A DNA stretch of 64,000 bases from Tabrizicola caldifontis (GTDB lineage: Bacteria > Pseudomonadota > Alphaproteobacteria > Rhodobacterales > Rhodobacteraceae). The position numbers and the translations under genes are program-made. This document shows positions 1 to 64,000 of this stretch, piece after piece. The stretch spans positions 62,001 through 126,000 of the forward strand of contig NZ_SIJH01000005.1 in NCBI RefSeq assembly GCF_004762095.1. Direction: 5' to 3'. The notes beneath the pieces were generated by a model. That model saw nothing but the letters and a program-made list of their open reading frames with translations. It did not search any database and was not told the DNA's origin. How positions within the stretch are numbered: the stretch's first letter is position 1; every line of letters begins with the position of its first letter.

Positions 1-797
1 CCGCGCGGGTCGGCCGCCGTTTCGTCACGATGGATGATTTCGAGCGCGCCAAGGACAAGGTGATGATGGGCGCAGAGCGCCGGTCGATGGTGCTGACCGA
101 CGACCAGAAGGAAAAGACCGCCTATCACGAGGCCGGCCATGCCATCGTCGGTCTGACGCTGCCTAAGTGTGATCCCGTCTACAAGGCGACGATCATCCCG
201 CGCGGCGGCGCCTTGGGGATGGTGGTCAGCCTGCCCGAGATGGACCGGCTTCAGATGCACAAGGACGAGGCGAAGCAGCGCATCGCCATGACCATGGCGG
301 GCAAGGCGGCCGAGATCATCAAGTATGGCGAAGAGGGCGTGTCCTCTGGGCCCGTGGGCGACATCCAGCAGGCCTCGAGCCTGGCGCGCGCCATGGTCAT
401 GCGTTGGGGCATGTCCGACAAGATCGGCAATGTCGATTACTCGGAGGCGCACGAGGGCTATCAGGGCAACACGGCAGGCTTCTCGGTCAGCGCGCAGACC
501 AAGCAGCTGATCGAGGCCGAGGTGAAGGCCCTGATCGACGAGGGCTACGAGACCGCGCGGCGCATCCTGCTGGAGCGCCACGAGGATTTCGAGCGTCTGG
601 CCAAGGGTTTGCTGGAGTATGAGACGCTTACCGGCGACGAGATCCGCAAGGTGATTGCCGGAGAGCCCCTGGGTGGCGACGACGATGCCGACAAGCCGGC
701 GCCGAGCGGTGGCGGCGGGGCCTCGGTTGCGGCGATTCCCAAGACGCGCGGCCGCGGCGCGAAGCCCGGTCCCGAGCCCGAGCCAGCGCCCTTGTGA
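1..797 (+). CDS. ftsH: ATP-dependent zinc metalloprotease FtsH, 3' part only
   Basis: This is the C-terminal part of the membrane-anchored AAA protease that degrades misfolded and regulatory membrane and cytosolic proteins. The reading frame is open from base 3, before the first visible ATG at 30, so the gene enters from the left and the AAA domain is missing from the window. Visible is the end of the AAA lid (ERAKDKVMMGAERRS), followed by the M41 zinc site HEAGH at residues 33-37 counted from the ATG at 30. The SGPVGDIQQA segment then holds the conserved aspartate region, with the helical protease domain after it. The last 35 or so residues are a Gly/Pro/Ala-rich acidic tail, as in many alphaproteobacterial FtsH proteins. 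A strong terminator follows the stop. The identification is secure. Confidence 0.97.
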   Translation, partial: ARVGRRFVTMDDFERAKDKVMMGAERRSMVLTDDQKEKTAYHEAGHAIVGLTLPKCDPVYKATIIPRGGALGMVVSLPEMDRLQMHKDEAKQRIAMTMAGKAAEIIKYGEEGVSSGPVGDIQQASSLARAMVMRWGMSDKIGNVDYSEAHEGYQGNTAGFSVSAQTKQLIEAEVKALIDEGYETARRILLERHEDFERLAKGLLEYETLTGDEIRKVIAGEPLGGDDDADKPAPSGGGGASVAAIPKTRGRGAKPGPEPEPAPL

Positions 798-813
798 CGG
801 AATGTGACAACGT

Positions 814-839
814 AAGGCCCCGCTTCGGCGGGGCCTTTT
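814..839 (+). terminator. Rho-independent terminator after ftsH
   Basis: A perfect 10-bp stem (AAGGCCCCGC / GCGGGGCCTT) closes a TTCG tetraloop and runs into TTTT, 17 bases after the ftsH stop. It separates ftsH from the corA-like gene. Confidence 0.9.
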
Positions 840-891
840 GCATGGGCGGGACAGCCGTTACCCTGTGCCACCCGCAGACGGAGGCAAGGGC

Positions 892-1869
892 GTGATCGCG
901 GCACACAGGACAGCAGAAGACCGGCTGGTGCGAATGGACCTGACGCGCGAGCATCTGCGCGATGCCATCTGGATCGACCTGAGAGCGCCGACCGTAGCGG
1001 AAGAGGATGCGGTCGAAGCGGCCCTTGGCATCGACATTCCCACGCGCGAGGACATGCAGGAGATCGAGGTCTCGTCCCGGATCTACCGCGAGGACGGGGC
1101 GCTGTTCCTGACGGCGCAGGTGGTGGCCACCGATGCCGCCCGGGCAATCGAGATTGGCCCGGTCACCTTCGTTGTGCTGCCCGACAGGCTGGTCAGCGTG
1201 CATTACCATCATCCGGGGTCTTTCGACTCTTTCGCTGACTGGGCCTCGCGGCACGACACGCCGCTGAAATGCGGGGTCGATGCGTTGCTGGGATTGCTGG
1301 AGGCGGTGGTGGACCGGCTGGCCGACATCCTGGAGGCCGAGGCACGGCGGCTTGATGGTCTGTCGCGGCAACTGTTCGCGCCCGACCGGGGTGCCGCGAA
1401 CGGCGAGGACCTGTCTGACCTGCTGCGCAGGATCGGTCTGGCCGAGGACGTGAACGCCAAGGCAAGTGAAAGCCTGGGTACTCTTGTGCGGCTGGTGGGC
1501 TATCTGACGGTGGACAAGGAAGCGCATTCACCGTTGCGCATGGGGCAGGCGACGCGCACCCGGGCCAAGACCCTGTTGCAGGACATCCGCAGCCTGCACG
1601 AAGTGGTTGGCGCGCAGGCCGAGAAGGTCCGCTTCCTGCTGGATGCGACGCTGGGGGTGATCAGCATCCGTCAGTCGGACGTGATAAAGATCTTTTCGGT
1701 CGTTGCCTTCGTATTCCTGCCGCCGACGCTGATTGCCAGCATCTACGGGATGAACTTCGAGCACATGCCGGAACTGTCCTGGACCTGGGGCTATCCGATG
1801 GCGCTGGGGTTGATGGTTCTTTCGGCACTGGTGCCCTGGCTGATCTTTCGCTGGAAGAAATGGCTGTAG
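892..1869 (+). CDS. corA: CorA-family divalent metal channel
   Basis: An inner-membrane pentameric channel of the CorA family, which moves Mg2+ (or Co2+, Ni2+, Zn2+) into, or for some members out of, the cytoplasm. At 325 residues it has the usual family length. A long acidic cytoplasmic N-terminal domain is followed by two C-terminal membrane helices. The GMN signature is at residues 286-288, between the helices and after IY, with MPE following; the protein ends in basic residues (RWKKWL). The GTG at 892 is chosen because GGAGG lies at 880-884 with a 7-base spacer. A further upstream TTG at 838 falls inside the ftsH terminator. The gene stands alone in front of the MOSC gene with only 13 bases between them, so the two are probably cotranscribed. 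The metal specificity cannot be read from the sequence. Confidence 0.92.
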   Translation: MIAAHRTAEDRLVRMDLTREHLRDAIWIDLRAPTVAEEDAVEAALGIDIPTREDMQEIEVSSRIYREDGALFLTAQVVATDAARAIEIGPVTFVVLPDRLVSVHYHHPGSFDSFADWASRHDTPLKCGVDALLGLLEAVVDRLADILEAEARRLDGLSRQLFAPDRGAANGEDLSDLLRRIGLAEDVNAKASESLGTLVRLVGYLTVDKEAHSPLRMGQATRTRAKTLLQDIRSLHEVVGAQAEKVRFLLDATLGVISIRQSDVIKIFSVVAFVFLPPTLIASIYGMNFEHMPELSWTWGYPMALGLMVLSALVPWLIFRWKKWL

Positions 1870-1882
1870 AAGAGGAGAGGCG

Positions 1883-2467
1883 ATGCCTGCCCTGATCCCG
1901 ACCGACCATGTGGCCCGTGTCGTCTGGCTGGGTTATCAGCCTGTGCCGGTGGAAAAGCTAGTGATCACCGCACAGCCGCTGATGGAAATGCCGCTGAGTT
2001 TCTCGGGCTTTGCGGGCGAGGTGCATTCCGGTCTGACGCGGCCGTCGTGCAGCCGGGTCGTGAAGCAGCATCCGAAGGGCACCGAGATCAGGAATGTCCG
2101 GCAGCTTTGCGTGGTCAGTGCCGAGGAAATGGCCGAGGTCGCCCGCGACATGGGGCTGTGCGCGATGGATTACGCCTGGGTCGGCGCCTCTCTGGTGGTC
2201 GAGGGCATCCCGGATTTCACCCATGTCCCGCCGTCGAGCCGGTTGCAGGGGCCGGACGGGGTGACGCTGGTCGTGGACATGGAGAACCTGCCTTGTCAGG
2301 AGCCGGCGGTGACCATCGACAGGGCATTGCCCGGGCAGGGCAAGGCGTTCAAGGCAGCCGCCGCGGGCAAGCGGGGCGTGACGGCCTGGGTCGAGCGCGA
2401 AGGGATCCTGCGGCTGGGCGACGAGCTGCGGTTGCACGTTCCGGCCCAAAGGCCCTGGCGCGGGTGA
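1883..2467 (+). CDS. MOSC domain-containing protein
   Basis: A 194-residue protein made essentially of one MOSC beta-barrel, the fold shared with the C-terminal part of molybdenum-cofactor sulfurase and with YiiM. MOSC-only proteins are thought to handle sulfur or molybdenum cofactor, but few have an assigned reaction. Family-like features are the central VVDMENLPCQEP segment, which carries the conserved cysteine (about residue 138), and the C-terminal GVTAWVEREG followed by LRLGDELRL. No signal peptide is seen, so it should be cytosolic. The ATG at 1883 follows AGAGGAGAGG closely. It lies directly downstream of the corA-like gene. No molybdoenzyme gene is nearby, so the partner is unknown. 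Confidence 0.8.
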   Translation: MPALIPTDHVARVVWLGYQPVPVEKLVITAQPLMEMPLSFSGFAGEVHSGLTRPSCSRVVKQHPKGTEIRNVRQLCVVSAEEMAEVARDMGLCAMDYAWVGASLVVEGIPDFTHVPPSSRLQGPDGVTLVVDMENLPCQEPAVTIDRALPGQGKAFKAAAAGKRGVTAWVEREGILRLGDELRLHVPAQRPWRG

Positions 2468-2692
2468 TCCGGCTGGCCCTGGGCGGGCGCAGCCCCCAGA
2501 CACCCGGCGGGATGTTTGCGCACAGAAGATGGGCAGATACAGCCGAATTTTCCGGCTTTGGTGCCGTGGTTTCTTATGGGAAACAGGTCAGGGCGAATTT
2601 CGCGGTTTTCAGGTCGGAAACCGGCCTAGGCATCGCCGTTTCGCCCGGTATCACGTCGCAAACGGAACAACCTGCCCCGTGGGAGACGCGAC

Positions 2693-4369
2693 ATGGCCTT
2701 CAAGACCGACATCGAAATTGCGCGCGAAGCGAAGAAGAAGCCGATCATGGAGATCGGGGCAAAGCTTGGCATCCCGGCCGAGCATCTGTTGCCCTACGGC
2801 CATGACAAGGCCAAGGTCAGCCAGGAGTTCATCAAGAGCCTGGCCGGCAAGCCCGACGGCAAGCTGATCCTCGTCACCGCGATCAACCCGACGCCGGCGG
2901 GTGAGGGCAAGACCACGACCACGGTGGGCCTGGGCGACGGGCTGAACCGGATCGGCAAGAAGGCGGTGATCTGCATCCGCGAGGCGTCCCTGGGCCCGAA
3001 CTTCGGGATGAAGGGCGGCGCGGCGGGCGGCGGCATGGCCCAGGTCGTGCCGATGGAGGAAATGAACCTTCACTTCACGGGTGACTTCCATGCGATCACC
3101 TCGGCCCACAACCTGCTGGCGGCCATGATCGACAACCACATCTACTGGGGCAACGAACTTGGCATCGACGAGCGCCGCGTGGTCTGGCGCCGGGTGATGG
3201 ACATGAACGACCGCGCGCTGCGCGACATCGTGGTCAGCCTCGGCGGGGTATCGAACGGCTTCCCGCGTCAGACCGGGTTCGACATCACGGTCGCCTCGGA
3301 AGTCATGGCTATCCTGTGCCTCGCCAACGACCTGGAAGATCTGCAGAAGCGTCTGGGCGACATCGTGGTGGCCTATACCCGCGACAAGAAGCCGATCTAC
3401 TGCCGCGACCTCAAGGCCGACGGCGCGATGACGGTGCTTCTGAAGGACGCGATGCAGCCGAACTTGGTGCAGACGCTGGAAAACAACCCCGCCTTCGTCC
3501 ACGGCGGCCCCTTCGCCAACATCGCGCATGGCTGCAACAGCGTCATCGCCACGAAGACGGCGCTGAAGCTGGGCGAGTACGTCGTGACCGAGGCGGGCTT
3601 CGGCGCCGACCTCGGGGCCGAGAAGTTCTTTGACATCAAGTGCCGCAAGGCCGGACTGAAACCCGCCGCTGCGGTGATCGTGGCCACGGTCCGCGCGATG
3701 AAGATGAACGGCGGCGTGGCCAAGGCCGATCTCGGCGCCGAGAATGTCGAGGCAGTGAAGAAGGGCTGTCCGAACCTCGGCCGCCACATCGCCAACGTCA
3801 AGAGCTTCGGCGTGCCGGTCGTCGTGGCGATCAACCACTTCTACAGCGACACGGATGCCGAAATCGCGGCGGTGAAGGCCTATGTCGCCGAACAGGGCGC
3901 CGAGGCGGTTCTGTGCAAGCACTGGGCGCAGGGCTCTGCCGGGATCGAGGATCTGGCGCGCGCCGTGGTCAAGCTTGCCGAAAGCGGCGCCTCGACCTTC
4001 GCGCCGCTTTATCCCGACGAGATGGGCCTGTTCCAGAAGATCGAGACCATCGCCAAGCGCATCTACCACGCCGACGAGGTGCTGGCCGACAAGTCGATCC
4101 GCGACCAGCTGAAGGCCTGGGAGGCCGCGGGCTATGGTCACCTGCCGATCTGCATGGCCAAGACGCAATACAGCTTCTCGACCGACCCCAACCTGCGCGG
4201 CGCGCCGACAGGCCATTCGGTCCCAGTGCGCGAGGTGCGACTGTCGGCCGGCGCGGGCTTCATCGTGGTGATCTGCGGCGAGATCATGACCATGCCGGGC
4301 CTGCCCAAGGTGCCGAGCGCCGAGGTGATCCGCCTGAACGAACAGGGCCAGGTCGAGGGCCTGTTCTAA
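2693..4369 (+). CDS. fhs: Formate--tetrahydrofolate ligase
   Basis: This enzyme (EC 6.3.4.3) joins formate to tetrahydrofolate using ATP to give 10-formyl-THF, in the cytosol. It is 558 residues, the normal size. The ATP-binding P-loop TPAGEGKT is at residues 67-74, and the family blocks [18 protein letters not shown] and [14 protein letters not shown] are all present. The ATG at 2693 has GGGAGACG just upstream. It heads a one-carbon cluster: chorismate mutase, a divergent folD and a canonical folD follow on the same strand at short spacing. The trio could run formate into methylene-THF for biosynthesis, or run backwards as an oxidation route for methyl groups; both uses are known in Rhodobacteraceae. 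The 225 bases upstream hold no gene and no riboswitch that I could recognise. Confidence 0.97.
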
Positions 4370-4391
4370 GCGGTCGCATTGCCTATGGCGG

Positions 4392-4416
4392 GGCATCCCC
4401 TTATCTCGGGGGTGCC
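4392..4416. other. Hairpin between fhs and the chorismate mutase gene
   Basis: GGCATCCCC and GGGGGTGCC pair across a 7-base loop (9 pairs, one of them G-U), 22 bases after the fhs stop. There is no T tract, so it is more likely a stabilising or attenuating hairpin than a full terminator. Confidence 0.35.
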
Positions 4417-4434
4417 TCGCCCAGGGAGACGACG

Positions 4435-4746
4435 ATGCGAAAGCCCGCAGACTGCACGACAATGGCCCATATCCGGGCTGAGATCGACCGGCTGGACGAG
4501 GATATCGTCCGGCTCTTTGCAGAGCGGGCGGCCTATATCGACCGCGCGGCCGAGATCAAGGCAGAGGCCGACCTGCCTGCCCGGATCGAGGCCCGCGTCG
4601 AGGAAGTGGTACGGAACGTCCGCCGCCATGCTGCCACCTACGGGCTGCCGCCCGATCTGGTGGAAAAGCTTTGGCGACGGCTGATCGACTGGTCGATCGC
4701 GCGCGAGGAAAGCAAGCTTGGACCGGACAGTCTGAGGAAGGGATGA
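4435..4746 (+). CDS. AroQ-type chorismate mutase, small
   Basis: A 103-residue all-helical protein of the AroQ class, which converts chorismate to prephenate. The first helix carries the typical pattern IRAEIDRLDEDIVRLFAERA, followed by the EIK segment. The later helices hold RIEARVEEVVRNV and the long C-terminal helix ending DWSIAREE. Candidate active-site residues are the arginine of helix 1 (about residue 14), Arg30 and Lys41; these are positional guesses. Some close relatives act as isochorismate-pyruvate lyases, so the exact substrate is open. The ATG at 4435 follows GGGAGACG. It sits between fhs and folD, 7 bases before folD, an odd place for an aromatic-pathway gene unless coupled to p-aminobenzoate/folate supply. 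Confidence 0.8.
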   Translation: MRKPADCTTMAHIRAEIDRLDEDIVRLFAERAAYIDRAAEIKAEADLPARIEARVEEVVRNVRRHAATYGLPPDLVEKLWRRLIDWSIAREESKLGPDSLRKG

Positions 4747-4753
4747 GCGCGGG

Positions 4754-5632
4754 ATGCCTGCCACGCTGATTGACGGCAAGGCCATTGCGGCCCGAATGCG
4801 TGAGGAAACGCGGGCTGAGGCCGCACGGCTGACGGCACTGGGCTGGACGCCGCGGCTGGTGTCGATTTCGGTCGGCGATGTGGCAGCGGCAGAGCTTTAC
4901 GTCCGCAACCAGCAGAAGTCGGCCGAAGCCTCGGGCGTTGGATTCGAGGCGCGGAACTATCCCGAGACGATCAGCCTGGAGCAATTGCAGGGCGTGCTGG
5001 CAGGTCTGAACGCGGATCCGAGGGTGAACGGGATCATCATCCAGCGGCCGCTGCCTTCGCACATCCCGGTGAAGGCGTTGCAGAAGGCCGTACATCCCCT
5101 GAAGGATGTCGAGGGTATGCATCCCGCCTCGATCGGCAATATCGTGTACAACGATCTGGTGCTGGGCCCTTGCACCGCAGTCGCCGCGGTCGAGATCCTG
5201 AAGACCCTGCCGCTGAGGATGGAAGGGCTGGATGTCTGCGTGATCGGGCATTCCGAAATCGTGGGCAAGCCCATCGCCTTCCTGATGATGGGGCTGGGGG
5301 CTACGGTCACGGTCTGCCACCACATGACGCGCCAGGTCGCGGTGCACAGCCGGGCGGCGGATGCCGTCTTTGTGGCGGTAGGCAAGCCCGGCCTGGTGCG
5401 CGGCGAGATGCTGAAACCCGGCGCGGCGCTGATCGACATAGGCATCAACCGTGTTGACGGCCGCACTGTGGGAGATGCGGATTTTGCCAGTTGCGCCGAG
5501 GTAGCGGGATGGATCACGCCGGTCCCCGGCGGGGTGGGGCCGGTGACCGTGGCGATCCTGATGAAGAACGCGGTGCTGGCGACGCAGCTGCAGATGGAAC
5601 ATTACCGCACTGCCTTTGCGGCGGCGGTCTAG
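4754..5632 (+). CDS. folD: Divergent FolD paralogue, probable NAD(P)-dependent methylene-THF dehydrogenase
   Basis: A 292-residue FolD-family protein. Bifunctional FolD oxidises 5,10-methylene-THF and then hydrolyses methenyl-THF to 10-formyl-THF. The fold is intact: folate-site YVRN at 49-52, GIIIQRPLP around Gln97, Rossmann GHSEIVGKP at about 165-173, and TPVPGGVGP near the end. However, the lysine expected after YVRN (Lys54 in E. coli, Lys56 in human MTHFD1) is Gln53 here. The second aspartate of the DVDG motif is also changed, to Glu120 (DVEG). In the human enzyme, changing this lysine is known to remove cyclohydrolase but not dehydrogenase activity. I infer a dehydrogenase with little or no cyclohydrolase activity, complemented by the canonical FolD encoded 8 bases downstream. 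Reduced activity or a different pterin substrate is possible. Confidence 0.85.
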
Positions 5633-5640
5633 GGGGAGGG

Positions 5641-6537
5641 ATGGCGATGACGGCCAGGGTGATAGACGGCAAGGCCTTTGCGGCACGGGTGCGGGCGCAG
5701 GTCGCGGAACATGTGGCACGGCTGAAGGAGGAGAACGGGATCCAGCCAGGTCTTGCCGTGGTGCTGGTGGGCGAGGATCCGGCCTCGAAGGTCTATGTCA
5801 GGAACAAGCATGCCTCGACGATCGAGGTCGGGATGGCAAGCTTCGAGCATCGCCTGCCGGCCGAGACATCGGAAGCCGACCTTCTGGCACTGATCGACCG
5901 GTTGAACGCGGACCCGAAGGTGCACGGAATTCTGGTGCAACTGCCGCTGCCGGGGCATCTGAACTCGGAATTGGTCATCAACCGGATCAATCCGGCGAAG
6001 GATGTGGACGGGTTCCACATTTCCAATGTCGGGCTGCTGGGAACCGGGCAGAAGGCGATGGTGCCCTGCACACCACTGGGATGCCTGATGATGCTGCGGG
6101 ATCACCACGGCAAGCTTGCCGGGCTCGAGGCGGTTGTGGTGGGCCGGTCGAACATCGTCGGGAAGCCGATGGCGCAGCTTCTTCTGGGTGACAGCTGCAC
6201 AGTGACGATCGCGCACAGCCGGACGAAGAACCTGGCCGAGGTCTGCCGCCGCGCCGACATCCTGGTTGCGGCGGTAGGCCGGCCAGAGATGATCACCGGC
6301 GACATGGTGAAGCCGGGGGCTACGGTGATCGATGTCGGCATCAACCGGATCGAGCGCGATGGGAAGGGTGTCCTGGTGGGCGACGTGCATTACACGAGCG
6401 CAGCAGAGGTTGCGGGGGCGATCACCCCGGTGCCGGGTGGTGTCGGGCCCATGACCATTGCCTGCCTTCTGGCCAACACGCTGACTGCCAGCTGCCGGGC
6501 GCATGGACTGGCCGAGCCCGAAGGGCTGACCGCTTAG
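5641..6537 (+). CDS. folD: Bifunctional methylenetetrahydrofolate dehydrogenase / methenyltetrahydrofolate cyclohydrolase
   Basis: The canonical FolD of the pair, 298 residues. It interconverts methylene-THF, methenyl-THF and 10-formyl-THF using NADP+. All expected catalytic positions are present: Tyr52 and Lys56 in YVRNK, Gln100 in ILVQLPLP, and Asp123 in KDVDGFH. The Rossmann segment GRSNIVGKP and the C-terminal [11 protein letters not shown] are also there. The ATG at 5641 is chosen over a far-upstream in-frame start because GGGGGAGGG lies immediately before it and the protein then matches the family length. It is the last gene of the fhs cluster and is convergent with pdeM, whose stop is 17 bases away. 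Confidence 0.96.
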
Positions 6538-6554
6538 GCTGGGCAGCACGCCAC

Positions 6555-7211
6555 CTACCTGGGCATCGGAATGGCAAGGACGCGCGGGCCCGTCAGGACT
6601 GCCAGTGCATCCTGCGCCATCAGGGTGGCCAGCGCCGGATCATCGCAGCGCAGGCCTCCGGTGTAGGTGCCGTAGGCGGGCAGGATAAGCCGGCTCGAGT
6701 CGACCAGAAAACAGGGGCGCCACTGGCCGGCAAGCTGGGCTTTCGGGTGGTAGTGTCCCGATATCTCTGCCCGGTCTGCCGGGTCGGCAATGTGGCGGAA
6801 GGTGAAGGGCCGCAGACCGAGTTCGGACCGGTGAGAGCCGCCGAGTTCGATCGGGCCGGGGTCGTGGTTGCCGGTGATCCAGATCCAGGTGCGCCCGGCG
6901 ATCAACCGGGCAAGCCAGAGACGGTATGTGTCATCAAGGCCATTGGCGGCGGCAAGGTCATCGAAGCTGTCGCCAAGGCAGATGACTGTGCTGGCCCCCG
7001 TGGCGTCGATATCTCGGTCGAGCTTTTCCAGAGTCGCGTGCGTTTCATACGGCGGCAACAGCGCTCCGCTGCGGCGTGCAAAGCGTTCGGATCTGCCGAG
7101 ATGCAGGTCAGAAACGGCAAGCAATCCACTTGCGGGCCAGAACATGGCCCCTGATGGCATCAGGTGCAGGGTTTCGCCCCAAAAGCTGCAAGGGACCATC
7201 GGTCGTGACAC
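6555..7211 (-). CDS. pdeM: Ligase-associated DNA damage response phosphoesterase PdeM
   Basis: A calcineurin-like metallophosphoesterase of the PdeM family, 218 residues. It belongs to the set encoded with an ATP-dependent DNA ligase, an exonuclease and an Lhr-like helicase in many bacteria. The metal-binding motifs appear in order: SDLHLGRS (Asp/His), GDSFDD, GNHD and GHYHPK. No signal peptide is seen. The start is uncertain: ATG at 7211 or a second ATG at 7199, neither with a clear ribosome-binding site. In most genomes pdeM directly follows the helicase gene. Here the helicase lies on the same strand about 5.7 kb upstream, with glycan genes between, so the pair appears split by an insertion. 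The substrate is not established. Confidence 0.88.
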   Translation of the reverse strand: MSRPMVPCSFWGETLHLMPSGAMFWPASGLLAVSDLHLGRSERFARRSGALLPPYETHATLEKLDRDIDATGASTVICLGDSFDDLAAANGLDDTYRLWLARLIAGRTWIWITGNHDPGPIELGGSHRSELGLRPFTFRHIADPADRAEISGHYHPKAQLAGQWRPCFLVDSSRLILPAYGTYTGGLRCDDPALATLMAQDALAVLTGPRVLAIPMPR

Positions 7212-7341
7212 GCCTGTTTCACGGGCGAACGCCCGGGATCAGGATCATCCTATGACAATGACCGCGCGGAGCCGCCAGCGCAATCTGAACGGTGGAAGCG
7301 AACAACCCCGGACCAGATTTGGGCTCGGAATGCGCCCGAAA

Positions 7342-7605
7342 TCAGCCCCTGTAGCAGGTGGCCTTCTTGCCAGAACCGGCCGGCGAGCAGACCCAGCTTG
7401 CTCCCCTGGCAAGGCCCCGCGCCTTGATGATCGCCGCGCGGGTGCGGGCGATGGCTTCGGCATTCGAAATCGGCCTTGCTGCGTTGGCGAACCAGTCGAA
7501 CTGGACGGACGGACGCGAGGAACGGTCCTCTGACGCAAGAACCGGCATGCCGGACAATGCCGCTATTGCCGCCACCGCGACCAGCCCGAAGCGCTTTCTA
7601 GCCAT
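7342..7605 (-). CDS. Small secreted two-cysteine protein, unknown function
   Basis: An 87-residue protein that I do not recognise. It begins MARKRF, followed by a hydrophobic run and a likely signal peptidase site near PVLASED, so the mature form of about 62 residues should be periplasmic. The C-terminal end carries WVCSPAG and ATCYRG; these two cysteines, separated by 10 residues, could form a disulfide. The ATG at 7605 has AGGGGGA upstream, and an alternative longer frame lacks such support. It lies between the GH26-like gene (7703-8593) and pdeM on the same strand. Whether it belongs to the glycan block or is independent cannot be told. Confidence 0.7.
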   Translation of the reverse strand: MARKRFGLVAVAAIAALSGMPVLASEDRSSRPSVQFDWFANAARPISNAEAIARTRAAIIKARGLARGASWVCSPAGSGKKATCYRG

Positions 7606-7702
7606 CGCACGATCCCCCTGATGGGTGCGGCGCGAACGCCGCACGTCAACAAGGGATTCATGCCGGTCTTTCTGGCCCAAATCGGTCGGGAAATGGGCGA
7701 TT

Positions 7703-8593
7703 TCAGGAATTGTCCGGCAGGGTGCGCTTGTCCACGCGCCAGTCGGGCAGTCCGAAGCCATCACGCCAGGGGTAGACTTCGGGCTGGTTGAAATAGACCG
7801 AGCCAATCAGCAGAGGCATGTTAGGCCGGGTCTGGCGAACCTGGTTTTCCCAAAGGTTTACATAGGCTTCGCGGCCGGAATAGCCCACCTCGGCCACAAG
7901 GATCGGCTTGCCGAAGCCCTTGAGCCGATCATAGCGTTCGGTCAGCCAGTCCTCGAACGTCTTCGCTCCTCCCAGGACTTTCTCCTCCCAGGGTTCCAGT
8001 CCGAAGATCGACATGCCCACAATGTCGACATAATCGTCACCGGGATAGTATTCGGTCGCATTTTCCAGCCCCAGTGGCGACCAGACAACGTTGATGTTCG
8101 GCGCCTCGTCCCGGCAGATGTCGATCATGCGGCGGTAGGCAGCAATATAGTCCTCGGGGCGCCAGCCGGCCCAGATGAAATGGCCTTCGTCATAGTCCAT
8201 TTCATGCCCCCAGCGGACAGAGATTGGGCTTTGCAGCGTGCCGATCACCGAACAGATGCTACGCATGTTGGCATCGTAGTATCCCGCCCGGATCCCGTCT
8301 CGCAGGAACCTGGCCGTGTTGCGTTCGCTGCGGGTCCACGTCCATGGCTCGATGGTAATCAGAAGGGCGCGGTTGCGGGCCAGGGCATACTGGTCGACAT
8401 CCAGAAGCGAGGACAGGTTCACGTCCTCCCAGGGCAGGAAGACATGTTCGATCGTCACCTGCGTGTCGGCCTGGAATTGCCCATCGGGATCGTAGACGCC
8501 GAAGGGCAGGTCGCCGGGTGGTGCTGCCTCGCCTGGCAAGGCGAGGGGCAGGCAGAGACTCAGGGCCAGTGCAACTTTTCTTGTGCCATTCAT
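7703..8593 (-). CDS. Secreted GH26-like glycoside hydrolase
   Basis: A 296-residue protein with a signal peptide (MNGTRK, hydrophobic stretch, cleavage near GEAA) and a TIM-barrel glycosidase domain resembling family GH26. That family includes beta-1,4-mannanases, lichenases and beta-1,3-xylanases. The likely acid/base is the Glu in RWGHEMD (family pattern HEM/N) and the likely nucleophile is the Glu in VAEVGYSG. IWAGWRPEDY and NVVWSPLG match barrel-strand patterns. The ATG at 8593 has GAGGAGAG upstream. It is the last gene of the uxs-galE-GT2 operon, 12 bases after GT2. A secreted hydrolase paired with a synthase-type GT2 usually trims or releases the polymer being exported, as BcsZ does for cellulose. 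The substrate is not determined. Confidence 0.8.
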   Translation of the reverse strand: MNGTRKVALALSLCLPLALPGEAAPPGDLPFGVYDPDGQFQADTQVTIEHVFLPWEDVNLSSLLDVDQYALARNRALLITIEPWTWTRSERNTARFLRDGIRAGYYDANMRSICSVIGTLQSPISVRWGHEMDYDEGHFIWAGWRPEDYIAAYRRMIDICRDEAPNINVVWSPLGLENATEYYPGDDYVDIVGMSIFGLEPWEEKVLGGAKTFEDWLTERYDRLKGFGKPILVAEVGYSGREAYVNLWENQVRQTRPNMPLLIGSVYFNQPEVYPWRDGFGLPDWRVDKRTLPDNS

Positions 8594-8605
8594 CGCAGTC
8601 TCTCC

Positions 8606-10441
8606 TCAGTGGAGGCCCGACGGGGGTCGAACCAATTCAAAAGTGAAACGATAGTCGGCCAGTCCGGCCTGCCCCGATCCTGCACCGGCCACCCGGGTCT
8701 GCATCTGCACCAGCTTGATGCGTTCCAGGCCCTGGGTGATGCCATAGGCACCTTCGGCCGCGCGTGAAGAATAGGCGGCGAAAGTCAGGCCGACAAGCAG
8801 GACGGTCATCGCCATCTGCAGCCCCGCATCCGTGCGGGTGCCGAAGAAGGTCCAGCCGTTTTCCGAAAGGTGATGCCAGATCGTCACCAGAACGACCGAG
8901 ACATAGAGCGTTCCCGAAAGCAGCGTCAGCAGGTAGAAGCCCTTCGCCTCGGTCAGGCGCGGGCCGAAAAGGACCGGCAGGATGCAGCCCATCGCAAGTG
9001 CCGCATAGACGAGAAGCACCCCGGTGGGCAGCCGGCGGCGCGATGCTTCGCCCTTGGGGGTGATGCGGAAATCGACGAAGCGGCCGGTCACCGTGTCGCG
9101 GATCGCCATGATACATCCCCACAGCACCCAGGGCCACTGCAGGGCGAGGAAGAGGATGCGCTCCCAGCTGATCACCGACGCATCGACCGGGCGGAAATGG
9201 CCCATGCCGTGCAAGCTCCATGCGATGGCCAGCATTACGAAGATCATCGGCAGCACATGCCCGAAATAATCGGGATAGGTGACCGCCGAATAGCGGATGT
9301 CGAAGATCACCGCCACGATGGGCAGCAGATACATGGCGCAGAAGGTCAGCGCGATCAGGGGATAGAGCAGCTGACAGAAAAGGAATTGCGCCCGCAGACG
9401 CGGGGGCAGGCTGGGCAGGTAGCGCGGCGTGTGCTGCAAGAGCAACGTGACCAGACTGCGCGACCACTGGAATTCCTGCGTCACCATGTCGGCGACGGTC
9501 GCAGGCCCGTCGCCGATCGCGATGGCGTCGATCGCATGGACGCCTTTCCAGCCGCCTGCGTTCAGGATCATCGTGGTCGAATGATCCTCGGCCAGTTCGG
9601 GGCCAAGGCCCCCGACTTCCCGCAGCGCCTTGGTGCGAACCGCGTAGTGCGATCCAATGCACATGGGGGCGAAGCCGTTGGAATAGCCCGCCTGAAGGAT
9701 GCCATGGAATCCGCCTTCGGTGTGCAGTCGGGTGCGTGCCGCCCAGTTCAGCGGTGCATTGGACGAGCAGATCGACGGGGCCGAAACATAGCCGACCTCC
9801 GGGTCGGCGAAGGGGCGCAGCATCTCGCGCAGATAGCCGGGCTGAGGCACATGATCGGCGTCAAGCTGGCAGACCACGTCATAGTTCGCATAGCCCCAGT
9901 GATCATAGAAATAGGCGAGGTTGCCTTCCTTGCAGCGTGTGCGGCGTGGCCAGGTGGGGCGGTGATAATCCTTCACGCCATGCCTTGTCGAAACGCGCAC
10001 CCCCCTTGCGGCGCACCAGGCCAGCGTGGTGCGCGAGGGGTTCTCGTCGGCCAGCCAGGTGTCGTGCGGGATGTCCTGGGCCAGCATCGCCTCAAGCGTG
10101 CGGCGCACCACCTCGAAGGGCTCGGAAGGGGTCTTGGTGACGATCATTGCCACCCGCAGACCCAGATGCGTCGGGTCCGGCGCGGCCGAACGGACGGCAC
10201 GGTGGGCGAAGGCCAGGAAGAAGGCCTGCAGGAAGGTGATCCAGCCAATGAGCAGCGACACGATCCCGAATTTCAGCCAGCCGACCCAGCCGGCGCTGCC
10301 ATCGACATGAGAGGGGTCAAGCCACCAGATCCAGAACCAAAGGGCAGCTGCAATCCACAGGCCAGTCAGCAGTTGCAGCCATCGGCGCTCGGGCACCGAC
10401 AGAAGCGGGACAAGCCAGGGGTTGGTCGTCTCACGCGGCAT
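8606..10441 (-). CDS. Processive GT2 glycosyltransferase, cellulose-synthase-like
   Basis: A membrane glycosyltransferase of about 611 residues. Two N-terminal membrane helices (ALWFWIWWL and SLLIGWITFLQAFFL regions) precede a cytosolic GT-A domain, and several helices follow. This is the layout of synthases that polymerise and export a polysaccharide. GT-A motifs visible are QLDADH (DxD for metal and nucleotide sugar) and the later acid in AEDHS. The last motif reads QEFQW rather than the usual QxxRW, so its arginine is glutamine. No PilZ domain is visible. The ATG at 10441 overlaps the galE stop by 11 bases, suggesting translational coupling; an upstream ATG at 10468 is also possible. The donor sugar is unknown. 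UDP-xylose or UDP-galactose is suggested by the neighbouring genes. Confidence 0.86.
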   Translation of the reverse strand: MPRETTNPWLVPLLSVPERRWLQLLTGLWIAAALWFWIWWLDPSHVDGSAGWVGWLKFGIVSLLIGWITFLQAFFLAFAHRAVRSAAPDPTHLGLRVAMIVTKTPSEPFEVVRRTLEAMLAQDIPHDTWLADENPSRTTLAWCAARGVRVSTRHGVKDYHRPTWPRRTRCKEGNLAYFYDHWGYANYDVVCQLDADHVPQPGYLREMLRPFADPEVGYVSAPSICSSNAPLNWAARTRLHTEGGFHGILQAGYSNGFAPMCIGSHYAVRTKALREVGGLGPELAEDHSTTMILNAGGWKGVHAIDAIAIGDGPATVADMVTQEFQWSRSLVTLLLQHTPRYLPSLPPRLRAQFLFCQLLYPLIALTFCAMYLLPIVAVIFDIRYSAVTYPDYFGHVLPMIFVMLAIAWSLHGMGHFRPVDASVISWERILFLALQWPWVLWGCIMAIRDTVTGRFVDFRITPKGEASRRRLPTGVLLVYAALAMGCILPVLFGPRLTEAKGFYLLTLLSGTLYVSVVLVTIWHHLSENGWTFFGTRTDAGLQMAMTVLLVGLTFAAYSSRAAEGAYGITQGLERIKLVQMQTRVAGAGSGQAGLADYRFTFELVRPPSGLH

Positions 10442-11420
10442 GGCGCAGCCCGTAGACAAGGGCGGCATCGGTCAGAAGCGTTGTCAGATCCGACCGTTCC
10501 GCGACAAAGCCCAGCCGGTCGCGCGCGGCCGACGGGTCGGCGACCAGAGCAGGCGGGTCGCCAGGGCGGCGGGGCGCCCAGATCACCGGCATCTGCCGAC
10601 CGGTCATCGCCTCGATCCCGGCGACGATCTGGCGGATCGACAGGCCCTGTCCGGTGCCAAGGTTAAGGTGCAGCGTCTCGCCCCCGTCCAGAAGGTGCCT
10701 CAGCGCCAGAACATGGGCGCGAGCGAGATCGCAGACGTGGATGTAGTCGCGGATGCAGGTGCCGTCTGGCGTGGGGTAGTCGGTGCCATAGACCTGAAGT
10801 GCCGGCCCCTGCCCGGTGGCCGCGCGCAGGGCCAGCGGCAGAAGGTGGGTTTCCGGTTCGTGCCGTTCAAACAGCTCGCCTTCGGGGTCGGCGCCAGCCG
10901 CGTTAAAGTAGCGCAGCGCGGCATAGCGCAGACCATGGGCGGCGGCGTGGTCGGCAAGCATCTGTTCGCAGATCAGTTTGGTGCGACCATACGGATTGAT
11001 CGGCACCTGCGGCGTCGTCTCGGCGATAGGCAGCCGGTCGGGCACGCCATAGGTGGCGCAGCTTGAGGAAAAGACGATCCGGTCTAGCCCGGCCGCGTGA
11101 CAGCCCGAGATCAGGCCGATCATGCCGCCCAGATTGTTGTCGTAATAGAGGCCGGGATTCATCATGCTTTCACCGACATAGGCCGATGCGGCGAAATGGA
11201 TGACGGCTTCCACCCTGTATTGGCGCAGGACCACCTCGACCGCTCCTGCATCGCGCACGTCCCCTGCCACGAAGGGGCCGTAGCGGACAGCGTCGCGGTG
11301 ACCGGTCGACAGGTTGTCGAAAGCTACCGGCAGGAACCCTGCCCGGGCCAGTGCCTTGCAGGTGTGCGAGCCGATGAAGCCCGCGCCCCCAGTGACCAGG
11401 ATGGCGGGCCCTGCGGTCAT
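10431..11420 (-). CDS. galE: UDP-glucose 4-epimerase (first copy)
   Basis: An extended short-chain dehydrogenase of 329 residues that interconverts UDP-glucose and UDP-galactose (or UDP-Xyl and UDP-Ara in some relatives). The NAD-binding loop GGAGFIGS is at residues 11-18. The SSS segment and the YxxxK pair (YGRTK) supply the catalytic residues, and RYFNAAGADPEGE and TPDGTCIRDYIHV are GalE-specific blocks. Its start overlaps the uxs stop by 4 bases (ATGA) and its stop overlaps the GT2 start, so uxs, galE and GT2 form a tightly coupled operon. A second galE lies at 25271-26257 on the other strand. The two differ clearly in sequence and are not a recent copy. Confidence 0.93.
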   Translation of the reverse strand: MTAGPAILVTGGAGFIGSHTCKALARAGFLPVAFDNLSTGHRDAVRYGPFVAGDVRDAGAVEVVLRQYRVEAVIHFAASAYVGESMMNPGLYYDNNLGGMIGLISGCHAAGLDRIVFSSSCATYGVPDRLPIAETTPQVPINPYGRTKLICEQMLADHAAAHGLRYAALRYFNAAGADPEGELFERHEPETHLLPLALRAATGQGPALQVYGTDYPTPDGTCIRDYIHVCDLARAHVLALRHLLDGGETLHLNLGTGQGLSIRQIVAGIEAMTGRQMPVIWAPRRPGDPPALVADPSAARDRLGFVAERSDLTTLLTDAALVYGLRHAA

Positions 11421-12436
11421 GACACGAGAACCGGCTTGCCAGGCATGGGGGCGCCGATGCGCTGGGCGAACCAGGCGATCGTCTTGTCAAGGCCCCGGTC
11501 CAGCGGCACCGTGGGCGCCCAGCCCAGGACGTCGCGGGCGCGGGTGATGTCGGGCCTGCGCTGGCGCGGGTCGTCCTGCGGCAGGGGCTGGAAGGTGATG
11601 GGCGTGCGGCGGCCGGTCTTGGACTGGACCAGCTCGGCCAGTTGCAGCATGGTGAACTCTCCGGGATTGCCTAGGTTTACGGGCATTTTCTCGTCGCTTG
11701 CCATGAGCCGGATCAGCCCTTCCACCAGATCGTCCACGTAGCAGAAGCTGCGGGTTTGCGAGCCGTCGCCATATACCGTCAACGGCTGGCCCCGCAGGGA
11801 CTGGACGATGAAGTTAGACACCACGCGCCCGTCCTCGGGATCCATCTGCGGGCCGTAGGTGTTGAAGATGCGCGCGATCCGCGTCTCGAGCCCGCGATGC
11901 GCGCCGTATTCCCAGAACAGCGTCTCGGCCGCACGTTTGCCTTCGTCATAGCAGGCCCTGGGTCCGACGGTATTGACGCAACCCCTGTAGCTTTCGGGCT
12001 GCGGCGAGATCTCGGGGTCGCCATAGATCTCGGACGTCGAGGCCAGAAGGATCCGCGCGCCCTTGCGCTCGGCCAGGGTCAGCAGGTTGAGCGATCCCTC
12101 GATCGAGGTGCGAAAGGTGTGGATCGGGTTCGCCTGATAGCGTGGCGGCGATGCCGGGCAGGCGAGGTTGTAGATTTCGTCCACCGGACCCGAGATGGCC
12201 AGCGGCGAAATGATGTCCTGACGGATGAAGCGGAAGCGGGGATGCTTGGCCAGAGACGCGATGTTGTCTGCCGATCCGGTCACGAGATTGTCGACACAGA
12301 TCACTGACTGGCCGGAAGAAATGAGCCTTGCGCAGAGTGCCGATCCGACAAAGCCGGCACCGCCGGCGATCACAACTACCTTCTGCCCCGGCAAACCACG
12401 CTTTCCATGGCCTGGTGTATCCAAGAAGTCACGCAT
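11417..12436 (-). CDS. uxs: UDP-glucuronate decarboxylase (UDP-xylose synthase)
   Basis: A 339-residue extended SDR that oxidises and decarboxylates UDP-glucuronate to UDP-xylose (EC 4.1.1.35). The NAD loop GGAGFVGS is at residues 25-32. CPASPPRYQ, the catalytic STSEIYG segment and YDEGKR (YxxxK) are typical of UXS, as is RIFNTYGPQMDPEDGRVV. It has a short N-terminal extension with no signal peptide. The start at 12436 has AAGGGGGGG upstream. The substrate would come from the Ugd encoded at 19442-20746. It is the first gene of the glycan operon, with a long leader and a good promoter candidate at 12586-12614. Confusion with the dTDP-glucose dehydratase family is possible but the UXS-specific blocks argue against it. 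Confidence 0.92.
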   Translation of the reverse strand: MRDFLDTPGHGKRGLPGQKVVVIAGGAGFVGSALCARLISSGQSVICVDNLVTGSADNIASLAKHPRFRFIRQDIISPLAISGPVDEIYNLACPASPPRYQANPIHTFRTSIEGSLNLLTLAERKGARILLASTSEIYGDPEISPQPESYRGCVNTVGPRACYDEGKRAAETLFWEYGAHRGLETRIARIFNTYGPQMDPEDGRVVSNFIVQSLRGQPLTVYGDGSQTRSFCYVDDLVEGLIRLMASDEKMPVNLGNPGEFTMLQLAELVQSKTGRRTPITFQPLPQDDPRQRRPDITRARDVLGWAPTVPLDRGLDKTIAWFAQRIGAPMPGKPVLVS

Positions 12437-12885
12437 TGAACCCCCCCTTCAAATCGCCGCGAATGTAAATGACCATTCAAGACCATACGTCGATGACGGC
12501 TGTCCCGACGGACGGGCAGCTATGCAAATCCATGCCTTACCGCGTCATTTGCGCTATTGCTGGCGTTGCATTCACTGGCATCCTCGACTATCGAGGAATT
12601 CCCATTTTTGTCAATGTTAGGCCATAATTAGACATCATTTGGACACATTCGATCGACCGCAAGCGATATCTCGCATGAAGTCTGGCCTATCGAAAGGCTC
12701 TATGCAATCTTAAGTAGTTACGTGGCTTTTTCCTGCACCACAAACGATAGCAGCTTGCGAATCGCTGAGCGCGCGCTTCACGTCGAAGAACCTCTTTGCC
12801 GCAATCTTGCCATGAAGTCGGAGGCGCCAGGCGTGGTGTCGAGGGCGGCCCTAGGGGTCTGACCGGACTTGGGCAGGCGGATCGG
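12437..12885. other. Non-coding gap upstream of uxs, AT-richer than its surroundings
   Basis: These 449 bases between the starts/ends of uxs and the helicase carry no supportable gene. The middle part (about 12590-12760) is much richer in A and T than the flanks. It holds the uxs promoter candidate and palindrome described separately. I see nothing else definite here. Confidence 0.6.
12581..12614 (-). promoter_or_regulatory. Putative sigma-70 promoter with overlapping palindrome, for uxs
   Basis: On the minus strand a perfect TTGACA (12609-12614) is followed after 17 bases by ATAGTC (12586-12591). The -10 lies inside the inverted repeat TCCTCGA-CTA-TCGAGGA (12581-12597). The leader to the uxs ATG would be about 145 bases. 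The site looks like an operator for a dimeric repressor, an inference from geometry alone. Confidence 0.5.
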
Positions 12886-15273
12886 TCAGGCTAGGCCCGC
12901 AGCCTTCATCAGGGCCTGCGCCTGGGCGCTGGCCAGGCGGTCGCGCCCCTCGCCATGAACGGGAATGCGCCCCGGCTCGAAGAACAGGGGGGCGGCCAGC
13001 GGTGTGACGCGGGAAAGACGGCGGAGGTCGATATTCTGGCCGATGCGGGCCAGAAGGGCCTCGATGCGGGAAAAGTCGATGAGGCCGCGCAGCGCCTCTT
13101 CCCGGGTGATCTGCAAAAGGAGGTGGTCGGGATCGTAGCGGCGCAGCGTGTCATAAAGAATATCGGAGGAGAAGGTCGCCTGACGCCCGGTCTTGCGCCG
13201 GCCCTGGTGGCTGCGTTCGATAAGCCCGGCGATGATGGCGGTCGCGCGGAAGGTGCGCTTCATCACGGCGTTGCCGGCAAGCCAGCTGTCCAGGCCGTCG
13301 CGCAGCGTGGCAAGATCGAACAGTGGTGCCGGGTCGGTGACCGGGTCAAGGCCCCAGATCAGCGTGGCATAGTCGGTCGCGACGAAGCCGAGCGGGGCAA
13401 GGCCCTGCCTCTCCATCTGTTTCGTGACAAGCAGTCCGAGCGTCTGCTGGGCGTTGCGACCGGCGAAGCCGTAGATCACCAGATGTTCGCGGCCGTCGTG
13501 CGGGAAGCTTTCGAGGAGGAGAGAGTGCGGATCGGGCAGGCGCGAGACCTCGCGCTGCTTGGCCAGCCACGATGCGGTGTGGGCGGGCAGATCGGGCCAG
13601 CTGTCCTGCTGGAAGATGCCCAGGATGCGTTCGGCGAGCAGGGTGGATGTTGCGAACTTGGTGCCGTTGAAGACTGCGACCCTTGGATCGCGGCCTGGTG
13701 TCTTAGATACCTCGACAGTCATCTCGCGCAGCCCCTCGTAGCGGACGATCTGGCCGCCGATCAGGAAGGTGTCGCCGGGGGTCAGGGTGGCGGCGAAGGA
13801 TTCCTCGACCTCGCCCAAGGGAGTGCCATGATTGCGCAGGCGGACCTTCAGCGTCTCGATGTCGATGATCGTGCCAAGATTCTGGCGGATCACCGCGGCG
13901 GCGCGGGGATCGCGCAGCTGCCATTTCCCACCGCTTTGCTTCAGGCGCTGCCAGCGGTCATAGGCCCGCAGCGCATAGCCTCCGGTGGCGACGAAATCGA
14001 GACAAGCGTCGAATTCCGCCCTGGTCAAAAGGGCATAGGGGCCGGTGGAGATGACCTCGGCATAGAGGGAATCGGCGTCGAAGGGGCCGGCGCAGGCGGT
14101 TGCAAGGATGTGCTGGCAGAGGACGTCGCGGGGGCCGGGGCCGCGCGGTTCTCCGTCCAGGGTGCGGGCGCGGACTGCGTCAAGGGCGGCTTGGCATTCC
14201 ACCACCTCGAAGCGGTTGGCGGGGACGAGAAGTGCCTTGGAGGGCGCATTGTAGCGGTGGTTGGCGCGGCCGATGCGCTGGACAAGGCGCTTGACGTTCT
14301 TCGGCGCGCCGACCTGGATAACCAGGTCCACGTCCCCCCAGTCGATGCCGAGGTCGAGCGAGCCGGTGCACACGACGGCGCGCAGTGCGCCAGCGGCCAT
14401 GGCCTGTTCTACACGCTGGCGGCTTTCGCGGGAAAGCGAGCCGTGGTGAATGCCGATCGGAAGGTCATCCGTGTTGGAAAGCCAGAGGTCGTGGAAGAAA
14501 AGTTCTGCCTGGGCGCGGGTGTTGTGGAAGATCAGCGTGGTGCGGTGGCGCCGGATCTGGTCGAGGATCGCGGGTATGGCGTAACGGCCGCCGCCGCCCG
14601 ACCACGGCGGGGGGGCTGCGGTTTCCAGCATCGAGATGTCGGGGTCGGGGCCGGGGTCAGCCTGCAGGATCGTGGTTTCGGGTGCAAGGAAGCGCGCCAG
14701 GGCAGCCGGATTCTCGACGGTGGCGGAAAGCCCTACGCGGCGAAGCTGCGGATTCAGCGACTTGAGACGGGCGAGTTGCAGGACGAGCTGGTCGCCGCGT
14801 TTCGATTCGGCAAGCGCATGAATTTCGTCAACGATCACCCGTTGCAGACCGGCGAAGATGCGGGGGGCGTCCTCGTAGGAAAGCAGAAGGGCCAGGCTTT
14901 CCGGCGTCGTCAGCAGGATATGCGGCGGATCGGCACGCTGGCGGCGGCGCTGGATGTAGCCGGTATCGCCGGTGCGGTCCTCGACCCGGATCCTGAGGCC
15001 CGCACCCTCGATCGGCGTGCGCAGGTTGCGGCGGATGTCGGCGGTCAGCGCCTTCAGGGGCGAAACATAAAGGGTGTGAATACCGGCCGGAGGATCGGCC
15101 CCCAGTTCGGCGAGGGTGGGCAGGAACCCCGCCAGCGTCTTGCCGCCGCCCGTAGGCGCAATGAGAAGGGTGGAAGGCTCGTGCGCCTGTTCCACCATCT
15201 GAAGCTGGTGGGAGTGAAGCGTCCAGCCCTGGGCGGCGAACCAGTCGGAGAGGGCGGGGGGCAGCGTCAGCAT
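12886..15273 (-). CDS. Ligase-associated DNA damage response DEXH-box helicase (Lhr-like)
   Basis: An SF2 helicase of about 795 residues, the usual length for the ligase-associated Lhr-core family, thought to act in DNA repair beside LigC/LigB-type ligase, exonuclease and PdeM. The Q-motif region and Walker A APTGGGKT (about 39-46) are followed by TPESLALLL, the DEIH box (VDEIHAL), SAT (LSATVENP), and the second RecA domain with QRIGRANHR. The Lhr-specific winged helix and C-terminal domain follow. The ATG at 15273 gives the family length. The open frame runs far upstream, but that part is antisense to the DMT transporter gene and looks like a shadow. Its normal partner pdeM is 5.7 kb downstream. 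No ligase gene is in the window. Confidence 0.92.
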   Translation of the reverse strand: MLTLPPALSDWFAAQGWTLHSHQLQMVEQAHEPSTLLIAPTGGGKTLAGFLPTLAELGADPPAGIHTLYVSPLKALTADIRRNLRTPIEGAGLRIRVEDRTGDTGYIQRRRQRADPPHILLTTPESLALLLSYEDAPRIFAGLQRVIVDEIHALAESKRGDQLVLQLARLKSLNPQLRRVGLSATVENPAALARFLAPETTILQADPGPDPDISMLETAAPPPWSGGGGRYAIPAILDQIRRHRTTLIFHNTRAQAELFFHDLWLSNTDDLPIGIHHGSLSRESRQRVEQAMAAGALRAVVCTGSLDLGIDWGDVDLVIQVGAPKNVKRLVQRIGRANHRYNAPSKALLVPANRFEVVECQAALDAVRARTLDGEPRGPGPRDVLCQHILATACAGPFDADSLYAEVISTGPYALLTRAEFDACLDFVATGGYALRAYDRWQRLKQSGGKWQLRDPRAAAVIRQNLGTIIDIETLKVRLRNHGTPLGEVEESFAATLTPGDTFLIGGQIVRYEGLREMTVEVSKTPGRDPRVAVFNGTKFATSTLLAERILGIFQQDSWPDLPAHTASWLAKQREVSRLPDPHSLLLESFPHDGREHLVIYGFAGRNAQQTLGLLVTKQMERQGLAPLGFVATDYATLIWGLDPVTDPAPLFDLATLRDGLDSWLAGNAVMKRTFRATAIIAGLIERSHQGRRKTGRQATFSSDILYDTLRRYDPDHLLLQITREEALRGLIDFSRIEALLARIGQNIDLRRLSRVTPLAAPLFFEPGRIPVHGEGRDRLASAQAQALMKAAGLA

Positions 15274-15411
15274 GGCGCAGAGATAGACTGCGATCGTGTG
15301 CAGGGAAACCCGGTTGCGACCTGCCCTGGCCCGCCGTCGGGCCGGGCGCTCCGGGCAGAGCGCCGCAGTGACCATCTTGCCTTTTCCCTTCGGCTCGGGT
15401 GAGGTCGCGCC

Positions 15412-16305
15412 ATGCGTGCTACGACCGATCTGGGCCGCCCCGTTGAGGGGGCGCTGTGGATGCTGGCCACGGGTCTGGCCTTCGTGGGGGTAAACGGCAT
15501 TGTCCGGCATCTGGGCACCGACATGCCGGCGGCGCAGTCGGCCTTCATTCGCTTTGTCTTCGGGCTGGCCTTCCTGGCGCCCGCGCTGATTGCGATGCGT
15601 GGGACACGGCTGCCCACCGGCATCTGGCCGCTGTTCCTGTGGCGCGGCGCGCTGCATGTCGCGGCAGTGGTCTTCTGGTTCTGGGCCATGGCGCGTGTGC
15701 CAGTGGCCGAAATGGCGGCGATCGGCTTCCTGAACCCGGTGATCGTGCTGGTCATCGCGGGGCTTCTTCTGGGCGAGGGGCTGGGAAGGGGGCGGATTGT
15801 TTCGGTGCTTGTGGCCCTTGCCGGAGCGCTGGTCGTTCTGCGGCCGGGGCTGCGCGAGGTTACACCAGGGCATCTGGCGCAAATGGCGGCAACGGTCTGC
15901 TTTGCGGTTAGCTACATTTTCGCCAAGCGGCTGAGCGCGATGGCCCCTGCCAGCGTGGTGGTGGCCGTGCTTTCGGTGACCGTGGCTATGGGGCTGGCGC
16001 CGATCGCCTGGTGGGTCTGGCAGCCGGTCAGCGCGGTGCAGGTGGCCTGGCTGGCGGGCGTCGCGGCGCTGGCCACGCTGGGACATTACACCATGACGCG
16101 GGCCTTCCGGGCAGCGCCGCTGGCGGTGACGCAGCCGGTGACCTTCCTGCAGATCCTTTGGGCGGCATTGCTGGGTGCCCTGGTTTTCGGCGAGGCGGTG
16201 GACGGGTTCGTGATCCTGGGCGGGGCGCTGATCGTGGGGGCGGTCAGCCTCAACACCTGGGCTGAGGCGCGGCGGGGCCGGATTCCGCCGCAGCCCGTGC
16301 CGTAA
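15412..16305 (+). CDS. EamA/DMT-family permease
   Basis: A 297-residue drug/metabolite transporter with about ten predicted membrane helices arranged as two EamA repeats. The first starts with GALWMLATGLAFVGVNG and the second with the segment beginning MAATVCFAVSYIFAK. Charged residues sit between helices and in a short basic tail. The substrate cannot be read; S-adenosylmethionine and amino-acid exporters belong to the same large family. The ATG at 15412 gives the usual length. It is divergent from the helicase gene with 138 bases between the starts and is followed by a repeat-like GC-rich stretch. Confidence 0.85.
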   Translation: MRATTDLGRPVEGALWMLATGLAFVGVNGIVRHLGTDMPAAQSAFIRFVFGLAFLAPALIAMRGTRLPTGIWPLFLWRGALHVAAVVFWFWAMARVPVAEMAAIGFLNPVIVLVIAGLLLGEGLGRGRIVSVLVALAGALVVLRPGLREVTPGHLAQMAATVCFAVSYIFAKRLSAMAPASVVVAVLSVTVAMGLAPIAWWVWQPVSAVQVAWLAGVAALATLGHYTMTRAFRAAPLAVTQPVTFLQILWAALLGALVFGEAVDGFVILGGALIVGAVSLNTWAEARRGRIPPQPVP

Positions 16306-16316
16306 GAGGCACGCAG

Positions 16317-16368
16317 CCCCCCCGCCTTCCCCTCTCCTCTCCACGAGGGGGAGGTGAGGGGCGGGGCC
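16317..16368. repeat. REP-like GC-rich palindromic stretch
   Basis: A run of C-rich blocks, then CTCCACGAGGGGGAGGTGAG and G-rich blocks, can fold back on itself. A similar element occurs at 36528-36565 between two other genes. Both look like members of a dispersed intergenic repeat family, judged by eye only. Confidence 0.4.
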
Positions 16369-16470
16369 GCCAGTGTTGCGCACGGGCAAGGTGCTGCGCG
16401 CGGGGTGGTGAGCAGTTGTAGAGAAACCTTTCCTAGGGTCGCGGGCCACGGCGATCCTGCGGAGGTTTCA

Positions 16471-18945
16471 ATGCCCGACGATACGACGATCCTGTCGCTG
16501 CCCCTGATTCTTCCGGCCCAGGCGCAGAAGCATGTCACCCACAACGAGGCGCTTTTGGCGCTGGATCTGATCGTCCAGCTTGCCGTGATCGACCGGGTAA
16601 GGACGGTGCCGCCGCAGCTTCCTTCGGTGGGGGACCGGCATATCGTTGCGGCGGGGGCAAGTGGCGACTGGGCGGGGCAGGCGGGACGGATTGCGCTGTA
16701 TTCGGAAACCGGCTGGCAATTTACCCAACCCCTGCCGGGTTGGCGGGCGCATGTGCTGGCTGAGGGGCAGACGGCTGTCTTTGACGGGCTGGTGTGGAAG
16801 GCACCCTCGGATGGGCCGCTGACAGTGACGCAGCTGGGGGTCGCCGCGACTGCGGATGCGGTGAACCGGCTGGCGGTATCCGCCCCGGCGACGCTGCTGA
16901 ACCATGCCGGTTCCGGGCATCAGCTGAAGGTGAACAAGGCGGCAGAGGGCGACACGTGCAGTCTTCTGTTCCAGACAGCCTTTTCCGGCCGGGCCGAGAT
17001 GGGGACCGCGGGAAGCGACGATTTCAGCGTGAAGGTCAGTCTGGACGGCTCCGCCTGGGCAACGGCGCTGACGGCGGATGCCGCTTCGGGCGAGGTGACG
17101 CTGCCGCAACCTCTCCACCTGGGTGGGCAGGCGGTCGATCCGGCCTCGCCCCCGGACGGAACGCTGTGGCTGAACACGTCCACGGGCGAGGTGAAGGTTC
17201 GCTCGGCCGGGGTGACGCTTCCGGTGGCTGTTGGTGGCGGGGGGATCGCCGATGGCGACAAGGGTGACATCACCGTGTCGGGCAGCGGCACGGTCTGGAC
17301 AATAGATGCGGGTGCGGTCGGTCTGTCGAAGCTGGCCGGGATCCCGGCCGATAGCTTTCTGGGTCGCGCGAGCGCTGGCCAGGGTGAGCCAGAGGTGCTG
17401 ACGCCCGTTCAGGCGCGCAGCATCCTGAACATAGCCGATGGCGCCACGGCCAATGCCAGCGACGCGGCCCTGCGCGACCGGGCCACGCATACCGGGACGC
17501 AGCCGGCCAGCAGCATCACCGGGCTGGCGGCCGTGGCGACCAGTGGCTCGGCCAGCGATCTTGCCACAGGCATATTGCCGGCGGGTCGGTTCAACGACAC
17601 GGCGCACGGTAACCGCGCCGGAGGTTCGTTGCACGCGACGGCCACGACCGGCGCGGCAGGCTTCATGTCGGCGGCGGACAAGGCGAAGCTGGACGGTGTT
17701 GCGACCGGAGCAAACAACTATACCCACCCTAACCACAGCGGCGACGTGACCAGCGCAGGAGACGGGGTGACCACGATTACTGCCAATGCCGTGACCAACG
17801 CCAAGCTGGCCGAAATGGCCACAGGCACGATCAAGGGCCGTTTCTCGGCCGGGCCCGGCGATCCCGAGGATCTGACCGGCGCGCAGGCGACAGCCTTGCT
17901 GGATACTTTCACCAGCGGCACCAAGGGCCTGGTCCCTGCCTCGGGCGGGGGCACGACGAACTTCCTGCGCGCCGACGGAACCTGGACGGCGCCTCCGGGT
18001 GGTGCCGGTGGCAGCCCGGGCGGCAGTTCAGGGGCAGTGCAGTGGAACGACGGCGGGTCGTTTGCAGGCGCAGCCAATGTCAGGATCGAAGGAAGCGAAC
18101 TGTCCCTGCCGGCGATTGCGCCTCCGATGGCACCGGCGCCAGGCGGGGTGAAGCTGTTCGGACGATCGATCGGCGGGCGCATCATGCCCGCCTTCGTTGG
18201 CGCGAGCGGGCTTGACACGACCATCAGCCCGCATTTCGGGCGAAACAAGATCGGGATATTCCTTCCGCCCGGAAACGGGGGTTCGCTTACCAACATGGGG
18301 ATTGCGACGGCGGCGGCGGGAACGGCCACGGCCGCCAGCGTAGGCACGACAAACCTGCATAGCTACATGCGCCGTCACGAATGGCTGGTGACGACCGCTT
18401 CGACCACGGCAGTGGCGGGGGTGCGGGCGAATGCCTTGCAGTGGGGGCTTGGTGGCACGGCGGCTGGGCTGGGCGGCTTTCATCTGGTCTGGCGCTGGGG
18501 GCCGGCGACCGGTGTCGCGAACGGGGCGCACCGTGCCTTTGTCGGGATGCGGGGTTCTGTTTCCGCGCCTAGCGACGTCGATCCTTCGACCCTGACAAAC
18601 ATGTGCGGCATGGGTTACGATTCATCCGACGTGACCATCCAGTTCCTGCACAACGACGCCACAGGCACGACGACGAAGATCGACCTGGGCCCGGACTTTC
18701 CGAAACCAAGCCAGGACCGGACCGCCGTCTACGAGATTGTGTTGTTCGCGCCGCCGGGACCGACGCAGATCCTGCACTACGCGGTGACAGACCTGGTTTC
18801 GGGGGCCGAGGCAACCGGTGCTGTAACAACCGATCTTCCCCCAGTGACTCAGCTTCTCGCACCGTGGAGCTACATCAGCGTGGGTGGGGTGTCGTCGGTC
18901 ATCGGCCAGGCAGTCATGAGCCTTTACATCGAGACGGATTATTGA
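16471..18945 (+). CDS. DUF2793 domain tail-fibre-like protein
   Basis: An 824-residue protein. The first 110 or so residues match DUF2793 (LILPAQAQKHVTHNEAL and RYSVGDRHIVA-like blocks), found at the start of tail-fibre proteins in Rhodobacterales phages and gene transfer agents. Then come low-complexity Gly/Ala/Thr segments with two fibre-type repeats (LGRASAGQGEPEVLT, GRFSAGPGDPEDLT) and a THPNHSGDVTSAGDG block. The C-terminal 250 residues, starting near PPMAPAPGG, form a beta-rich tip domain that probably contacts the target surface. The ATG at 16471 has GGAGG at 16461-16465. The small chaperone-like gene 10 bases downstream supports a virion-fibre role. No capsid or other tail genes are present, so this is an unlinked fibre gene of a GTA or a remnant of a phage. 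Confidence 0.82.
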   Translation: MPDDTTILSLPLILPAQAQKHVTHNEALLALDLIVQLAVIDRVRTVPPQLPSVGDRHIVAAGASGDWAGQAGRIALYSETGWQFTQPLPGWRAHVLAEGQTAVFDGLVWKAPSDGPLTVTQLGVAATADAVNRLAVSAPATLLNHAGSGHQLKVNKAAEGDTCSLLFQTAFSGRAEMGTAGSDDFSVKVSLDGSAWATALTADAASGEVTLPQPLHLGGQAVDPASPPDGTLWLNTSTGEVKVRSAGVTLPVAVGGGGIADGDKGDITVSGSGTVWTIDAGAVGLSKLAGIPADSFLGRASAGQGEPEVLTPVQARSILNIADGATANASDAALRDRATHTGTQPASSITGLAAVATSGSASDLATGILPAGRFNDTAHGNRAGGSLHATATTGAAGFMSAADKAKLDGVATGANNYTHPNHSGDVTSAGDGVTTITANAVTNAKLAEMATGTIKGRFSAGPGDPEDLTGAQATALLDTFTSGTKGLVPASGGGTTNFLRADGTWTAPPGGAGGSPGGSSGAVQWNDGGSFAGAANVRIEGSELSLPAIAPPMAPAPGGVKLFGRSIGGRIMPAFVGASGLDTTISPHFGRNKIGIFLPPGNGGSLTNMGIATAAAGTATAASVGTTNLHSYMRRHEWLVTTASTTAVAGVRANALQWGLGGTAAGLGGFHLVWRWGPATGVANGAHRAFVGMRGSVSAPSDVDPSTLTNMCGMGYDSSDVTIQFLHNDATGTTTKIDLGPDFPKPSQDRTAVYEIVLFAPPGPTQILHYAVTDLVSGAEATGAVTTDLPPVTQLLAPWSYISVGGVSSVIGQAVMSLYIETDY

Positions 18946-18955
18946 GGAGGCAGAC

Positions 18956-19312
18956 ATGCTGCACGTCGTCTTTACCGAAGATGGCATTCCCGGCTGGATC
19001 GGAAGCCAGCCGCGCGAAGGGTCGGAACCGATGGACAGGGATCTGGCGTTTCTGGCCGAGCATCGCCGGGCACCCGATGGCACCTGGGTCAGGCGGAGCG
19101 CGCCTTCCATCGCCGAGCCCACGGCAGAAGAGGTGCTTGCCCGCGCGAAGGCTGCCGCAGAGGTGGCGGAAGCTGAGCGCGAAGCGGCACTGCGCGAGGC
19201 CCTCAGCGAAGAAGCGGACCCGTTGTTCTTCAAATGGCAGCGCGACGAATGCCGGCGCGAGGACTGGCTTGCCGCAGTGGCCGCTGTGAAGGCGCGTTTC
19301 CCGAAGCCTTGA
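18956..19312 (+). CDS. Putative tail-fibre assembly chaperone
   Basis: A 118-residue acidic, helix-rich protein. Its N-terminal part (residues about 1-45) ends with APDGTWVRR. A long charged helix (PTAEEVLARAKAAAEVAEAE) follows, then a C-terminal segment WQRDECRREDWLAAVAAVKA. Small proteins of this shape encoded right after a phage tail fibre usually help it fold or trimerise. I recognise the general type but cannot name the family with certainty. The ATG at 18956 has GAGGAGG upstream and follows the fibre stop by 10 bases, so both are surely cotranscribed. Confidence 0.65.
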   Translation: MLHVVFTEDGIPGWIGSQPREGSEPMDRDLAFLAEHRRAPDGTWVRRSAPSIAEPTAEEVLARAKAAAEVAEAEREAALREALSEEADPLFFKWQRDECRREDWLAAVAAVKARFPKP

Positions 19313-19384
19313 GCGGCTGCCGGTGAACCGGGACATGGCAGGATCCCCGGGCCAGCCAGGAACCTGCCAGACCCGTTCCCGGAT

Positions 19385-19413
19385 TTGACACGTCGGGTCG
19401 CCGTGCATAGACA
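19385..19413 (+). promoter_or_regulatory. Putative promoter for ugd
   Basis: TTGACA at 19385-19390 and TAGACA at 19408-19413 are spaced 17 bases apart, 28 bases before the ugd ATG. TGCAT and ATGCA flank the -10 as a short inverted repeat (19404-19420). Confidence 0.45.
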
Positions 19414-19441
19414 GAATGCATGTCACCTGGAGAGAGAGCCG

Positions 19442-20746
19442 ATGCGGATTGCAATGATCGGAACGGGTTACGTCGGTCTTGTGTCTGGCGCCTGCTTTTC
19501 CGACTTCGGTCATGAAGTGGTCTGCGTCGACAAGGATGCGGGCAAGATCGCGCGGCTGCATGCGGGAGAGGTGCCGATCTACGAACCCGGGCTAGATGCG
19601 CTGCTGGCCAAGAACGTCGCTGCGGGGCGGCTGTCATTCACGACCGATCTGGCGGCTGCAGTGGATGGGGCCGAGGCTGTCTTCATCGCGGTCGGCACGC
19701 CCACACGGCGCGGCGACGGCCATGCGGATCTCAGCTATGTGATGGCGGCGGCGGCGGAAATCGGCCGGGCTCTGACCGGTTATGCGGTGGTGGTGACCAA
19801 GTCCACCGTGCCGGTCGGCACCAACCGCAAGGTGGCCGAGGTGGTGCGCGAGGCCAACCCGAGAGCAGATTTCGACGTTGCCTCGAACCCGGAATTCCTG
19901 CGCGAGGGGGCCGCCATCGATGACTTCATGCGCCCCGACCGCGTGGTGATCGGTGTGGAGACAGAGAAGGCGCGCAAGGTCATGGCCGAACTTTACCGGC
20001 CGCTGTCGCTGCGGGATTTCCCGGTGGTCTATACCGACCTCGAAAGCGCCGAGATGATCAAGTATGCGGCCAATGCCTTCCTGGCCACCAAGATCACCTT
20101 CATCAACGAGATCGCCGCCCTGTGCGAGCGCGTGGGCGCCGATGTCAAGGCGGTTGCGCGCGGCATGGGAATGGACGGTCGCATCGGCGACAAGTTCCTG
20201 CACGCAGGGCCGGGCTACGGTGGCAGCTGTTTTCCGAAGGATACCAAGGCGTTGGCCCGCACGGGGCAGGACTTTGCCGTACCGTTGCAGATCGTCGAGA
20301 CGGTGATCAAGGTCAATGACGAGGTGAAGCGGCGTATGATCGACAAGATCGTCGATCTTTGCGACGGAACCTTGCGCGACCGGACGATTGCCGTGCTTGG
20401 CGTGACCTTCAAGCCCAACACCGACGACATGCGCGATGCGCCGTCGCTGACCATCGTTCCGGCGCTGGTCGGGGCGGGGGCCAAGGTGCGCGTCTGCGAC
20501 CCCCAAGGCCAGCACGAGGGAGAGGCGTTGCTGCCCGGTGTGAAGTGGGTCGACAATCCCTACCAGGCAGCAACCGGTGCCGATCTGGTGGTGCTGCTGA
20601 CCGAATGGAACGAATTCCGCGGTCTCGATCTGGCAAGGCTTGCGCGCAAGATGACGATGCCGCGGATGGCGGATCTGCGCAATGTCTACGACCCGGCAGA
20701 AGTGCGCGCGGCAGGTTTTGCCGCCTATGTCGGCGTTGGCCGCTAG
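19442..20746 (+). CDS. ugd: UDP-glucose 6-dehydrogenase
   Basis: A 434-residue enzyme that oxidises UDP-glucose to UDP-glucuronate with two NAD+ (EC 1.1.1.22). The N-terminal Rossmann loop GTGYVGLVSG is at residues 7-16. AVGTPTRRGDGHADL, VTKSTVPVGT and SNPEFLREG are family blocks. The catalytic cysteine is in PGYGGSCFPKDTKA, and GVTFKPNTDDMRDAPS marks the C-terminal domain. The ATG at 19442 follows GGAGAGAGAG. Its product feeds Uxs (11417-12436) and possibly direct use of UDP-GlcA in a polysaccharide. The next gene encodes an RTX protein, followed by a second galE, so this is a second glycan/surface locus. Confidence 0.96.
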   Translation: MRIAMIGTGYVGLVSGACFSDFGHEVVCVDKDAGKIARLHAGEVPIYEPGLDALLAKNVAAGRLSFTTDLAAAVDGAEAVFIAVGTPTRRGDGHADLSYVMAAAAEIGRALTGYAVVVTKSTVPVGTNRKVAEVVREANPRADFDVASNPEFLREGAAIDDFMRPDRVVIGVETEKARKVMAELYRPLSLRDFPVVYTDLESAEMIKYAANAFLATKITFINEIAALCERVGADVKAVARGMGMDGRIGDKFLHAGPGYGGSCFPKDTKALARTGQDFAVPLQIVETVIKVNDEVKRRMIDKIVDLCDGTLRDRTIAVLGVTFKPNTDDMRDAPSLTIVPALVGAGAKVRVCDPQGQHEGEALLPGVKWVDNPYQAATGADLVVLLTEWNEFRGLDLARLARKMTMPRMADLRNVYDPAEVRAAGFAAYVGVGR

Positions 20747-20927
20747 GTCAGGCCTTCACGCCGCCCCCGACGGCACCTGCAGCAGGCTGTCGCCTCTGGA
20801 CTGGTAGTATTTGCGAAAAACCCTGTCGAATTGCCCGGATTGCGCCGGGATGGAACCATGCGCGTGAGCCATTGACCGGCAATCCCTTGTCCCGTGCGAA
20901 CGGGTGTGCGCGGGGCCGGAGGCTGGG

Positions 20928-23900
20928 ATGTATGCGTTTCAGGTGGCCGAGACTTTCACTGCAGCACCGCTGAATCTGGTCTCGGGGATCAGCGACATGG
21001 AACTGCTGGTGCGGGACGGCAGGGTTCTGCTGTGCTCTGCAACCCGCTCGGGCGGTGGGCTGATGGTGTTGGAGATCGGTCAGGCCATGACCCTGGTCGA
21101 CCAGCGGCAGATCGCGCCTGGCAGTACCCTTCCGGCACCCGCCCGGCTGGAGCTGCTCATGGTCGGTGGAACCCCGCATCTTGTTGTCACCGGAACGAAT
21201 TCGGGAGGAGTGCTGGCCCATGGCCTGACCGGCACAGGGGCGCTGGGCGCTCAATTGCAACTTCCGGGCAGCCTGGGCGGCGCGCTGTCCGCGCAGGCAG
21301 TGGTGCAGGTCGCAGGCAATACCTTCTTCTATGCCGCGCGCAGCGGCGAAAGCACGATCCACGCCTATTCCGTCGCGCCGGATGGCAGCATGACCCTGAT
21401 CGGCAGCCGTGTGCTGGGGGGAACGCAGTCGGGCATCGACATTTCAGGCTTGACCGTGGTCACCGTGGGCGGGCAGATGCATCTGGTCAGCCTTTCGCTT
21501 CAGGCCGATGTCATCCGCACCTTTCCCCTGGGTGCAAACGGCGCCCTTGGACAAGCCAGGGTGCTGGGCGTGCCGCAGGGTCTGGGCATCGCCGATCCTG
21601 CGGCGGTCAGGGTGATCGAGATGGCCGGGGTCACCTATCTGGTCGTCGCCTCGACCGGAACTTCCTCGATCAGCGTCATCGAGATCGCACCCGGCGGCGA
21701 AATGCGGGTGGCCGATCATGTGATCGACACGCTGGACACCCGCTTTGCCGCCGTCCAGTCCATCGCGACCTTGACCGTCGATGGGCGCGTGTTCATTTTC
21801 GCCGGCGGCAGTGATGGTGGGATCACCGTGATGACCATGTTGCCCGATGGCCAGCTGGTCATGGTGGGCCAGCAGTTGCAGGTGCCCGGGCTTGCCTTGC
21901 AGAACATCACCGCGATGACGGCCCGGGTGGTGGACGGCAGGATCGACCTGTTCATCGCCGGCGAAGGGGCGGGCATCACCCGCCTGACACTTGATCCCGG
22001 CCTGCTCGCCCCGATCCAGTTGGCCGGGCCCGAGGCCGCCACGCTGACCGGTTCGGCAGCAGGTGACATGCTGCTCGGCGGCGACGGCGACGATCTGCTG
22101 TCCGGCGGTGCCGGGGCCGACATCCTGTCGGACGGAGGCGGATCCGATACGCTTTACGGCGGTGCCGGGGCCGACATTTTCGTTCTGGCGCGTGATGGCA
22201 CACCGGACCTCATCGCCGATTTCCAGCCCGGAATGGACCGGATCGACCTGTCGGCCTGGGGGCGCATCCATTCGCTGGCCGCACTGACCATCACCCCGAC
22301 CGCGACGGGCGCTCTGGTCATCCATGGCGACGAGGTGCTGGAAATCCGCTCGGCCAACGGTCAGCCGATCCCGCCAGGCCAGTTCCGGCTGACGGATTTC
22401 GTCGGCCTCTGGCACGCACCGTCCTCTGCTCCGCCCAAGGGAGTGATCACCGGCACCGTTCAAAGCGACCTGCTGTCCGGCACCGATGGCGACGACCGGT
22501 TCATCGTCACCCCGGGGGCCGACACGATCTACGGCGGCGCCGGACTGGACATGATCGATCTGTCGCAGGCGAGCGAAGGGCAGGTGGTCAACCTTCAGGC
22601 CCCCGGCCAGAACAGGGGCCTTGCCGCCGGGCAGATCTATCACGGCATCGAAGGCCTTATCGGCTCGCGCTACGGCGACACGTTGACGGGAAATGCAGCC
22701 GACAATCTGCTGGACGGGGCCGAGGGGGATGACCGGTTGTCCGGTGGGGCCGGGAACGACACGCTCCGGGGCGGGGCCGGGAACGACACGCTTTATGGCG
22801 GCCCTGGCGCGGACCTGCTGGACGGAGGCGCTGGACGTGATCGCATCAGCTACCGTGACTCCGGCAGCGGACTGGTCGCCGACATGGCAGCGCCCGAGGC
22901 CAACACGGGCGATGCCACGGGTGACCGCTATGTCGGGATGGAGGATCTTGAAGGCTCGCGCCACGGCGATACGCTGCGGGGCGATGCCCAGGCCAACGGG
23001 ATCTGGGGGAATGACGGCAACGACCTGATTGTCGGGCGTGCGGGCAACGACACCCTTTTCGGCGGCAATGGTGACGACACGCTTATGGGTGGTGCGGGGG
23101 CCGACCGGCTGGATGGCGGCAGCGGTTTCGACACGGCAAGTTATGCCGACAGTGCAGCGGGCATGCGCTTTGATCTGAAGGACGCAGGCCAGGCCACCGG
23201 AAATGCGCAGGGTGATGTCTTCATTTCCATCGAGGCGTTCGAGTTCACCAACCTTGCTGACACGATCTTCGGCAGTGACGAGAGTGACTTCCTCCTTGGC
23301 CTTGACGGCGATGACCGAATCGAGGGCCGGTCCGGTTCGGACCATCTGATCGGGGGTGGCGGGAACGACGTGCTTTACGGCGGCGAGGGGGACGACGTTC
23401 TTTTCGGCGGGGCCGGGGCGGATCGGCTGGACGGTGGCGCGGGGTCCGACATCGCCTCGTGGGGGGATGCGGGTTCTGGTGTTCTGGTCGACATGGCGAC
23501 GCCCTCGGCGAACACGGGCGAGGCGAAGGGCGACGTATTGGTGGGGATCGAGGGGCTTGAGGGTTCGTCCCATGCCGACACGCTGCGGGGCGATGGGGCG
23601 GCGAACCGGCTTTACGGCGGTGCGGGGGCCGACCTTCTGGACGGCCGTGCCGGCAACGACACGCTTTTCGGCGGCAACGGCGACGACACGCTGATCGGGG
23701 GGGCCGGGTCTGACGTGCTGGACGGCGGCGCGGGGTCGGACTGGGCAAGCTGGGCCGGCACGACCGCAGCCCTGCGGGTCGATCTGGAGGATGCGTCACG
23801 GAACACGGGGGCAGCTGCGGCGAAGGTGCTGATCTCGGTCGAGAACGTGATCGGGGGCACGGGGGCGGACACGCTTCTGGGCGACGGCGGCGCGAACGGG

Positions 23901-25253
23901 CTGATCGGGGGCGCGGGCAATGACCGGCTCGAGGGGCGGGGAGGCGATGACACGCTGTACGGCGGGGCGGGCAACGACTGGCTGGACGGCGGCGCCGGGG
24001 ACGACCGGCTGGAGGGCGGGGATGGCGCCGACACGCTGTATGGCGGGGCGGGGTCGGACGTGCTGGACGGCGGCGCGGGCAACGATGTGCTTTACGGCGG
24101 GGCGGACGCGGACGGCCTGTATGGCGGGGCGGGCAACGATCTGCTTCACGCGGGCGATGGTGCCGACCGCCTTTTTGGCGGCGACGGCAACGACACGCTG
24201 TTGGCCGGGGCAGGCGCCCAATGGCTGGAGGGTGGGGCGGGCATCGACCTGGCCAGCTATGCCGGCGCGAATTCGGGTGCAGAGATCGACCTTGGCGATC
24301 CGAGGCGCAATGCGGGGGCGGCGGCGGGCCATGTGCTGGTCGGGATCGAGGCGGTGACCGGGACACGGTTCGCCGACCGGATCGCCGGGAACGCGGGGGC
24401 GAACACGCTGCGCGGCGAGGGCGGTTCGGACCATCTGATCGGGGGTGGCGGGAACGACGTGCTTTACGGCGGCGAGGGGGACGACGTTCTTTTCGGCGGG
24501 GCCGGGGCGGATCGGCTGGACGGTGGCGCGGGGTCCGACATCGCCTCGTGGGGGGATGCGGGTTCTGGTGTTCTGGTCGACATGGCGACGCCCTCGGCGA
24601 ACACGGGCGAGGCGAAGGGCGACGTATTGGTGGGGATCGAGGGGCTTGAGGGTTCGTCCCATGCCGACACGCTGCGGGGCGATGGGGCGGCGAACCGGCT
24701 TTACGGCGGTGCGGGGGCCGACCTTCTGGACGGCCGTGCCGGCAACGACACGCTTTTCGGCGGCAACGGCGACGACACGCTGATCGGGGGGGATGGCCAT
24801 GACCTGCTTTACGGCGATGGCGGTGGTGATCGGCTGTACGGAGGCAACGGGAACGATCTTCTGGACAGCGCTGCCGGCGCCGACAGCCTTTTCGGCGGGG
24901 TCGGGAATGATACGCTGGTCGGCGGTGACGGCGACGACGTTCTGAACGGCGACGCGGGCAATGACTGGCTTTTCGGCGGCAGTGGCAACGACACGCTGAC
25001 CGGGGGTGCGGGAGTGGATCATTTCGTATTCTCCGGCGGCCAGGACGTGATCATGGATTTCACCGACGGGCAGGACAGGATCGTGCTGGATGCTGGCTTG
25101 TGGGATGGAGATCCCCCTGCGATCGACGCGATCATCGCCGGAGCAATGGTGACATCGAACGGCCTGGTCTTTGACTTGGGCCATGGGTCCGCTCTGGACA
25201 TCCGGGGAGTTTTCGACGCATCACTCCTGACGGATGACATCCTGTTCCTGTAA
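20928..25253 (+). CDS. Large RTX (haemolysin-type calcium-binding repeat) secreted protein
   Basis: A 1441-residue acidic protein without a signal peptide. Residues 1-370 are repeats of beta-strand units ([33 protein letters not shown]), probably a beta-propeller. From about 371 it is filled with calcium-binding nonapeptides of the GGxGxDxLx type. A serralysin-like segment ([11 protein letters not shown]) sits at about 430, and seven spacer modules of about 50 residues ([21 protein letters not shown]) alternate with repeat blocks. The C-terminal end DDILFL fits a type I secretion signal; no ABC exporter is in the window. The ATG at 20928 has GGAGG at 20918-20922. Two blocks are identical DNA (see repeats). 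Only 17 bases separate it from galE. Possible roles are adhesin, matrix protein or S-layer-like cover; no enzyme domain was seen. Confidence 0.88.
23333..23703 (+). repeat. Exact 371-bp direct repeat, copy 1
   Basis: Bases 23333-23703 read identically to 24422-24792 (period 1089, a multiple of three). The repeat covers one spacer module and its RTX blocks in frame. Confidence 0.93.
24422..24792 (+). repeat. Exact 371-bp direct repeat, copy 2
   Basis: Second copy of 23333-23703. Identity stops at C/G on the left edge and at C/A after a run of seven G on the right edge. Confidence 0.93.
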
Positions 25254-25270
25254 CCGCGAAGGCCGGGGCA

Positions 25271-26257
25271 ATGACCGAAAAGGTGCTGGTTACGGGCGGT
25301 GCGGGCTATATCGGGGCCCATGCCTGCAAGGCGCTGGCGCGCGCCGGTTTCACGCCCGTTGCGTTCGACAATCTGTCCACCGGCTGGGCCGAGGCTGTAA
25401 GATGGGGGCCGCTGGTCTGCGGCGACGTGATGGAGCGTGCGGCGATCGACGCGGCGCTGGCCGAGCATCGCCCGGTCGCGGTAATGCATTTTGCAGCCCT
25501 TTCGCTTGTGGGCGAGTCGATGCAGGATCCGGCACGCTACTGGCGTGTGAATGTGGGCGGCGCGCTGAACCTGCTGGAGGCCTGTGCGGTCGCTGGCGTG
25601 CGCCACTTCGTCTTTTCATCGACCTGCGCGACCTATGGCGATCAGGACGGCGTGCTTCTGACCGAAGAGACGCCGCAAATGCCGATCAATGCCTATGGCG
25701 GGTCGAAGTTGGCGATCGAGGGGATGCTGCGCGATTTCGGTCGGGCCTTCGGGATCCGGCATGTGATCTTCCGCTATTTCAACGTGGCGGGCGCGGATCC
25801 CGAAGGCGAGATCGGCGAACAGCACCGGCCGGAGACCCACCTGATTCCGCTGATGCTTGAGGCGGTGGCGGGAAAGCGGCCGGCACTGACACTGCACGGC
25901 ACGGACTATCCGACGCCCGATGGCACCTGCGTGCGCGACTATGTGCACGTGACCGACCTTGCCGAAGCGCATGTGCTGGGTCTGCGGTATCTTCTGGCCG
26001 GGCGGGGTGACGCTGTCTTCTGCCTTGGAACGGGGCGCGGCTTTTCCGTGCGCGAGGTGATCGAGGCCAGCCGTGCGGTCACCAACCGCGAAGTGCCGCT
26101 GCTGATCGGCGAGCGGCGGCCGGGGGATGCGGCGTCGCTGGTGTCGTCCTCGACCCGCGCGGTGGCCGAACTGGGATGGAATGCACGGCATTCGACACTG
26201 CACCAGATGATTGGCGACGCCTGGGCCTGGGCCCAAAAGCCGGGGTTTGCCGAGTAG
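25271..26257 (+). CDS. galE: UDP-glucose 4-epimerase (second copy)
   Basis: A 328-residue GalE. The NAD loop GGAGYIGAH is at residues 9-17. SSTCATYG and YGGSK give the catalytic Ser/Thr and YxxxK, and RYFNVAGADPEGE and TPDGTCVRDYVHV are GalE-specific. It starts 17 bases after the RTX stop and is probably cotranscribed with it and perhaps with ugd. Compared with the first copy (10431-11420) it keeps all the motifs but differs at many positions, so the two are older paralogues, likely serving different glycans or being independently acquired. Confidence 0.93.
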   Translation: MTEKVLVTGGAGYIGAHACKALARAGFTPVAFDNLSTGWAEAVRWGPLVCGDVMERAAIDAALAEHRPVAVMHFAALSLVGESMQDPARYWRVNVGGALNLLEACAVAGVRHFVFSSTCATYGDQDGVLLTEETPQMPINAYGGSKLAIEGMLRDFGRAFGIRHVIFRYFNVAGADPEGEIGEQHRPETHLIPLMLEAVAGKRPALTLHGTDYPTPDGTCVRDYVHVTDLAEAHVLGLRYLLAGRGDAVFCLGTGRGFSVREVIEASRAVTNREVPLLIGERRPGDAASLVSSSTRAVAELGWNARHSTLHQMIGDAWAWAQKPGFAE

Positions 26258-26293
26258 GCGCGGAAAAACGCGGCGGTTCCCGATGCCCGGCTG

Positions 26294-27394
26294 TCAGAGA
26301 TCCCAGTCCGGTCTCAGCGGGGCAGCCGTCCGGTCGGCGGCAAGCCCCAGCCATCCCCCCCGGATCGGCACCTTGCGTTCCGCGCCCCAGTCGCCGGTGA
26401 CGGTCAGCAGGTCGCCGTCCAGCATCACCCCCGCCACCGACTGACCCGATGGCCAGCGGATCGCGCCCAGGATGTGCCGCACCTCGACCGTGCCCTGCGG
26501 GTCCAGCGTCACCAGCGCGGGCTGGCCGGCGGCGGTCAGCGGATCGGGATCTTCCCGCGACGACAGGCCAAGCACATGCAGGACAGCGCCTTCCTCTACC
26601 CCGAGGCAGCCGCGGTGCCGCCCATTCCACGGCGCATAATCCCGCCCGCCGTTCGAATGCCACAGCATGGTCAGGGGGAGGGCGCGGGGGTTCCGCAGCG
26701 ACAGAACCAGATCACCTTCGGCCGGGCGAACCACGGCAGTCCAACCCAGGCGCGAGGCCGGGTCTTCCACCCCGGCCACGAAATCCTCATGCGCTTCGCC
26801 CCACGGGTATCGGTGCAGGTTCACCGTTCCGCCGTCTGCGGCGGGAAACTCGGCCGCATCTTCGGCCCGGCGCGGGTAGACCAGTTTCGAGCGGCCGCCG
26901 GTCGTCTCCAGCGGTTCGGCCAGCGTCTCCCACCAGCGCTTGCGCGAGAAGCTTAGCCTGGCACCGTTCGGGACCGCGATCATCGCATGGTTTGATACCG
27001 GAAGGCTGCCGTTCCCACCGATGAACAGGTGGCGCTGGTAAACGAAGGGGTGGTCGTCGCTGACCGACAGTTCCTTGACCACTGTCGCACCCAGGACGGC
27101 GCCCTCCAGCACCGCGCGCAGGGTGCCGGACCCAGCCGGCACCACAAGCCAGTCGCCATTGGCAGGCAGCCCGTGCAGCCCGTCCGGCCCCGGTCCCATC
27201 GGCGCGGCCAGGAAATCCCCCGCCAGCCACGACTGGTGCGGGGGCGCACCGGCTGGCACCTCCCAAGGCGCCCAGGGGGCATGATGCAGGGGTGCGATCG
27301 TTGTGCTTTCGTCCTCGACGGCGAGATGCCGCAGCACGCCGCCCCGGGCGACGAAACCCACCTGAATGCCTCTGGCCTGAAGCGCGTGGATCAT
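26294..27394 (-). CDS. Putative galactose-mutarotase-fold protein, unknown function
   Basis: A 366-residue cytosolic protein of mostly beta-strand character. It resembles the aldose-1-epimerase/galactose-mutarotase-like sugar-binding superfamily (LLTMLWHSNGG-type strand, HRYPWGEAHEDFV, NGRHRGCLGVEEG), but I cannot assign a named family. A histidine in LWHSNGG and a glutamate in GVEEG are candidates for the usual His/Glu pair; this is a guess. The ATG at 27394 lies in a longer open frame whose upstream part overlaps the divergent dehydrogenase gene, so I reject the extension. Its start is 106 bases from the divergent SDR start, which suggests a shared small-molecule pathway, perhaps sugar-acid catabolism. 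Confidence 0.6.
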   Translation of the reverse strand: MIHALQARGIQVGFVARGGVLRHLAVEDESTTIAPLHHAPWAPWEVPAGAPPHQSWLAGDFLAAPMGPGPDGLHGLPANGDWLVVPAGSGTLRAVLEGAVLGATVVKELSVSDDHPFVYQRHLFIGGNGSLPVSNHAMIAVPNGARLSFSRKRWWETLAEPLETTGGRSKLVYPRRAEDAAEFPAADGGTVNLHRYPWGEAHEDFVAGVEDPASRLGWTAVVRPAEGDLVLSLRNPRALPLTMLWHSNGGRDYAPWNGRHRGCLGVEEGAVLHVLGLSSREDPDPLTAAGQPALVTLDPQGTVEVRHILGAIRWPSGQSVAGVMLDGDLLTVTGDWGAERKVPIRGGWLGLAADRTAAPLRPDWDL

Positions 27395-27500
27395 GGGCAA
27401 CCCTCCGTTGCCGGACAGGCTAGCGCGCCGACGGGCCAAAGGGAACTGGCATGTCAGTTTTCCCCGCGCTAGTCTGCCCGCAAAACGGCAGGAGGACAGG

Positions 27501-28232
27501 ATGGGACGACTGGAGGGCAAGACAGTCTTCGTGACGGCGGCCGGGGCAGGCATCGGGAGAGCCTCGGCTCTGGCCATGGCACGGGAGGGGGCACGCGTCA
27601 TCGCAACCGATGTGAACGATGCGGCACTGGCCGACCTCGGGTCTTGCGAGACGCGGGTGCTGAACGTGCGCGACCCCGTTGCCATCACCGCGACCTTTGC
27701 CGAGGTCGGCATCCCGGACGTTCTGTTCAACTGCGCGGGATTTGTGGCAAACGGCACGATCCTGGACTGCGATGAAGAGACCTGGGCCTTCAGCCTGGAT
27801 CTGAACCTGACCTCCATGTTCCGCATGTGCAAGGCGGTCCTGCCGGGCATGCTGGAACGCGGCCATGGCAACATCATCAACATGGCTTCGGTCGTCGGTT
27901 CGATCATCGCGGCGCCGAACCGGGCGGTCTATGGCGTGACCAAGGCCGGGGTGATCGGGCTGACCAAGGCCATCGCAGCCGATTTCGTCGCCAGAGGCAT
28001 CCGCTGCAACGCGATCTGCCCCGGAACGGTCGATACGCCCTCGCTGCGGGAACGAATGCGGGCCTCGGGCGATTATGAGGCAGCTCGGGCGGCCTTCCTT
28101 GCGCGCCAGCCGGCAGGGCGGCTGGCCACGGCCGAGGAAATCGCGGCGCTGGTCGTCTATCTGGCATCGGATGAATCGTCGTTCACGACAGGCGTCGCGC
28201 ATGTGATCGACGGCGGCTGGTCGAACGTCTGA
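27501..28232 (+). CDS. DHRS6/BDH2-like short-chain dehydrogenase
   Basis: A 243-residue classical SDR. The cofactor loop TAAGAGIGRAS starts near residue 12, Asp in VIATDVN favours NAD(H), NCAG replaces NAG, and the catalytic Ser is in NMASVVGS with YGVTKAG as YxxxK. The whole protein reads very like human DHRS6 (BDH2), with nearly the same DVLFN-AGFV, ICPGTVDTPSL and ATAEEIA..VYLASDES blocks, compared from memory. DHRS6-type enzymes are described as 3-hydroxybutyrate dehydrogenase type 2 and as 4-oxoproline reductase; bacterial relatives include 2-keto-3-deoxy-fuconate dehydrogenases. The ATG at 27501 has GGAGGACAGG immediately upstream. The divergent mutarotase-like gene would favour a sugar-acid substrate. 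Confidence 0.85.
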   Translation: MGRLEGKTVFVTAAGAGIGRASALAMAREGARVIATDVNDAALADLGSCETRVLNVRDPVAITATFAEVGIPDVLFNCAGFVANGTILDCDEETWAFSLDLNLTSMFRMCKAVLPGMLERGHGNIINMASVVGSIIAAPNRAVYGVTKAGVIGLTKAIAADFVARGIRCNAICPGTVDTPSLRERMRASGDYEAARAAFLARQPAGRLATAEEIAALVVYLASDESSFTTGVAHVIDGGWSNV

Positions 28233-28362
28233 CCAACGGGGTTGCCCCAGCCGCAGGCGCGCGGCTATAGGGGGGACAAGGCGCCCGTGTCCTTCCCCCT
28301 TCTGACGGTCGTCCCTGGGCTTTGCCAGCTGACGACCGAAGGGTGCGCGAAGGGGTGCGCCG

Positions 28363-29703
28363 ATGTCCGACCTGCTGATCCGAAACGCCGATGCCGTAGT
28401 GACGATGAATGCCCGCCGCGAGGAGCTTGCCGGCGCAGATGTCTATTTGCGCGACGGGGTGATCCTTGCGGTGGGCCACGGGTTGGCCCGGGCCGAGGCC
28501 GAGGTGATCGAAGCGCGGGGCTGCGTGGTGACGCCGGGGCTGGTGAACACCCATCACCACCTTTACCAGACACTGACCCGCGCGGTTCCGGGCGGGCAGG
28601 ATGCGCTCCTGTTCGGTTGGCTGAAGACGCTTTACCCGATCTGGGCGCGCTTCGGACCGGAAGAGATGTTCGTCTCGGCACAGGTCGGGCTGGCCGAACT
28701 GGCGCTGTCGGGCTGCACGCTGAGCTCGGACCATCTGTATCTCTATCCCAACGGCGCGCGGCTGGACGATACCATCGCGGCAGCTGGCGAGGTGGGGCTG
28801 CGCTTTCAACCGACGCGGGGGGCGATGTCGATCGGGGAAAGCGCAGGGGGCCTGCCGCCAGATGCGCTGGTCGAGGATGAGGCTGCGATCCTTGACGACA
28901 TGATCCGCGTTGTCGACGCATTCCACGATCAGCGCGCGGGCGCCATGATCCGGGTCGGCCTTGCACCCTGTTCACCCTTCTCGGTCAGCCGTGAGCTGAT
29001 GCGCGACGCGGCCTTGCTGGCGCGGGACAAGGGCGTGATGCTGCACACCCATCTGGCCGAGAACGACGAGGACATCGCCTATTCTCTGGACCGCTTCGGT
29101 TGCCGCCCCGGCCAGTATGCCGAGGATCTGGGCTGGACCGGGCCGGATGTCTGGCACGCGCATTGCGTCAAGCTGGTTGGTTCGGAAATTGAACTTTTCA
29201 GCCGCAGCCGCACGGGTGTTGCCCACTGTCCATGTTCGAATTGTCGACTAGGTTCCGGCATTGCCCCGGTCCGCGCCCTGCGGGATGCGGGGGTCGGGGT
29301 GGGGCTGGCTGTCGATGGATCGGCCTCGAACGACGCTGGCAACCTGATCGCCGAGGCGCGGATGGCGATGCTTCTGCAACGCGTCGCGCTGGGCGCCGAT
29401 GCGATGAGCGCGCGCGAGGCGCTTGAAATTGCGACACTGGGCGGCGCGCGGGTGCTGGGGCGGGACGACCTGGGACGGATCGAGCCGGGCAAACGCGCGG
29501 ACCTTGCCATCTGGGATGTTTCGGGGATGGAGACGGCCGGGGCATGGGATCCGGTGGCTGCCCTGGTGCTATGCGGGCCGACAAGGGTGCGCCACCTGAT
29601 CGTCGAAGGGCGACAGGTGGTGCGCGACGGCCAGATCGTCACGCTGGATCTGCCGCGCCTCGTGGAACGTCAGCGCGCACTGGCGCGGCGGCTGGTCGCC
29701 TAG
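28363..29703 (+). CDS. 8-oxoguanine deaminase-type amidohydrolase
   Basis: A 446-residue amidohydrolase of the ATZ/TRZ-like group. Metal ligands are HHH in NTHHHLYQT (about residue 62-64), HTHLAEN (about 228) and the later HAHCVKL, with Asp in AVDGSASND. The sequence type fits 8-oxoguanine deaminase (8-oxoguanine to uric acid), which is often annotated as hydroxydechloroatrazine ethylaminohydrolase; both reactions belong to this group. No signal peptide is seen. The SDR gene is 130 bases upstream on the same strand. A separate guanine deaminase gene lies at 37478-38761, so the strain can probably deaminate both normal and oxidised guanine. The substrate assignment is from overall sequence resemblance. 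Confidence 0.8.
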   Translation: MSDLLIRNADAVVTMNARREELAGADVYLRDGVILAVGHGLARAEAEVIEARGCVVTPGLVNTHHHLYQTLTRAVPGGQDALLFGWLKTLYPIWARFGPEEMFVSAQVGLAELALSGCTLSSDHLYLYPNGARLDDTIAAAGEVGLRFQPTRGAMSIGESAGGLPPDALVEDEAAILDDMIRVVDAFHDQRAGAMIRVGLAPCSPFSVSRELMRDAALLARDKGVMLHTHLAENDEDIAYSLDRFGCRPGQYAEDLGWTGPDVWHAHCVKLVGSEIELFSRSRTGVAHCPCSNCRLGSGIAPVRALRDAGVGVGLAVDGSASNDAGNLIAEARMAMLLQRVALGADAMSAREALEIATLGGARVLGRDDLGRIEPGKRADLAIWDVSGMETAGAWDPVAALVLCGPTRVRHLIVEGRQVVRDGQIVTLDLPRLVERQRALARRLVA

Positions 29704-30093
29704 CATCGGGTTTCCCGGCCGTTTCCTTTCGTGGCGGCCAGAAGGACGCCCGCGCTCTGGCAGAGGCGGCCCATCCATCCGATCGTCCTGGGATTCGCCG
29801 CCAAGGATGCCAAGGGCCGCCTGGTCACCCGGATCCGGCACCTGCCGGCCGTTTCGCCGTGCTCAGCACCCTAAGCGTCCGAAGCTTCGCGCCCCTTGGC
29901 GAAGAGCCGATCATCCGTGGCTGCGAAACGGCTTTGCGGGACATGACGGAAGGCAGGCACGGCGTCTGGCGAAAGCTCAAGCCGGGCATCTTCCGGGCGC
30001 TGAACGCCCGCAGCCGGACCTGGGCGCCGCGTTGCACCGGGGCTTCTGTACGGGCATCGATTAGGATAGAACCGGCCTTGCAGGAGGCCGCCC
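29704..30093. other. Gap of 390 bases without a supportable gene
   Basis: Short open frames exist on both strands but none has a ribosome-binding site, codon bias or recognisable motif. The sequence is GC-rich and not obviously a repeat. A decayed gene is possible but cannot be shown. Confidence 0.5.
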
Positions 30094-30411
30094 ATGCCGC
30101 ACGACTATGCCGCTCAGCGGCGCGAAACGTTTCAGACCTTCCGCCAGTCGAAGGGGATCAGCCTGCCCAAGACGGCGGTCGTCGAATACGCCTTCTTCAT
30201 CGAGGAGCTTGATGCCAGCTGGGCCGCGCTGGAACGCGCCCTTCGCCTGGCCGGGTTCCGCACAAGGCGGCTCAAGGACGGGGAAACCCTGATCGCCGCA
30301 ATCGGCCCGATTCCGGTGACGCCCGAGGCGATCTGGGAATACGAGCGGATCGCAACCGAGATCGCGCTGAAGCACGACTTCTATCCCGACGGTTGGGAAC
30401 TGGCCGAATAG
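30094..30411 (+). CDS. rraB: RraB-family ribonuclease E inhibitor protein
   Basis: A 105-residue alpha/beta protein of the RraB family, whose E. coli member binds RNase E and alters degradosome make-up. Visible are the first helix (DYAAQRRETFQTFRQ), a strand with FFIEELDAS, the helix WAALERALRLAGF and the C-terminal IATEIALKHDFYPDGWE block typical of the family. The ATG at 30094 follows GGAGG. It is a single gene convergent with argO, with 13 bases between the stops. Whether it acts on RNase E in this organism is inferred from the family alone. Confidence 0.7.
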   Translation: MPHDYAAQRRETFQTFRQSKGISLPKTAVVEYAFFIEELDASWAALERALRLAGFRTRRLKDGETLIAAIGPIPVTPEAIWEYERIATEIALKHDFYPDGWELAE

Positions 30412-30424
30412 CCGCACTTGGCGA

Positions 30425-31027
30425 TCAGCCAAGGGCCAGCCCCGCCGCAATGGCCCACATCGTCACGCCGACGCCGACCTCCAGCCCGACCCAGGCCGAG
30501 GGGCGGGCAAAGACAGGCGCCAGCAGCCTTGCGCCGAACCCAAGCGCGGCAAAGAAACTCAGGCTTGCGCAGGCGGCCGCCACCCCGAAAATCGCCTGGT
30601 TAGGGGCATGTTGGGCCGAGATGGAGCCGATCAGCACCACCGTATCCAGATAGACATGCGGATTGGCCCAGGTCAGCAGCAGGCTGGTGGCCAGCACACT
30701 GGCCAGCGGCGCGGCGCCCGCATCGCTGGGCTGCAGCGCCTGGCCACCCTTCGCGGCCGCGCGGAATCGCAGGGCGCCGTAGCTCAGCAAGAACGCCACG
30801 CCCAGCCAGCGCATCGCCTCGCTGAACCAGGGCAACCGTGCCGATAGCGTGCCGAACCCTGCCACCCCGGCTGCAATCAGCAGGGCATCCGAAATCGCGC
30901 AGACTGCAACCACCGGCGCCACATGTTCCCGGCGCAGACCCTGCCGCAGCACGAAGGCATTCTGCGCCCCGATCGCCAGGATCAGGCTCAGAGCCAACAG
31001 ATAGCCGTTCAGCGCTGCTTCAAGCAT
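30425..31027 (-). CDS. argO: LysE/ArgO-family amino-acid exporter
   Basis: A 200-residue inner-membrane exporter with about six helices. The signature GAQNAFVLRQGL near residue 20 is the LysE/ArgO hallmark; these export arginine or lysine. WANPHVYLDTVVL is a second conserved block. Expression in relatives is switched on by ArgP when arginine or lysine is high. Here the gene starts inside the end of an upstream ACT-domain gene (8-base overlap), and the divergent regulator argP is interrupted (31483-32361). The pairing of exporter and ArgP supports a basic-amino-acid substrate. Confidence 0.9.
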   Translation of the reverse strand: MLEAALNGYLLALSLILAIGAQNAFVLRQGLRREHVAPVVAVCAISDALLIAAGVAGFGTLSARLPWFSEAMRWLGVAFLLSYGALRFRAAAKGGQALQPSDAGAAPLASVLATSLLLTWANPHVYLDTVVLIGSISAQHAPNQAIFGVAAACASLSFFAALGFGARLLAPVFARPSAWVGLEVGVGVTMWAIAAGLALG

Positions 31028-31400
31028 GTGACAGCGTCTCCAGCGCCGCCATTGCGTCGGTGCGCTGCTCCCACGGGACGAACAGATGGTCGTGATGCAC
31101 CCCGGCGATCACGTTGCAGCTGATGCCGACCCTGGCCAGGGCATTCGCAAAAGCCGCCGTCAGCCCCACGGCCGCAAGGTCGCTGACGACAGTCAGGCTG
31201 ATCCGTGCCCAGGGGGCCGACCCAAGCCCTGCCGCCTGCATTGCCGCTAGGGGCGCAACGACCGTCAAACCTTCGTCTTCTGCCACTGTGGCAAAGGGCT
31301 GGAAGGGCAGTGCGGTGGCCGCCACCGCAAAGCCATATGGATCTGGGTGCAGCACCGGCTGCATGCTTCGCAAAAGCACCGCAAGATCGCGTCCGGCCAT
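31020..31400 (-). CDS. ACT domain-containing protein
   Basis: A 126-residue cytosolic protein with two ACT-like halves (FAVAATALPFQPFATVAEDEG, then ARISLTVVSDLAAVGLTAA and ISCNVIAGVHHDHLFVP). ACT domains bind amino acids and modulate enzymes or regulators. The ATG at 31400 follows GGAAGGGAACC, and the longer upstream frame overlaps argP and is rejected. Its 3' end overlaps the argO start by 8 bases, so it is translationally coupled to the exporter. Placed between argP and argO, it could sense arginine or lysine for this circuit; that is inference only. Confidence 0.8.
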   Translation of the reverse strand: MAGRDLAVLLRSMQPVLHPDPYGFAVAATALPFQPFATVAEDEGLTVVAPLAAMQAAGLGSAPWARISLTVVSDLAAVGLTAAFANALARVGISCNVIAGVHHDHLFVPWEQRTDAMAALETLSHA

Positions 31401-31482
31401 GGTTCCCTTCCGTTTTCCTTGACCTACGGCGGGATGATGCAACAATCTAGTTAATATTCCTGAGTCAAGATTAGCCAGGCTA

Positions 31483-32361
31483 ATGATAGACCCCGCCCAG
31501 CTTGCTGCCTTGGCCGCAGTCCACCGCCGGGGCTCATTCGAGCTTGCGGCGGCTGACCTGCATATTACCCCCTCGGCCGTTTCGCAGCGGATCAAGGCAC
31601 TGGAGGAACGGGCAGGTACTCTGCTGATCCGCCGCGGCCAGCCCTGCACCGCAACGCCGCCTGGCCTGCGACTGATCCGCCACCATGACGAGATCGCCCT
31701 TCTGGAGACGACGCTTGCGCAAGATCTGCCCGGCCTTGCCGCAGGCCCCGCCACTCTGCGCATTGCGGTGAACGCCGACAGTCTGGCAACCTGGGTGATC
31801 CCGGCGCTGGCCGCGACCGAGGGGCTTTTGTTCGATCTGGTGATCGACGATCAGGATGTCAGCCAGGATTGGCTGCGGCGCGGCTAGGTGGTCGCAGCCA
31901 TTACCGCCCATGCGGGGCCATTGCAGGGCTGCGACACGGTCCCGCTGGGCTGCCTGCGCTACCGCGCCACCGCCACGCCCGCGTTTGCTGCACGCTGGTT
32001 TGCCGAGGGCGTCACGGTGCAGACCCTGTCGCGCGCGCCCGGCCTGACCTTCTCTGACAAGGACCGCCTGCAGGAACGCTGGGTCTCGCTGGTGACCGGG
32101 GCCCGCCACCCGGCCTTTCCCAGCCATCGCATCGCCTCGTCCCAGGCCTTTGTCGAGGCCTGCCTTGCCGGACTCGCCTGGGGCATGAACCCGGAGGTGC
32201 TTGTAGCCCCGCATCTTGCCGCGGGTGCACTGGTGGAACTGGTGCCCGGCACGCCGCTTGACGTGGCGCTGCACTGGCAGTTCACCCGCCTTGCCGCCCC
32301 GGCGCTGCGCCCGGTGACCCAGGCGATCCGTGCCGCCGCAGGGGAAAGCCTCGTGCAATAG
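31483..32361 (+). pseudogene. argP: ArgP/IciA-type LysR regulator interrupted by an in-frame TAG
   Basis: Two open pieces in the same frame, 31483-31887 and 31888-32361, together give one ArgP of about 292 codons. The first piece has the LysR winged helix (FELAAADLHITPSAVSQRIK) and the start of the effector domain. The second resumes with VVAAITAHAGPLQGCDT and runs to the end. The break is a single TAG at 31885-31887 (RRG-stop-VVAA). ArgP relatives read RRGEVV here, so a GAG to TAG change fits exactly, with no frameshift. The gene is either a recent pseudogene, a sequencing error, or makes two pieces (a GTG lies directly after the stop). If dead, argO control by ArgP is lost. It is divergent from the ACT-argO pair. 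Confidence 0.85.
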
Positions 32362-32364
32362 GAA

Positions 32365-32390
32365 ACGGGGGCGGCTTTCGCCACCCCCGT
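32365..32390. terminator. Hairpin between convergent argP and csp
   Basis: ACGGGGG-CGGC and GCCA-CCCCCGT-type arms (7 pairs, one mismatch, 3 pairs) close a TTTC loop, 4 bases after argP and 27 before the csp stop. It likely serves both convergent genes, though T tracts are weak. Confidence 0.6.
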
Positions 32391-32416
32391 CATCCGACCC
32401 CGAAGGGACATAAGGC

Positions 32417-32623
32417 TTACGCCAAGGCCAGGTTCACAGCCGATTCCCGACCGTTGCGATCCCGCTCGATGTCATAGGTCACGGCCTGCCCATCGGGCAG
32501 CGAGCGAATGCCCGCACGCTCCAGCGCGGTGACGTGGACGAATACGTCCTTCGACCCATGCGCGGGGGCGATGAAGCCGAAACCCTTGGTGGCGTTGAAC
32601 CATTTCACGGTGCCATTGGCCAT
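32417..32623 (-). CDS. Cold-shock domain protein
   Basis: A 68-residue single cold-shock domain, a cytosolic RNA/DNA chaperone that melts secondary structure. RNP1 is KGFGFI (about residues 11-16) and RNP2 is VFVHVTAL (about 27-34). The ATG at 32623 (MANGTVKWFN) is the canonical start with AGGAGA upstream; a longer version from 32641 is unlikely. A short hairpin (CCACC/GGTGG at 32646-32665) sits in the leader just before the ribosome-binding site and might regulate translation. Cold induction cannot be read from sequence. Confidence 0.93.
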   Translation of the reverse strand: MANGTVKWFNATKGFGFIAPAHGSKDVFVHVTALERAGIRSLPDGQAVTYDIERDRNGRESAVNLALA

Positions 32624-32806
32624 CGTGATCTCTCCTGTCATGTTGCCACCCGCGAAATGCGGTGGCCCGGCCCAAGTGTCGTGTCGATCGAAGCTGAAGG
32701 CCGAAGCAGACAGAAAACGAAAGAAGGAAACCCTGCCTCATGCAGATGCGCCTTCCGGCCGCAGAATGCAAGGGGTGCGCGAAAAGATCGCTGGCCGATG
32801 GCGGCC

Positions 32807-33220
32807 CTATCGCTGGACGGTCAGAAGCCAGGCCACGAGATCGGCAATCGGCTGGCTGGTCATCAGGGGCTGTCCGGTATGGGTTTTCATCGTCACATCC
32901 TGGCCCTCGAAGAAGTCGCCATAGATCGGCATGTCGCTGCCATGTGACACCAGAGGGTCGCGCCCGTCGATCCGGGCGGCAACCCGTTCCAGCGGAAAGA
33001 CGCCGCCATGGCGGGCGACCAGCGTGGTCAGGTCGGCTGGCTGGATCAGCAGGACAGGCGCCATGGGCCCGTTGCCGGTAGCCGCCGTTCCATGGCAGAC
33101 CGCACAATGCTTCTGGAACAGCACCTTGCCATCGCCGGCGTTGCCGACCGTCACCTCGCCTTCGGCCCAGGCCGCTGTGGCCTGCCCCATCAGAAGCGCC
33201 ATCACCATGCCCCGGATCAT
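32807..33220 (-). CDS. Periplasmic monohaem c-type cytochrome
   Basis: A 137-residue protein with a signal peptide (MIRGMVMALLMGQATAAWA) and one haem site CAVCH at residues 39-43. Met in SDMPIYGDF is the probable second axial ligand. The fold resembles small class I cytochromes c that pass electrons in the periplasm; the partner is unknown. The ATG at 33220 follows GGAGG and gives a clean signal peptide, whereas a longer frame from 33289 puts charged residues first. It is on the same strand as yebC but separated by the yebC terminator, so probably transcribed alone. Confidence 0.85.
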   Translation of the reverse strand: MIRGMVMALLMGQATAAWAEGEVTVGNAGDGKVLFQKHCAVCHGTAATGNGPMAPVLLIQPADLTTLVARHGGVFPLERVAARIDGRDPLVSHGSDMPIYGDFFEGQDVTMKTHTGQPLMTSQPIADLVAWLLTVQR

Positions 33221-33292
33221 CGCATCCTCCGCGTTCAAGCTGGCAAAAGGCTGCTTCCCGGCCATGTTCCTGTCCTTGATGCAGGTCATGTC

Positions 33293-33329
33293 AAAAAGAC
33301 AAGGGGCCCCGTCGCCGGAGGCCCCTGTC
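33293..33329 (-). terminator. Rho-independent terminator after yebC
   Basis: On the minus strand GACAGGGGCC and GGCCCCTTGTC arms (10 pairs with one bulged A) end in CTTTTTG. It stands 30 bases past the yebC stop. Confidence 0.8.
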
Positions 33330-33358
33330 CGCAGAAGAGCCCGCGAAAGAGAAAGGAT

Positions 33359-34099
33359 TCAGAGCTTCGCGGCCACGTCGTCGGGCACGTCGAAGTTGTG
33401 CGTGACGGTCTGCACGTCGTCGTCTTCTTCCAGCAGGTCGATCAGCTTCATCAGCTTCTGCGCGGTTTCCAGATCGACCTCGGTCCGGGTTTGCGGCCGC
33501 CAGATCAGCTTCGACTCGGTGGATTCCCCTAGCGTCTTTTCCAGCGCATCCGAAACGGCCGACAGGTTCTCGACCTGGCAGTAGATCCAGTGGCCATCCT
33601 CGTCGGTCACCACGTCATCCGCCCCGGCCTCGATCGCGGCCATCATCACGTCATCGGCCGACCCGGCCGACAGCGGATAGGAAATCTCGCCCAGCCGGTC
33701 GAAGCCATGGCTGACGCTGCCGGTCTGACCCAGGTTGCCGCCCGCCTTGGTGAAATAGCTGCGGACGTTCGAGGCCGTGCGGTTCAGGTTGTCGGTCATC
33801 GCCTCGACGATGATGGCAATCCCGCCGGCGCCATAGCCTTCGTAGCGGATCTCGGTATAGTCCGCCGCATCTCCGGCTTGCGACTTCTTGATCGCCCGAT
33901 CGATCACATCCTTCGGCATCGAGGCCGCCCGCGCCGCCTTGACCGCCAGACGGAGGCGCGGGTTCTTGTCGGGGTCGGGGTCGCCCATCTTGGCAGCGAC
34001 GGTGATTTCCTTCGCCAGCTTCGAGAACATCTTCGAGCGGATCGCATCCTGCTTGCCCTTGCGGTGCTGGATGTTCGCCCATTTCGAATGGCCTGCCAT
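33359..34099 (-). CDS. yebC: YebC/PmpR-family protein (TACO1 homologue)
   Basis: A 246-residue cytosolic protein with the classic start [18 protein letters not shown] and the blocks [33 protein letters not shown] and [15 protein letters not shown]. The family was annotated as transcription regulators; recent work links YebC to translation of proline-rich stretches, and TACO1 to mitochondrial translation. The ATG at 34099 is chosen over the earlier in-frame start because the family starts exactly here. It has its own terminator downstream. Confidence 0.95.
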
Positions 34100-34254
34100 G
34101 GCCCTTACTCCGGTCCCATTTCGAGTGATGCGCCCCTCTACACCCGCCAGGCCGATCAGGGCAACCCCAGGCACCCCGAAACGCCCCGTGATGGCTGCGT
34201 CTTGCGTCGTCGCATCCCTGCGAACGGAAGGCGCAGACGCACGACGAGCGCCCC

Positions 34255-34611
34255 CTAGTCCCTCGGCGGCGGCGAGACGAAGACATGATCCCGCCCCATG
34301 GCATCGGTGATGACCACCTCTGCCATCGGCGGCACGGCGCCTTCGGCCCCCAGCGCCCCGGTCAGGCCTGTCCAGAGCTGGCGCAGCACATTCGGGTTCT
34401 CGACCACGCGGACACTGTAGCCGTAACCCGGCCCGCAGTCGTCCATCCGGCCCACGCCGCCGGCCTCGGCCCAGCGCGCCCGGCAGACCGTGCCATCCGA
34501 CAAGGTCAGCGTCAGCGCCTCGGCTGACAGCCGTGCCGCCTGCGGCTGCGGTGTTCCGGGCGCGACGCAGGCCGCCATGAGGACCGGCAGCGCGAGGATC
34601 AGCTGTCTCAT
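34255..34611 (-). CDS. Small lipoprotein, unknown function
   Basis: A 118-residue protein with a lipobox: [15 protein letters not shown], cysteine at residue 15. The mature part carries two more cysteines ([11 protein letters not shown] and [11 protein letters not shown]) that may form a disulfide, and a C-terminal [17 protein letters not shown] strand pair. I do not recognise the family. It is expected in the periplasm, attached to inner or outer membrane. It follows the SLC13 permease gene by 10 bases on the same strand and is most likely cotranscribed; a direct functional link is unproven. Confidence 0.72.
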
Positions 34612-34621
34612 CGGAATCTCC

Positions 34622-36400
34622 TCAGAACGGGAAGAATACGGGTATCAACAGTGACATCGCCAGCATCATCACGATGTTCAGCGGCACGCCGATGCGCAGG
34701 AAGTCGCTGAAGCGATAGCCCCCCGGTCCATAGACCAGCGTGTTCGTCTGATAGCCGATCGGTGTCGCGAACGAGGCCGAGGCCCCGAACATCACCGCCA
34801 CCACCAGGGGCCGCGGGTCAACCCCCAGTTCCACTGCCAGCCCGATGGCGATCGGCGTCAGGATTACCGCCACCGCATTGTTCGTCACGATCTCGGTCAG
34901 GAACGAGGTCAGAGCGTAGATCCCCAGAATGACCAGGATCGGCGGGATGCCGTGCAGGTGCGGCGCGGCCCAGTCCACGATCATCTTCACTGCACCCGAC
35001 GCCTCTAGCCCCGCGCCAACGCCCAGCATTCCGAAGATCAGAGCCAGAAGCCGGCCTTCCACGGCGCCAAAGGCTTCGTCGGCATCGATACAGCGGGTAA
35101 CCAGCACGATCCCGACCCCAACGAACGCCAGCCAGAGGATCGGCGCCACGTCCAGTGCCGCCAGCCCGATCACCGCAGCCATGACTGCGATCACGATCGG
35201 TGCCTTGGCCCGGCGAAAGGGCCTTTCCGACGGAGAGGAGATGTCCACCAGTTCCATGTCGGCCGCCAGCTTCTGGATGTCGCCAGGCGCACCTTCCAGC
35301 AGCAGCGTGTCGCCCACCTGCACCACCAGGTCGTCAAGCTGCCGGCCGATGTTCTGGTTCCGGCGATGCACCGCCAGCGGATAGACGCCATAGCGGCGGC
35401 GCAGGCGCATGGATCCCAGAGATCGGCCGACCATGTGGCATCCTGGGGTGATCAGCACCTCGACCGTCGCGGTCTGCACCGATGACAGCTTGTCCACCAG
35501 CCGCAGTTCCCTTGATTCCTGCAGGGCCAGCACCTCGCTCATTGGTGTGCGCAGCACCACGCGGTCACCCGCCTGCAAAACCACATCCGCCAGTTCGCGG
35601 CGCAGCGACAGGTCGCCCCGCAGCACATCGACCACCCGCATCCGGTCAGCCTTGAACAGGGCGACCTCGTTGATCCTCTGGCCGATGATCGGGCTGTCTT
35701 CGGGCACCGCGACCTCGGTGAAGAATTTCATCGGCGCCCGGTCGCCCAGCAGCGCCGCCATGCTGTCGCGGTCGGGCAGCAGGCGCCGGGTGAACAGCAG
35801 CAGATAGGCAACGCCCACCATCGAAGCGGCGATCCCCAGAGGCGTGATCGAGAAGATGCCGAACCCGTCCAGCCCCTGCGCCCGTGCCACGCCATCGACG
35901 ACGATGTTGGTCGAGGTGCCGATCAGCGTGATCGTCCCGCCCAGGATCGCCAGGTAGCTCAGCGGAATCATCAGTTTGGAGGGCGACAGTTGCATGGCCT
36001 GCGCCAACCGCATGAAGACCGGGATCATCACGACCACGATTGGTGTGTTGTTCAGGAAGGCGCTCATTGCCAGCACGCCCAGTGCGATCGCCGCCAGCGC
36101 ACGCACCGGTCGCCTTTCCACATGACGCAGCGCAAACTGTGTCGCCGTTTCCAGTGTGCCGGTGCGCACCAGCGCGCCCGCCAGGATGAACATCGCTGCG
36201 ATCGTCCAGGGTGCGGCGTTCGACAGGGCGCGTGTCGCCTGATCCTGCGGCAGGATCCCCAGGACCAGCATCACCATTGCCCCGCCGATGGCGGTGACCT
36301 CGACCGGATAGGTCTCCAGCACGAAAAGAACGAGCATTCCGCCCAGGATCGCCAGCGCGACCCAGGGCATGATCTCGGGCGGCAGGACGACGCCGAACAT
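34622..36400 (-). CDS. SLC13-family permease with two TrkA-C (RCK_C) domains
   Basis: A 592-residue transporter of the SLC13/ArsB-NhaD superfamily. About six N-terminal helices (PWVALAILGGMLVLF onward, containing FLNNTPIVVVMIPVF) are followed by two RCK_C domains, roughly residues 210-375 (MKFFTEVAVPEDSPIIGQRIN and ATVEVLITPGCHMVGRSL). A second helix block ends the protein. Both halves contain the conserved Asn-Asn/Thr segments (LNNTP and TNNAVAVIL). Proteins of this layout are thought to move sulfate, sulfonates, dicarboxylates or K+-coupled anions; the substrate here is unknown. GGAGG precedes the ATG at 36400. Confidence 0.88.
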   Translation of the reverse strand: MFGVVLPPEIMPWVALAILGGMLVLFVLETYPVEVTAIGGAMVMLVLGILPQDQATRALSNAAPWTIAAMFILAGALVRTGTLETATQFALRHVERRPVRALAAIALGVLAMSAFLNNTPIVVVMIPVFMRLAQAMQLSPSKLMIPLSYLAILGGTITLIGTSTNIVVDGVARAQGLDGFGIFSITPLGIAASMVGVAYLLLFTRRLLPDRDSMAALLGDRAPMKFFTEVAVPEDSPIIGQRINEVALFKADRMRVVDVLRGDLSLRRELADVVLQAGDRVVLRTPMSEVLALQESRELRLVDKLSSVQTATVEVLITPGCHMVGRSLGSMRLRRRYGVYPLAVHRRNQNIGRQLDDLVVQVGDTLLLEGAPGDIQKLAADMELVDISSPSERPFRRAKAPIVIAVMAAVIGLAALDVAPILWLAFVGVGIVLVTRCIDADEAFGAVEGRLLALIFGMLGVGAGLEASGAVKMIVDWAAPHLHGIPPILVILGIYALTSFLTEIVTNNAVAVILTPIAIGLAVELGVDPRPLVVAVMFGASASFATPIGYQTNTLVYGPGGYRFSDFLRIGVPLNIVMMLAMSLLIPVFFPF

Positions 36401-36527
36401 CAGACGCCTCCGCGCTGCCGGGCGGGGGGATGCTGCACCGCCCGTTCGGCAGGATGAACAGTGCCCATCCCCGTTGCCCGCGGCCCTGACAGCATGGGCC
36501 GCCTGCGGAATGGGGCGCCTCTCTCCC

Positions 36528-36565
36528 CCCGCGTGGGGGAGGGAGGGGGTGGGGGGGGCACGGCC
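36528..36565. repeat. REP-like GC-rich palindromic stretch
   Basis: CTCTCCCCCC GCG TGGGGGAGGG-type arms with trailing G runs lie just before the YmdB gene stop. It resembles the element at 16317-16368. Confidence 0.4.
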
Positions 36566-36575
36566 GCGGATCCGT

Positions 36576-37388
36576 TCATGGCACGGCCTCCTGCAACCGC
36601 CCGCCCACGCGCACCATCCGCACCCGTTTCGCCAGACCTGTCCGGTCGTCGGTTTCCACGAAGACCCCCGACAGGGTGGCCTCGCCCCCGGCCGGCTCGA
36701 AACGTGCCTTGGGCATTCCGGTGATGAACCGGCGCAGGGGCTCCAGCTTCTCCATCCCGATCACGCTGTCATAATCGCCGCACATGCCTGCATCGGTCTG
36801 GTAGGCGGTGCCCTTCGGCAGGATCATCGCATCCCCCGTCGGCACATGTGTATGCGTGCCCACCACGAGGCTGGCCATGCCGTCGCACCAGTGGCCTGTC
36901 GCCATCTTTTCCGACGTTGCCTCGGCATGAATGTCCACAACCGACGCCTGCACCACACTGCCCAGGGTATGCGCCTTCAGGACAGACTCCAGCGCGCTGA
37001 ACGGATCGTCGAACGGCCGTTTCATGAACACCTGGCCCAGCGCCTGCGTCACCAGAACCTTGCGGCCCTGCGTCGCCGCGAACACCCGGTGACCCTTGCC
37101 TGGCGCAACCTTCGAGAAGTTCAGTGGACGGATGATCCGAGGTTCCTGTTCGATGAAGCTCAGCATGTCCTTCTGGTCGAAGGCGTGGTCGCCCAGGGTC
37201 ACGCAATCGGCACCTGATGCCAGAAGTGCCCTGGCATGTTCGCCCGTGATCCCGGCACCTTGGCTGGCGTTCTCGCCATTGACCACGACGAAGTCCAGAC
37301 CCCAGGCCTCGCGCAGGCCGGGAAGGCGCTCGATGATGGCCGTCCGCCCCGAACGGCCCATCACATCCCCAAGAAAGAGCAATCTCAT
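36576..37388 (-). CDS. YmdB-family (TIGR00282) metallophosphoesterase
   Basis: A 270-residue metallophosphoesterase. Relatives hydrolyse 2',3'-cyclic nucleotides or cAMP in vitro, and Bacillus YmdB affects biofilm switching. Metal motifs are GDVMGRSGR (start), VNGENAS (the Asn/Glu), GDHAFDQ, and VVGTHTHVPTGD near residue 175; IHAEATSEKMA is also family-typical. The ATG at 37388 begins MRLLFLGDVMG, the standard family start. In many Rhodobacteraceae this gene sits beside the 5-formyl-THF cyclo-ligase gene. Here guaD and mgtE lie between them. Confidence 0.9.
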   Translation of the reverse strand: MRLLFLGDVMGRSGRTAIIERLPGLREAWGLDFVVVNGENASQGAGITGEHARALLASGADCVTLGDHAFDQKDMLSFIEQEPRIIRPLNFSKVAPGKGHRVFAATQGRKVLVTQALGQVFMKRPFDDPFSALESVLKAHTLGSVVQASVVDIHAEATSEKMATGHWCDGMASLVVGTHTHVPTGDAMILPKGTAYQTDAGMCGDYDSVIGMEKLEPLRRFITGMPKARFEPAGGEATLSGVFVETDDRTGLAKRVRMVRVGGRLQEAVP

Positions 37389-37477
37389 GGTCACGGGCTT
37401 AGGCGGCGCTTCGGGCTCGGGCAAGGGGATTGGCAAGAATGCCGGCAGATTCTTCGGCACAGAACCCGTTCTGCCGC

Positions 37478-38761
37478 TCAACCAGCGGGCAGAAGCCGCC
37501 GCCCGCCCACCCACACTTCGGCCACAGCGCGGTCGTCGCCCATCATGATCGTCGGGAAAAGCTGCTGCCACAGGTCGCCTGCCCGGCGGGTGGCCTGTTC
37601 GATTGCGGGGGTAGAGGCAAGATCGATCACGACGAGATCCGCCTCCATCCCCGGGGCGATGTTGCCGATCCGGTTTTCGGCATGCAGGGCGCGCGCCGAG
37701 CCTTGCGTCGCCAGCCACCACAGCTGGGCGGGGTGCAGCGACTGGCCACGCAGTTGCGCGACCTCGTAGGCGGCGGCCATGGTGCGCAGCATCGAGAAGC
37801 TGGAGCCACCGCCGGTATCGGTTGCAAGCCCCACGCGAAGCGACTGCGCAAGCCCCATGTCGAACAGGCCCGAACCGATGAAGGTGTTCGAGGTCGGGCA
37901 GTGAACAAGGCTTGCGCCGGCCTCGATCAGCCGGGCGCGCTCGCGGTCGGTAAGGTGGATCGCATGGCCGTAGACCGCGCCTTCGCGCAGAAGGCCGTGC
38001 GCCTCGTAGGTCTCCAGATAATCGCGCGATTGCGGGAAAAGGGTCTTCACCCAGGCGATCTCGTCTGTCTGTTCGCTGAGGTGGGTCTGCATCAGGCATT
38101 CGGGATGTTCGCGCCACAGCGCGCCCAGCGCGGCCAGCTGTTCCGGCGTAGAGGTCGGCGAAAAGCGCGGCGTGATGACATAAGACAGCCGGTCCAGCCC
38201 ATGCCATTTCCCCAGAAGCCGCTTCGAGTCGTCGTAGGCCGACTGCGCGGTGTCGCGCAGGCCTTCGGGGGCATTGCGGTCCATGCAGGTCTTGCCGGCA
38301 AAGGCCCGCATCCCGCGCGCCCGGGCGGCCGTGAAGAAGGCATCGACGCTTTCGGGATGGATGGTGCAGTAGCTGCACACCGTGGTCGTGCCGCGCGCCA
38401 GCACCAGGTCAAGGTAGCGCCCTGCGACATCGGCGGCATAGGCAGGGTCGGAAAAGCGCATCTCCTCGGGGAAGGTGTAGGTGTTCAGCCAGTCGATCAG
38501 CCGTTTGCCCCAGGAGGCGATGATTGCGGTCTGCGGGTAATGCACATGGGCGTCGATGAAGCCGGCGGAAATGAGCTTTGTCCCATGATCATGGACCCGA
38601 GCCTGCGGGAAACGCGCGCGCAGATCGGCGGCCTGCCCTACGGCGGTGATGCGGTCACCCTCGATCGCGACCGCGCCGCCGCTTATCGGCCGGGCCGCAG
38701 ACAGTCCGTCGCGGAACGGGTCGCCATCAAAGCGAATGACCTGGCCGATCAGCAGATCCAT
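37478..38761 (-). CDS. guaD: Guanine deaminase
   Basis: A 427-residue amidohydrolase that converts guanine to xanthine (EC 3.5.4.3). Zinc ligands are in FIDAHVHYPQ (HxH), QTHLSEQ (His) and YGHAIHL, with Asp in ATDTGGGSS. PGFIDAH-like start, TYTFPEE and VCSYCTIHPES blocks match GuaD. The start at 38761 (MDLLIGQVIRF) gives the usual length, and the longer frame upstream is antisense to mgtE. It is divergent from mgtE by 122 bases. Together with the 8-oxoguanine deaminase it suggests purine salvage or nitrogen use. Confidence 0.93.
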   Translation of the reverse strand: MDLLIGQVIRFDGDPFRDGLSAARPISGGAVAIEGDRITAVGQAADLRARFPQARVHDHGTKLISAGFIDAHVHYPQTAIIASWGKRLIDWLNTYTFPEEMRFSDPAYAADVAGRYLDLVLARGTTTVCSYCTIHPESVDAFFTAARARGMRAFAGKTCMDRNAPEGLRDTAQSAYDDSKRLLGKWHGLDRLSYVITPRFSPTSTPEQLAALGALWREHPECLMQTHLSEQTDEIAWVKTLFPQSRDYLETYEAHGLLREGAVYGHAIHLTDRERARLIEAGASLVHCPTSNTFIGSGLFDMGLAQSLRVGLATDTGGGSSFSMLRTMAAAYEVAQLRGQSLHPAQLWWLATQGSARALHAENRIGNIAPGMEADLVVIDLASTPAIEQATRRAGDLWQQLFPTIMMGDDRAVAEVWVGGRRLLPAG

Positions 38762-38883
38762 GGATGTTATCCCCTTGTCACGCCGCAAGACTAAGGGCAT
38801 TCCGGTCCGGGGTAAATTTGCCTGCTGCCCCTGTTTCGGTGAAACTGTTTTCTCCGGGCACGCGGCAATCGGATGGGGGGCGC

Positions 38884-40254
38884 ATGGCGGAACATCTGGC
38901 CGAGACCGAGGAAGAGATGCTGAGCCAGGACCGGATCGACGCGGTTCTGGAGGCGGTCGAGGCCGGCAACCGCGAGGCGGTCGATGCGCTGCTGGAGCCG
39001 CTGCACGCCGCCGATATCGCCGACCTTCTGGAACAGATCGGTCCGGCCGACCGCCGGGCGCTTCTGGCGCTGTGGTCGCACGAGATCGACGGCGAGATCC
39101 TTTCGGAAATTTCCGAGGCGATCCGGGAAGAGGTTGTCGAGGCCCTGCCACGCGAAGTGCTGGTCGAGGCGGTCCGCGATCTGGAGACCGACGATGTCGT
39201 GGATATCCTGGAAGACCTGGACGAGCCGCAGCAGGAAGTGATCCTCGACGCGCTGGAGGATGCCGACCGCGTGGCGGTCGAACAGGCGATGTCCTACCCG
39301 GAATATTCCGCCGGCCGCCTGATGCAGCGCGAGGTGGTGGTGGCGCCCGAACACTGGACCGTGGGCGAGACCATCGACTATCTGCGCAAGGCCGAGAACC
39401 TGCCGGACCAGTTCTATCACGTGATCCTGGTCGATCCGCGGATGAAGCCGGTGGGATACGCCACGCTGGGGCGCATCCTGTCCTCGGGCCGCGAGGCGAA
39501 GCTGGCGGACATCACCGAGGACAGTTTCCGCACCGTCGAGGCCACCGACCCTGAATCGGATGTGGCCTATATCTTCAACCAGTATCACCTGATTTCCTGC
39601 CCGGTGGTGGATGCGGCCGGGCGGCTGGTGGGCGTGATCACCATCGACGACGCGATGAACGTGCTGGACGAAGAGCACGAGGAAGACATGCTGCGCCTGG
39701 CTGGCGTGGGCGACGAGGCTTCGGTCAGCGACGGGCCGGTCGAGACGGTGAAGCAACGCCTGCCCTGGCTGGTGGTGAACCTTGCCACTGCCTCGCTTTC
39801 GGCGGTGGTCATCAGCCAGTTCGAGGCAACGATTGCCGCGATCGTGGCGCTGGCCGCGCTGATGCCGATCGTCGCCTCGACCGGCGGGATCGCGGGGACG
39901 CAGTCGCTTGCGGTTGCCGTGCGTGCGCTGGCCACGCGCGACCTGACACAGGCCAATGCGGCGCGCGTCGTGCGGCGGGAGCTGCTGGCGGGCCTTCTGA
40001 ACGGGCTGGGCCTTGCGCTCATACTGGGCGCGGCCGGATCCTTGATCTTCGGCGACTGGCATCTGGGGCTGGTGCTGGCCATGGCGATGATCGTGAACCA
40101 GATGGTCGCGGCACTGGGCGGAGTGCTGGTGCCGCTGACCTTGAACCGGATGGGGCTTGACCCTGCCCTGGCCAGCGGCACCTTCGTCACCACTCTTACC
40201 GACGTGATGGGGTTCTTTGCCTTCCTCGGGCTTGCAACGGTGATGCTGCTATGA
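38884..40254 (+). CDS. mgtE: Magnesium transporter MgtE
   Basis: A 456-residue Mg2+ channel. The N-terminal helical domain (EAVDALLEPLHAADIADLLEQI) contains many acidic residues for Mg2+ sensing. Two CBS domains follow (QREVVVAPEHWTVGE..., SDVAYIFNQYHLISCPVVD). Five C-terminal membrane helices carry ALMPIVASTGGIAGTQS, the pore-family signature, and end near MGFFAFLGLATVMLL. The ATG at 38884 lies after GGGGGGC. Its stop overlaps the 5-formyl-THF cyclo-ligase start by 4 bases (ATGA). It is the second Mg-type channel gene in the window besides corA. Confidence 0.95.
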   Translation: MAEHLAETEEEMLSQDRIDAVLEAVEAGNREAVDALLEPLHAADIADLLEQIGPADRRALLALWSHEIDGEILSEISEAIREEVVEALPREVLVEAVRDLETDDVVDILEDLDEPQQEVILDALEDADRVAVEQAMSYPEYSAGRLMQREVVVAPEHWTVGETIDYLRKAENLPDQFYHVILVDPRMKPVGYATLGRILSSGREAKLADITEDSFRTVEATDPESDVAYIFNQYHLISCPVVDAAGRLVGVITIDDAMNVLDEEHEEDMLRLAGVGDEASVSDGPVETVKQRLPWLVVNLATASLSAVVISQFEATIAAIVALAALMPIVASTGGIAGTQSLAVAVRALATRDLTQANAARVVRRELLAGLLNGLGLALILGAAGSLIFGDWHLGLVLAMAMIVNQMVAALGGVLVPLTLNRMGLDPALASGTFVTTLTDVMGFFAFLGLATVMLL

Positions 40255-40802
40255 ACGATATCAAGACATTGGCGCGCCAGGCGGCCTTTGCCCGCCGGGC
40301 AGAGGCACACGCGGCGGGGCAGGGGCAGGCAGCCGAGATCCTGGCCGACTACCTGTCGCCCCATGCCGGAAAGGTGCTTTCAGGCTACATGCCGATGCGG
40401 ACAGAGATCGACCCCCTGCCGGCGATGGCCGCGCATCAGGGCCCTGTGGGTGTGCCGGTGATCATCGGCAAGGGCCAGCCGCTGCGGTTCCGCGAATGGT
40501 CGCCCGGCGCGAAGATGGTCGAGGGCGCCTTCAAGGCCCTGATCCCGGAAGATGGTGCCTGGTTGGAGCCGCAGGTGCTGATCGTGCCGCTTCTGGCCTA
40601 TGACGCACGGGGATACCGGCTGGGCTATGGCGGCGGCTTCTACGACCGGACGCTGGAAGGCCTGCGCGCCCGCCACCCGGTGCTGGCGGTGGGCTTCGCC
40701 TATTCGGCGCAAGAGGTACATGAGGTGCCGACCGAGCCGACCGACCAGCCTCTGGATGCGATCGTCACGGAACGGGGCGTGACCGAATTTTCCCGTCGAT
40801 GA
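40251..40802 (+). CDS. 5-formyltetrahydrofolate cyclo-ligase
   Basis: A 183-residue enzyme (EC 6.3.3.2) that turns 5-formyl-THF into 5,10-methenyl-THF with ATP. The ATP/phosphate loop GYGGGFYDRTL near residue 125 is the family signature. GYMPMRTEIDPLP and VPLLAYDARGYRLG precede it. The start overlaps the mgtE stop by 4 bases, so it is translationally coupled. It complements the fhs/folD genes at the left of the window in folate metabolism. 6S RNA often lies upstream of this gene in proteobacteria, but here mgtE occupies that place. Confidence 0.94.
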   Translation: MNDIKTLARQAAFARRAEAHAAGQGQAAEILADYLSPHAGKVLSGYMPMRTEIDPLPAMAAHQGPVGVPVIIGKGQPLRFREWSPGAKMVEGAFKALIPEDGAWLEPQVLIVPLLAYDARGYRLGYGGGFYDRTLEGLRARHPVLAVGFAYSAQEVHEVPTEPTDQPLDAIVTERGVTEFSRR

Positions 40803-40840
40803 CGTTGTCCCCCCTTGCTGTCGGGGAGGAGGACAACGTC
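40801..40840. terminator. Bidirectional hairpin between convergent genes
   Basis: GACGTTGTCC (40801-40810) pairs perfectly with GGACAACGTC (40831-40840), with an inner C-rich/G-rich stem. It overlaps the cyclo-ligase stop and ends 18 bases before the AAA ATPase stop. There is no T tract. Confidence 0.65.
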
Positions 40841-40857
40841 GAACGACGCGCCGTCCG

Positions 40858-42174
40858 TCAGTGCGCGATTTCTTCCTGACGGACGAACATGTTGCTCCAG
40901 GCGCGGTCGATGAGTTCCGGTGTCATCTGGTAGGGGATGTTCTCGAACTCGCAGACCGCGATCATCTGGTCGATCAGGAAGACCGGCATGTAGTTGGCAT
41001 AGTTGTTGTCGATGGTCGGGAACTTGACCTTCATCAGATGCATCAGCGCCCTTTCGTCCAGCGGCATCTTCTTCTTGCGTGCCACCATGGCGAAGATCTT
41101 GAGGAAGTTCTCCTGGCTAGGCCCGTCGATCTTGATCTTGAAGAAGATCCGGCGCAGGGCCGCGCCGTCGAAGATCTGGTTCGGGTGGAAGTTGGTGGAA
41201 AAGATCACCAGTGTGTCGAAGGGCACGGTGAACTTCTCGCCCGATTGCAGCGCCAGGATGTCGCGGCTTTCCTCCAGCGGCACGATCCAGCGGTTGACGA
41301 TCTTCTGCGGCGGTTCCTGCTGGCGGCCAAGGTCGTCGATGATGAAGATGCCCCCGGTCGCCTTCAGTTGCAGCGGGGCCTGGTAGGTGCGGGCCGTGGG
41401 GTTGTAGTTCAGGTCCAGCATGTCCAGCGTCAGTTCGCCGCCGGTGATCACGCTGGGACGCTCGCAATAGACATAGCGGTTGTCGAAACGGTTCGAGGTG
41501 CGGCGCAGGCTGTTCGGGTCGTCCACCGCCATTTCGGCTGCGGAATGCACGATCGGGTCGTAGACGCTGATGATCTGGCCGGAATATTCGATGGCGCGCG
41601 GCACATAGACCTTGTCGCCAAGCGCGGCACGGATGCCGTGGCTGATCGAGGATTTCCCGTTGCCCGGCGGGCCATACAGCAGGATCGACCGGCCCGAGGT
41701 CACCGCCGGGCCGAGGTTGTCGATCAGATCGGGCGGCAGGATCAGGTGGCCCATGCCGGCCATCAGCTGTTCGCGGTTCAGCCGGATGTCGCGCACCGAC
41801 TGGCGCCTGATCTGCGCCGTGTACTGGTCCAGCGGCACCGGCATGGCGCCATAGTATTCCGACTGCGACAGAGCATCCAGCGCGCGGGCCTTCCCGGCAT
41901 CGGTCAGCTCGTAGCCCATTTCGCTGCCGGCCGTAGCATGCAGCGTGCCGGTCGCGGTGACCAGTTTCTGCGAACGGGCAATGTCCATCAGTTCCTGCAC
42001 CAGCGGCACCGACAGGCAGACGATCTTGGACAGGGCGGAAACCTGATCCTGGTTCGTGCGGAACATCGACTTCAGCAGGATGTCCCGCATCATCACGACA
42101 GAAAGGCCCGTATCGGCCAGCGAACGGGGCGAGGGCGGCGGTTGGACGCCCGACACCGGGGCTTCAGCGTTCAT
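40858..42174 (-). CDS. AAA ATPase at the end of the Tad locus
   Basis: A 438-residue cytosolic protein. An N-terminal winged-helix-like segment (residues about 20-110) precedes an AAA domain with Walker A YGPPGNGKSS (about 168-177) and Walker B FIIDDLGRQ. The sensor residue is in VIFSTNFHP and an arginine-finger-like ALRRIFFKI follows. It resembles ATPases encoded near Flp pilus genes in Rhodobacteraceae; its job there is not established. Start at 42174 (MNAEAPVSG). It lies 63 bases after the prepilin peptidase gene on the same strand and probably belongs to the same transcript, though it is not a canonical Tad component. Confidence 0.8.
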   Translation of the reverse strand: MNAEAPVSGVQPPPSPRSLADTGLSVVMMRDILLKSMFRTNQDQVSALSKIVCLSVPLVQELMDIARSQKLVTATGTLHATAGSEMGYELTDAGKARALDALSQSEYYGAMPVPLDQYTAQIRRQSVRDIRLNREQLMAGMGHLILPPDLIDNLGPAVTSGRSILLYGPPGNGKSSISHGIRAALGDKVYVPRAIEYSGQIISVYDPIVHSAAEMAVDDPNSLRRTSNRFDNRYVYCERPSVITGGELTLDMLDLNYNPTARTYQAPLQLKATGGIFIIDDLGRQQEPPQKIVNRWIVPLEESRDILALQSGEKFTVPFDTLVIFSTNFHPNQIFDGAALRRIFFKIKIDGPSQENFLKIFAMVARKKKMPLDERALMHLMKVKFPTIDNNYANYMPVFLIDQMIAVCEFENIPYQMTPELIDRAWSNMFVRQEEIAH

Positions 42175-42237
42175 TCGACAAGCTCCGTGGACAATCGACG
42201 CAGTCTGCTTCGATTTGAGTCGTAGACGTAACTTGTG

Positions 42238-42735
42238 TCAGACTTGGGGCCAGATGGCGGCAACAAGGTAGACGACGACCATCCCGGAAAGGGCCAGACC
42301 GAAGGGGAAGAACCGGCGCTGAACCCAGCTTTCCCAGTCCGGTGTCATGCGCCGCACCGCCGGGATACCGCGCATGATCCGGTGAACGATCAGCGCGCCG
42401 ATCATGCACGAGGCGATCAGGACGAACAGCCAATCGATCGGCGTGCCCACGAATATGCCCGACATTGCGGCGGCATATTTGGCGTCACCGGCCCCGAAGG
42501 TTCCGGTCGTGTACAGCAGGTAAAGCGCCACCAGGGTGATCGCCATGATCCCGAAGCCCCAGAACCACGCGCTCCAGGTCGGCACGGCCAGCCAGCCCAG
42601 AAGCGGCCAAACCGCAGCCATGGCCAGCACTGCCTTGTTCGGAATCTTCATCCGCTTCATGTCGCTGACCGAGGCCCAGATCGCGATGGGCAGCACGGGA
42701 ACCAGCAGGATAAGTGCGCCAGTCGGGGTGATCAT
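42238..42735 (-). CDS. cpaA: Prepilin peptidase CpaA/TadV
   Basis: A 165-residue A24-family aspartic peptidase of the inner membrane that trims Flp prepilins. The two catalytic aspartates are expected in SDMKRMKIPN and in the GxGD motif FGAGDAKYAAA; both are present. About five membrane helices are predicted. Its start overlaps the upstream TPR gene stop by one base. It is placed at the far end of the locus, about 10 kb from the pilin genes, not beside them. Confidence 0.92.
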   Translation of the reverse strand: MITPTGALILLVPVLPIAIWASVSDMKRMKIPNKAVLAMAAVWPLLGWLAVPTWSAWFWGFGIMAITLVALYLLYTTGTFGAGDAKYAAAMSGIFVGTPIDWLFVLIASCMIGALIVHRIMRGIPAVRRMTPDWESWVQRRFFPFGLALSGMVVVYLVAAIWPQV

Positions 42736-43592
42736 CAGGTGCGCACGTTCGAATCAAGGGCGGCAAGGCTGCGCGCGGCGGCTTCGAAATATTGCGGATG
42801 GGTGTCGATGGCCTGTTGCAGCAGCCCCTTGCCCACGGTGATGTCGCCCTGCTTGATCGCGGCAAGCGCCATGGAATACAGCAGTTCCGCCCGCTCGGTC
42901 TGCGTCATCTGCACCACCGGCAGGTCGTACTTGCGCTGTGCGGCCCGTGCAAGGACCAGGTTGTTCTTGGCGATGAACAGCGATGGGTCATAGGTCAGCG
43001 CCTGGATGAACAGCTTTTCGGCGCCGGCGGAATCACCCCGCGTGAGTTTCGAGAAGCCCCAGTTGTTCATCACACCAGCCGGCTTCGTGGTCAGCCCGGC
43101 GGCGATTTCATAGAAGCTGTCGGCCTTCTTCCAGTTCTTGTCCGCGTCCGCGACCATGGCTTCCAGACGATAGCGGTCGAAGGTTTCATGCGTCGGGGGG
43201 ATGGAGTTCAGCTCGGCCTTCGCTTCGGCCCATTGGTTCGACCGGATCAGGGCATCAGCCAGCATCACGCGGTCTTCGGCCGTCGCGTCCTTGTGGGCAA
43301 CGACCTTGCGCCAGACGCTGACTGCCTCGGTGGGCTTCTGGGCCCGGATCAGCGATTTTGCCAGGCCGCGCAGCAGATCTACCCTGTCGGGGTTCTGCTG
43401 GGACGCACGCGTGAAATAGGCGACGGCCTCGTTCGGATCGCCGACCGTCAGCATCAGATCGTTCAGGTTGCTTTCATCGATGACGTTGACGTCCTTGAGG
43501 GCCCGCTGCACCTGGGCGTCGGAATTCTTCTGGCAGGCAGACAGGACAACGGCGCTGCCAAGAAACAGCACGACAAGTCCGGGGTGGCGCAT
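42735..43592 (-). CDS. tadD: TadD-type TPR lipoprotein
   Basis: A 285-residue protein with a lipoprotein signal peptide (VVLSACQ) and about five tetratricopeptide repeats, for example NPDRVDLLRGLAKSLIRAQK and EKLFIQALTYDPSLFIAKNN. TadD-like lipoproteins help place the outer-membrane secretin of the Tad apparatus. It overlaps cpaA by one base and follows a second, smaller TPR lipoprotein gene by 54 bases. Which of the two is the strict TadD orthologue cannot be decided here. Confidence 0.82.
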   Translation of the reverse strand: MRHPGLVVLFLGSAVVLSACQKNSDAQVQRALKDVNVIDESNLNDLMLTVGDPNEAVAYFTRASQQNPDRVDLLRGLAKSLIRAQKPTEAVSVWRKVVAHKDATAEDRVMLADALIRSNQWAEAKAELNSIPPTHETFDRYRLEAMVADADKNWKKADSFYEIAAGLTTKPAGVMNNWGFSKLTRGDSAGAEKLFIQALTYDPSLFIAKNNLVLARAAQRKYDLPVVQMTQTERAELLYSMALAAIKQGDITVGKGLLQQAIDTHPQYFEAAARSLAALDSNVRT

Positions 43593-43646
43593 GTTTCGCG
43601 TCCTTCTTGAAGACTGTTCTTTCGTCTTACTGCTCGGGGCTCCGTC

Positions 43647-44204
43647 CTAGAGCTGCGTGAGAAGCACGTATCTGCCCTTCTCCTGCCGGACGAGGCGGAA
43701 CCCGCCTTTCTGTTCCTCCGCGCCATCATACACGCTTGCTTCGCTTCGGGCGATAGCAAGCTTCAGATTTTCACGGATCGAGTCCGTTTGGCCACTGTCC
43801 TGCGCGAAGGCGCGCTGGAAATAGACCCGCGCCTCGCCGTATTCGCCCCGCTCCATCAGGACGACCCCCAGGTTGTTCATCGCAGGAACGAAGGTGGGAT
43901 CCTGTTCCAGCGCCCGGCGAAGAATCTGTTCGGCCTGTCCAAGCCGGCCAAGGGCCAGGTTGGCCGAACCGATGGCGGACAGCGTGTCGACGTTCATCCC
44001 GTGTTCGCCCACTGCCCGATAGTAGGCCTTCAGCGCCAGTTCGTATTCCCCGGCTTCCATCAGCCTGTGGCCGACAAGCAGGCCATCGACACTCTTGCCA
44101 CGGGCATCGATGCCGAAGGGGGCGTTGCGTGTCACGCCCTGCGACTGAACGCAGGCGGCCAGCGCAAAAGGCAGCAGAACCGGAAGGATGACCCTGAGAC
44201 GCAC
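43647..44204 (-). CDS. Second TPR lipoprotein of the Tad locus
   Basis: A 185-residue protein with lipobox ALAACVQ and three to four TPR units (RLMEAGEYELALKAYYRAV, AIGSANLALGRLGQAEQIL, NNLGVVLMERGEYGEARVYF). The C-terminal 40 residues are charged and non-repetitive. It is probably an outer-membrane partner of the Tad secretin like TadD. It lies 44 bases after tadC on the same strand and 54 before the larger TPR gene. Confidence 0.8.
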   Translation of the reverse strand: MRLRVILPVLLPFALAACVQSQGVTRNAPFGIDARGKSVDGLLVGHRLMEAGEYELALKAYYRAVGEHGMNVDTLSAIGSANLALGRLGQAEQILRRALEQDPTFVPAMNNLGVVLMERGEYGEARVYFQRAFAQDSGQTDSIRENLKLAIARSEASVYDGAEEQKGGFRLVRQEKGRYVLLTQL

Positions 44205-44248
44205 GCTGCCCCTTGCCTGTGGCGCGGATTGCTGCCCGCTTGTTCTTG

Positions 44249-45235
44249 TCAGCCTCCGCCCCGCATCTGCGCCATCATCGTCACGATACCGTGCACGGAC
44301 GGCCCGATCAGGATGACAAGCAGAGGCGGAACCGTGAACAGCATACTGCCAAGGGTCAGCTTCGTCGGCAACATGTTTGCCTTCTCTTCGGCGCGCATGA
44401 TCCGCTTGTCGCGCATGTCGGCCGAATAGACCCGCAGCGCTTCGGCCACCGAGGTTCCGAAGGTTGCCGACTGCACAAGGGTCGTCACGAACGAGGCCAC
44501 GTCCGGCACACCCACGCGCTCGGCCATGTCCTTCAGCACGACCACCCGTTCCTTGCCAGCCTTCACCTCCTGCGCGACCATGTCGAATTCGTCCGCCAGT
44601 GCCGGATATCCGGCGCGCGATTCCTTGCCCACGCGGATGATCGACTGGTCCAGCGACTGGCCGGCCTCGACGCAGACCAGCATCAGATCAAGCGCGTCGG
44701 GAAAGCCCTCGATGATCTCGGTCTGGCGCTGCTGCAGCCGTCGATCGACCCAGTAGCGCGGCAGATAGTAGCCGATGGCGCAGGGCAGCAGCGTATACAT
44801 CAGCATCTGGGTGCCCGACATCTCGCCGTTCGCGGATTTGATCAGTGCCACGATGATCCCGATGACCAGGAACGTGATCCCCAGCACGAACTGCATCGCG
44901 TGGAACATGCGCACCGCATTTTTCGACGTGTAGCCCGCGCGCAGCATCCGCAGCCTGGCAGCCGACAGCTCTTCCTTCGACTGCGGTTCCAGGAACTTGG
45001 CGAACTTGTCCAGCTTGTCGATCCGCTCGGTGCGCCGCAGGGCGCGCTTCTTGTCTGGCGCGCCTGTACCAGGCTGTTCCTGCTTCAGCTCGCGGAACCG
45101 GTCCCTCTGCTTTTTCATCACCGAGGGCAGCGCGATCAGCACCAGCAGCAAGCCCAGCCCGCCAATGGCCAGCAGCGGGCCAAGGGGGCCAAGGATTTCG
45201 ACCAGCATCGCGTTGATATCGGAAAACGGGTTCAT
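44249..45235 (-). CDS. tadC: Tad inner-membrane platform protein TadC
   Basis: A 328-residue type II secretion F-domain protein. The F domain includes YWVDRRLQQRQTEIIEGFPDALDLMLVCVEAGQSLDQ and later ERVGVPDVASFVTTLVQSATFGTSV. Membrane helices lie at about 20-40, 110-150 and the C-terminal end. With TadB it forms the platform on which the CpaF ATPase acts to assemble Flp pili. The gene starts 7 bases after the tadB stop. Confidence 0.92.
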   Translation of the reverse strand: MNPFSDINAMLVEILGPLGPLLAIGGLGLLLVLIALPSVMKKQRDRFRELKQEQPGTGAPDKKRALRRTERIDKLDKFAKFLEPQSKEELSAARLRMLRAGYTSKNAVRMFHAMQFVLGITFLVIGIIVALIKSANGEMSGTQMLMYTLLPCAIGYYLPRYWVDRRLQQRQTEIIEGFPDALDLMLVCVEAGQSLDQSIIRVGKESRAGYPALADEFDMVAQEVKAGKERVVVLKDMAERVGVPDVASFVTTLVQSATFGTSVAEALRVYSADMRDKRIMRAEEKANMLPTKLTLGSMLFTVPPLLVILIGPSVHGIVTMMAQMRGGG

Positions 45236-45242
45236 GGCCGCC

Positions 45243-46211
45243 TCACACTTTGATGTTGGTCATCATCTTCATGTAGATGATGTTGATGATCAGGAAGACG
45301 ATCACGAACAGCGCCGCAGGAACGAAGGCAGGCGTTTCCTTCACGCCGTCGTAATAGTCGGGCTTGATCACGTTGATCATGATCAGCGCGACGATCGGAA
45401 AGCCCGACAGGAACATGCCCGACCATTTCGCCTCGGCCGTGATGGCCTTGACCCGGCGGAACAGCTTGAACCGCGCGCGGATGACCTTGGACAGGCCGTC
45501 CAGGATTTCGGCCAGGTTACCACCCGACTGCTGCTGGATCGACACGGCAACCGCGAGGAACCGCAGGTCCTGACTGTCCATCCGCTCGGCAAAGGCTTTA
45601 AGAGACTCCGTCACGTCGCGGCCATAGGCAGCCTCGTCCGCGATCACACCGAATTCAGAACCCAGGGGATCGGGGATTTCTTTGGCAACAATTCCGATGG
45701 CTGTGGAGAAAGGATGGCCCACGCGCAACGACCGCACCATGAGGTCGATCGAATCGGGAAGCTGTTCCTCCAGAAGCGCCATGCGCTTCTTGGCCTTGCT
45801 GTTCACCCAGTAATAGACGCCGCCGATGCCCATGGTGGCCCCCAGGATCACCCGGACGGAGAATTCTGCACCGGTCATCACCGTCAGCATGAAGAAGGCC
45901 AGCACCGACACAAGGCCCATGATTCCGATCAGGGCCTTGGGCGAAAAGGCGATGTTCGCGCGCTGGGCCTTCTTGGCAAATACGGAATACAGCGGGATGT
46001 TCTTGGAATTGAGGTGCTGGTTCATCTCCTTGCGAAGCTGTTCCAGCACCTGTTCGCGGTTCGCATTCTTTTCCAGCAATGACAGCCGGCGGCTGAGCCG
46101 GCTGTTCAGGCTGATCGACTTGCCGAAAACCGTCAGATAGATGCCCTCGACGATTACCACGACGGCGACGAAGATCAGGATGTAGATGAGAGGTGCTGCG
46201 CTGATCTGCAT
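45243..46211 (-). CDS. tadB: Tad inner-membrane platform protein TadB
   Basis: A 322-residue type II secretion F-domain protein paired with TadC. The N-terminal helix (LIYILIFVAVVVIVEG) is followed by a cytosolic loop, a helix pair near residues 90-130, the F domain (LLEEQLPDSIDLMVRSLRVGHPF and QQQSGGNLAEILDGLSKVIRARF) and C-terminal helices. It lies between cpaF and tadC with 7-8 base gaps, in one transcript. Confidence 0.92.
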   Translation of the reverse strand: MQISAAPLIYILIFVAVVVIVEGIYLTVFGKSISLNSRLSRRLSLLEKNANREQVLEQLRKEMNQHLNSKNIPLYSVFAKKAQRANIAFSPKALIGIMGLVSVLAFFMLTVMTGAEFSVRVILGATMGIGGVYYWVNSKAKKRMALLEEQLPDSIDLMVRSLRVGHPFSTAIGIVAKEIPDPLGSEFGVIADEAAYGRDVTESLKAFAERMDSQDLRFLAVAVSIQQQSGGNLAEILDGLSKVIRARFKLFRRVKAITAEAKWSGMFLSGFPIVALIMINVIKPDYYDGVKETPAFVPAALFVIVFLIINIIYMKMMTNIKV

Positions 46212-46219
46212 GTCGGGCC

Positions 46220-47659
<1,440 letters not shown>

Positions 47660-47676
47660 GGATCATTCCCCCTGGA

Positions 47677-48936
47677 TCAGGCCTTGGCGGCTTCGACGGA
47701 TTTGTTCAGGTCGTGCAGGGACTTGGCCAGCTTTTGCAGTTCCTTGCGCAGCGGGTTCTTCGCGGCGCTTTCGGCGATCGGCAGACCATGATCGTTGGCC
47801 TGTGTCACCTGTTCCCCCCCATCGGGCAGCTGCACCTCGATCGAGATGTCCAGGCTTTCGGCCATGCGTTTCACACGGGCCTTGGCGGAAAGGTCGGTGA
47901 ATTTCGGCGCGCGGTTCAGCACATAGCGCACCTTTTCGTGCGGCAGTGCCTCGGCCTTCAGGGCGCGGATGAAGCGAAGGATGTTCTGTGCCGATCGCAG
48001 ATCCAGTTCCAGCAGCGCGAAGTAGAGATGCGCGCGCTGCAGCACCGCCTCGGTCCAGCCGACCACGGTTGATGGCATGTCCACGATCACGAAATCGAAG
48101 TTCGCCTGCGCCATGTCCAGCAGACGTCCGATGTCTTCGGCAGTCACCATCTCCAATGGCAGCATGTCGGAAGGGGCCGTAAAGACATGCAGCTTGTCGT
48201 TGAAGGTCAGCATCGACTTCAGCAGGCTGTCGCTGTCCACCGCGCCCATGTCGCTGAGTACCTCAAGCACGGCCTCCTTGCGCGGCAGGTCAAGGTAGGT
48301 CGCAATCGAACCGTATTGCAGATCAAGGTCGATGACGCAGACGCGGGTTCCTTCGCTGTCCGGGACATTGCACAGCTCCCACGCAAGGTTCGCCGCGAAG
48401 GTCGAGGCGCCCACCCCGCCTGCCATGCCATGCACCGGCAGGATCACCCCGTCGCGGTCGCCCTTGGGCCGCGCCGTGCCGGTGAAGGCCCCCGTGACCG
48501 GATCGAAGCCTTCTGGGATGACCAGAGCCGGCTTGCGCAGCCGTTCGATCGCGTCGTGCAGCGCACCTTCCGGCAAGGGGTAGGGCACGAAATCATCAGC
48601 CCCGAGTTTGAGCATCTGGTGCAGAACAGAGGGGCTGACCTGGTTGGCAATGAGCAGAACCTTGATCTTCTTGGCCTTGGCGGCCTTGATCACGTCGTTC
48701 ATCTTCGACAGTTCGCTTTCGTCCTCGCTGTCCACGGCGATGGCGACGAACTGCATGCCGGTGCTGTCGGGCTGTTTCAGGAAGACCAGCGCATCTTCGA
48801 AGTTCAGGTCACCCCAGGCTTCGCCAAGTTCCTGCTCCATGTCGTCGATCAGCAGATCGAATCGTTGGACGTCGCGGGAAATCGTGCAGGCAAGGATCGG
48901 TGCAGGATCGATTTGAACAGTCGGTTTGCTCGTCAT
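47677..48936 (-). CDS. cpaE: Tad localisation protein CpaE/TadZ
   Basis: A 419-residue protein with an N-terminal receiver-like domain (about 1-140) and a C-terminal MinD/ParA-type ATPase fold, which in other bacteria positions the Tad machine at the pole. The P-loop reads GMAGGVGASTFAAN; both lysines of a canonical KGGVGKS/T deviant Walker A are replaced by Ala. DLDLQYGSIA and VIVDMPSTV mark the other nucleotide-binding segments. Loss of these lysines occurs in several TadZ/CpaE proteins, so it may bind but hydrolyse poorly. It begins a transcript after the terminator that follows the OmpA-like gene. Confidence 0.9.
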   Translation of the reverse strand: MTSKPTVQIDPAPILACTISRDVQRFDLLIDDMEQELGEAWGDLNFEDALVFLKQPDSTGMQFVAIAVDSEDESELSKMNDVIKAAKAKKIKVLLIANQVSPSVLHQMLKLGADDFVPYPLPEGALHDAIERLRKPALVIPEGFDPVTGAFTGTARPKGDRDGVILPVHGMAGGVGASTFAANLAWELCNVPDSEGTRVCVIDLDLQYGSIATYLDLPRKEAVLEVLSDMGAVDSDSLLKSMLTFNDKLHVFTAPSDMLPLEMVTAEDIGRLLDMAQANFDFVIVDMPSTVVGWTEAVLQRAHLYFALLELDLRSAQNILRFIRALKAEALPHEKVRYVLNRAPKFTDLSAKARVKRMAESLDISIEVQLPDGGEQVTQANDHGLPIAESAAKNPLRKELQKLAKSLHDLNKSVEAAKA

Positions 48937-49128
48937 CTTGCGTTCTGTCCTTTCAGCGCGGGGGGCACTAAGTCACTGGTTTGCCTTGGCTTCATCGTGC
49001 AACTGCCCTTGGCATCATTCATCCTGGTACGTGGGATTCCCGACCGTCCCCATCAGCCGGACGTTGGTCAGGAATGGTGGCGATATTTGGGCCAAAACTG
49101 CCTGTTTCTGGGATTTCGCCACGTTCTG

Positions 49129-49158
49129 GAAACGAAAGGGCCGGGCGTTTGCCCGGCC
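49129..49158 (-). terminator. Terminator after the OmpA-like gene
   Basis: On the minus strand GGCCGGGC-AAAC-GCCCGGCC (8 perfect pairs, 49139-49158) is followed by CTTTCGTTTCC. It divides cpaC-ompA from cpaE. Confidence 0.75.
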
Positions 49159-49194
49159 TTCCGAATCATTCAGCTGATCCTGGAAACGACCCCG

Positions 49195-49839
49195 CTATTC
49201 GGTCAGCGTGGTTTCCGTGCCAGCATTCTTGGCGGCGCCGCTCTGGACGTAGTCGCGCCAGATGATCTCGGCGTATTTGCCGTTCAGCACCAGCGGGTGG
49301 TTGCTCACGAAGCCCGAGACCTCGGTCACGGTGCGCCGGTTGCGGACCTCGGGTGCATTGGTCTGCACGATCGGCCGGGTCTTGCCATAGCTGACCACAG
49401 CCTCGAGCCGCGACCGCGAAATGCCCTGGGCAGTGAGGTAGGCCACGGCCGCCTGTGCCCGGCGCAGGCCGAGACGCTGGTTGTATGCCGCAGAGCCCAC
49501 AAGGTCGGTGTGGCCGTAGACACGGAAGCGCACTTCCGGGAACTGCTTGATGAAGTTGGCCTGCCTGCGCAGGATCTCCTTCGCTTCGGGTGTAAGCTCG
49601 GCGCTGTTGAACTCGAAGTTGATGGTGTCCGGAACCTCGGCCGAGAAGCGTTCGGCCAAGGCCACGGTATAGCTCATTTGACCGGTCTGGATCAGCGTGT
49701 TGTTCATCGTGGCATTGCCGAACTGGCCCTTGTCCACCTCGGAGCCCAATTCACGGTCCCAGCTCGTGGAGTAGGTGCCGCAGGCCGTCAGCGAGACGAG
49801 GGCCGAGGCCGCAATCAGCTTGAGAAGCGTGGCGGTCAT
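49195..49839 (-). CDS. OmpA-like lipoprotein of the Tad locus
   Basis: A 214-residue protein with lipobox SLTACG, then an OmpA C-terminal-like peptidoglycan-binding domain (FEFNSAELTPEAKEILRRQ, VYGHTDLVGS, YNQRLGLRRAQAAVAYL). It likely anchors the Tad secretin complex to the cell wall, as in other Rhodobacterales Tad loci where it sits directly after cpaC. It starts 4 bases after the cpaC stop. The tail after residue 170 is unusual and may contact other parts. Confidence 0.88.
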   Translation of the reverse strand: MTATLLKLIAASALVSLTACGTYSTSWDRELGSEVDKGQFGNATMNNTLIQTGQMSYTVALAERFSAEVPDTINFEFNSAELTPEAKEILRRQANFIKQFPEVRFRVYGHTDLVGSAAYNQRLGLRRAQAAVAYLTAQGISRSRLEAVVSYGKTRPIVQTNAPEVRNRRTVTEVSGFVSNHPLVLNGKYAEIIWRDYVQSGAAKNAGTETTLTE

Positions 49840-49843
49840 CGTC

Positions 49844-51238
49844 TTACTCCATCACATAGCCGTAGGAGGTGCTGAAATCCTGACGGGCGACTTCCCCCGC
49901 CGCGCCGCCCTTGGGCGAACCCGCGACGTTGCCGAACAGGAACAGGTCGCGTTCCGTCGGGATGCGCACCCGGTCGGTCGGCAGGGCCAGCGCGGCACCC
50001 GAGACCGGGGTCACGAGGTGCGGCGTCACGATGACCACCAGCTCGGTCTGGTCGCGCCGGTAATCGGAACTGCGGAACAGCGCGCCCAGGATCGGCAGGT
50101 CACCGATCCATGGCAACTGTGAGGCGGTGTTGCGGAAGTCATCCTGCAACAGGCCCGCGATGGCAAAGCTGTCGCCGTCGCGCATGTCCACCGTGGTCGA
50201 GGTTTCGCGGCGCTTGAACGCAGGGATGATCCGGTTCTGGTCGTCCACGATCCCCGCGGTCGGATCGACCGAGGACACCGCGGCGTTGATCGTCAGGTTG
50301 ATGATGTTGCCATCGACGACCACCGGGATGAAGTTCAGTTCCACACCGAAGGGTTTGTATTCGATGGTGATCCCGCCCCCTTCGGATTCGCCCGGAACGG
50401 GGAACTCGCCCCCGGCAAGGAACTTCGCCTCCTGGCCCGAAAGGGCGGTCAGGTTCGGTTCGGCCAGGGTACGGACCATGCCCTTGGATTCAAGCGCTTC
50501 AAGGAACACTTCCAGTTCCAGCCCGCCGATCGACCCGCCAAAGGCGACCGCACCGCTGACCCCGCCGCGGGTCGTCAGCGTCCCGCCCAGATTGTTGCCG
50601 TTGATCAGGTAGGAGCCGGTTTCACCGCGCAGCGAACCGCTGTCCCGCACCGCAAGCGAGGAAGACAGGTTCTTCGACACGCTGCGGTTCACTTCGGCGA
50701 AGCGCACCTTCAGCATCACCTGCTGCGTCCCGCCCACAACCATCAGGTTCGACACCCGGTCGGGTGCATAGCGATTCGCCAGGTCGAGTGCGCGATCCAT
50801 CTTCGCTGTCGAAGAGACCATGCCCGACAGCACGATGCCGTCGTTGGCGGTGCGCACCTCGATCTGTTCGCCCGGCACAATCTGCTGGAGACGCTCCTTG
50901 AATTCGGCGACATCCGGCGTCACCTGCACATCGACGTTCGAGATCAGCTGCCCTTCCGGCGACAGCAGCGTAAGTGTCGTGCGACCCGGGGCCTTGCCCA
51001 GAACATAGATGGATCGGTCGGACAGCGTCGAGATGTCGGCGATGCCCGGGTTGGCGATCGACAGTTCCGCGAACGGAACGTCGCTTTCGACCACAACGGC
51101 CCGGTTCATCGGGACGTTGAGCGCACCGGAGGCCTGGCCCTGCATCACGCGCAGGACTTCGGCGGAAACCGGCGTCAGCGACGTCGATGCGAGAGCCGCA
51201 CCGAGGTAGCCTGCAACAAGAAATCGTTTGATATTCAT
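49844..51238 (-). CDS. cpaC: Tad outer-membrane secretin CpaC/RcpA
   Basis: A 464-residue secretin that forms the outer-membrane gate for Flp pili. A signal peptide (MNIKRFLVAGYLGAALAS) is followed by a pilus N domain with SDRSIYVLGKAPGRTTL, a BON-like stretch, and the secretin core ending in LPWIGDLPILGALFRS and ELVVIVTPHLV. The ATG at 51238 (MNIKRF) follows AAAGGGCAG. It is cotranscribed with the OmpA-like gene. A strong terminator between cpaB and cpaC means it needs its own promoter in the 51239-51390 stretch. Confidence 0.94.
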   Translation of the reverse strand: MNIKRFLVAGYLGAALASTSLTPVSAEVLRVMQGQASGALNVPMNRAVVVESDVPFAELSIANPGIADISTLSDRSIYVLGKAPGRTTLTLLSPEGQLISNVDVQVTPDVAEFKERLQQIVPGEQIEVRTANDGIVLSGMVSSTAKMDRALDLANRYAPDRVSNLMVVGGTQQVMLKVRFAEVNRSVSKNLSSSLAVRDSGSLRGETGSYLINGNNLGGTLTTRGGVSGAVAFGGSIGGLELEVFLEALESKGMVRTLAEPNLTALSGQEAKFLAGGEFPVPGESEGGGITIEYKPFGVELNFIPVVVDGNIINLTINAAVSSVDPTAGIVDDQNRIIPAFKRRETSTTVDMRDGDSFAIAGLLQDDFRNTASQLPWIGDLPILGALFRSSDYRRDQTELVVIVTPHLVTPVSGAALALPTDRVRIPTERDLFLFGNVAGSPKGGAAGEVARQDFSTSYGYVME

Positions 51239-51383
51239 GTGATCTGCCCTTTCGACCACGCCTCGTCCGGGTCTTCAATGCCCCTACGCCAGCCACAATG
51301 AGGGGCGAATGTTTTTTTTGCAATAATCAGTTGCTTGTAAGGTTTTCTTTATGTGGACAACATGCAACATGCCGCAAGTTGTA

Positions 51384-51427
51384 GAGAAACGAATGGGGCG
51401 CGGCCCCATATCATGTGGCCGCGCCCC
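51384..51427 (-). terminator. Strong terminator after cpaB
   Basis: GGGGCGCGGCC (51395-51405) pairs perfectly with GGCCGCGCCCC (51417-51427); on the minus strand ATTCGTTTCTC follows. It stands 19 bases past the cpaB stop. Confidence 0.85.
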
Positions 51428-51445
51428 GAATGCCAGTCCCCGGTG

Positions 51446-52288
51446 TCAGTCGCGGCAGGGGATCACCGTCTCGACGACTTCGCCGCCCTTGTTCGACTTG
51501 ATCGTGCAGACTTTTTCGGCTTCGACCTCTTCGACCTTCTTCTCCTCGATGCCCAGCAGCTTCCTGCTGTCGACCTCGACAAGCTCGGTCACCGTCTCGC
51601 TCGGGTCGCCCACCAGCGACATCGACAGACGGCCGCTCGACTGGGCCTGTGCCAGGCGTGCCACTTGATCCGGCGTGGCAGCCACGGTCACGGTCCTGGC
51701 GTCGCCTGTTGTGACCTGACCCTGGTTGAAGGCATTGTCCACCGCGATGATCTTGATCGAACTTTCGATCAGGCGGGTGACCTCGCCGTCAGAGCCGCGG
51801 ATGGATCCGGTCCAGTAGATATCCACATAGTCGTCGGGCTGGACAAAGCCCGACACGCCCGAGGCGACCCCCACCTTGATCGCAAAGGCGCGCATCCCCG
51901 GTTCCAGCTTGGCGGTCAGTCCCGCCAGTTCACCCGGCTCGGTGACCCGGCTGGCCAGCACCGGCTCGAAGGCCTCGGTGGCGCGCATGACGTAGCGCGG
52001 GCCCTTGGCGTTTTCGGGGAACAGTTCGGCCTGGTCGCGGAAGATGGCCTTGGGCAGGTTGCGTTCCGGCCAGTAGATCAGCTGCACATCCTCGGGCTTC
52101 AGCGGGTCGCCGTAGTTCAGGGCCTTGTTGAACACATAGACCTCGACCAGCTTGCCGGCCTTCGCGTTGAATTCGCGCTCCTTCTGCAGCAAGGCTTCGG
52201 TCTGCGCGATGTAGTCCTGGATCATGTAGACAGCGGCACCCGCCAGCCCCATGCCGACCACCAGTACCAACAGGAAGACTGCTCTCAT
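51446..52288 (-). CDS. cpaB: Tad pilus assembly protein CpaB/RcpC
   Basis: A 280-residue periplasmic protein with an N-terminal membrane anchor (MRAVFLLVLVVGMGLAGAAVYM), an SAF-type domain (VYVFNKALNYGDPLKPEDVQLIYWPERN) and a following RcpC domain with VGVASGVSGFVQPDDYVDIY. RcpC is thought to join the secretin to peptidoglycan or stabilise it. It follows the second pilin-like gene by 120 bases on the same strand and ends in a strong terminator. Confidence 0.9.
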   Translation of the reverse strand: MRAVFLLVLVVGMGLAGAAVYMIQDYIAQTEALLQKEREFNAKAGKLVEVYVFNKALNYGDPLKPEDVQLIYWPERNLPKAIFRDQAELFPENAKGPRYVMRATEAFEPVLASRVTEPGELAGLTAKLEPGMRAFAIKVGVASGVSGFVQPDDYVDIYWTGSIRGSDGEVTRLIESSIKIIAVDNAFNQGQVTTGDARTVTVAATPDQVARLAQAQSSGRLSMSLVGDPSETVTELVEVDSRKLLGIEEKKVEEVEAEKVCTIKSNKGGEVVETVIPCRD

Positions 52289-52408
52289 TTCCTTGTCCCT
52301 ACGCTAGGTCGCCGAATTACCCGGATCGCCCGGGGCCTTGATGACAGAAGGGGCCGCCAGCACGCAAGCTGCCGGATGCCCCCGATTGCCGTCGCGCATC
52401 AGCGGATG

Positions 52409-52594
52409 TTACGGCTGAAGATAGTCGCCATAGGCCAACACCGTATCCCTGATGTAGCCCGCCATGTCGCCGATCGCGCTTTTGATTGGTGGCATCACAA
52501 GCATCGCCATAGCAACGACACCGGCCGTCAGAACGACCCAGTCAACCGTCACGGCGCCGGATTCGTCTTGCGCAAATTGCTTCCAGTCGGCCAT
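52409..52594 (-). CDS. Flp-like pilin, second copy
   Basis: A 61-residue protein: a short basic/acidic leader (MADWKQFAQDESG), then AVTVDWVVLTAG and a long hydrophobic helix, then a short C-terminal tail ending YLQP. This is the prepilin layout with cleavage after Gly and a helix with D5-W6 where classical Flp has E5-Y6. The ATG at 52594 has GGAG 6 bases upstream; earlier ATGs at 52600 and 52606 are less well placed. It lies between the main pilin gene and cpaB. Confidence 0.8.
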   Translation of the reverse strand: MADWKQFAQDESGAVTVDWVVLTAGVVAMAMLVMPPIKSAIGDMAGYIRDTVLAYGDYLQP

Positions 52595-52734
52595 CCCCAT
52601 CTCCATCTGCGCGGCTGCAACACCTGCTTGCCAAGCCGATTGTTCAGGCTGATTGCGGCGAAACTGCAGCCGATATCAGACAATTCGTGGTTCCGGATGC
52701 CTCATCCGTGTGGACGGTCACACTGGCCTGTCCG

Positions 52735-52774
52735 GAAAATTGAACCGGCCGCGCACACCAGGGAACGCGGCCGG
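52735..52774 (-). terminator. Terminator after the first pilin gene
   Basis: CCGGCCGCG (52745-52753) pairs perfectly with CGCGGCCGG (52766-52774); TTCAATTTTCC follows on the minus strand. It stands 23 bases past the pilin stop. Confidence 0.8.
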
Positions 52775-52797
52775 AGCACCACAAGCCCGTCAGGCTA

Positions 52798-52998
52798 TCA
52801 GCAGGTGGAGGCGGTAGAATTCATGCAGGAACCGGCAGCTTGCAATTCGCTCCCGATGCCCTCGGCCAGCGACGACACGGCCGGACGGACGAAGTTGAAG
52901 ACCACCAGGCCCAGGCCGACGACAGCGGCGGTCAGAACCACCCAGTCAACGGTCACGGCGCCGGTTTCGTCTTTGAGGAAGGCAGAAAACTTGGTCAT
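52798..52998 (-). CDS. Flp-like major pilin candidate
   Basis: A 66-residue prepilin. The leader MTKFSAFLKDETG ends at a probable cleavage site, followed by AVTVDWVVLTAAVVGLGLVV, a hydrophobic assembly helix, and a tail with two cysteines (GSCMNSTASTC) that may form a disulfide. Position +5/+6 of the mature pilin reads Asp-Trp instead of the Flp signature Glu-Tyr. The ATG at 52998 sits 8 bases after AAAGGG; an ATG two codons earlier is too close. It is the first gene of the locus and ends in its own terminator, which fits a highly expressed pilin. Confidence 0.85.
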   Translation of the reverse strand: MTKFSAFLKDETGAVTVDWVVLTAAVVGLGLVVFNFVRPAVSSLAEGIGSELQAAGSCMNSTASTC

Positions 52999-53344
52999 GG
53001 ACATATCCCTTTCTAAGGTTCGCAGGTCTCGGTCAACCGTAGCGGACCAACCTTTCCCGGAGGCGGCGCCGTTCGGTATGGCCTCATATGGCCCCCGAAT
53101 CGTGGCATCAGTTTGGACAATGAGGGATCAATCCAAGGGATTCTTGGGGCAACCTTAAAAAATTTCCAAACCATTGAAAATGAATGAAAGAAACCTTAAC
53201 GCTATTTCTGCGGTGCTACCCTGGGGCGTGGTTTTCGGGTCAAATCTGGCGAAAATGCCATGATTCATGCAGAAAATGGCTGGCAGCACAGGCCTTAAGC
53301 TGCGATTCTTCGGGCCGGACGACACAGCGAACAGGCACCCGCAG
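52999..53344. other. Divergent intergenic region between pilin and lytic transglycosylase
   Basis: About 340 bases with an AT-rich core (53150-53210). It holds the octamer AACCTTAA at 53151-53158 and 53192-53199, and its reverse TAAGGTT at 53014-53020. TATGGCC occurs twice at 10-base spacing (53077-53093). Promoters for both genes must lie here; I could not fix them. No small gene is supportable. Confidence 0.5.
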
Positions 53345-54220
53345 ATGCGGACCATCACCCGACCGATCGCAGTGATTCTGTGTGCCGCAAGCCCCTGGGC
53401 GGCTTCTGCCGACGATTTCAGCTTCAAACGGATCAAGGTCGGTGACAGCCAGCCCGGCAAGCGCATCACCGTTCAGATCGACCCGGAAGAACAGGCCCGC
53501 TATCTGGCTGCCCTGCCGAAGGTCGATCCGCGCCCCATTCGTGACCGGTCACAGGACAGGCCCGCCGCCGCGCCTGCCGCACCATCGGGGCCGGCGCCGA
53601 AGTCATCCTATGCGTGGTTCTGGGAAAAGGTTCCGGCCGGCATCAACGAGGTGCGCGGCCGCTATGACCTGGCGCTTGCCGCGCTGACGCAGGGCCCGGG
53701 CGGCGAAACCGTGCGCGCGCCACGGATGCAGCACCTGCAGGACATCGCCGACAGGTATGGCAAGGATATCCTGCTGGCCACGGTCGGCACCGATGTCTCG
53801 CCGGCGCTGGTGCTGGCTGTGATCGGCATCGAAAGCGCCGGGCGGCCGGATGCGGTCAGCCATGCAGGGGCTGTCGGCCTGATGCAGCTGATCCCGGCCA
53901 CAGCCAGGCGGTTCGGCGTGACCGATTCGACGGACCCCGTCCAGAACATCAAGGGCGGGGTGGCCTATCTGAGCTGGTTGCTGAAAGAGTTCGACAACGA
54001 TCCGCTGATGGTTCTGGCCGCCTACAATGCGGGTGAGGGGGCGGTCCGGGCGAACCAGGGCGTGCCGCCCTATGCCGAGACGCGCGACTATGTGCCCAAG
54101 GTGCTGGCCGCCTGGCAGGTGGCCCAGGGTCTGTGCCTGACGCCACCGCAGCTGGTGACTGACCCCTGCGTGTTCCGGGTTATCTCGACGCGCGGCGAGG
54201 ACGCGCGCGGGGCAGGGTGA
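53345..54220 (+). CDS. Lytic transglycosylase (SLT domain)
   Basis: A 291-residue periplasmic enzyme that cleaves peptidoglycan. Signal peptide MRTITRPIAVILCAASPWAASA, a Pro/Ala-rich linker (about 75-95) and the SLT domain from about residue 160. The catalytic Glu is in IGIESAG, followed by GAVGLMQLIPATARRFG and AAYNAGEGAV, the family motifs. The ATG at 53345 is chosen because it alone gives a clean signal peptide; the longer frame from 53267 would bury it. It is divergent from the pilin gene, so it may open the wall for the Tad machine; this is inference from position. Confidence 0.9.
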   Translation: MRTITRPIAVILCAASPWAASADDFSFKRIKVGDSQPGKRITVQIDPEEQARYLAALPKVDPRPIRDRSQDRPAAAPAAPSGPAPKSSYAWFWEKVPAGINEVRGRYDLALAALTQGPGGETVRAPRMQHLQDIADRYGKDILLATVGTDVSPALVLAVIGIESAGRPDAVSHAGAVGLMQLIPATARRFGVTDSTDPVQNIKGGVAYLSWLLKEFDNDPLMVLAAYNAGEGAVRANQGVPPYAETRDYVPKVLAAWQVAQGLCLTPPQLVTDPCVFRVISTRGEDARGAG

Positions 54221-54437
54221 CACTGCCATGAACGCCGCCGCACCCGCAGTCGCGTGCGTCGGCCGGACGTGCACCCGCAGGACGGCAGACCCGCACAAGC
54301 AAGCATCGGGCAAGGCCTGCGGTCGGCCAACTTCTGCGCTGCCCAGGTGACGTAGCCTGTCGGCCCCGTCACGCCACCTGCCATTCGGCGCGGGCAGATC
54401 ACGGGGCGCGACGTGCGATAGCCCCGTGGCCTGATGC

Positions 54438-55079
54438 TCAGTCAACGATCGTGGCTTCGGTCGCGGCGCGCAGTTCTGCCTCGGTGACGCCGGGGGCCAG
54501 TTCCACGATGTGCAGGCCCTTGTGGCCAACGTCGAGCACGCCCAGGTTGGTGATGATCCGATCCACCACCCCTTTGCCGGTCAGCGGCAGTGTGCATTCC
54601 CGCAGAACCTTCGATTCGCCGTGCTTCGAGGTGTGGTCCATTACTACCACAACCCGTCCCACGCCTGCGACCAGGTCCATCGCGCCGCCCATGCCCTTGA
54701 CCAGCTTGCCAGGGATCATCCAGTTCGCCAGGTCGCCCTGTTCGCTGACCTCCATGCCGCCCAGGATGGCCATGGCGATCTTGCCGCCGCGGATCATGGC
54801 AAAGCTTGTCGCCGAATCGAAATAGGCGGTCTGCGGCAGTTCGGTGATCGTCTGTTTGCCCGCGTTGATCAGGTCGGGGTCTTCCTCGCCCTCATAGGGG
54901 AACGGGCCCATGCCCAGCATCCCGTTTTCCGATTGCAGGGTGACGTTCACGCCTTCGGGGATGTAGTTCGCCACCAGCGTCGGGATCCCGATGCCCAGGT
55001 TCACATACATCCCGTCGCGCAGCTCCTGCGCCGCGCGGGCCGCCATGCCGTTGCGGTCCCAGCCCTTTGCCTCGGTCAT
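54438..55079 (-). CDS. scoB: 3-oxoacid CoA-transferase subunit B
   Basis: A 213-residue beta subunit of succinyl-CoA:3-ketoacid CoA-transferase, which activates acetoacetate. The catalytic glutamate lies in [12 protein letters not shown] (about residue 51), the family active-site motif. [18 protein letters not shown] and [10 protein letters not shown] are typical blocks. The ATG at 55079 overlaps the subunit A stop (ATGA), so the subunits are translationally coupled; a GTG one codon earlier is possible. It ends 217 bases from the transglycosylase. Confidence 0.95.
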
Positions 55080-55783
55080 CACACTGCCTCCCGCTTGCGC
55101 ACAGTGCGCTGTTCGATCCGCTTCTCGTGCGGCCCCTGGATGATCCGGTGCACATAGATGCCGGGCAGATGCACGTGGTCCGGATCAATGCTTCCCAGGG
55201 GTACGATCTCTTCCACTTCGGCCACGCAGATCCTGCCGCAGGTGGCCGCCGGCACGTTGAAGTTCCGCGCGGTCTTGCGGAAGACCAGGTTGCCCGAGGG
55301 GTCTGCCTTCCACGCCTTCACGATCGACAGGTCGGCGACGATCCCCCGCTCGAGGATATAGGTCTTGCCGTCGAACTCCTTGTGCTCCTTGCCCTCGGCG
55401 ATCACCGTGCCTACGCCGGTCGGCGTGTAGAAGGCCGGAATTCCCGCACCACCCGCCCGCATCCGTTCGGCCAGCGTGCCCTGCGGGTTGAACTCCAGCT
55501 CCAGCTCGCCCGACAGATACTGGCGCATGAATTCCGCATTCTCGCCGACATAGGACGAGATCATCTTCTTAACCTGCCGCGTTTCCAGCAGCATCCCCAG
55601 GCCGAATCCGTCCACGCCGGCGTTGTTCGATGCAACCGTCAACCCCTTTACGCCGCTGTCACGGATCGCGGCGATCAGCAGTTCAGGGATGCCGCAGAGG
55701 CCGAAGCCGCCCGAGGCAATCAGCATGCCGTCGTGCAGCACGCCCTTCAGCGCCTCTGCGGCACTTGGGTAAACCTTGTTCAT
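55079..55783 (-). CDS. scoA: 3-oxoacid CoA-transferase subunit A
   Basis: A 234-residue alpha subunit. The CoA-binding [10 protein letters not shown] is near residue 25, and [26 protein letters not shown] and [11 protein letters not shown] are family blocks. With ScoB it moves CoA from succinyl-CoA to acetoacetate, a step in use of ketone bodies or poly-3-hydroxybutyrate turnover. GGAGAG precedes the ATG. The start is 107 bases from a divergent PAS-LuxR regulator gene with a palindrome between. Confidence 0.95.
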
Positions 55784-55863
55784 CTTGCTCTCCCCTCCGG
55801 CGGGCGACCCGCCGGTCGCTGCCGATCCTGAAAGATTGCGCCCCGCGTCACCATCCGTAAGAA

Positions 55864-55881
55864 TACGTAGTCCCCTACGTA
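55864..55881. promoter_or_regulatory. Palindromic operator TACGTAG-TCCC-CTACGTA
   Basis: A perfect inverted repeat with 7-base arms and a 4-base centre lies 9 bases before the PAS-LuxR ATG and 80 bases before scoA. Each arm also contains the self-complementary TACGTA. Its place suggests control of both divergent genes by the LuxR-type protein, an inference. Confidence 0.65.
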
Positions 55882-55890
55882 GGCCCGTCC

Positions 55891-56445
55891 ATGGACCCAG
55901 AACGCCTTGCCTTCCGCCACGCCCCTGACGCGACCCTTATCCTGGCCGACCGGGTGATCCTGCGGGCCTCGCTGCGGGTCGAGCCGGTGTTCGGCTGGCG
56001 CCCGGCCGAGCTGGAGGGCCAGTCGATCCGCATCCTCTACCCGGGCCAGACTGATTACGAGGTGATCGGCGATCGTGCCCGCCGCGCCATGCGCGAGACC
56101 GAAGTCTATCGTGACGAGCGCTTCATGCGCCGGAAGGACGGGCAGGTCGTCTGGATGGAGGGCCGCGGCACCGCGCTTGATCGCGACGATCCGCAGCGCC
56201 TGGCGATCTGGACCTACCGGCCGCTGGAAGCCGAGGGTCCGGCCGGCGCCCTGACGCCCACCGAACGGCGCATCGCGCGTTATCTGGTCAACGGCTTCAC
56301 CTCGAAGGAAATCGCCCAGGCGCTGGGCTCTTCGCCCCGCACCGTCGAGGTTCATCGCGCCAACATGATCCGCAAGATGCAGGTCAGGAACAGCTTCGAA
56401 CTTGTCAGCCGCCTGCTGGCCGCCCCCGGCGCGGTCGAGGGCTGA
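55891..56445 (+). CDS. PAS-LuxR transcription regulator
   Basis: A 184-residue regulator. Residues about 10-110 form a PAS-like sensor domain ([38 protein letters not shown]). From about 120 a LuxR/FixJ helix-turn-helix follows ([40 protein letters not shown]). No phospho-acceptor receiver domain is present. It is divergent from scoAB with a palindrome in between, so it probably regulates ketone-body or acyl-CoA metabolism and itself. The ligand is unknown. Confidence 0.87.
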
Positions 56446-56557
56446 AGGCCCGGCTTCGCCCTTTCCAGGATTTCCCCGCCCCGGGGCCGCCCGATCCGGT
56501 TGCACGCGCCGATCAAGACACCGCTTTGCGCTGAACCCGCCCCCTGGACCGGTGCGG

Positions 56558-57571
56558 TCAGGCGCACAGCCAGCGGTTCAGGAAGGCCGTGGCATTGTGC
56601 TGGATGTAATCGATCTGCACCTTGTCGTCCCCGTCGCCCTTCACGAACTGACCCTCGCCATACCATTCCATCTGCAGGGCCAGGTTCTCGTCGGCGGCCG
56701 CCAGCGCCGCCTGGCGCAGGTCCGGGGCAAAGCGTCCTGGCCAGCGGTCGCAAAGCAGGACGAACTGCGTCAGCGCCTCGGCGCGGCAGGCGATGGGGGT
56801 GGACTGGCGCCGCTTGCGACAGGTGACATCGTCAAGGATTGCACCGATCAGATCGGTCAGATAGCCGATGAGCCGCTCTTCGCCGATCAGGCCACGCTCG
56901 GCTGCCTCGCAGGCGGCATAGGCCATCCAGTGGCTCTGCTCGGCCACGCCGTAGCGTCTTGAGATCAAGGCCTCGGCCGCGGCAACCGCGCCGGCGTCGG
57001 CCGTGCCGGTCGTGAACAGTCCGAACAGCAATTCGCCCGTGTAATACCCGCTGCGGAAGGGTAGCACGGTGCCATCCTCGAACTGCCGTTTGTGCAAGAA
57101 GTCCGTCCCTTCGCGTTGCGCGTTCCCGTAGGCGGCCAGCGCGGCGATCGTGTCGTCCGGCGCATCTGGCGTCGCGCCGGTCAGCCCTGCGCGCCGCGCT
57201 TCGGCCAGCATGACCAGGGCCAGTCCGACGCCCCCGGTCTTCACGGCCCCTTTCGTCACCAGTGCCAGCGTCTGGCCTGGCAGCCAGGACGGTCGGTCGA
57301 ACCTGCCTGCGGCATGGCGCACCGCCCGGACCAGCGCCTGCCGGTCGCCCTCGGTCAGGTGCAGCCCCAGGTCGTTGATCGCCCGCAGCATGAACCACAG
57401 CGTCCCGCAATGCCGCAGCATGTTGTAGCCGTCGAGCGGCCGGTCGGGCGCACCGAACGGATGGGCATAGACGAACCTGCCGTTCGGCTGGATCAGGCGA
57501 AGAAGATGCGCAAGGCTCGCCTCCACGATCCGGCGCAGGTCGTCTTGCGGCAGGGATTCGGATCGGGCCAT
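56558..57571 (-). CDS. Putative alpha/alpha-toroid protein, unknown function
   Basis: A 337-residue cytosolic protein of repeated helix pairs. Aromatic and Gly-rich turns (RFVYAHPFGAPD, NMLRHCGTLWFML, VGLALVMLAEA, YYTGELLFGLF, DYIQHNATAFLNRWL) resemble the six-hairpin/alpha-toroid fold of terpene cyclases and sugar-processing enzymes. I cannot name a family. GGGAGG precedes the ATG at 57571. It stands alone between the PAS-LuxR gene and tRNA-Leu. A sugar-modifying or sugar-binding role is a guess. Confidence 0.6.
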   Translation of the reverse strand: MARSESLPQDDLRRIVEASLAHLLRLIQPNGRFVYAHPFGAPDRPLDGYNMLRHCGTLWFMLRAINDLGLHLTEGDRQALVRAVRHAAGRFDRPSWLPGQTLALVTKGAVKTGGVGLALVMLAEARRAGLTGATPDAPDDTIAALAAYGNAQREGTDFLHKRQFEDGTVLPFRSGYYTGELLFGLFTTGTADAGAVAAAEALISRRYGVAEQSHWMAYAACEAAERGLIGEERLIGYLTDLIGAILDDVTCRKRRQSTPIACRAEALTQFVLLCDRWPGRFAPDLRQAALAAADENLALQMEWYGEGQFVKGDGDDKVQIDYIQHNATAFLNRWLCA

Positions 57572-57671
57572 GGGGCATACCTCCCGGGGCCGACCGTAAC
57601 CTTCCGGGAGCCCCTGTCAAATCCGGGGCTTTCCGGGGCCGACGAAATCGTTATGGTGCGTGCGTTCTGCT

Positions 57672-57757
57672 GCCCGTGTGGTGGAACGGTAGACACAGGG
57701 GACTTAAAATCCCTCGGCTGCAAGGCCATGCCGGTTCAAATCCGGCCGCGGGCACCA
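57672..57757 (+). tRNA. tRNA-Leu (anticodon TAA)
   Basis: An 86-base tRNA with CCA encoded. Acceptor GCCCGTG pairs with CGCGGGC, the anticodon loop CTTAAAA gives TAA at 57705-57707, the variable arm is long as in class II tRNAs (CTCGGCTGCAAGGCCAT), and the T loop is TTCAAAT between GCCGG and CCGGC. The following bases start the gap before the glutathione transferase stop. Confidence 0.97.
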
Positions 57758-57791
57758 GAGCCACCAGCATGCCGTGGGCTGCCGGCGCGCG

Positions 57792-58451
57792 TCAAGCCGG
57801 TTCGGCCATCCGCGCGGCCCACATGCGTTGGAACGCCGGGCGCACCTGGCAGGCCTTGAGCCAGGACTCGACCGCTGGGAATTCGCCGATCAGCGCCGGA
57901 TGTGCCTGGGCGTAACGCAGGCATTCGGCAAGGTTCAGGTCGGCCACGGTAAACCGGCCGCCAACCAGATGGCCATGAGCCTTCAGGTGGGTCTCAAGCC
58001 GTTGCAACGGCCGACGCAGCCTTTCGGCGGCGATGGCGATGGCGGCCTGCCCCTCGGGGGTTCCATCGCCGCCGGCGTTGGTGACCAGCATGATCTCCAG
58101 CGCCGGGGCCTCGATCGCCGTGACTGCCAGCAGCGTCCACTGGTCGATCAGCGCCGCCTCGGCCGCGTCTTGCGGGCCAAGGGCGCCCCCCCGCGTGCGG
58201 GCGATGTGATTGGTGATGGCAAGGCTTTCGGTCAGCACGAGGCCATCCTCGACGAAAGCCGGGATCTGACCCAGCGGGTTGACCCTCAGGAACTCGGGCG
58301 AGGCCGTATTCAGCGGCGCATCCGGCGCGCTGGCCTGAGGCAGGCGGTAGGCCTGGATCACCGGAACATGGATGAAAGGCAGATCCAGTTCGTACAGCAA
58401 CCAGATCGGCCGCGAGGCCCGGCTGCGGAAGACGCCGTAAAGGGTGATCAT
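57792..58451 (-). CDS. Glutathione S-transferase-like protein
   Basis: A 219-residue cytosolic GST. The N-terminal thioredoxin-like domain starts MITLYGVFRSRASRP, with the cis-Pro/Ser block NPLGQIPAFVEDG and LTESLAI (glutathione gamma-Glu contact). The C-terminal helical domain contains FTVADLNLAECLRY, the N-capping box. Catalytic Ser, Tyr or Cys is not certain; Ser11 is a candidate. CAGGAG precedes the ATG at 58451. The substrate is unknown. It is divergent from the LuxR-hydrolase gene by 112 bases. Confidence 0.87.
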   Translation of the reverse strand: MITLYGVFRSRASRPIWLLYELDLPFIHVPVIQAYRLPQASAPDAPLNTASPEFLRVNPLGQIPAFVEDGLVLTESLAITNHIARTRGGALGPQDAAEAALIDQWTLLAVTAIEAPALEIMLVTNAGGDGTPEGQAAIAIAAERLRRPLQRLETHLKAHGHLVGGRFTVADLNLAECLRYAQAHPALIGEFPAVESWLKACQVRPAFQRMWAARMAEPA

Positions 58452-58563
58452 CAAGGACTCCTGTTGTGACGGGGCAAGCCTATGCCGTCGTGCCGCCCCG
58501 AAAAAGGGGCCTGCGATCATCCGGTGTCTTGATGAATTCATGCAAAGGCCTAAGGACTCGGAT

Positions 58564-60315
58564 ATGACCGAGTCCAGGCCATCGACGAACGTAGCCATCC
58601 TTGCCGATCGCGACCACCGGGCCGAGATCGTCGAGCGGCTTTACGATGTCGCGATGGACCCGATCCGGTTGGAGGAACTGCTCGAGGTCTGGGAAGACCG
58701 TGCCGCGCCCCTGCGTGACAGTGCGATCCCGCTGGAGGATCCGGAGATCGAGGCGCATCTTCAGCGTGCGACTGTGTTTCTTGACCGCTACGAGGCCGTT
58801 CAGGAAGCTGCCGGCAAGCCTTCGGTCCTGGCCGACATTCCGCGATCTGCGGCCTTCATCAGCGATGGCGGCGCCACGATCCACGCCTGCAATCGCCCCG
58901 CCGAGGTGGCCTTCGGCATCTCCGAGGGTGGAGCCTTCGCGGCCCTGCCCTTCGACGAGGAGGACAGGGAACTGCTGAAGGGTGTGATTCGCCGGGTTGC
59001 GGCCCGCAAGGCGGAAAAGGTTGTCACGCTGCGCATCCGTTCGACCGTGACCGGCAGTCCGGTGATCCTTCGTGTCAGCCCGGTCGAGGCCGGTGCGGCG
59101 CGACCCCTTGCGCTGGTCGTCTCGACGGAACTCGTCTGGCCCGAGGGTTTCGAAACCACGGTGCAGGAGGCCTTCGGTCTGACTACGGCCGAGGTCGAGA
59201 TCGTGCGCGGCGTGACGCTGGGCCTGCCCCTGCGCGACATCGCCGAAGCGCGGGGCAGGTCTCTGGAAACGGTGCGCACGCAGGTCCGTTCGGTCCTCGC
59301 CAAGACCGAAACGCACAGCCAGTCCGAACTGGTACGGGTGGTGCTGGGGTTGATGGATGTGGCGCTGATCCCGACCGGGGGCGAATCGTTCGGCGGCCCC
59401 CGTGGCATGCTGGAACAAAGGCCCTTCAGGGAAATCCGGGGGCCGGACGGGCGGCGGCTGACCTGGATCGAATTCGGCGACCCGCGCGGTCGGCCTGTTC
59501 TCTACATGCATCTCGACTTCGGACTGACCCGCTGGCCTGCGCCAGCCGAACGGGCGGCTGCGGCGCGGGGGCTGCGGGTGATCGTGCCGGTCCGTCAGGG
59601 CTATGGCCGGACCGAACCCTTGCCCAAGGGCGCCGATCACCTGGAAGGCGTCACGCGCGACTATGCCGCGATCCTGGATCATCTGCAGGTGACGGGCGCG
59701 GTGGCGATCCCGCTGGGCGCCGACCTGCGCTTTGCCCTGAACCTGTCGCTGAAACGGCCCGACCTCGTGCGCGGGATCGTGGGTGCGGCATGCCAGCTGC
59801 CGATCCGTTCGGCCAGCCAGTACGAAAGGATGGACAAGTGGCAGCGCTTCATCCTGGCCAACGCCCGCCATGCCCCGAAGGTGTTGCCCTTTCTGGTGCA
59901 GGCGGGGTTTTCGCTGGCCCGGCGTCTTGGGAAAGAGGCCTTCTTCCGCCAGGTCAACGGCGGCAGCCAGGCTGATACGGAGACTTTCTCGCGCCCCGAT
60001 GTGCGGGTGGCCGTACTAGAGGGATCGGACGTGTGCATGACCCGCACCTGGTCGGCCCATGCCGCCTTCACCGCCGAATGCCTCGGGTCGGAACGCGACT
60101 GGTCGGCGCTGGTCCGCATGGCAAGGGTTCCGGTCCTGCTGTTGCAGGGCGACCAGGATCCGCAGTCGCCCGTCCAGACCATCCGCGAACTGGCCGCCGA
60201 ATATCCGCATCTCGACATCCGCTTCCTGCCAGGAACCGGACAACTGTTGTTCTTTGCCGAATGGCCCCAGGTTCTTGATGCGGTTGAGGCCATGTTCTGC
60301 ACCCGGCAAGACTGA
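58564..60315 (+). CDS. LuxR-type regulator fused to a degenerate alpha/beta-hydrolase
   Basis: A 583-residue fusion. Residues about 95-200 look PAS-like (SAAFISDGGATIHACNRPAE). A LuxR helix-turn-helix follows at about 204-265 (LTTAEVEIVRG, ARGRSLETVRTQVRSVLA). The last 300 residues are an alpha/beta-hydrolase fold. Its nucleophile elbow reads GADLR (Asp387 in place of Ser), the acid is kept (LQGDQDPQSP, Asp532), but the usual catalytic His is Gln560 (GTGQLLFF). The oxyanion-region HG is also missing (MHLDFG). I infer a non-catalytic ligand sensor that controls DNA binding, although an unusual catalytic mechanism cannot be excluded. The start may be 58564 or the ATG at 58540. Target genes are unknown; the divergent GST gene is a candidate. 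Confidence 0.8.
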   Translation: MTESRPSTNVAILADRDHRAEIVERLYDVAMDPIRLEELLEVWEDRAAPLRDSAIPLEDPEIEAHLQRATVFLDRYEAVQEAAGKPSVLADIPRSAAFISDGGATIHACNRPAEVAFGISEGGAFAALPFDEEDRELLKGVIRRVAARKAEKVVTLRIRSTVTGSPVILRVSPVEAGAARPLALVVSTELVWPEGFETTVQEAFGLTTAEVEIVRGVTLGLPLRDIAEARGRSLETVRTQVRSVLAKTETHSQSELVRVVLGLMDVALIPTGGESFGGPRGMLEQRPFREIRGPDGRRLTWIEFGDPRGRPVLYMHLDFGLTRWPAPAERAAAARGLRVIVPVRQGYGRTEPLPKGADHLEGVTRDYAAILDHLQVTGAVAIPLGADLRFALNLSLKRPDLVRGIVGAACQLPIRSASQYERMDKWQRFILANARHAPKVLPFLVQAGFSLARRLGKEAFFRQVNGGSQADTETFSRPDVRVAVLEGSDVCMTRTWSAHAAFTAECLGSERDWSALVRMARVPVLLLQGDQDPQSPVQTIRELAAEYPHLDIRFLPGTGQLLFFAEWPQVLDAVEAMFCTRQD

Positions 60316-60430
60316 AGGTCGCCGCGGACTTACCGCAGTTGGGGTATGTGGCCAGATCCCGGCTCTGGTATCGAAAAAGTGTCCGCAGCGAATTGGCGGC
60401 AAGGCTTTTCAGACATGCATTTTCATGATC

Positions 60431-60493
60431 CGGGGCGGCGGGAACTGGACCCTCGCCGCCCCGTTCCTTTTTGGCGCCGCCCCGTTCCTTTTT
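60431..60493 (+). terminator. Terminator with tandemly duplicated 3' arm and T tract
   Basis: CGGGGCGGCG (60431-60440) pairs perfectly with CGCCGCCCCG (60454-60463), followed by TTCCTTTTT. The 19-base block CGCCGCCCCGTTCCTTTTT is repeated at 60475-60493, giving a second possible 3' arm. It lies 115 bases after the regulator stop. Confidence 0.75.
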
Positions 60494-60596
60494 AGGCGGT
60501 GAAGATTTGGCCGATTGATCCGCATCAAGGCAAAGATCACGGTTTTGTGTCAATATCTCAAAAAAAGGTGAGACATGAACCGGAGGTATCAGCCGC

Positions 60597-61547
60597 ATGG
60601 ATGACAGCCAAAGCATTGAAGCGATGACATCGGCGCCCATGGTCGAACCGAACGCGAAGCCGGTCGATGAAAAGCCGGGTCCGAAGAAATTTCCCGTGGC
60701 CGCCACGCCCTTGCACCAGGCGTTCGAAAGCGGTCGCTATCCGTACGCGCGCCTCATGGGCCGTGCGCCATACGAGGCTGAAAAGGCCCGGCTGCAGGCG
60801 GAACTTCTGAAGGTGCAGATCTGGGCGCAGGAGACCGGGCAGAAGTTCGTGATCCTGATGGAGGGGCGCGACGCGGCCGGGAAGGGTGGTACGATCAAGC
60901 GGTTCATGGAACATCTGAACCCGCGCTATGCCCGTGTCTGTGCGCTGACCAAGCCTTCGGATGTGGAAAAGGGGCAATGGTTCTTTCAGCGCTATATCGC
61001 GCATCTGCCCACCGCCGGCGAAATGGTGTTCTACGACCGCAGCTGGTACAATCGCGCCGGCGTGGAGCGGGTTATGGGGTTCTGCACGCCGACCGAATAC
61101 CTGGAATTCATGCGTCAGGCGCCCGAGTTCGAGCGAATGCTGGTCCGCTCTGGCATCCGGCTTTACAAGTACTGGTTCAGTGTCACCCGCGAGGAACAGC
61201 GCGCCCGCTTCAAGGCGCGGGAAACCGACCCGTTGAAGATGTGGAAGCTTTCGCCCATTGACAAAGCATCGCTCGACCGGTTGGATGATTATACTGAAGC
61301 CAAGGAGGCGATGTTCTTCTACACCGATACCGCCGATGCGCCCTGGGTCATCGTAAAGTCGAACGACAAGAAACGTGCACGGCTGAACTGCATGAAGCAT
61401 TTCCTGTCCACGATCGACTATCCGAACAAGGACCACGCGGTGGTGGGCCAGCCCGACCCGCTGATCGTGGGACGGGCGGCGCAGGTGATCGGCACAGGGC
61501 CGGGCATCTATGATGCGGCCACCCACCCGGCGATGCAGCGCGGCTAG
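60597..61547 (+). CDS. ppk2: Polyphosphate kinase 2
   Basis: A 316-residue PPK2-family enzyme that uses polyphosphate to phosphorylate nucleotides (usually GDP or ADP). Walker A is GRDAAGKGG at 90-98, with the Walker B/lid region in VFYDRSWYNRAGVERV and the later KYWFSVTREEQRARF. It fits the one-domain class with an N-terminal extension of 35 residues. GGAGG lies upstream, at a long spacing (11 bases). It appears to be transcribed alone. Which nucleotide is favoured cannot be read from the sequence. Confidence 0.95.
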   Translation: MDDSQSIEAMTSAPMVEPNAKPVDEKPGPKKFPVAATPLHQAFESGRYPYARLMGRAPYEAEKARLQAELLKVQIWAQETGQKFVILMEGRDAAGKGGTIKRFMEHLNPRYARVCALTKPSDVEKGQWFFQRYIAHLPTAGEMVFYDRSWYNRAGVERVMGFCTPTEYLEFMRQAPEFERMLVRSGIRLYKYWFSVTREEQRARFKARETDPLKMWKLSPIDKASLDRLDDYTEAKEAMFFYTDTADAPWVIVKSNDKKRARLNCMKHFLSTIDYPNKDHAVVGQPDPLIVGRAAQVIGTGPGIYDAATHPAMQRG

Positions 61548-61904
61548 GGGCTGTCGGCACGCCTGGCATGCCGCGCGCATGCCTCTCAGACCCCGTTCCC
61601 CGACCGTCAGCCCCAGAGACGCGTCGTGGCGCGGATTGCCCGCGGGGGAAGATTCTTCTCTCGCGGGCTTTTCCCGGCCAGTCCAGCGCCAGTCGGCAAC
61701 CGGCGCTGGGCCCCTCGTATGCCAGCGGGGGGCCGCAAGGGCAATCGCGGCAGGCTGCAAGACGGGGTGCCGATTCGCCCCAACGGTCAACGCGCTGTCC
61801 CGACGACGCACAGAGAGGCAAGGAGAACTGGCGGAATAGGGCAAAAGGTGCGGTATCTTCGGCCCTTCCTGCCGATCCGGCGTATGTGGAACGCAGGACA
61901 AGGC
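61548..61904. other. Gap of 357 bases without a supportable gene
   Basis: Only antisense-looking short frames occur. The gap holds the ppk2 terminator and GC-rich sequence with no recognisable RNA or repeat. Confidence 0.5.
61638..61672 (+). terminator. Terminator downstream of ppk2
   Basis: GCCCGCG (61638-61644) pairs with CGCGGGC (61662-61668), then TTTT. The loop can partly pair. It stands 90 bases past ppk2. Confidence 0.7.
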
Positions 61905-62222
61905 CTAAAAGACGCCCACCACCTCGTACATAACCGGCTCGAACCCTTTGCAAAGCTCGTTGATCTTCCGGTTCCGTTCGCGCATCTCGTCCGTCCGCAG
62001 CATGGCCTGATAATCCGCACGGCTTCGCCATTGCGAATAGTTGCAGATCCGTGTCCGGGCGTCGTTCATGTGCAGCCCGGCGGCGATGAAGCCCGGCTGA
62101 CGGCTGATGCAGTCGCGATAGGCCGCCTCCAGCGCCTCGACCAGGTCGAAGGCGGTCGCGGGGGTGGTCTCGAAGGTGGTGATGACGGTTTGTCCTTGGA
62201 AATCCTTGACAATATGGGGCAT
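61905..62222 (-). CDS. Antibiotic-biosynthesis-monooxygenase-fold (ABM) protein
   Basis: A 105-residue dimeric alpha/beta-barrel-type protein. The fold is suggested by TVITTFETTPATAFDLVEALEAA, QPGFIAAGLHMNDARTRICNYSQW and the MLRTDEMRERNRKI block, typical of ABM proteins that act as small monooxygenases or haem/quinol-binding proteins. The substrate is unknown. The ATG at 62222 follows GGAGG. It is divergent from a small membrane-protein gene by 49 bases. Confidence 0.78.
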   Translation of the reverse strand: MPHIVKDFQGQTVITTFETTPATAFDLVEALEAAYRDCISRQPGFIAAGLHMNDARTRICNYSQWRSRADYQAMLRTDEMRERNRKINELCKGFEPVMYEVVGVF

Positions 62223-62271
62223 GTCGTCCTCCCTCTCTAGGGTCAGGATGCCACGGACCAAGGGCAAAGGC

Positions 62272-62460
62272 ATGAAGATTCTCGATCCCGAAGACCCGTT
62301 CTTTGCCCGGCCCTGGGTGCGTTGGGCCACTGTGATCCTGCCGACCGGCTGGGGGATTGTGGAGTTTGTGTGGATGCAGGCCCCCTTCTGGGGCGTGCTG
62401 TTCCTTGCCGCCGGGGCCTATGCCTTCTGGGCACTGATCCTGTCGCGCAAGGCCGACTGA
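62272..62460 (+). CDS. Small two-helix membrane protein, unknown function
   Basis: A 62-residue protein with about two membrane helices (WATVILPTGWGIVEFVWM and FWGVLFLAAGAYAFWALIL) and a short basic end (SRKAD). The ATG at 62272 (MKILDPEDPFF) has AAAGG upstream; an ATG at 62248 is less well supported. The family is not recognised, but proteins of this size and layout are common hypothetical genes in Rhodobacteraceae. It is directly convergent with the zinc-ribbon gene. Confidence 0.65.
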   Translation: MKILDPEDPFFARPWVRWATVILPTGWGIVEFVWMQAPFWGVLFLAAGAYAFWALILSRKAD

Positions 62461-63597
62461 TCAGTCCATCCAATCGGCTGGCGGCAGGCCCAGCGCCTCG
62501 GGGTCGGACAGGTAGATCGTACCAAGTATCAGGAAAAACAAGACAATCGCTGCAAAGGCGATCTTCCAGATCGACCAGGGACGCTCGCCTTGCACCTCGC
62601 CGGTCTGGCCGTTGACCAGAAAGCGGTAGCTTTTCCCGTTGTACTTGTAGGCCGCCATCCAGACCGGCAGCAGGATGTGCTTGAAGGTCTCGTTCGACCA
62701 GCGCGTCTCGATGCCATGGATGCGCTGTTCATCCCCGCCGATGTCGCGGCGCACGTCCTCGCGGATCACCTGCGCCATCCGATCGCGGGCCTGGGCATGA
62801 CCCTCGGGCAGATCGACGGTGTAGCCTTCGGCCTGGAATCCGGCAAGAAATTCGGGGCTGTATGGCACCAGCGCCCCAAGATCCCAGGGCGTCAGCTCGT
62901 TGCCCAGCCGGGCGGGCAGGCTGCGCGAGGCCATGACCAGCACATCGTCGAAATCGCGCGCCACGCGGCCCGATGCCGGATACCAGCGCGTATGGCGCAC
63001 CTGTTCCTGCCGCGTCTCCATCTTGCCGTTCACGCGCACCTGCACGGTCCGCGTCTCGTAGTAGTATTCTCCGCGTTCGCCCGTGTAGCGGCTGGCCGTC
63101 ACGGCATCGAAGGTCCAGAAGGGGACATAGACCCCGTTCATCGCGCGGCCCTTGCGGGCATATTCCAGAAGCGTGTTCGGCGCGAACCACAGGCTGCCCA
63201 TCCAGGCGATCAGCGCCTTGCGTGCCTGTGCTTCGGTCAGTGCAAAGGGCACCAGTGCCTGCGGCTTGATGTGGCGCTGGGTGCCGGTGTCCAGCACCAC
63301 GGGGGTGGCACAGAAGGGGCATTGCGTGGCGTGTGTCGCGCCCGTTATCTCGATCACCGCGCCGCAGGAAGGGCAGGTGGTCGTCCGCGCTTCGGCCAGA
63401 TCCGAGGCGGGCAGGGCACCCCTTAATCCTGTCGCCAGATCAAGTTCTTGCAGGGCCCTTGCCCGACTGCTGGCCGGTTTTGCGGGGATGTCCTGCTCAT
63501 GCCCGCAATGCGCGCAGGTCAGATGCGTCTGCCCCGGGGTATACCGCAGTTGTGCGCCGCACTGAGAACAGGGCCAGCGGTATTCGTCCTGTGGCAT
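62461..63597 (-). CDS. Zinc-ribbon membrane protein, often mis-annotated as a PriA-like helicase
   Basis: A 378-residue protein. Two zinc ribbons at the N-terminus (CSQCGAQ with CAHCGH, then CPSCGA with CPFCAT) are followed by a mixed domain with LEYARKGRAMNGVYVPFWTFDA and ETRTVQVRVNGKMET. The C-terminal membrane helix is IAFAAIVLFFLILGTIYL. No helicase motifs are present, so the common helicase name is unjustified. It stops directly at the small membrane-protein gene and starts just after the end of the SPFH-GYF gene; the two are usually encoded together and probably act together at the membrane. Confidence 0.78.
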   Translation of the reverse strand: MPQDEYRWPCSQCGAQLRYTPGQTHLTCAHCGHEQDIPAKPASSRARALQELDLATGLRGALPASDLAEARTTTCPSCGAVIEITGATHATQCPFCATPVVLDTGTQRHIKPQALVPFALTEAQARKALIAWMGSLWFAPNTLLEYARKGRAMNGVYVPFWTFDAVTASRYTGERGEYYYETRTVQVRVNGKMETRQEQVRHTRWYPASGRVARDFDDVLVMASRSLPARLGNELTPWDLGALVPYSPEFLAGFQAEGYTVDLPEGHAQARDRMAQVIREDVRRDIGGDEQRIHGIETRWSNETFKHILLPVWMAAYKYNGKSYRFLVNGQTGEVQGERPWSIWKIAFAAIVLFFLILGTIYLSDPEALGLPPADWMD

Positions 63598-63604
63598 CGG
63601 GCTG

Positions 63605-64000
63605 TCAGGGCTGCGGGGGCGGTGGCGGAACGCTGTCCAGAAGCCGGGCAAGGTCGGTCTCGGCGGCCATCTTCCAGCCGTCCTGACCGGGGGTCCAGAC
63701 CATGGTTGCCCGGGTCAGCCTGCCTTCGGACACGAGGCGCGAAAGATCGCCTTCGCCGAAGGGGCCTTGCGTTGCGCCGTTCTCGGCCAGATGCCAGACC
63801 TTCGCGGCAGGCGGCGGCGGAGGAGGAGCAGCAGCAGCTGCTGCTGCGCCGGGCTTGGCCCCCCATGGCCCCATGTTTTGCGCCATGCCCATGCCCATGC
63901 CGGCGCCCATTCCGGCGCCCATCGCCGCACCCATCGCGCTGCCCGTCTGGCCCATGGCCTCGGCCGCGCTGAACTGCATGTATCTTTGCAGATCGCCCAC
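63605..64000 (-). CDS. SPFH-domain protein with C-terminal GYF-type domain, 3' part only
   Basis: Only the last 131 codons are inside the window; the SPFH part lies to the right. Visible are the end of a helical section (GDLQRYMQFSAAEAMG), a Met/Gly-rich run, a Pro/Ala linker, and the GYF_2-like domain WHLAENGATQGPFGEGDLSR with the WTPGQDGW block. SPFH proteins of this type (sometimes called virion-core-like) form membrane scaffolds, and the GYF part binds Pro-rich peptides. It ends 7 bases before the start of the zinc-ribbon gene, so both are likely one transcript. Any start seen at the window edge is an artefact. Confidence 0.75.
   Translation of the reverse strand: MGDLQRYMQFSAAEAMGQTGSAMGAAMGAGMGAGMGMGMAQNMGPWGAKPGAAAAAAAPPPPPPAAKVWHLAENGATQGPFGEGDLSRLVSEGRLTRATMVWTPGQDGWKMAAETDLARLLDSVPPPPPQP

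Follow-up and report, generated by a model that had tools for sequence, protein, structure and literature searches.

The gene at positions 4754..5632 on the forward strand of the window, the whole stretch of 64,000 nucleotides of Tabrizicola caldifontis that was analysed, encodes a FolD-subfamily protein of 292 amino acids without the cyclohydrolase lysine (FolD1). This protein is best explained, with fair probability, as a dehydrogenase-only FolD, possibly with NAD+ as cofactor, which would serve the oxidation of methyl groups linked to tetrahydrofolate (THF) with a canonical FolD supplying the cyclohydrolase. Judged from its sequence, FolD1 is a member of an old, distinct alphaproteobacterial FolD subfamily; it is not a sporadic mutant, nor does it stem from a recent tandem duplication. 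The subfamily is real and conserved, and no name for it was found.

FolD1 belongs to a row of four genes on the same strand. The row consists of fhs (2693..4369), encoding a formate-tetrahydrofolate ligase of 558 amino acids (NCBIfam PRK13505.1, 944 bits, cut-off 652; Pfam FTHFS), a chorismate-mutase-like gene (4435..4746, 103 amino acids; TIGR01803, 77.5 bits, cut-off 73.35; Pfam CM_2), FolD1, and FolD2 (5641..6537), a canonical bifunctional FolD of 298 amino acids (NCBIfam PRK14188.1, 497.2 bits, cut-off 396), the start of which was taken as the first ATG past the FolD1 stop. FolD1 is flanked by gaps of 7 and 8 bases, and a consensus scan of positions 2400-6800 turned up neither a promoter-like site nor a terminator-like one in the forward direction. 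Both FolD domains of Pfam, THF_DHG_CYH (PF00763, 106.5 bits) and THF_DHG_CYH_C (PF02882, 182.6 bits), were identified over the full length of FolD1, which places it in the FolD superfamily. It scored under the NCBIfam cut-off for every model listed (25 of the 30 that matched), the best score being 283.9 against 421 bits. Most relatives likewise have the chorismate-mutase-like gene (42-91% identity) placed between fhs and FolD1; it was undetected in others, and at two loci (L050, L079) it sits between FolD1 and FolD2.

In the alignment, Gln53 (codon CAG, 4910..4912) and Glu120 (codon GAG, 5111..5113) of FolD1 occupy the columns of Lys56 and Asp125 of human MTHFD1 and of Lys54 and Asp121 of E. 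coli FolD, and Lys56 and Asp123 of FolD2 share the same columns. These four residues had been pointed out in an earlier note on this DNA, which was correct as to the lysine and the aspartate and missed the other changes: Arg98 (codon CGG, 5045..5047) at the place of human Leu101, and His166 (5249..5251) and His190 (5321..5323) at the places of human Arg173 and Ser197, both contacts of the NADP 2'-phosphate. The description of FolD1 as a natural version of the single K56Q mutant consequently does not hold, since these three substitutions accompany the loss of the lysine. The catalytic lysine of the YxxxK motif, by which bifunctional FolDs are recognized, is replaced by Gln53. Lys55, considered in the earlier note as a possible replacement lysine, was ruled out; its column is that of human K58 and E. 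coli K56, where the bifunctional enzymes carry a lysine as well, and 38 of the 81 FolD1 sequences have Arg, Ala or Ser there.

The residue signature is conserved in an all-or-none manner, beyond what chance would give. Gln53 and Glu120 are present in 81/81 FolD1 sequences (80 relatives and the window), the pair being kept beside fhs in relatives, and 78/78 of the FolD2 sequences next to FolD1 (the window and 77 relatives) have Lys and Asp. In a wider set, the Gln, Arg and Glu residues and the first His were found in all of the 125 distinct FolD1-type sequences and the second His in 123 of them, while Lys and Asp were found in 143/143 distinct canonical sequences, and no intermediate between the two residue sets was observed among these 125 and 143 sequences. 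The pooled loci comprised 155 FolD1-type and 153 canonical sequences before the removal of duplicates (rows with the same residues 6-200 as another row), and hits of fewer than 230 aligned residues were also dropped before counting. Labels were assigned from the best-scoring query, so the residue split is to be taken jointly with the score gap: among the matches listed in a draw of genomes of the class, FolD1-type proteins were at 54% identity or more and at least 302 bits, and other FolDs at no more than 47% and 230 bits. Three contig-edge fragments blur this gap in a sample of the family; two, in genome G753, are canonical (88-89% identity to FolD2) and the third, in genome G817, is FolD1-type (Gln, Arg, Glu). 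Gln97 (human Gln100), just before Arg98, is preserved, and Tyr52, Gln100, Gly273 and Gly276 (human numbering) are preserved in 155/155 FolD1-type sequences, duplicates included.

Tyr52, Lys56, Gln100, Leu101, Asp125, Gly273 and Gly276 are listed as key residues of human MTHFD1 for substrate and catalysis, and the Leishmania trio Arg171/His194/Ser195 as binding the NADP 2'-phosphate (PMC3368264); the human trio Arg173/His196/Ser197 was transferred from the latter to the listed human residues in this analysis. Based on these lists, FolD1 alters three of the seven catalytic-site residues (K56, L101 and D125) and two of the three 2'-phosphate contacts. According to the same source Asp125 binds and orients the pterin, so the change to Glu is not simply the loss of a cyclohydrolase residue, as which Asp125 had been misread. 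The Leu101 to Arg and Asp125 to Glu changes would alter the shape of the pterin pocket, and the dehydrogenase too could suffer from them. The replacement of two phosphate contacts is suggestive of NAD use; E. coli FolD, which is NADP-linked (PMC5688156), has Ala and Arg in these two positions, and hence the His pair of FolD1 is no proof of it.

A FolD tree of 122 rows (quick LG+G4, SH-aLRT, without bootstrap) placed the FolD1-type sequences in one clade (SH-aLRT 97), with 67 canonical rows and the human sequence on the other side. The neighbouring FolD2 is therefore not a recent duplicate of FolD1, and the proposal that FolD1 is a local tandem paralogue of FolD2 was ruled out. The pair order is FolD1-FolD2 in the window type and FolD2-FolD1 at L131, L132, L155, L157, L158 and L214, an arrangement that points to more than one origin of the adjacency. 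The two genes are apart from each other in several lineages. Yeast Mtd1 fell on the FolD1 side (SH-aLRT 98), an unsafe placement since its branch length of 4.91 and odd letter make-up make long-branch attraction likely. In a tree of FHS proteins (86 rows with FolD1 at the locus and 21 without, one of the latter, L196, from a genome with FolD1 elsewhere), the presence of FolD1 at the fhs locus switched at least 16 times, eight of which were forced by strongly supported branches. FolD2 was present at 20/20 of the FolD1-lacking fhs loci read, which had been chosen for fhs-FolD adjacency and are thus uninformative on how often FolD2 leaves fhs. One genome (G842, L168) has no FolD1 between the chorismate-mutase-like gene and FolD2, and its close relatives (L024, L020) keep it; this is apparently a recent loss, and the pattern looks like repeated loss. 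The pN/pS value was 0.215 for FolD1 (13 sequences, 78 pairs) versus 0.246 for FolD2. This purifying selection rules out a pseudogene and, along with the invariant Tyr52, Gln100, Gly273 and Gly276, indicates a working protein.

Relatives of FolD1 were obtained by a protein scan of species genomes, from which the best 80 of at least 531 relative-encoding stretches were taken. In the class draw of 385 genomes, FolD1-type proteins were found in 21 (the own genome included) from 11 families, at 54-100% identity and at least 302 bits. In a phylum draw of 398 genomes, matches of at least 59% identity were found in 15, all of the same class, the others listed (to E 1e-70) being at 41-46%. The family sample of 120 genera contained FolD1-type proteins in 16, ten at 79-100%, five at 55-67% and one as a contig-edge fragment (G817). 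This result concerns the level of the class and is not in strict contradiction with an earlier survey, in which 157 bacteria were sampled at one assembly per genus, but the subfamily covers at least 12 alphaproteobacterial families in these samples.

A canonical FolD was found together with FolD1 in 36/36 distinct genomes counted (21 of the class draw and 15 others of the family sample), one of which is 1.2 Mb in size. In another (G745) the canonical gene is represented by contig-end fragments alone, none of which reaches the lysine site. For the class draw, the canonical FolD was listed in 13 of the 21 genomes and seen in one more (L085), and the remaining seven possess a second FolD copy with Lys and Asp (7/7), six at 61-67% identity to FolD2 and one (G015) at 39%. 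It was listed in 13 of the 15 other genomes, and G817 has two copies. Replacement of the canonical FolD by FolD1 was not seen among the 36 genomes. One locus (L053), belonging to a MAG with the label Hyphomicrobiales, holds fhs-FolD1, with no FolD2 inside 13.7 kb. In another (L006, CP059262.1), the record title of which names Exiguobacterium profundum isolate SSD5, a FolD1 of 96% identity occurs along with an fhs row of the Rhodobacteraceae type; the species label is probably wrong.

In the reaction scheme that we infer, FolD1 would oxidise 5,10-methylene-THF to 5,10-methenyl-THF, possibly with NAD+, and would no longer catalyse the hydrolysis of methenyl-THF to 10-formyl-THF. The loss of the cyclohydrolase is likely, the retention of the dehydrogenase probable and the use of NAD+ possible. 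Hydrolysis of methenyl-THF would be left to the co-encoded canonical FolD2 and in part occur spontaneously, and Fhs, acting in reverse, would release formate and conserve ATP. The methyl groups oxidised would be those of compounds like sarcosine, methylamine and TMAO. Human MTHFD1 with the K56Q change is said in the earlier note to retain dehydrogenase activity; this result was not found in our literature search. The prediction drawn there, that loss of the lysine removes the cyclohydrolase and leaves some dehydrogenase, is supported by the carolacton-selected E. coli FolD K54N, in which cyclohydrolase activity was undetectable and about 19% of the dehydrogenase activity was left (PMC5688156). 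This laboratory parallel has an amide side chain at the place of the lysine, as does FolD1; it is a single change associated with slow growth, whereas FolD1 carries a concerted, conserved set, and the same paper states that methenyl-THF can hydrolyse spontaneously (PMC5688156). No paper on a lysine-less bacterial FolD subfamily was found in the literature search, outside which lie most subscription journals, so that its absence is unproven.

Yeast Mtd1 (PDB 1edz), a known monofunctional NAD-dependent methylene-THF dehydrogenase, has Thr at the place of the lysine, likewise replaced in FolD1 (by Gln), and Glu at the place of Asp125 (DVEG), which makes Glu at this position compatible with a dehydrogenase. 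Mtd1 shares Gln110, Asn129 and Ala144 of FolD1 at subfamily-marking columns; unlike in FolD1, its Gln100 position is occupied by Tyr and its Arg173 position still by Arg, and its identity to the other rows of the tree does not exceed 30%. Tentatively, FolD1 might be a bacterial counterpart of Mtd1, that is, an NAD-linked dehydrogenase-only enzyme which would split a catabolic methylene-THF pool (NAD+, to formate, ATP and CO2) from a biosynthetic one (NADP+, canonical FolD), and which may form a complex with the canonical FolD supplying the cyclohydrolase. MtdA belongs to a protein family other than FolD. In methylotrophs, MtdA and Fch carry dehydrogenase and cyclohydrolase on separate proteins, and in the FolD-PurU pairs of Paracoccus and Methylobacterium CM4 extra plasmid copies of FolD are used for C1 substrates (PMC4543880, PMC3621897).

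It is rather unlikely that FolD1 is still bifunctional, with the positive charge moved from the lysine to Arg98 beside Gln97 and a cyclohydrolase site rebuilt with Glu120. Arg98 is indeed as strictly tied to the missing lysine as Glu120 is (125/125) and Gln97 is kept, but replacement of the lysine abolishes the cyclohydrolase in E. coli FolD (PMC5688156). A bifunctional enzyme could substitute for the canonical one somewhere, and FolD1 was never found without a canonical FolD in the 36 genomes. Two plasmid-borne relatives are annotated as bifunctional in the database, an annotation which is probably based on homology only.

That the dehydrogenase too has been lost or changed, so that FolD1 binds another C1-pterin or has a regulatory or scaffolding function alongside a partner (such as FolD2 in a FolD1-FolD2 heterodimer), is also unlikely. 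Such a role would agree with the extent of the changes at the catalytic site (three of seven residues, the pterin-binding Asp among them) and at the 2'-phosphate contacts (two of three), and with the adjacency of FolD1 and FolD2 in two different orders. Against it stand the invariance of Tyr52, Gln100 and the two glycines, the Glu at the Asp place of yeast Mtd1, and the distance between FolD1 and FolD2 in several lineages.

The gene neighbourhoods of 32 FolD1 loci with an arrangement other than that of the window were read (L114-L133, L154-L163, L213 and L214). Methyl-oxidation or formate genes were identified in 13 of these (L114, L127, L128, L129, L131, L132, L133, L154, L155, L157, L158, L159 and L214), and the genes searched for were absent near FolD1 in the other 19, which speaks against the methyl-oxidation reading. 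L155 has the order soxB-soxD-soxA-soxG-fhs-FolD2-FolD1, with SoxA over the cut-off, soxG below that of its model and soxD identified by eye. L157 has the order fhs-FolD2-FolD1-tdm, with TMAO demethylase and trimethylamine monooxygenase over cut-off. Over curated cut-offs, TMAO demethylase is also encoded near FolD1 at L158 and L159 and trimethylamine monooxygenase at L129; L154 has only a Tmm fragment about 8 kb from FolD1. On plasmid p-SCP4 of Ponticoccus alexandrii (L214), the annotated genes fdhF, formate-THF ligase (fhs), folD, FolD1 (as bifunctional) and tdm lie in a row. At L127, FolD1 is beside soxBDAG on the opposite strand (SoxB and SoxA over cut-off, SoxG by Pfam, SoxD by eye), and at L114 it adjoins glxBCD-like genes (by eye) and glnT (type III glutamine synthetase over cut-off). 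FolD1 adjoins fdhA at L128 and L133, the formate dehydrogenase alpha subunit of the latter being over the curated cut-off. The earlier note proposed a one-carbon flux split between a dehydrogenase and a bifunctional enzyme as a plausible reason for the pair; for such a split, these neighbourhoods suggest a flux directed towards the oxidation of methyl groups.

One genome (G303) has two fhs-FolD2-FolD1 clusters (L131 and L132). Both are preceded by a PanB-like gene, identified by eye, and followed by a molybdopterin-oxidoreductase-like gene, which scored below the cut-offs of the models in L131 and was identified by eye in L132. Within a single genus with large genomes (L160-L163), FolD1 lies near the glycolate oxidase gene glcF, directly tail to tail in three of the four loci. 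On a plasmid of Paracoccus aminovorans (L213) it adjoins a BCCT transporter gene, with choline genes about 8 kb off.

As controls, 13 canonical FolD loci of FolD1-bearing genomes were read, in which no sox, tdm, tmm, glx or fdhA gene and one fhs gene were found. In a paired contrast of these same 13 genomes, such genes were near FolD1 in three or four and near the canonical FolD in one (p=0.32 or 0.59); as this is not significant, the weight rests on the specific operons.

In the family sample, Tdm was present in 10/16 FolD1-bearing genera versus 22/104 others (Fisher p=0.001, G817 included) and, without G817, in 9/15 versus 23/105 (p=0.004), the genera not being independent draws and two of the 32 Tdm-bearing genomes scoring below the cut-off of the Tdm model. 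This association was carried by the six more divergent FolD1 members (6/6); for the FolD1 type of the window alone it was 4/10 versus 23/105 (p=0.24). No association with PurU was found in the same sample (2/15 versus 30/105, p=0.35, G817 counted without FolD1). Genes for fhs were present in 112/120 genera and soxA-like genes in 117/120 (112 over cut-off), compared with 16/120 for FolD1-type genes, and an explanation of FolD1 presence by either gene was ruled out as both are near-universal in the sample. The genome of the window encodes a TMAO-demethylase homologue over the cut-off of the model and a sarcosine-oxidase-like/NMG-synthase-like (sox/glx-like) cluster. A role in methyl-group oxidation is supported in several lineages and would extend to the host of the window.

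With glycine betaine as the only carbon source an fhs null mutant of R. pomeroyi did not grow, and its growth on choline was poor; methylene-THF oxidation via Fhs was proposed to supply energy, and FolD is the enzyme shown for it (PMC4744692). A figure legend on methylamine clusters of Rhodobacteraceae assigns THF-bound methyl groups to folD and purU (PMC7574528), and a paper on C1 metabolism of SAR11 lists a bifunctional folD (PMC3160333); the available text of PMC13390433 contains nothing on a folD gene.

A dehydrogenase operating in the reductive, biosynthetic direction, in which Fhs would load formate and FolD2/FolD1 would carry out its reduction to methylene-THF, to be used in making serine or thymidylate, is improbable. 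The upstream fhs in the same row would suit it, as would the reversibility of the FolD reactions (PMC11064299), the bidirectional FolD proposed for some bacteria (PMC4543880) and the divergent FolD1 of L127 beside thymidylate synthase-like and DHFR-like genes (by eye). The co-location of FolD1 with methylene-THF producers and formate dehydrogenase argues against it, and the failure of the R. pomeroyi fhs null mutant on glycine betaine fits oxidation (PMC4744692). It is most improbable that FolD1 was kept because it escapes natural inhibitors of FolD, among them carolacton, a compound that binds to the catalytic lysine: the residual dehydrogenase of E. coli FolD K54N is completely insensitive to carolacton (PMC5688156), but the canonical FolD is retained in the counted genomes and the informative neighbourhoods point to C1 oxidation.

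With a dehydrogenase-only FolD1, the annotation of two relatives as bifunctional FolD means that C1-flux models of Rhodobacteraceae and their kin may assign wrong reactions. FolD1 would represent a natural, conserved test of the role of the FolD lysine and of how the dehydrogenase dispenses with it. It may also serve as a marker of, and an entry point to, pathways that oxidise the methyl groups of TMAO, methylamine and sarcosine via THF.
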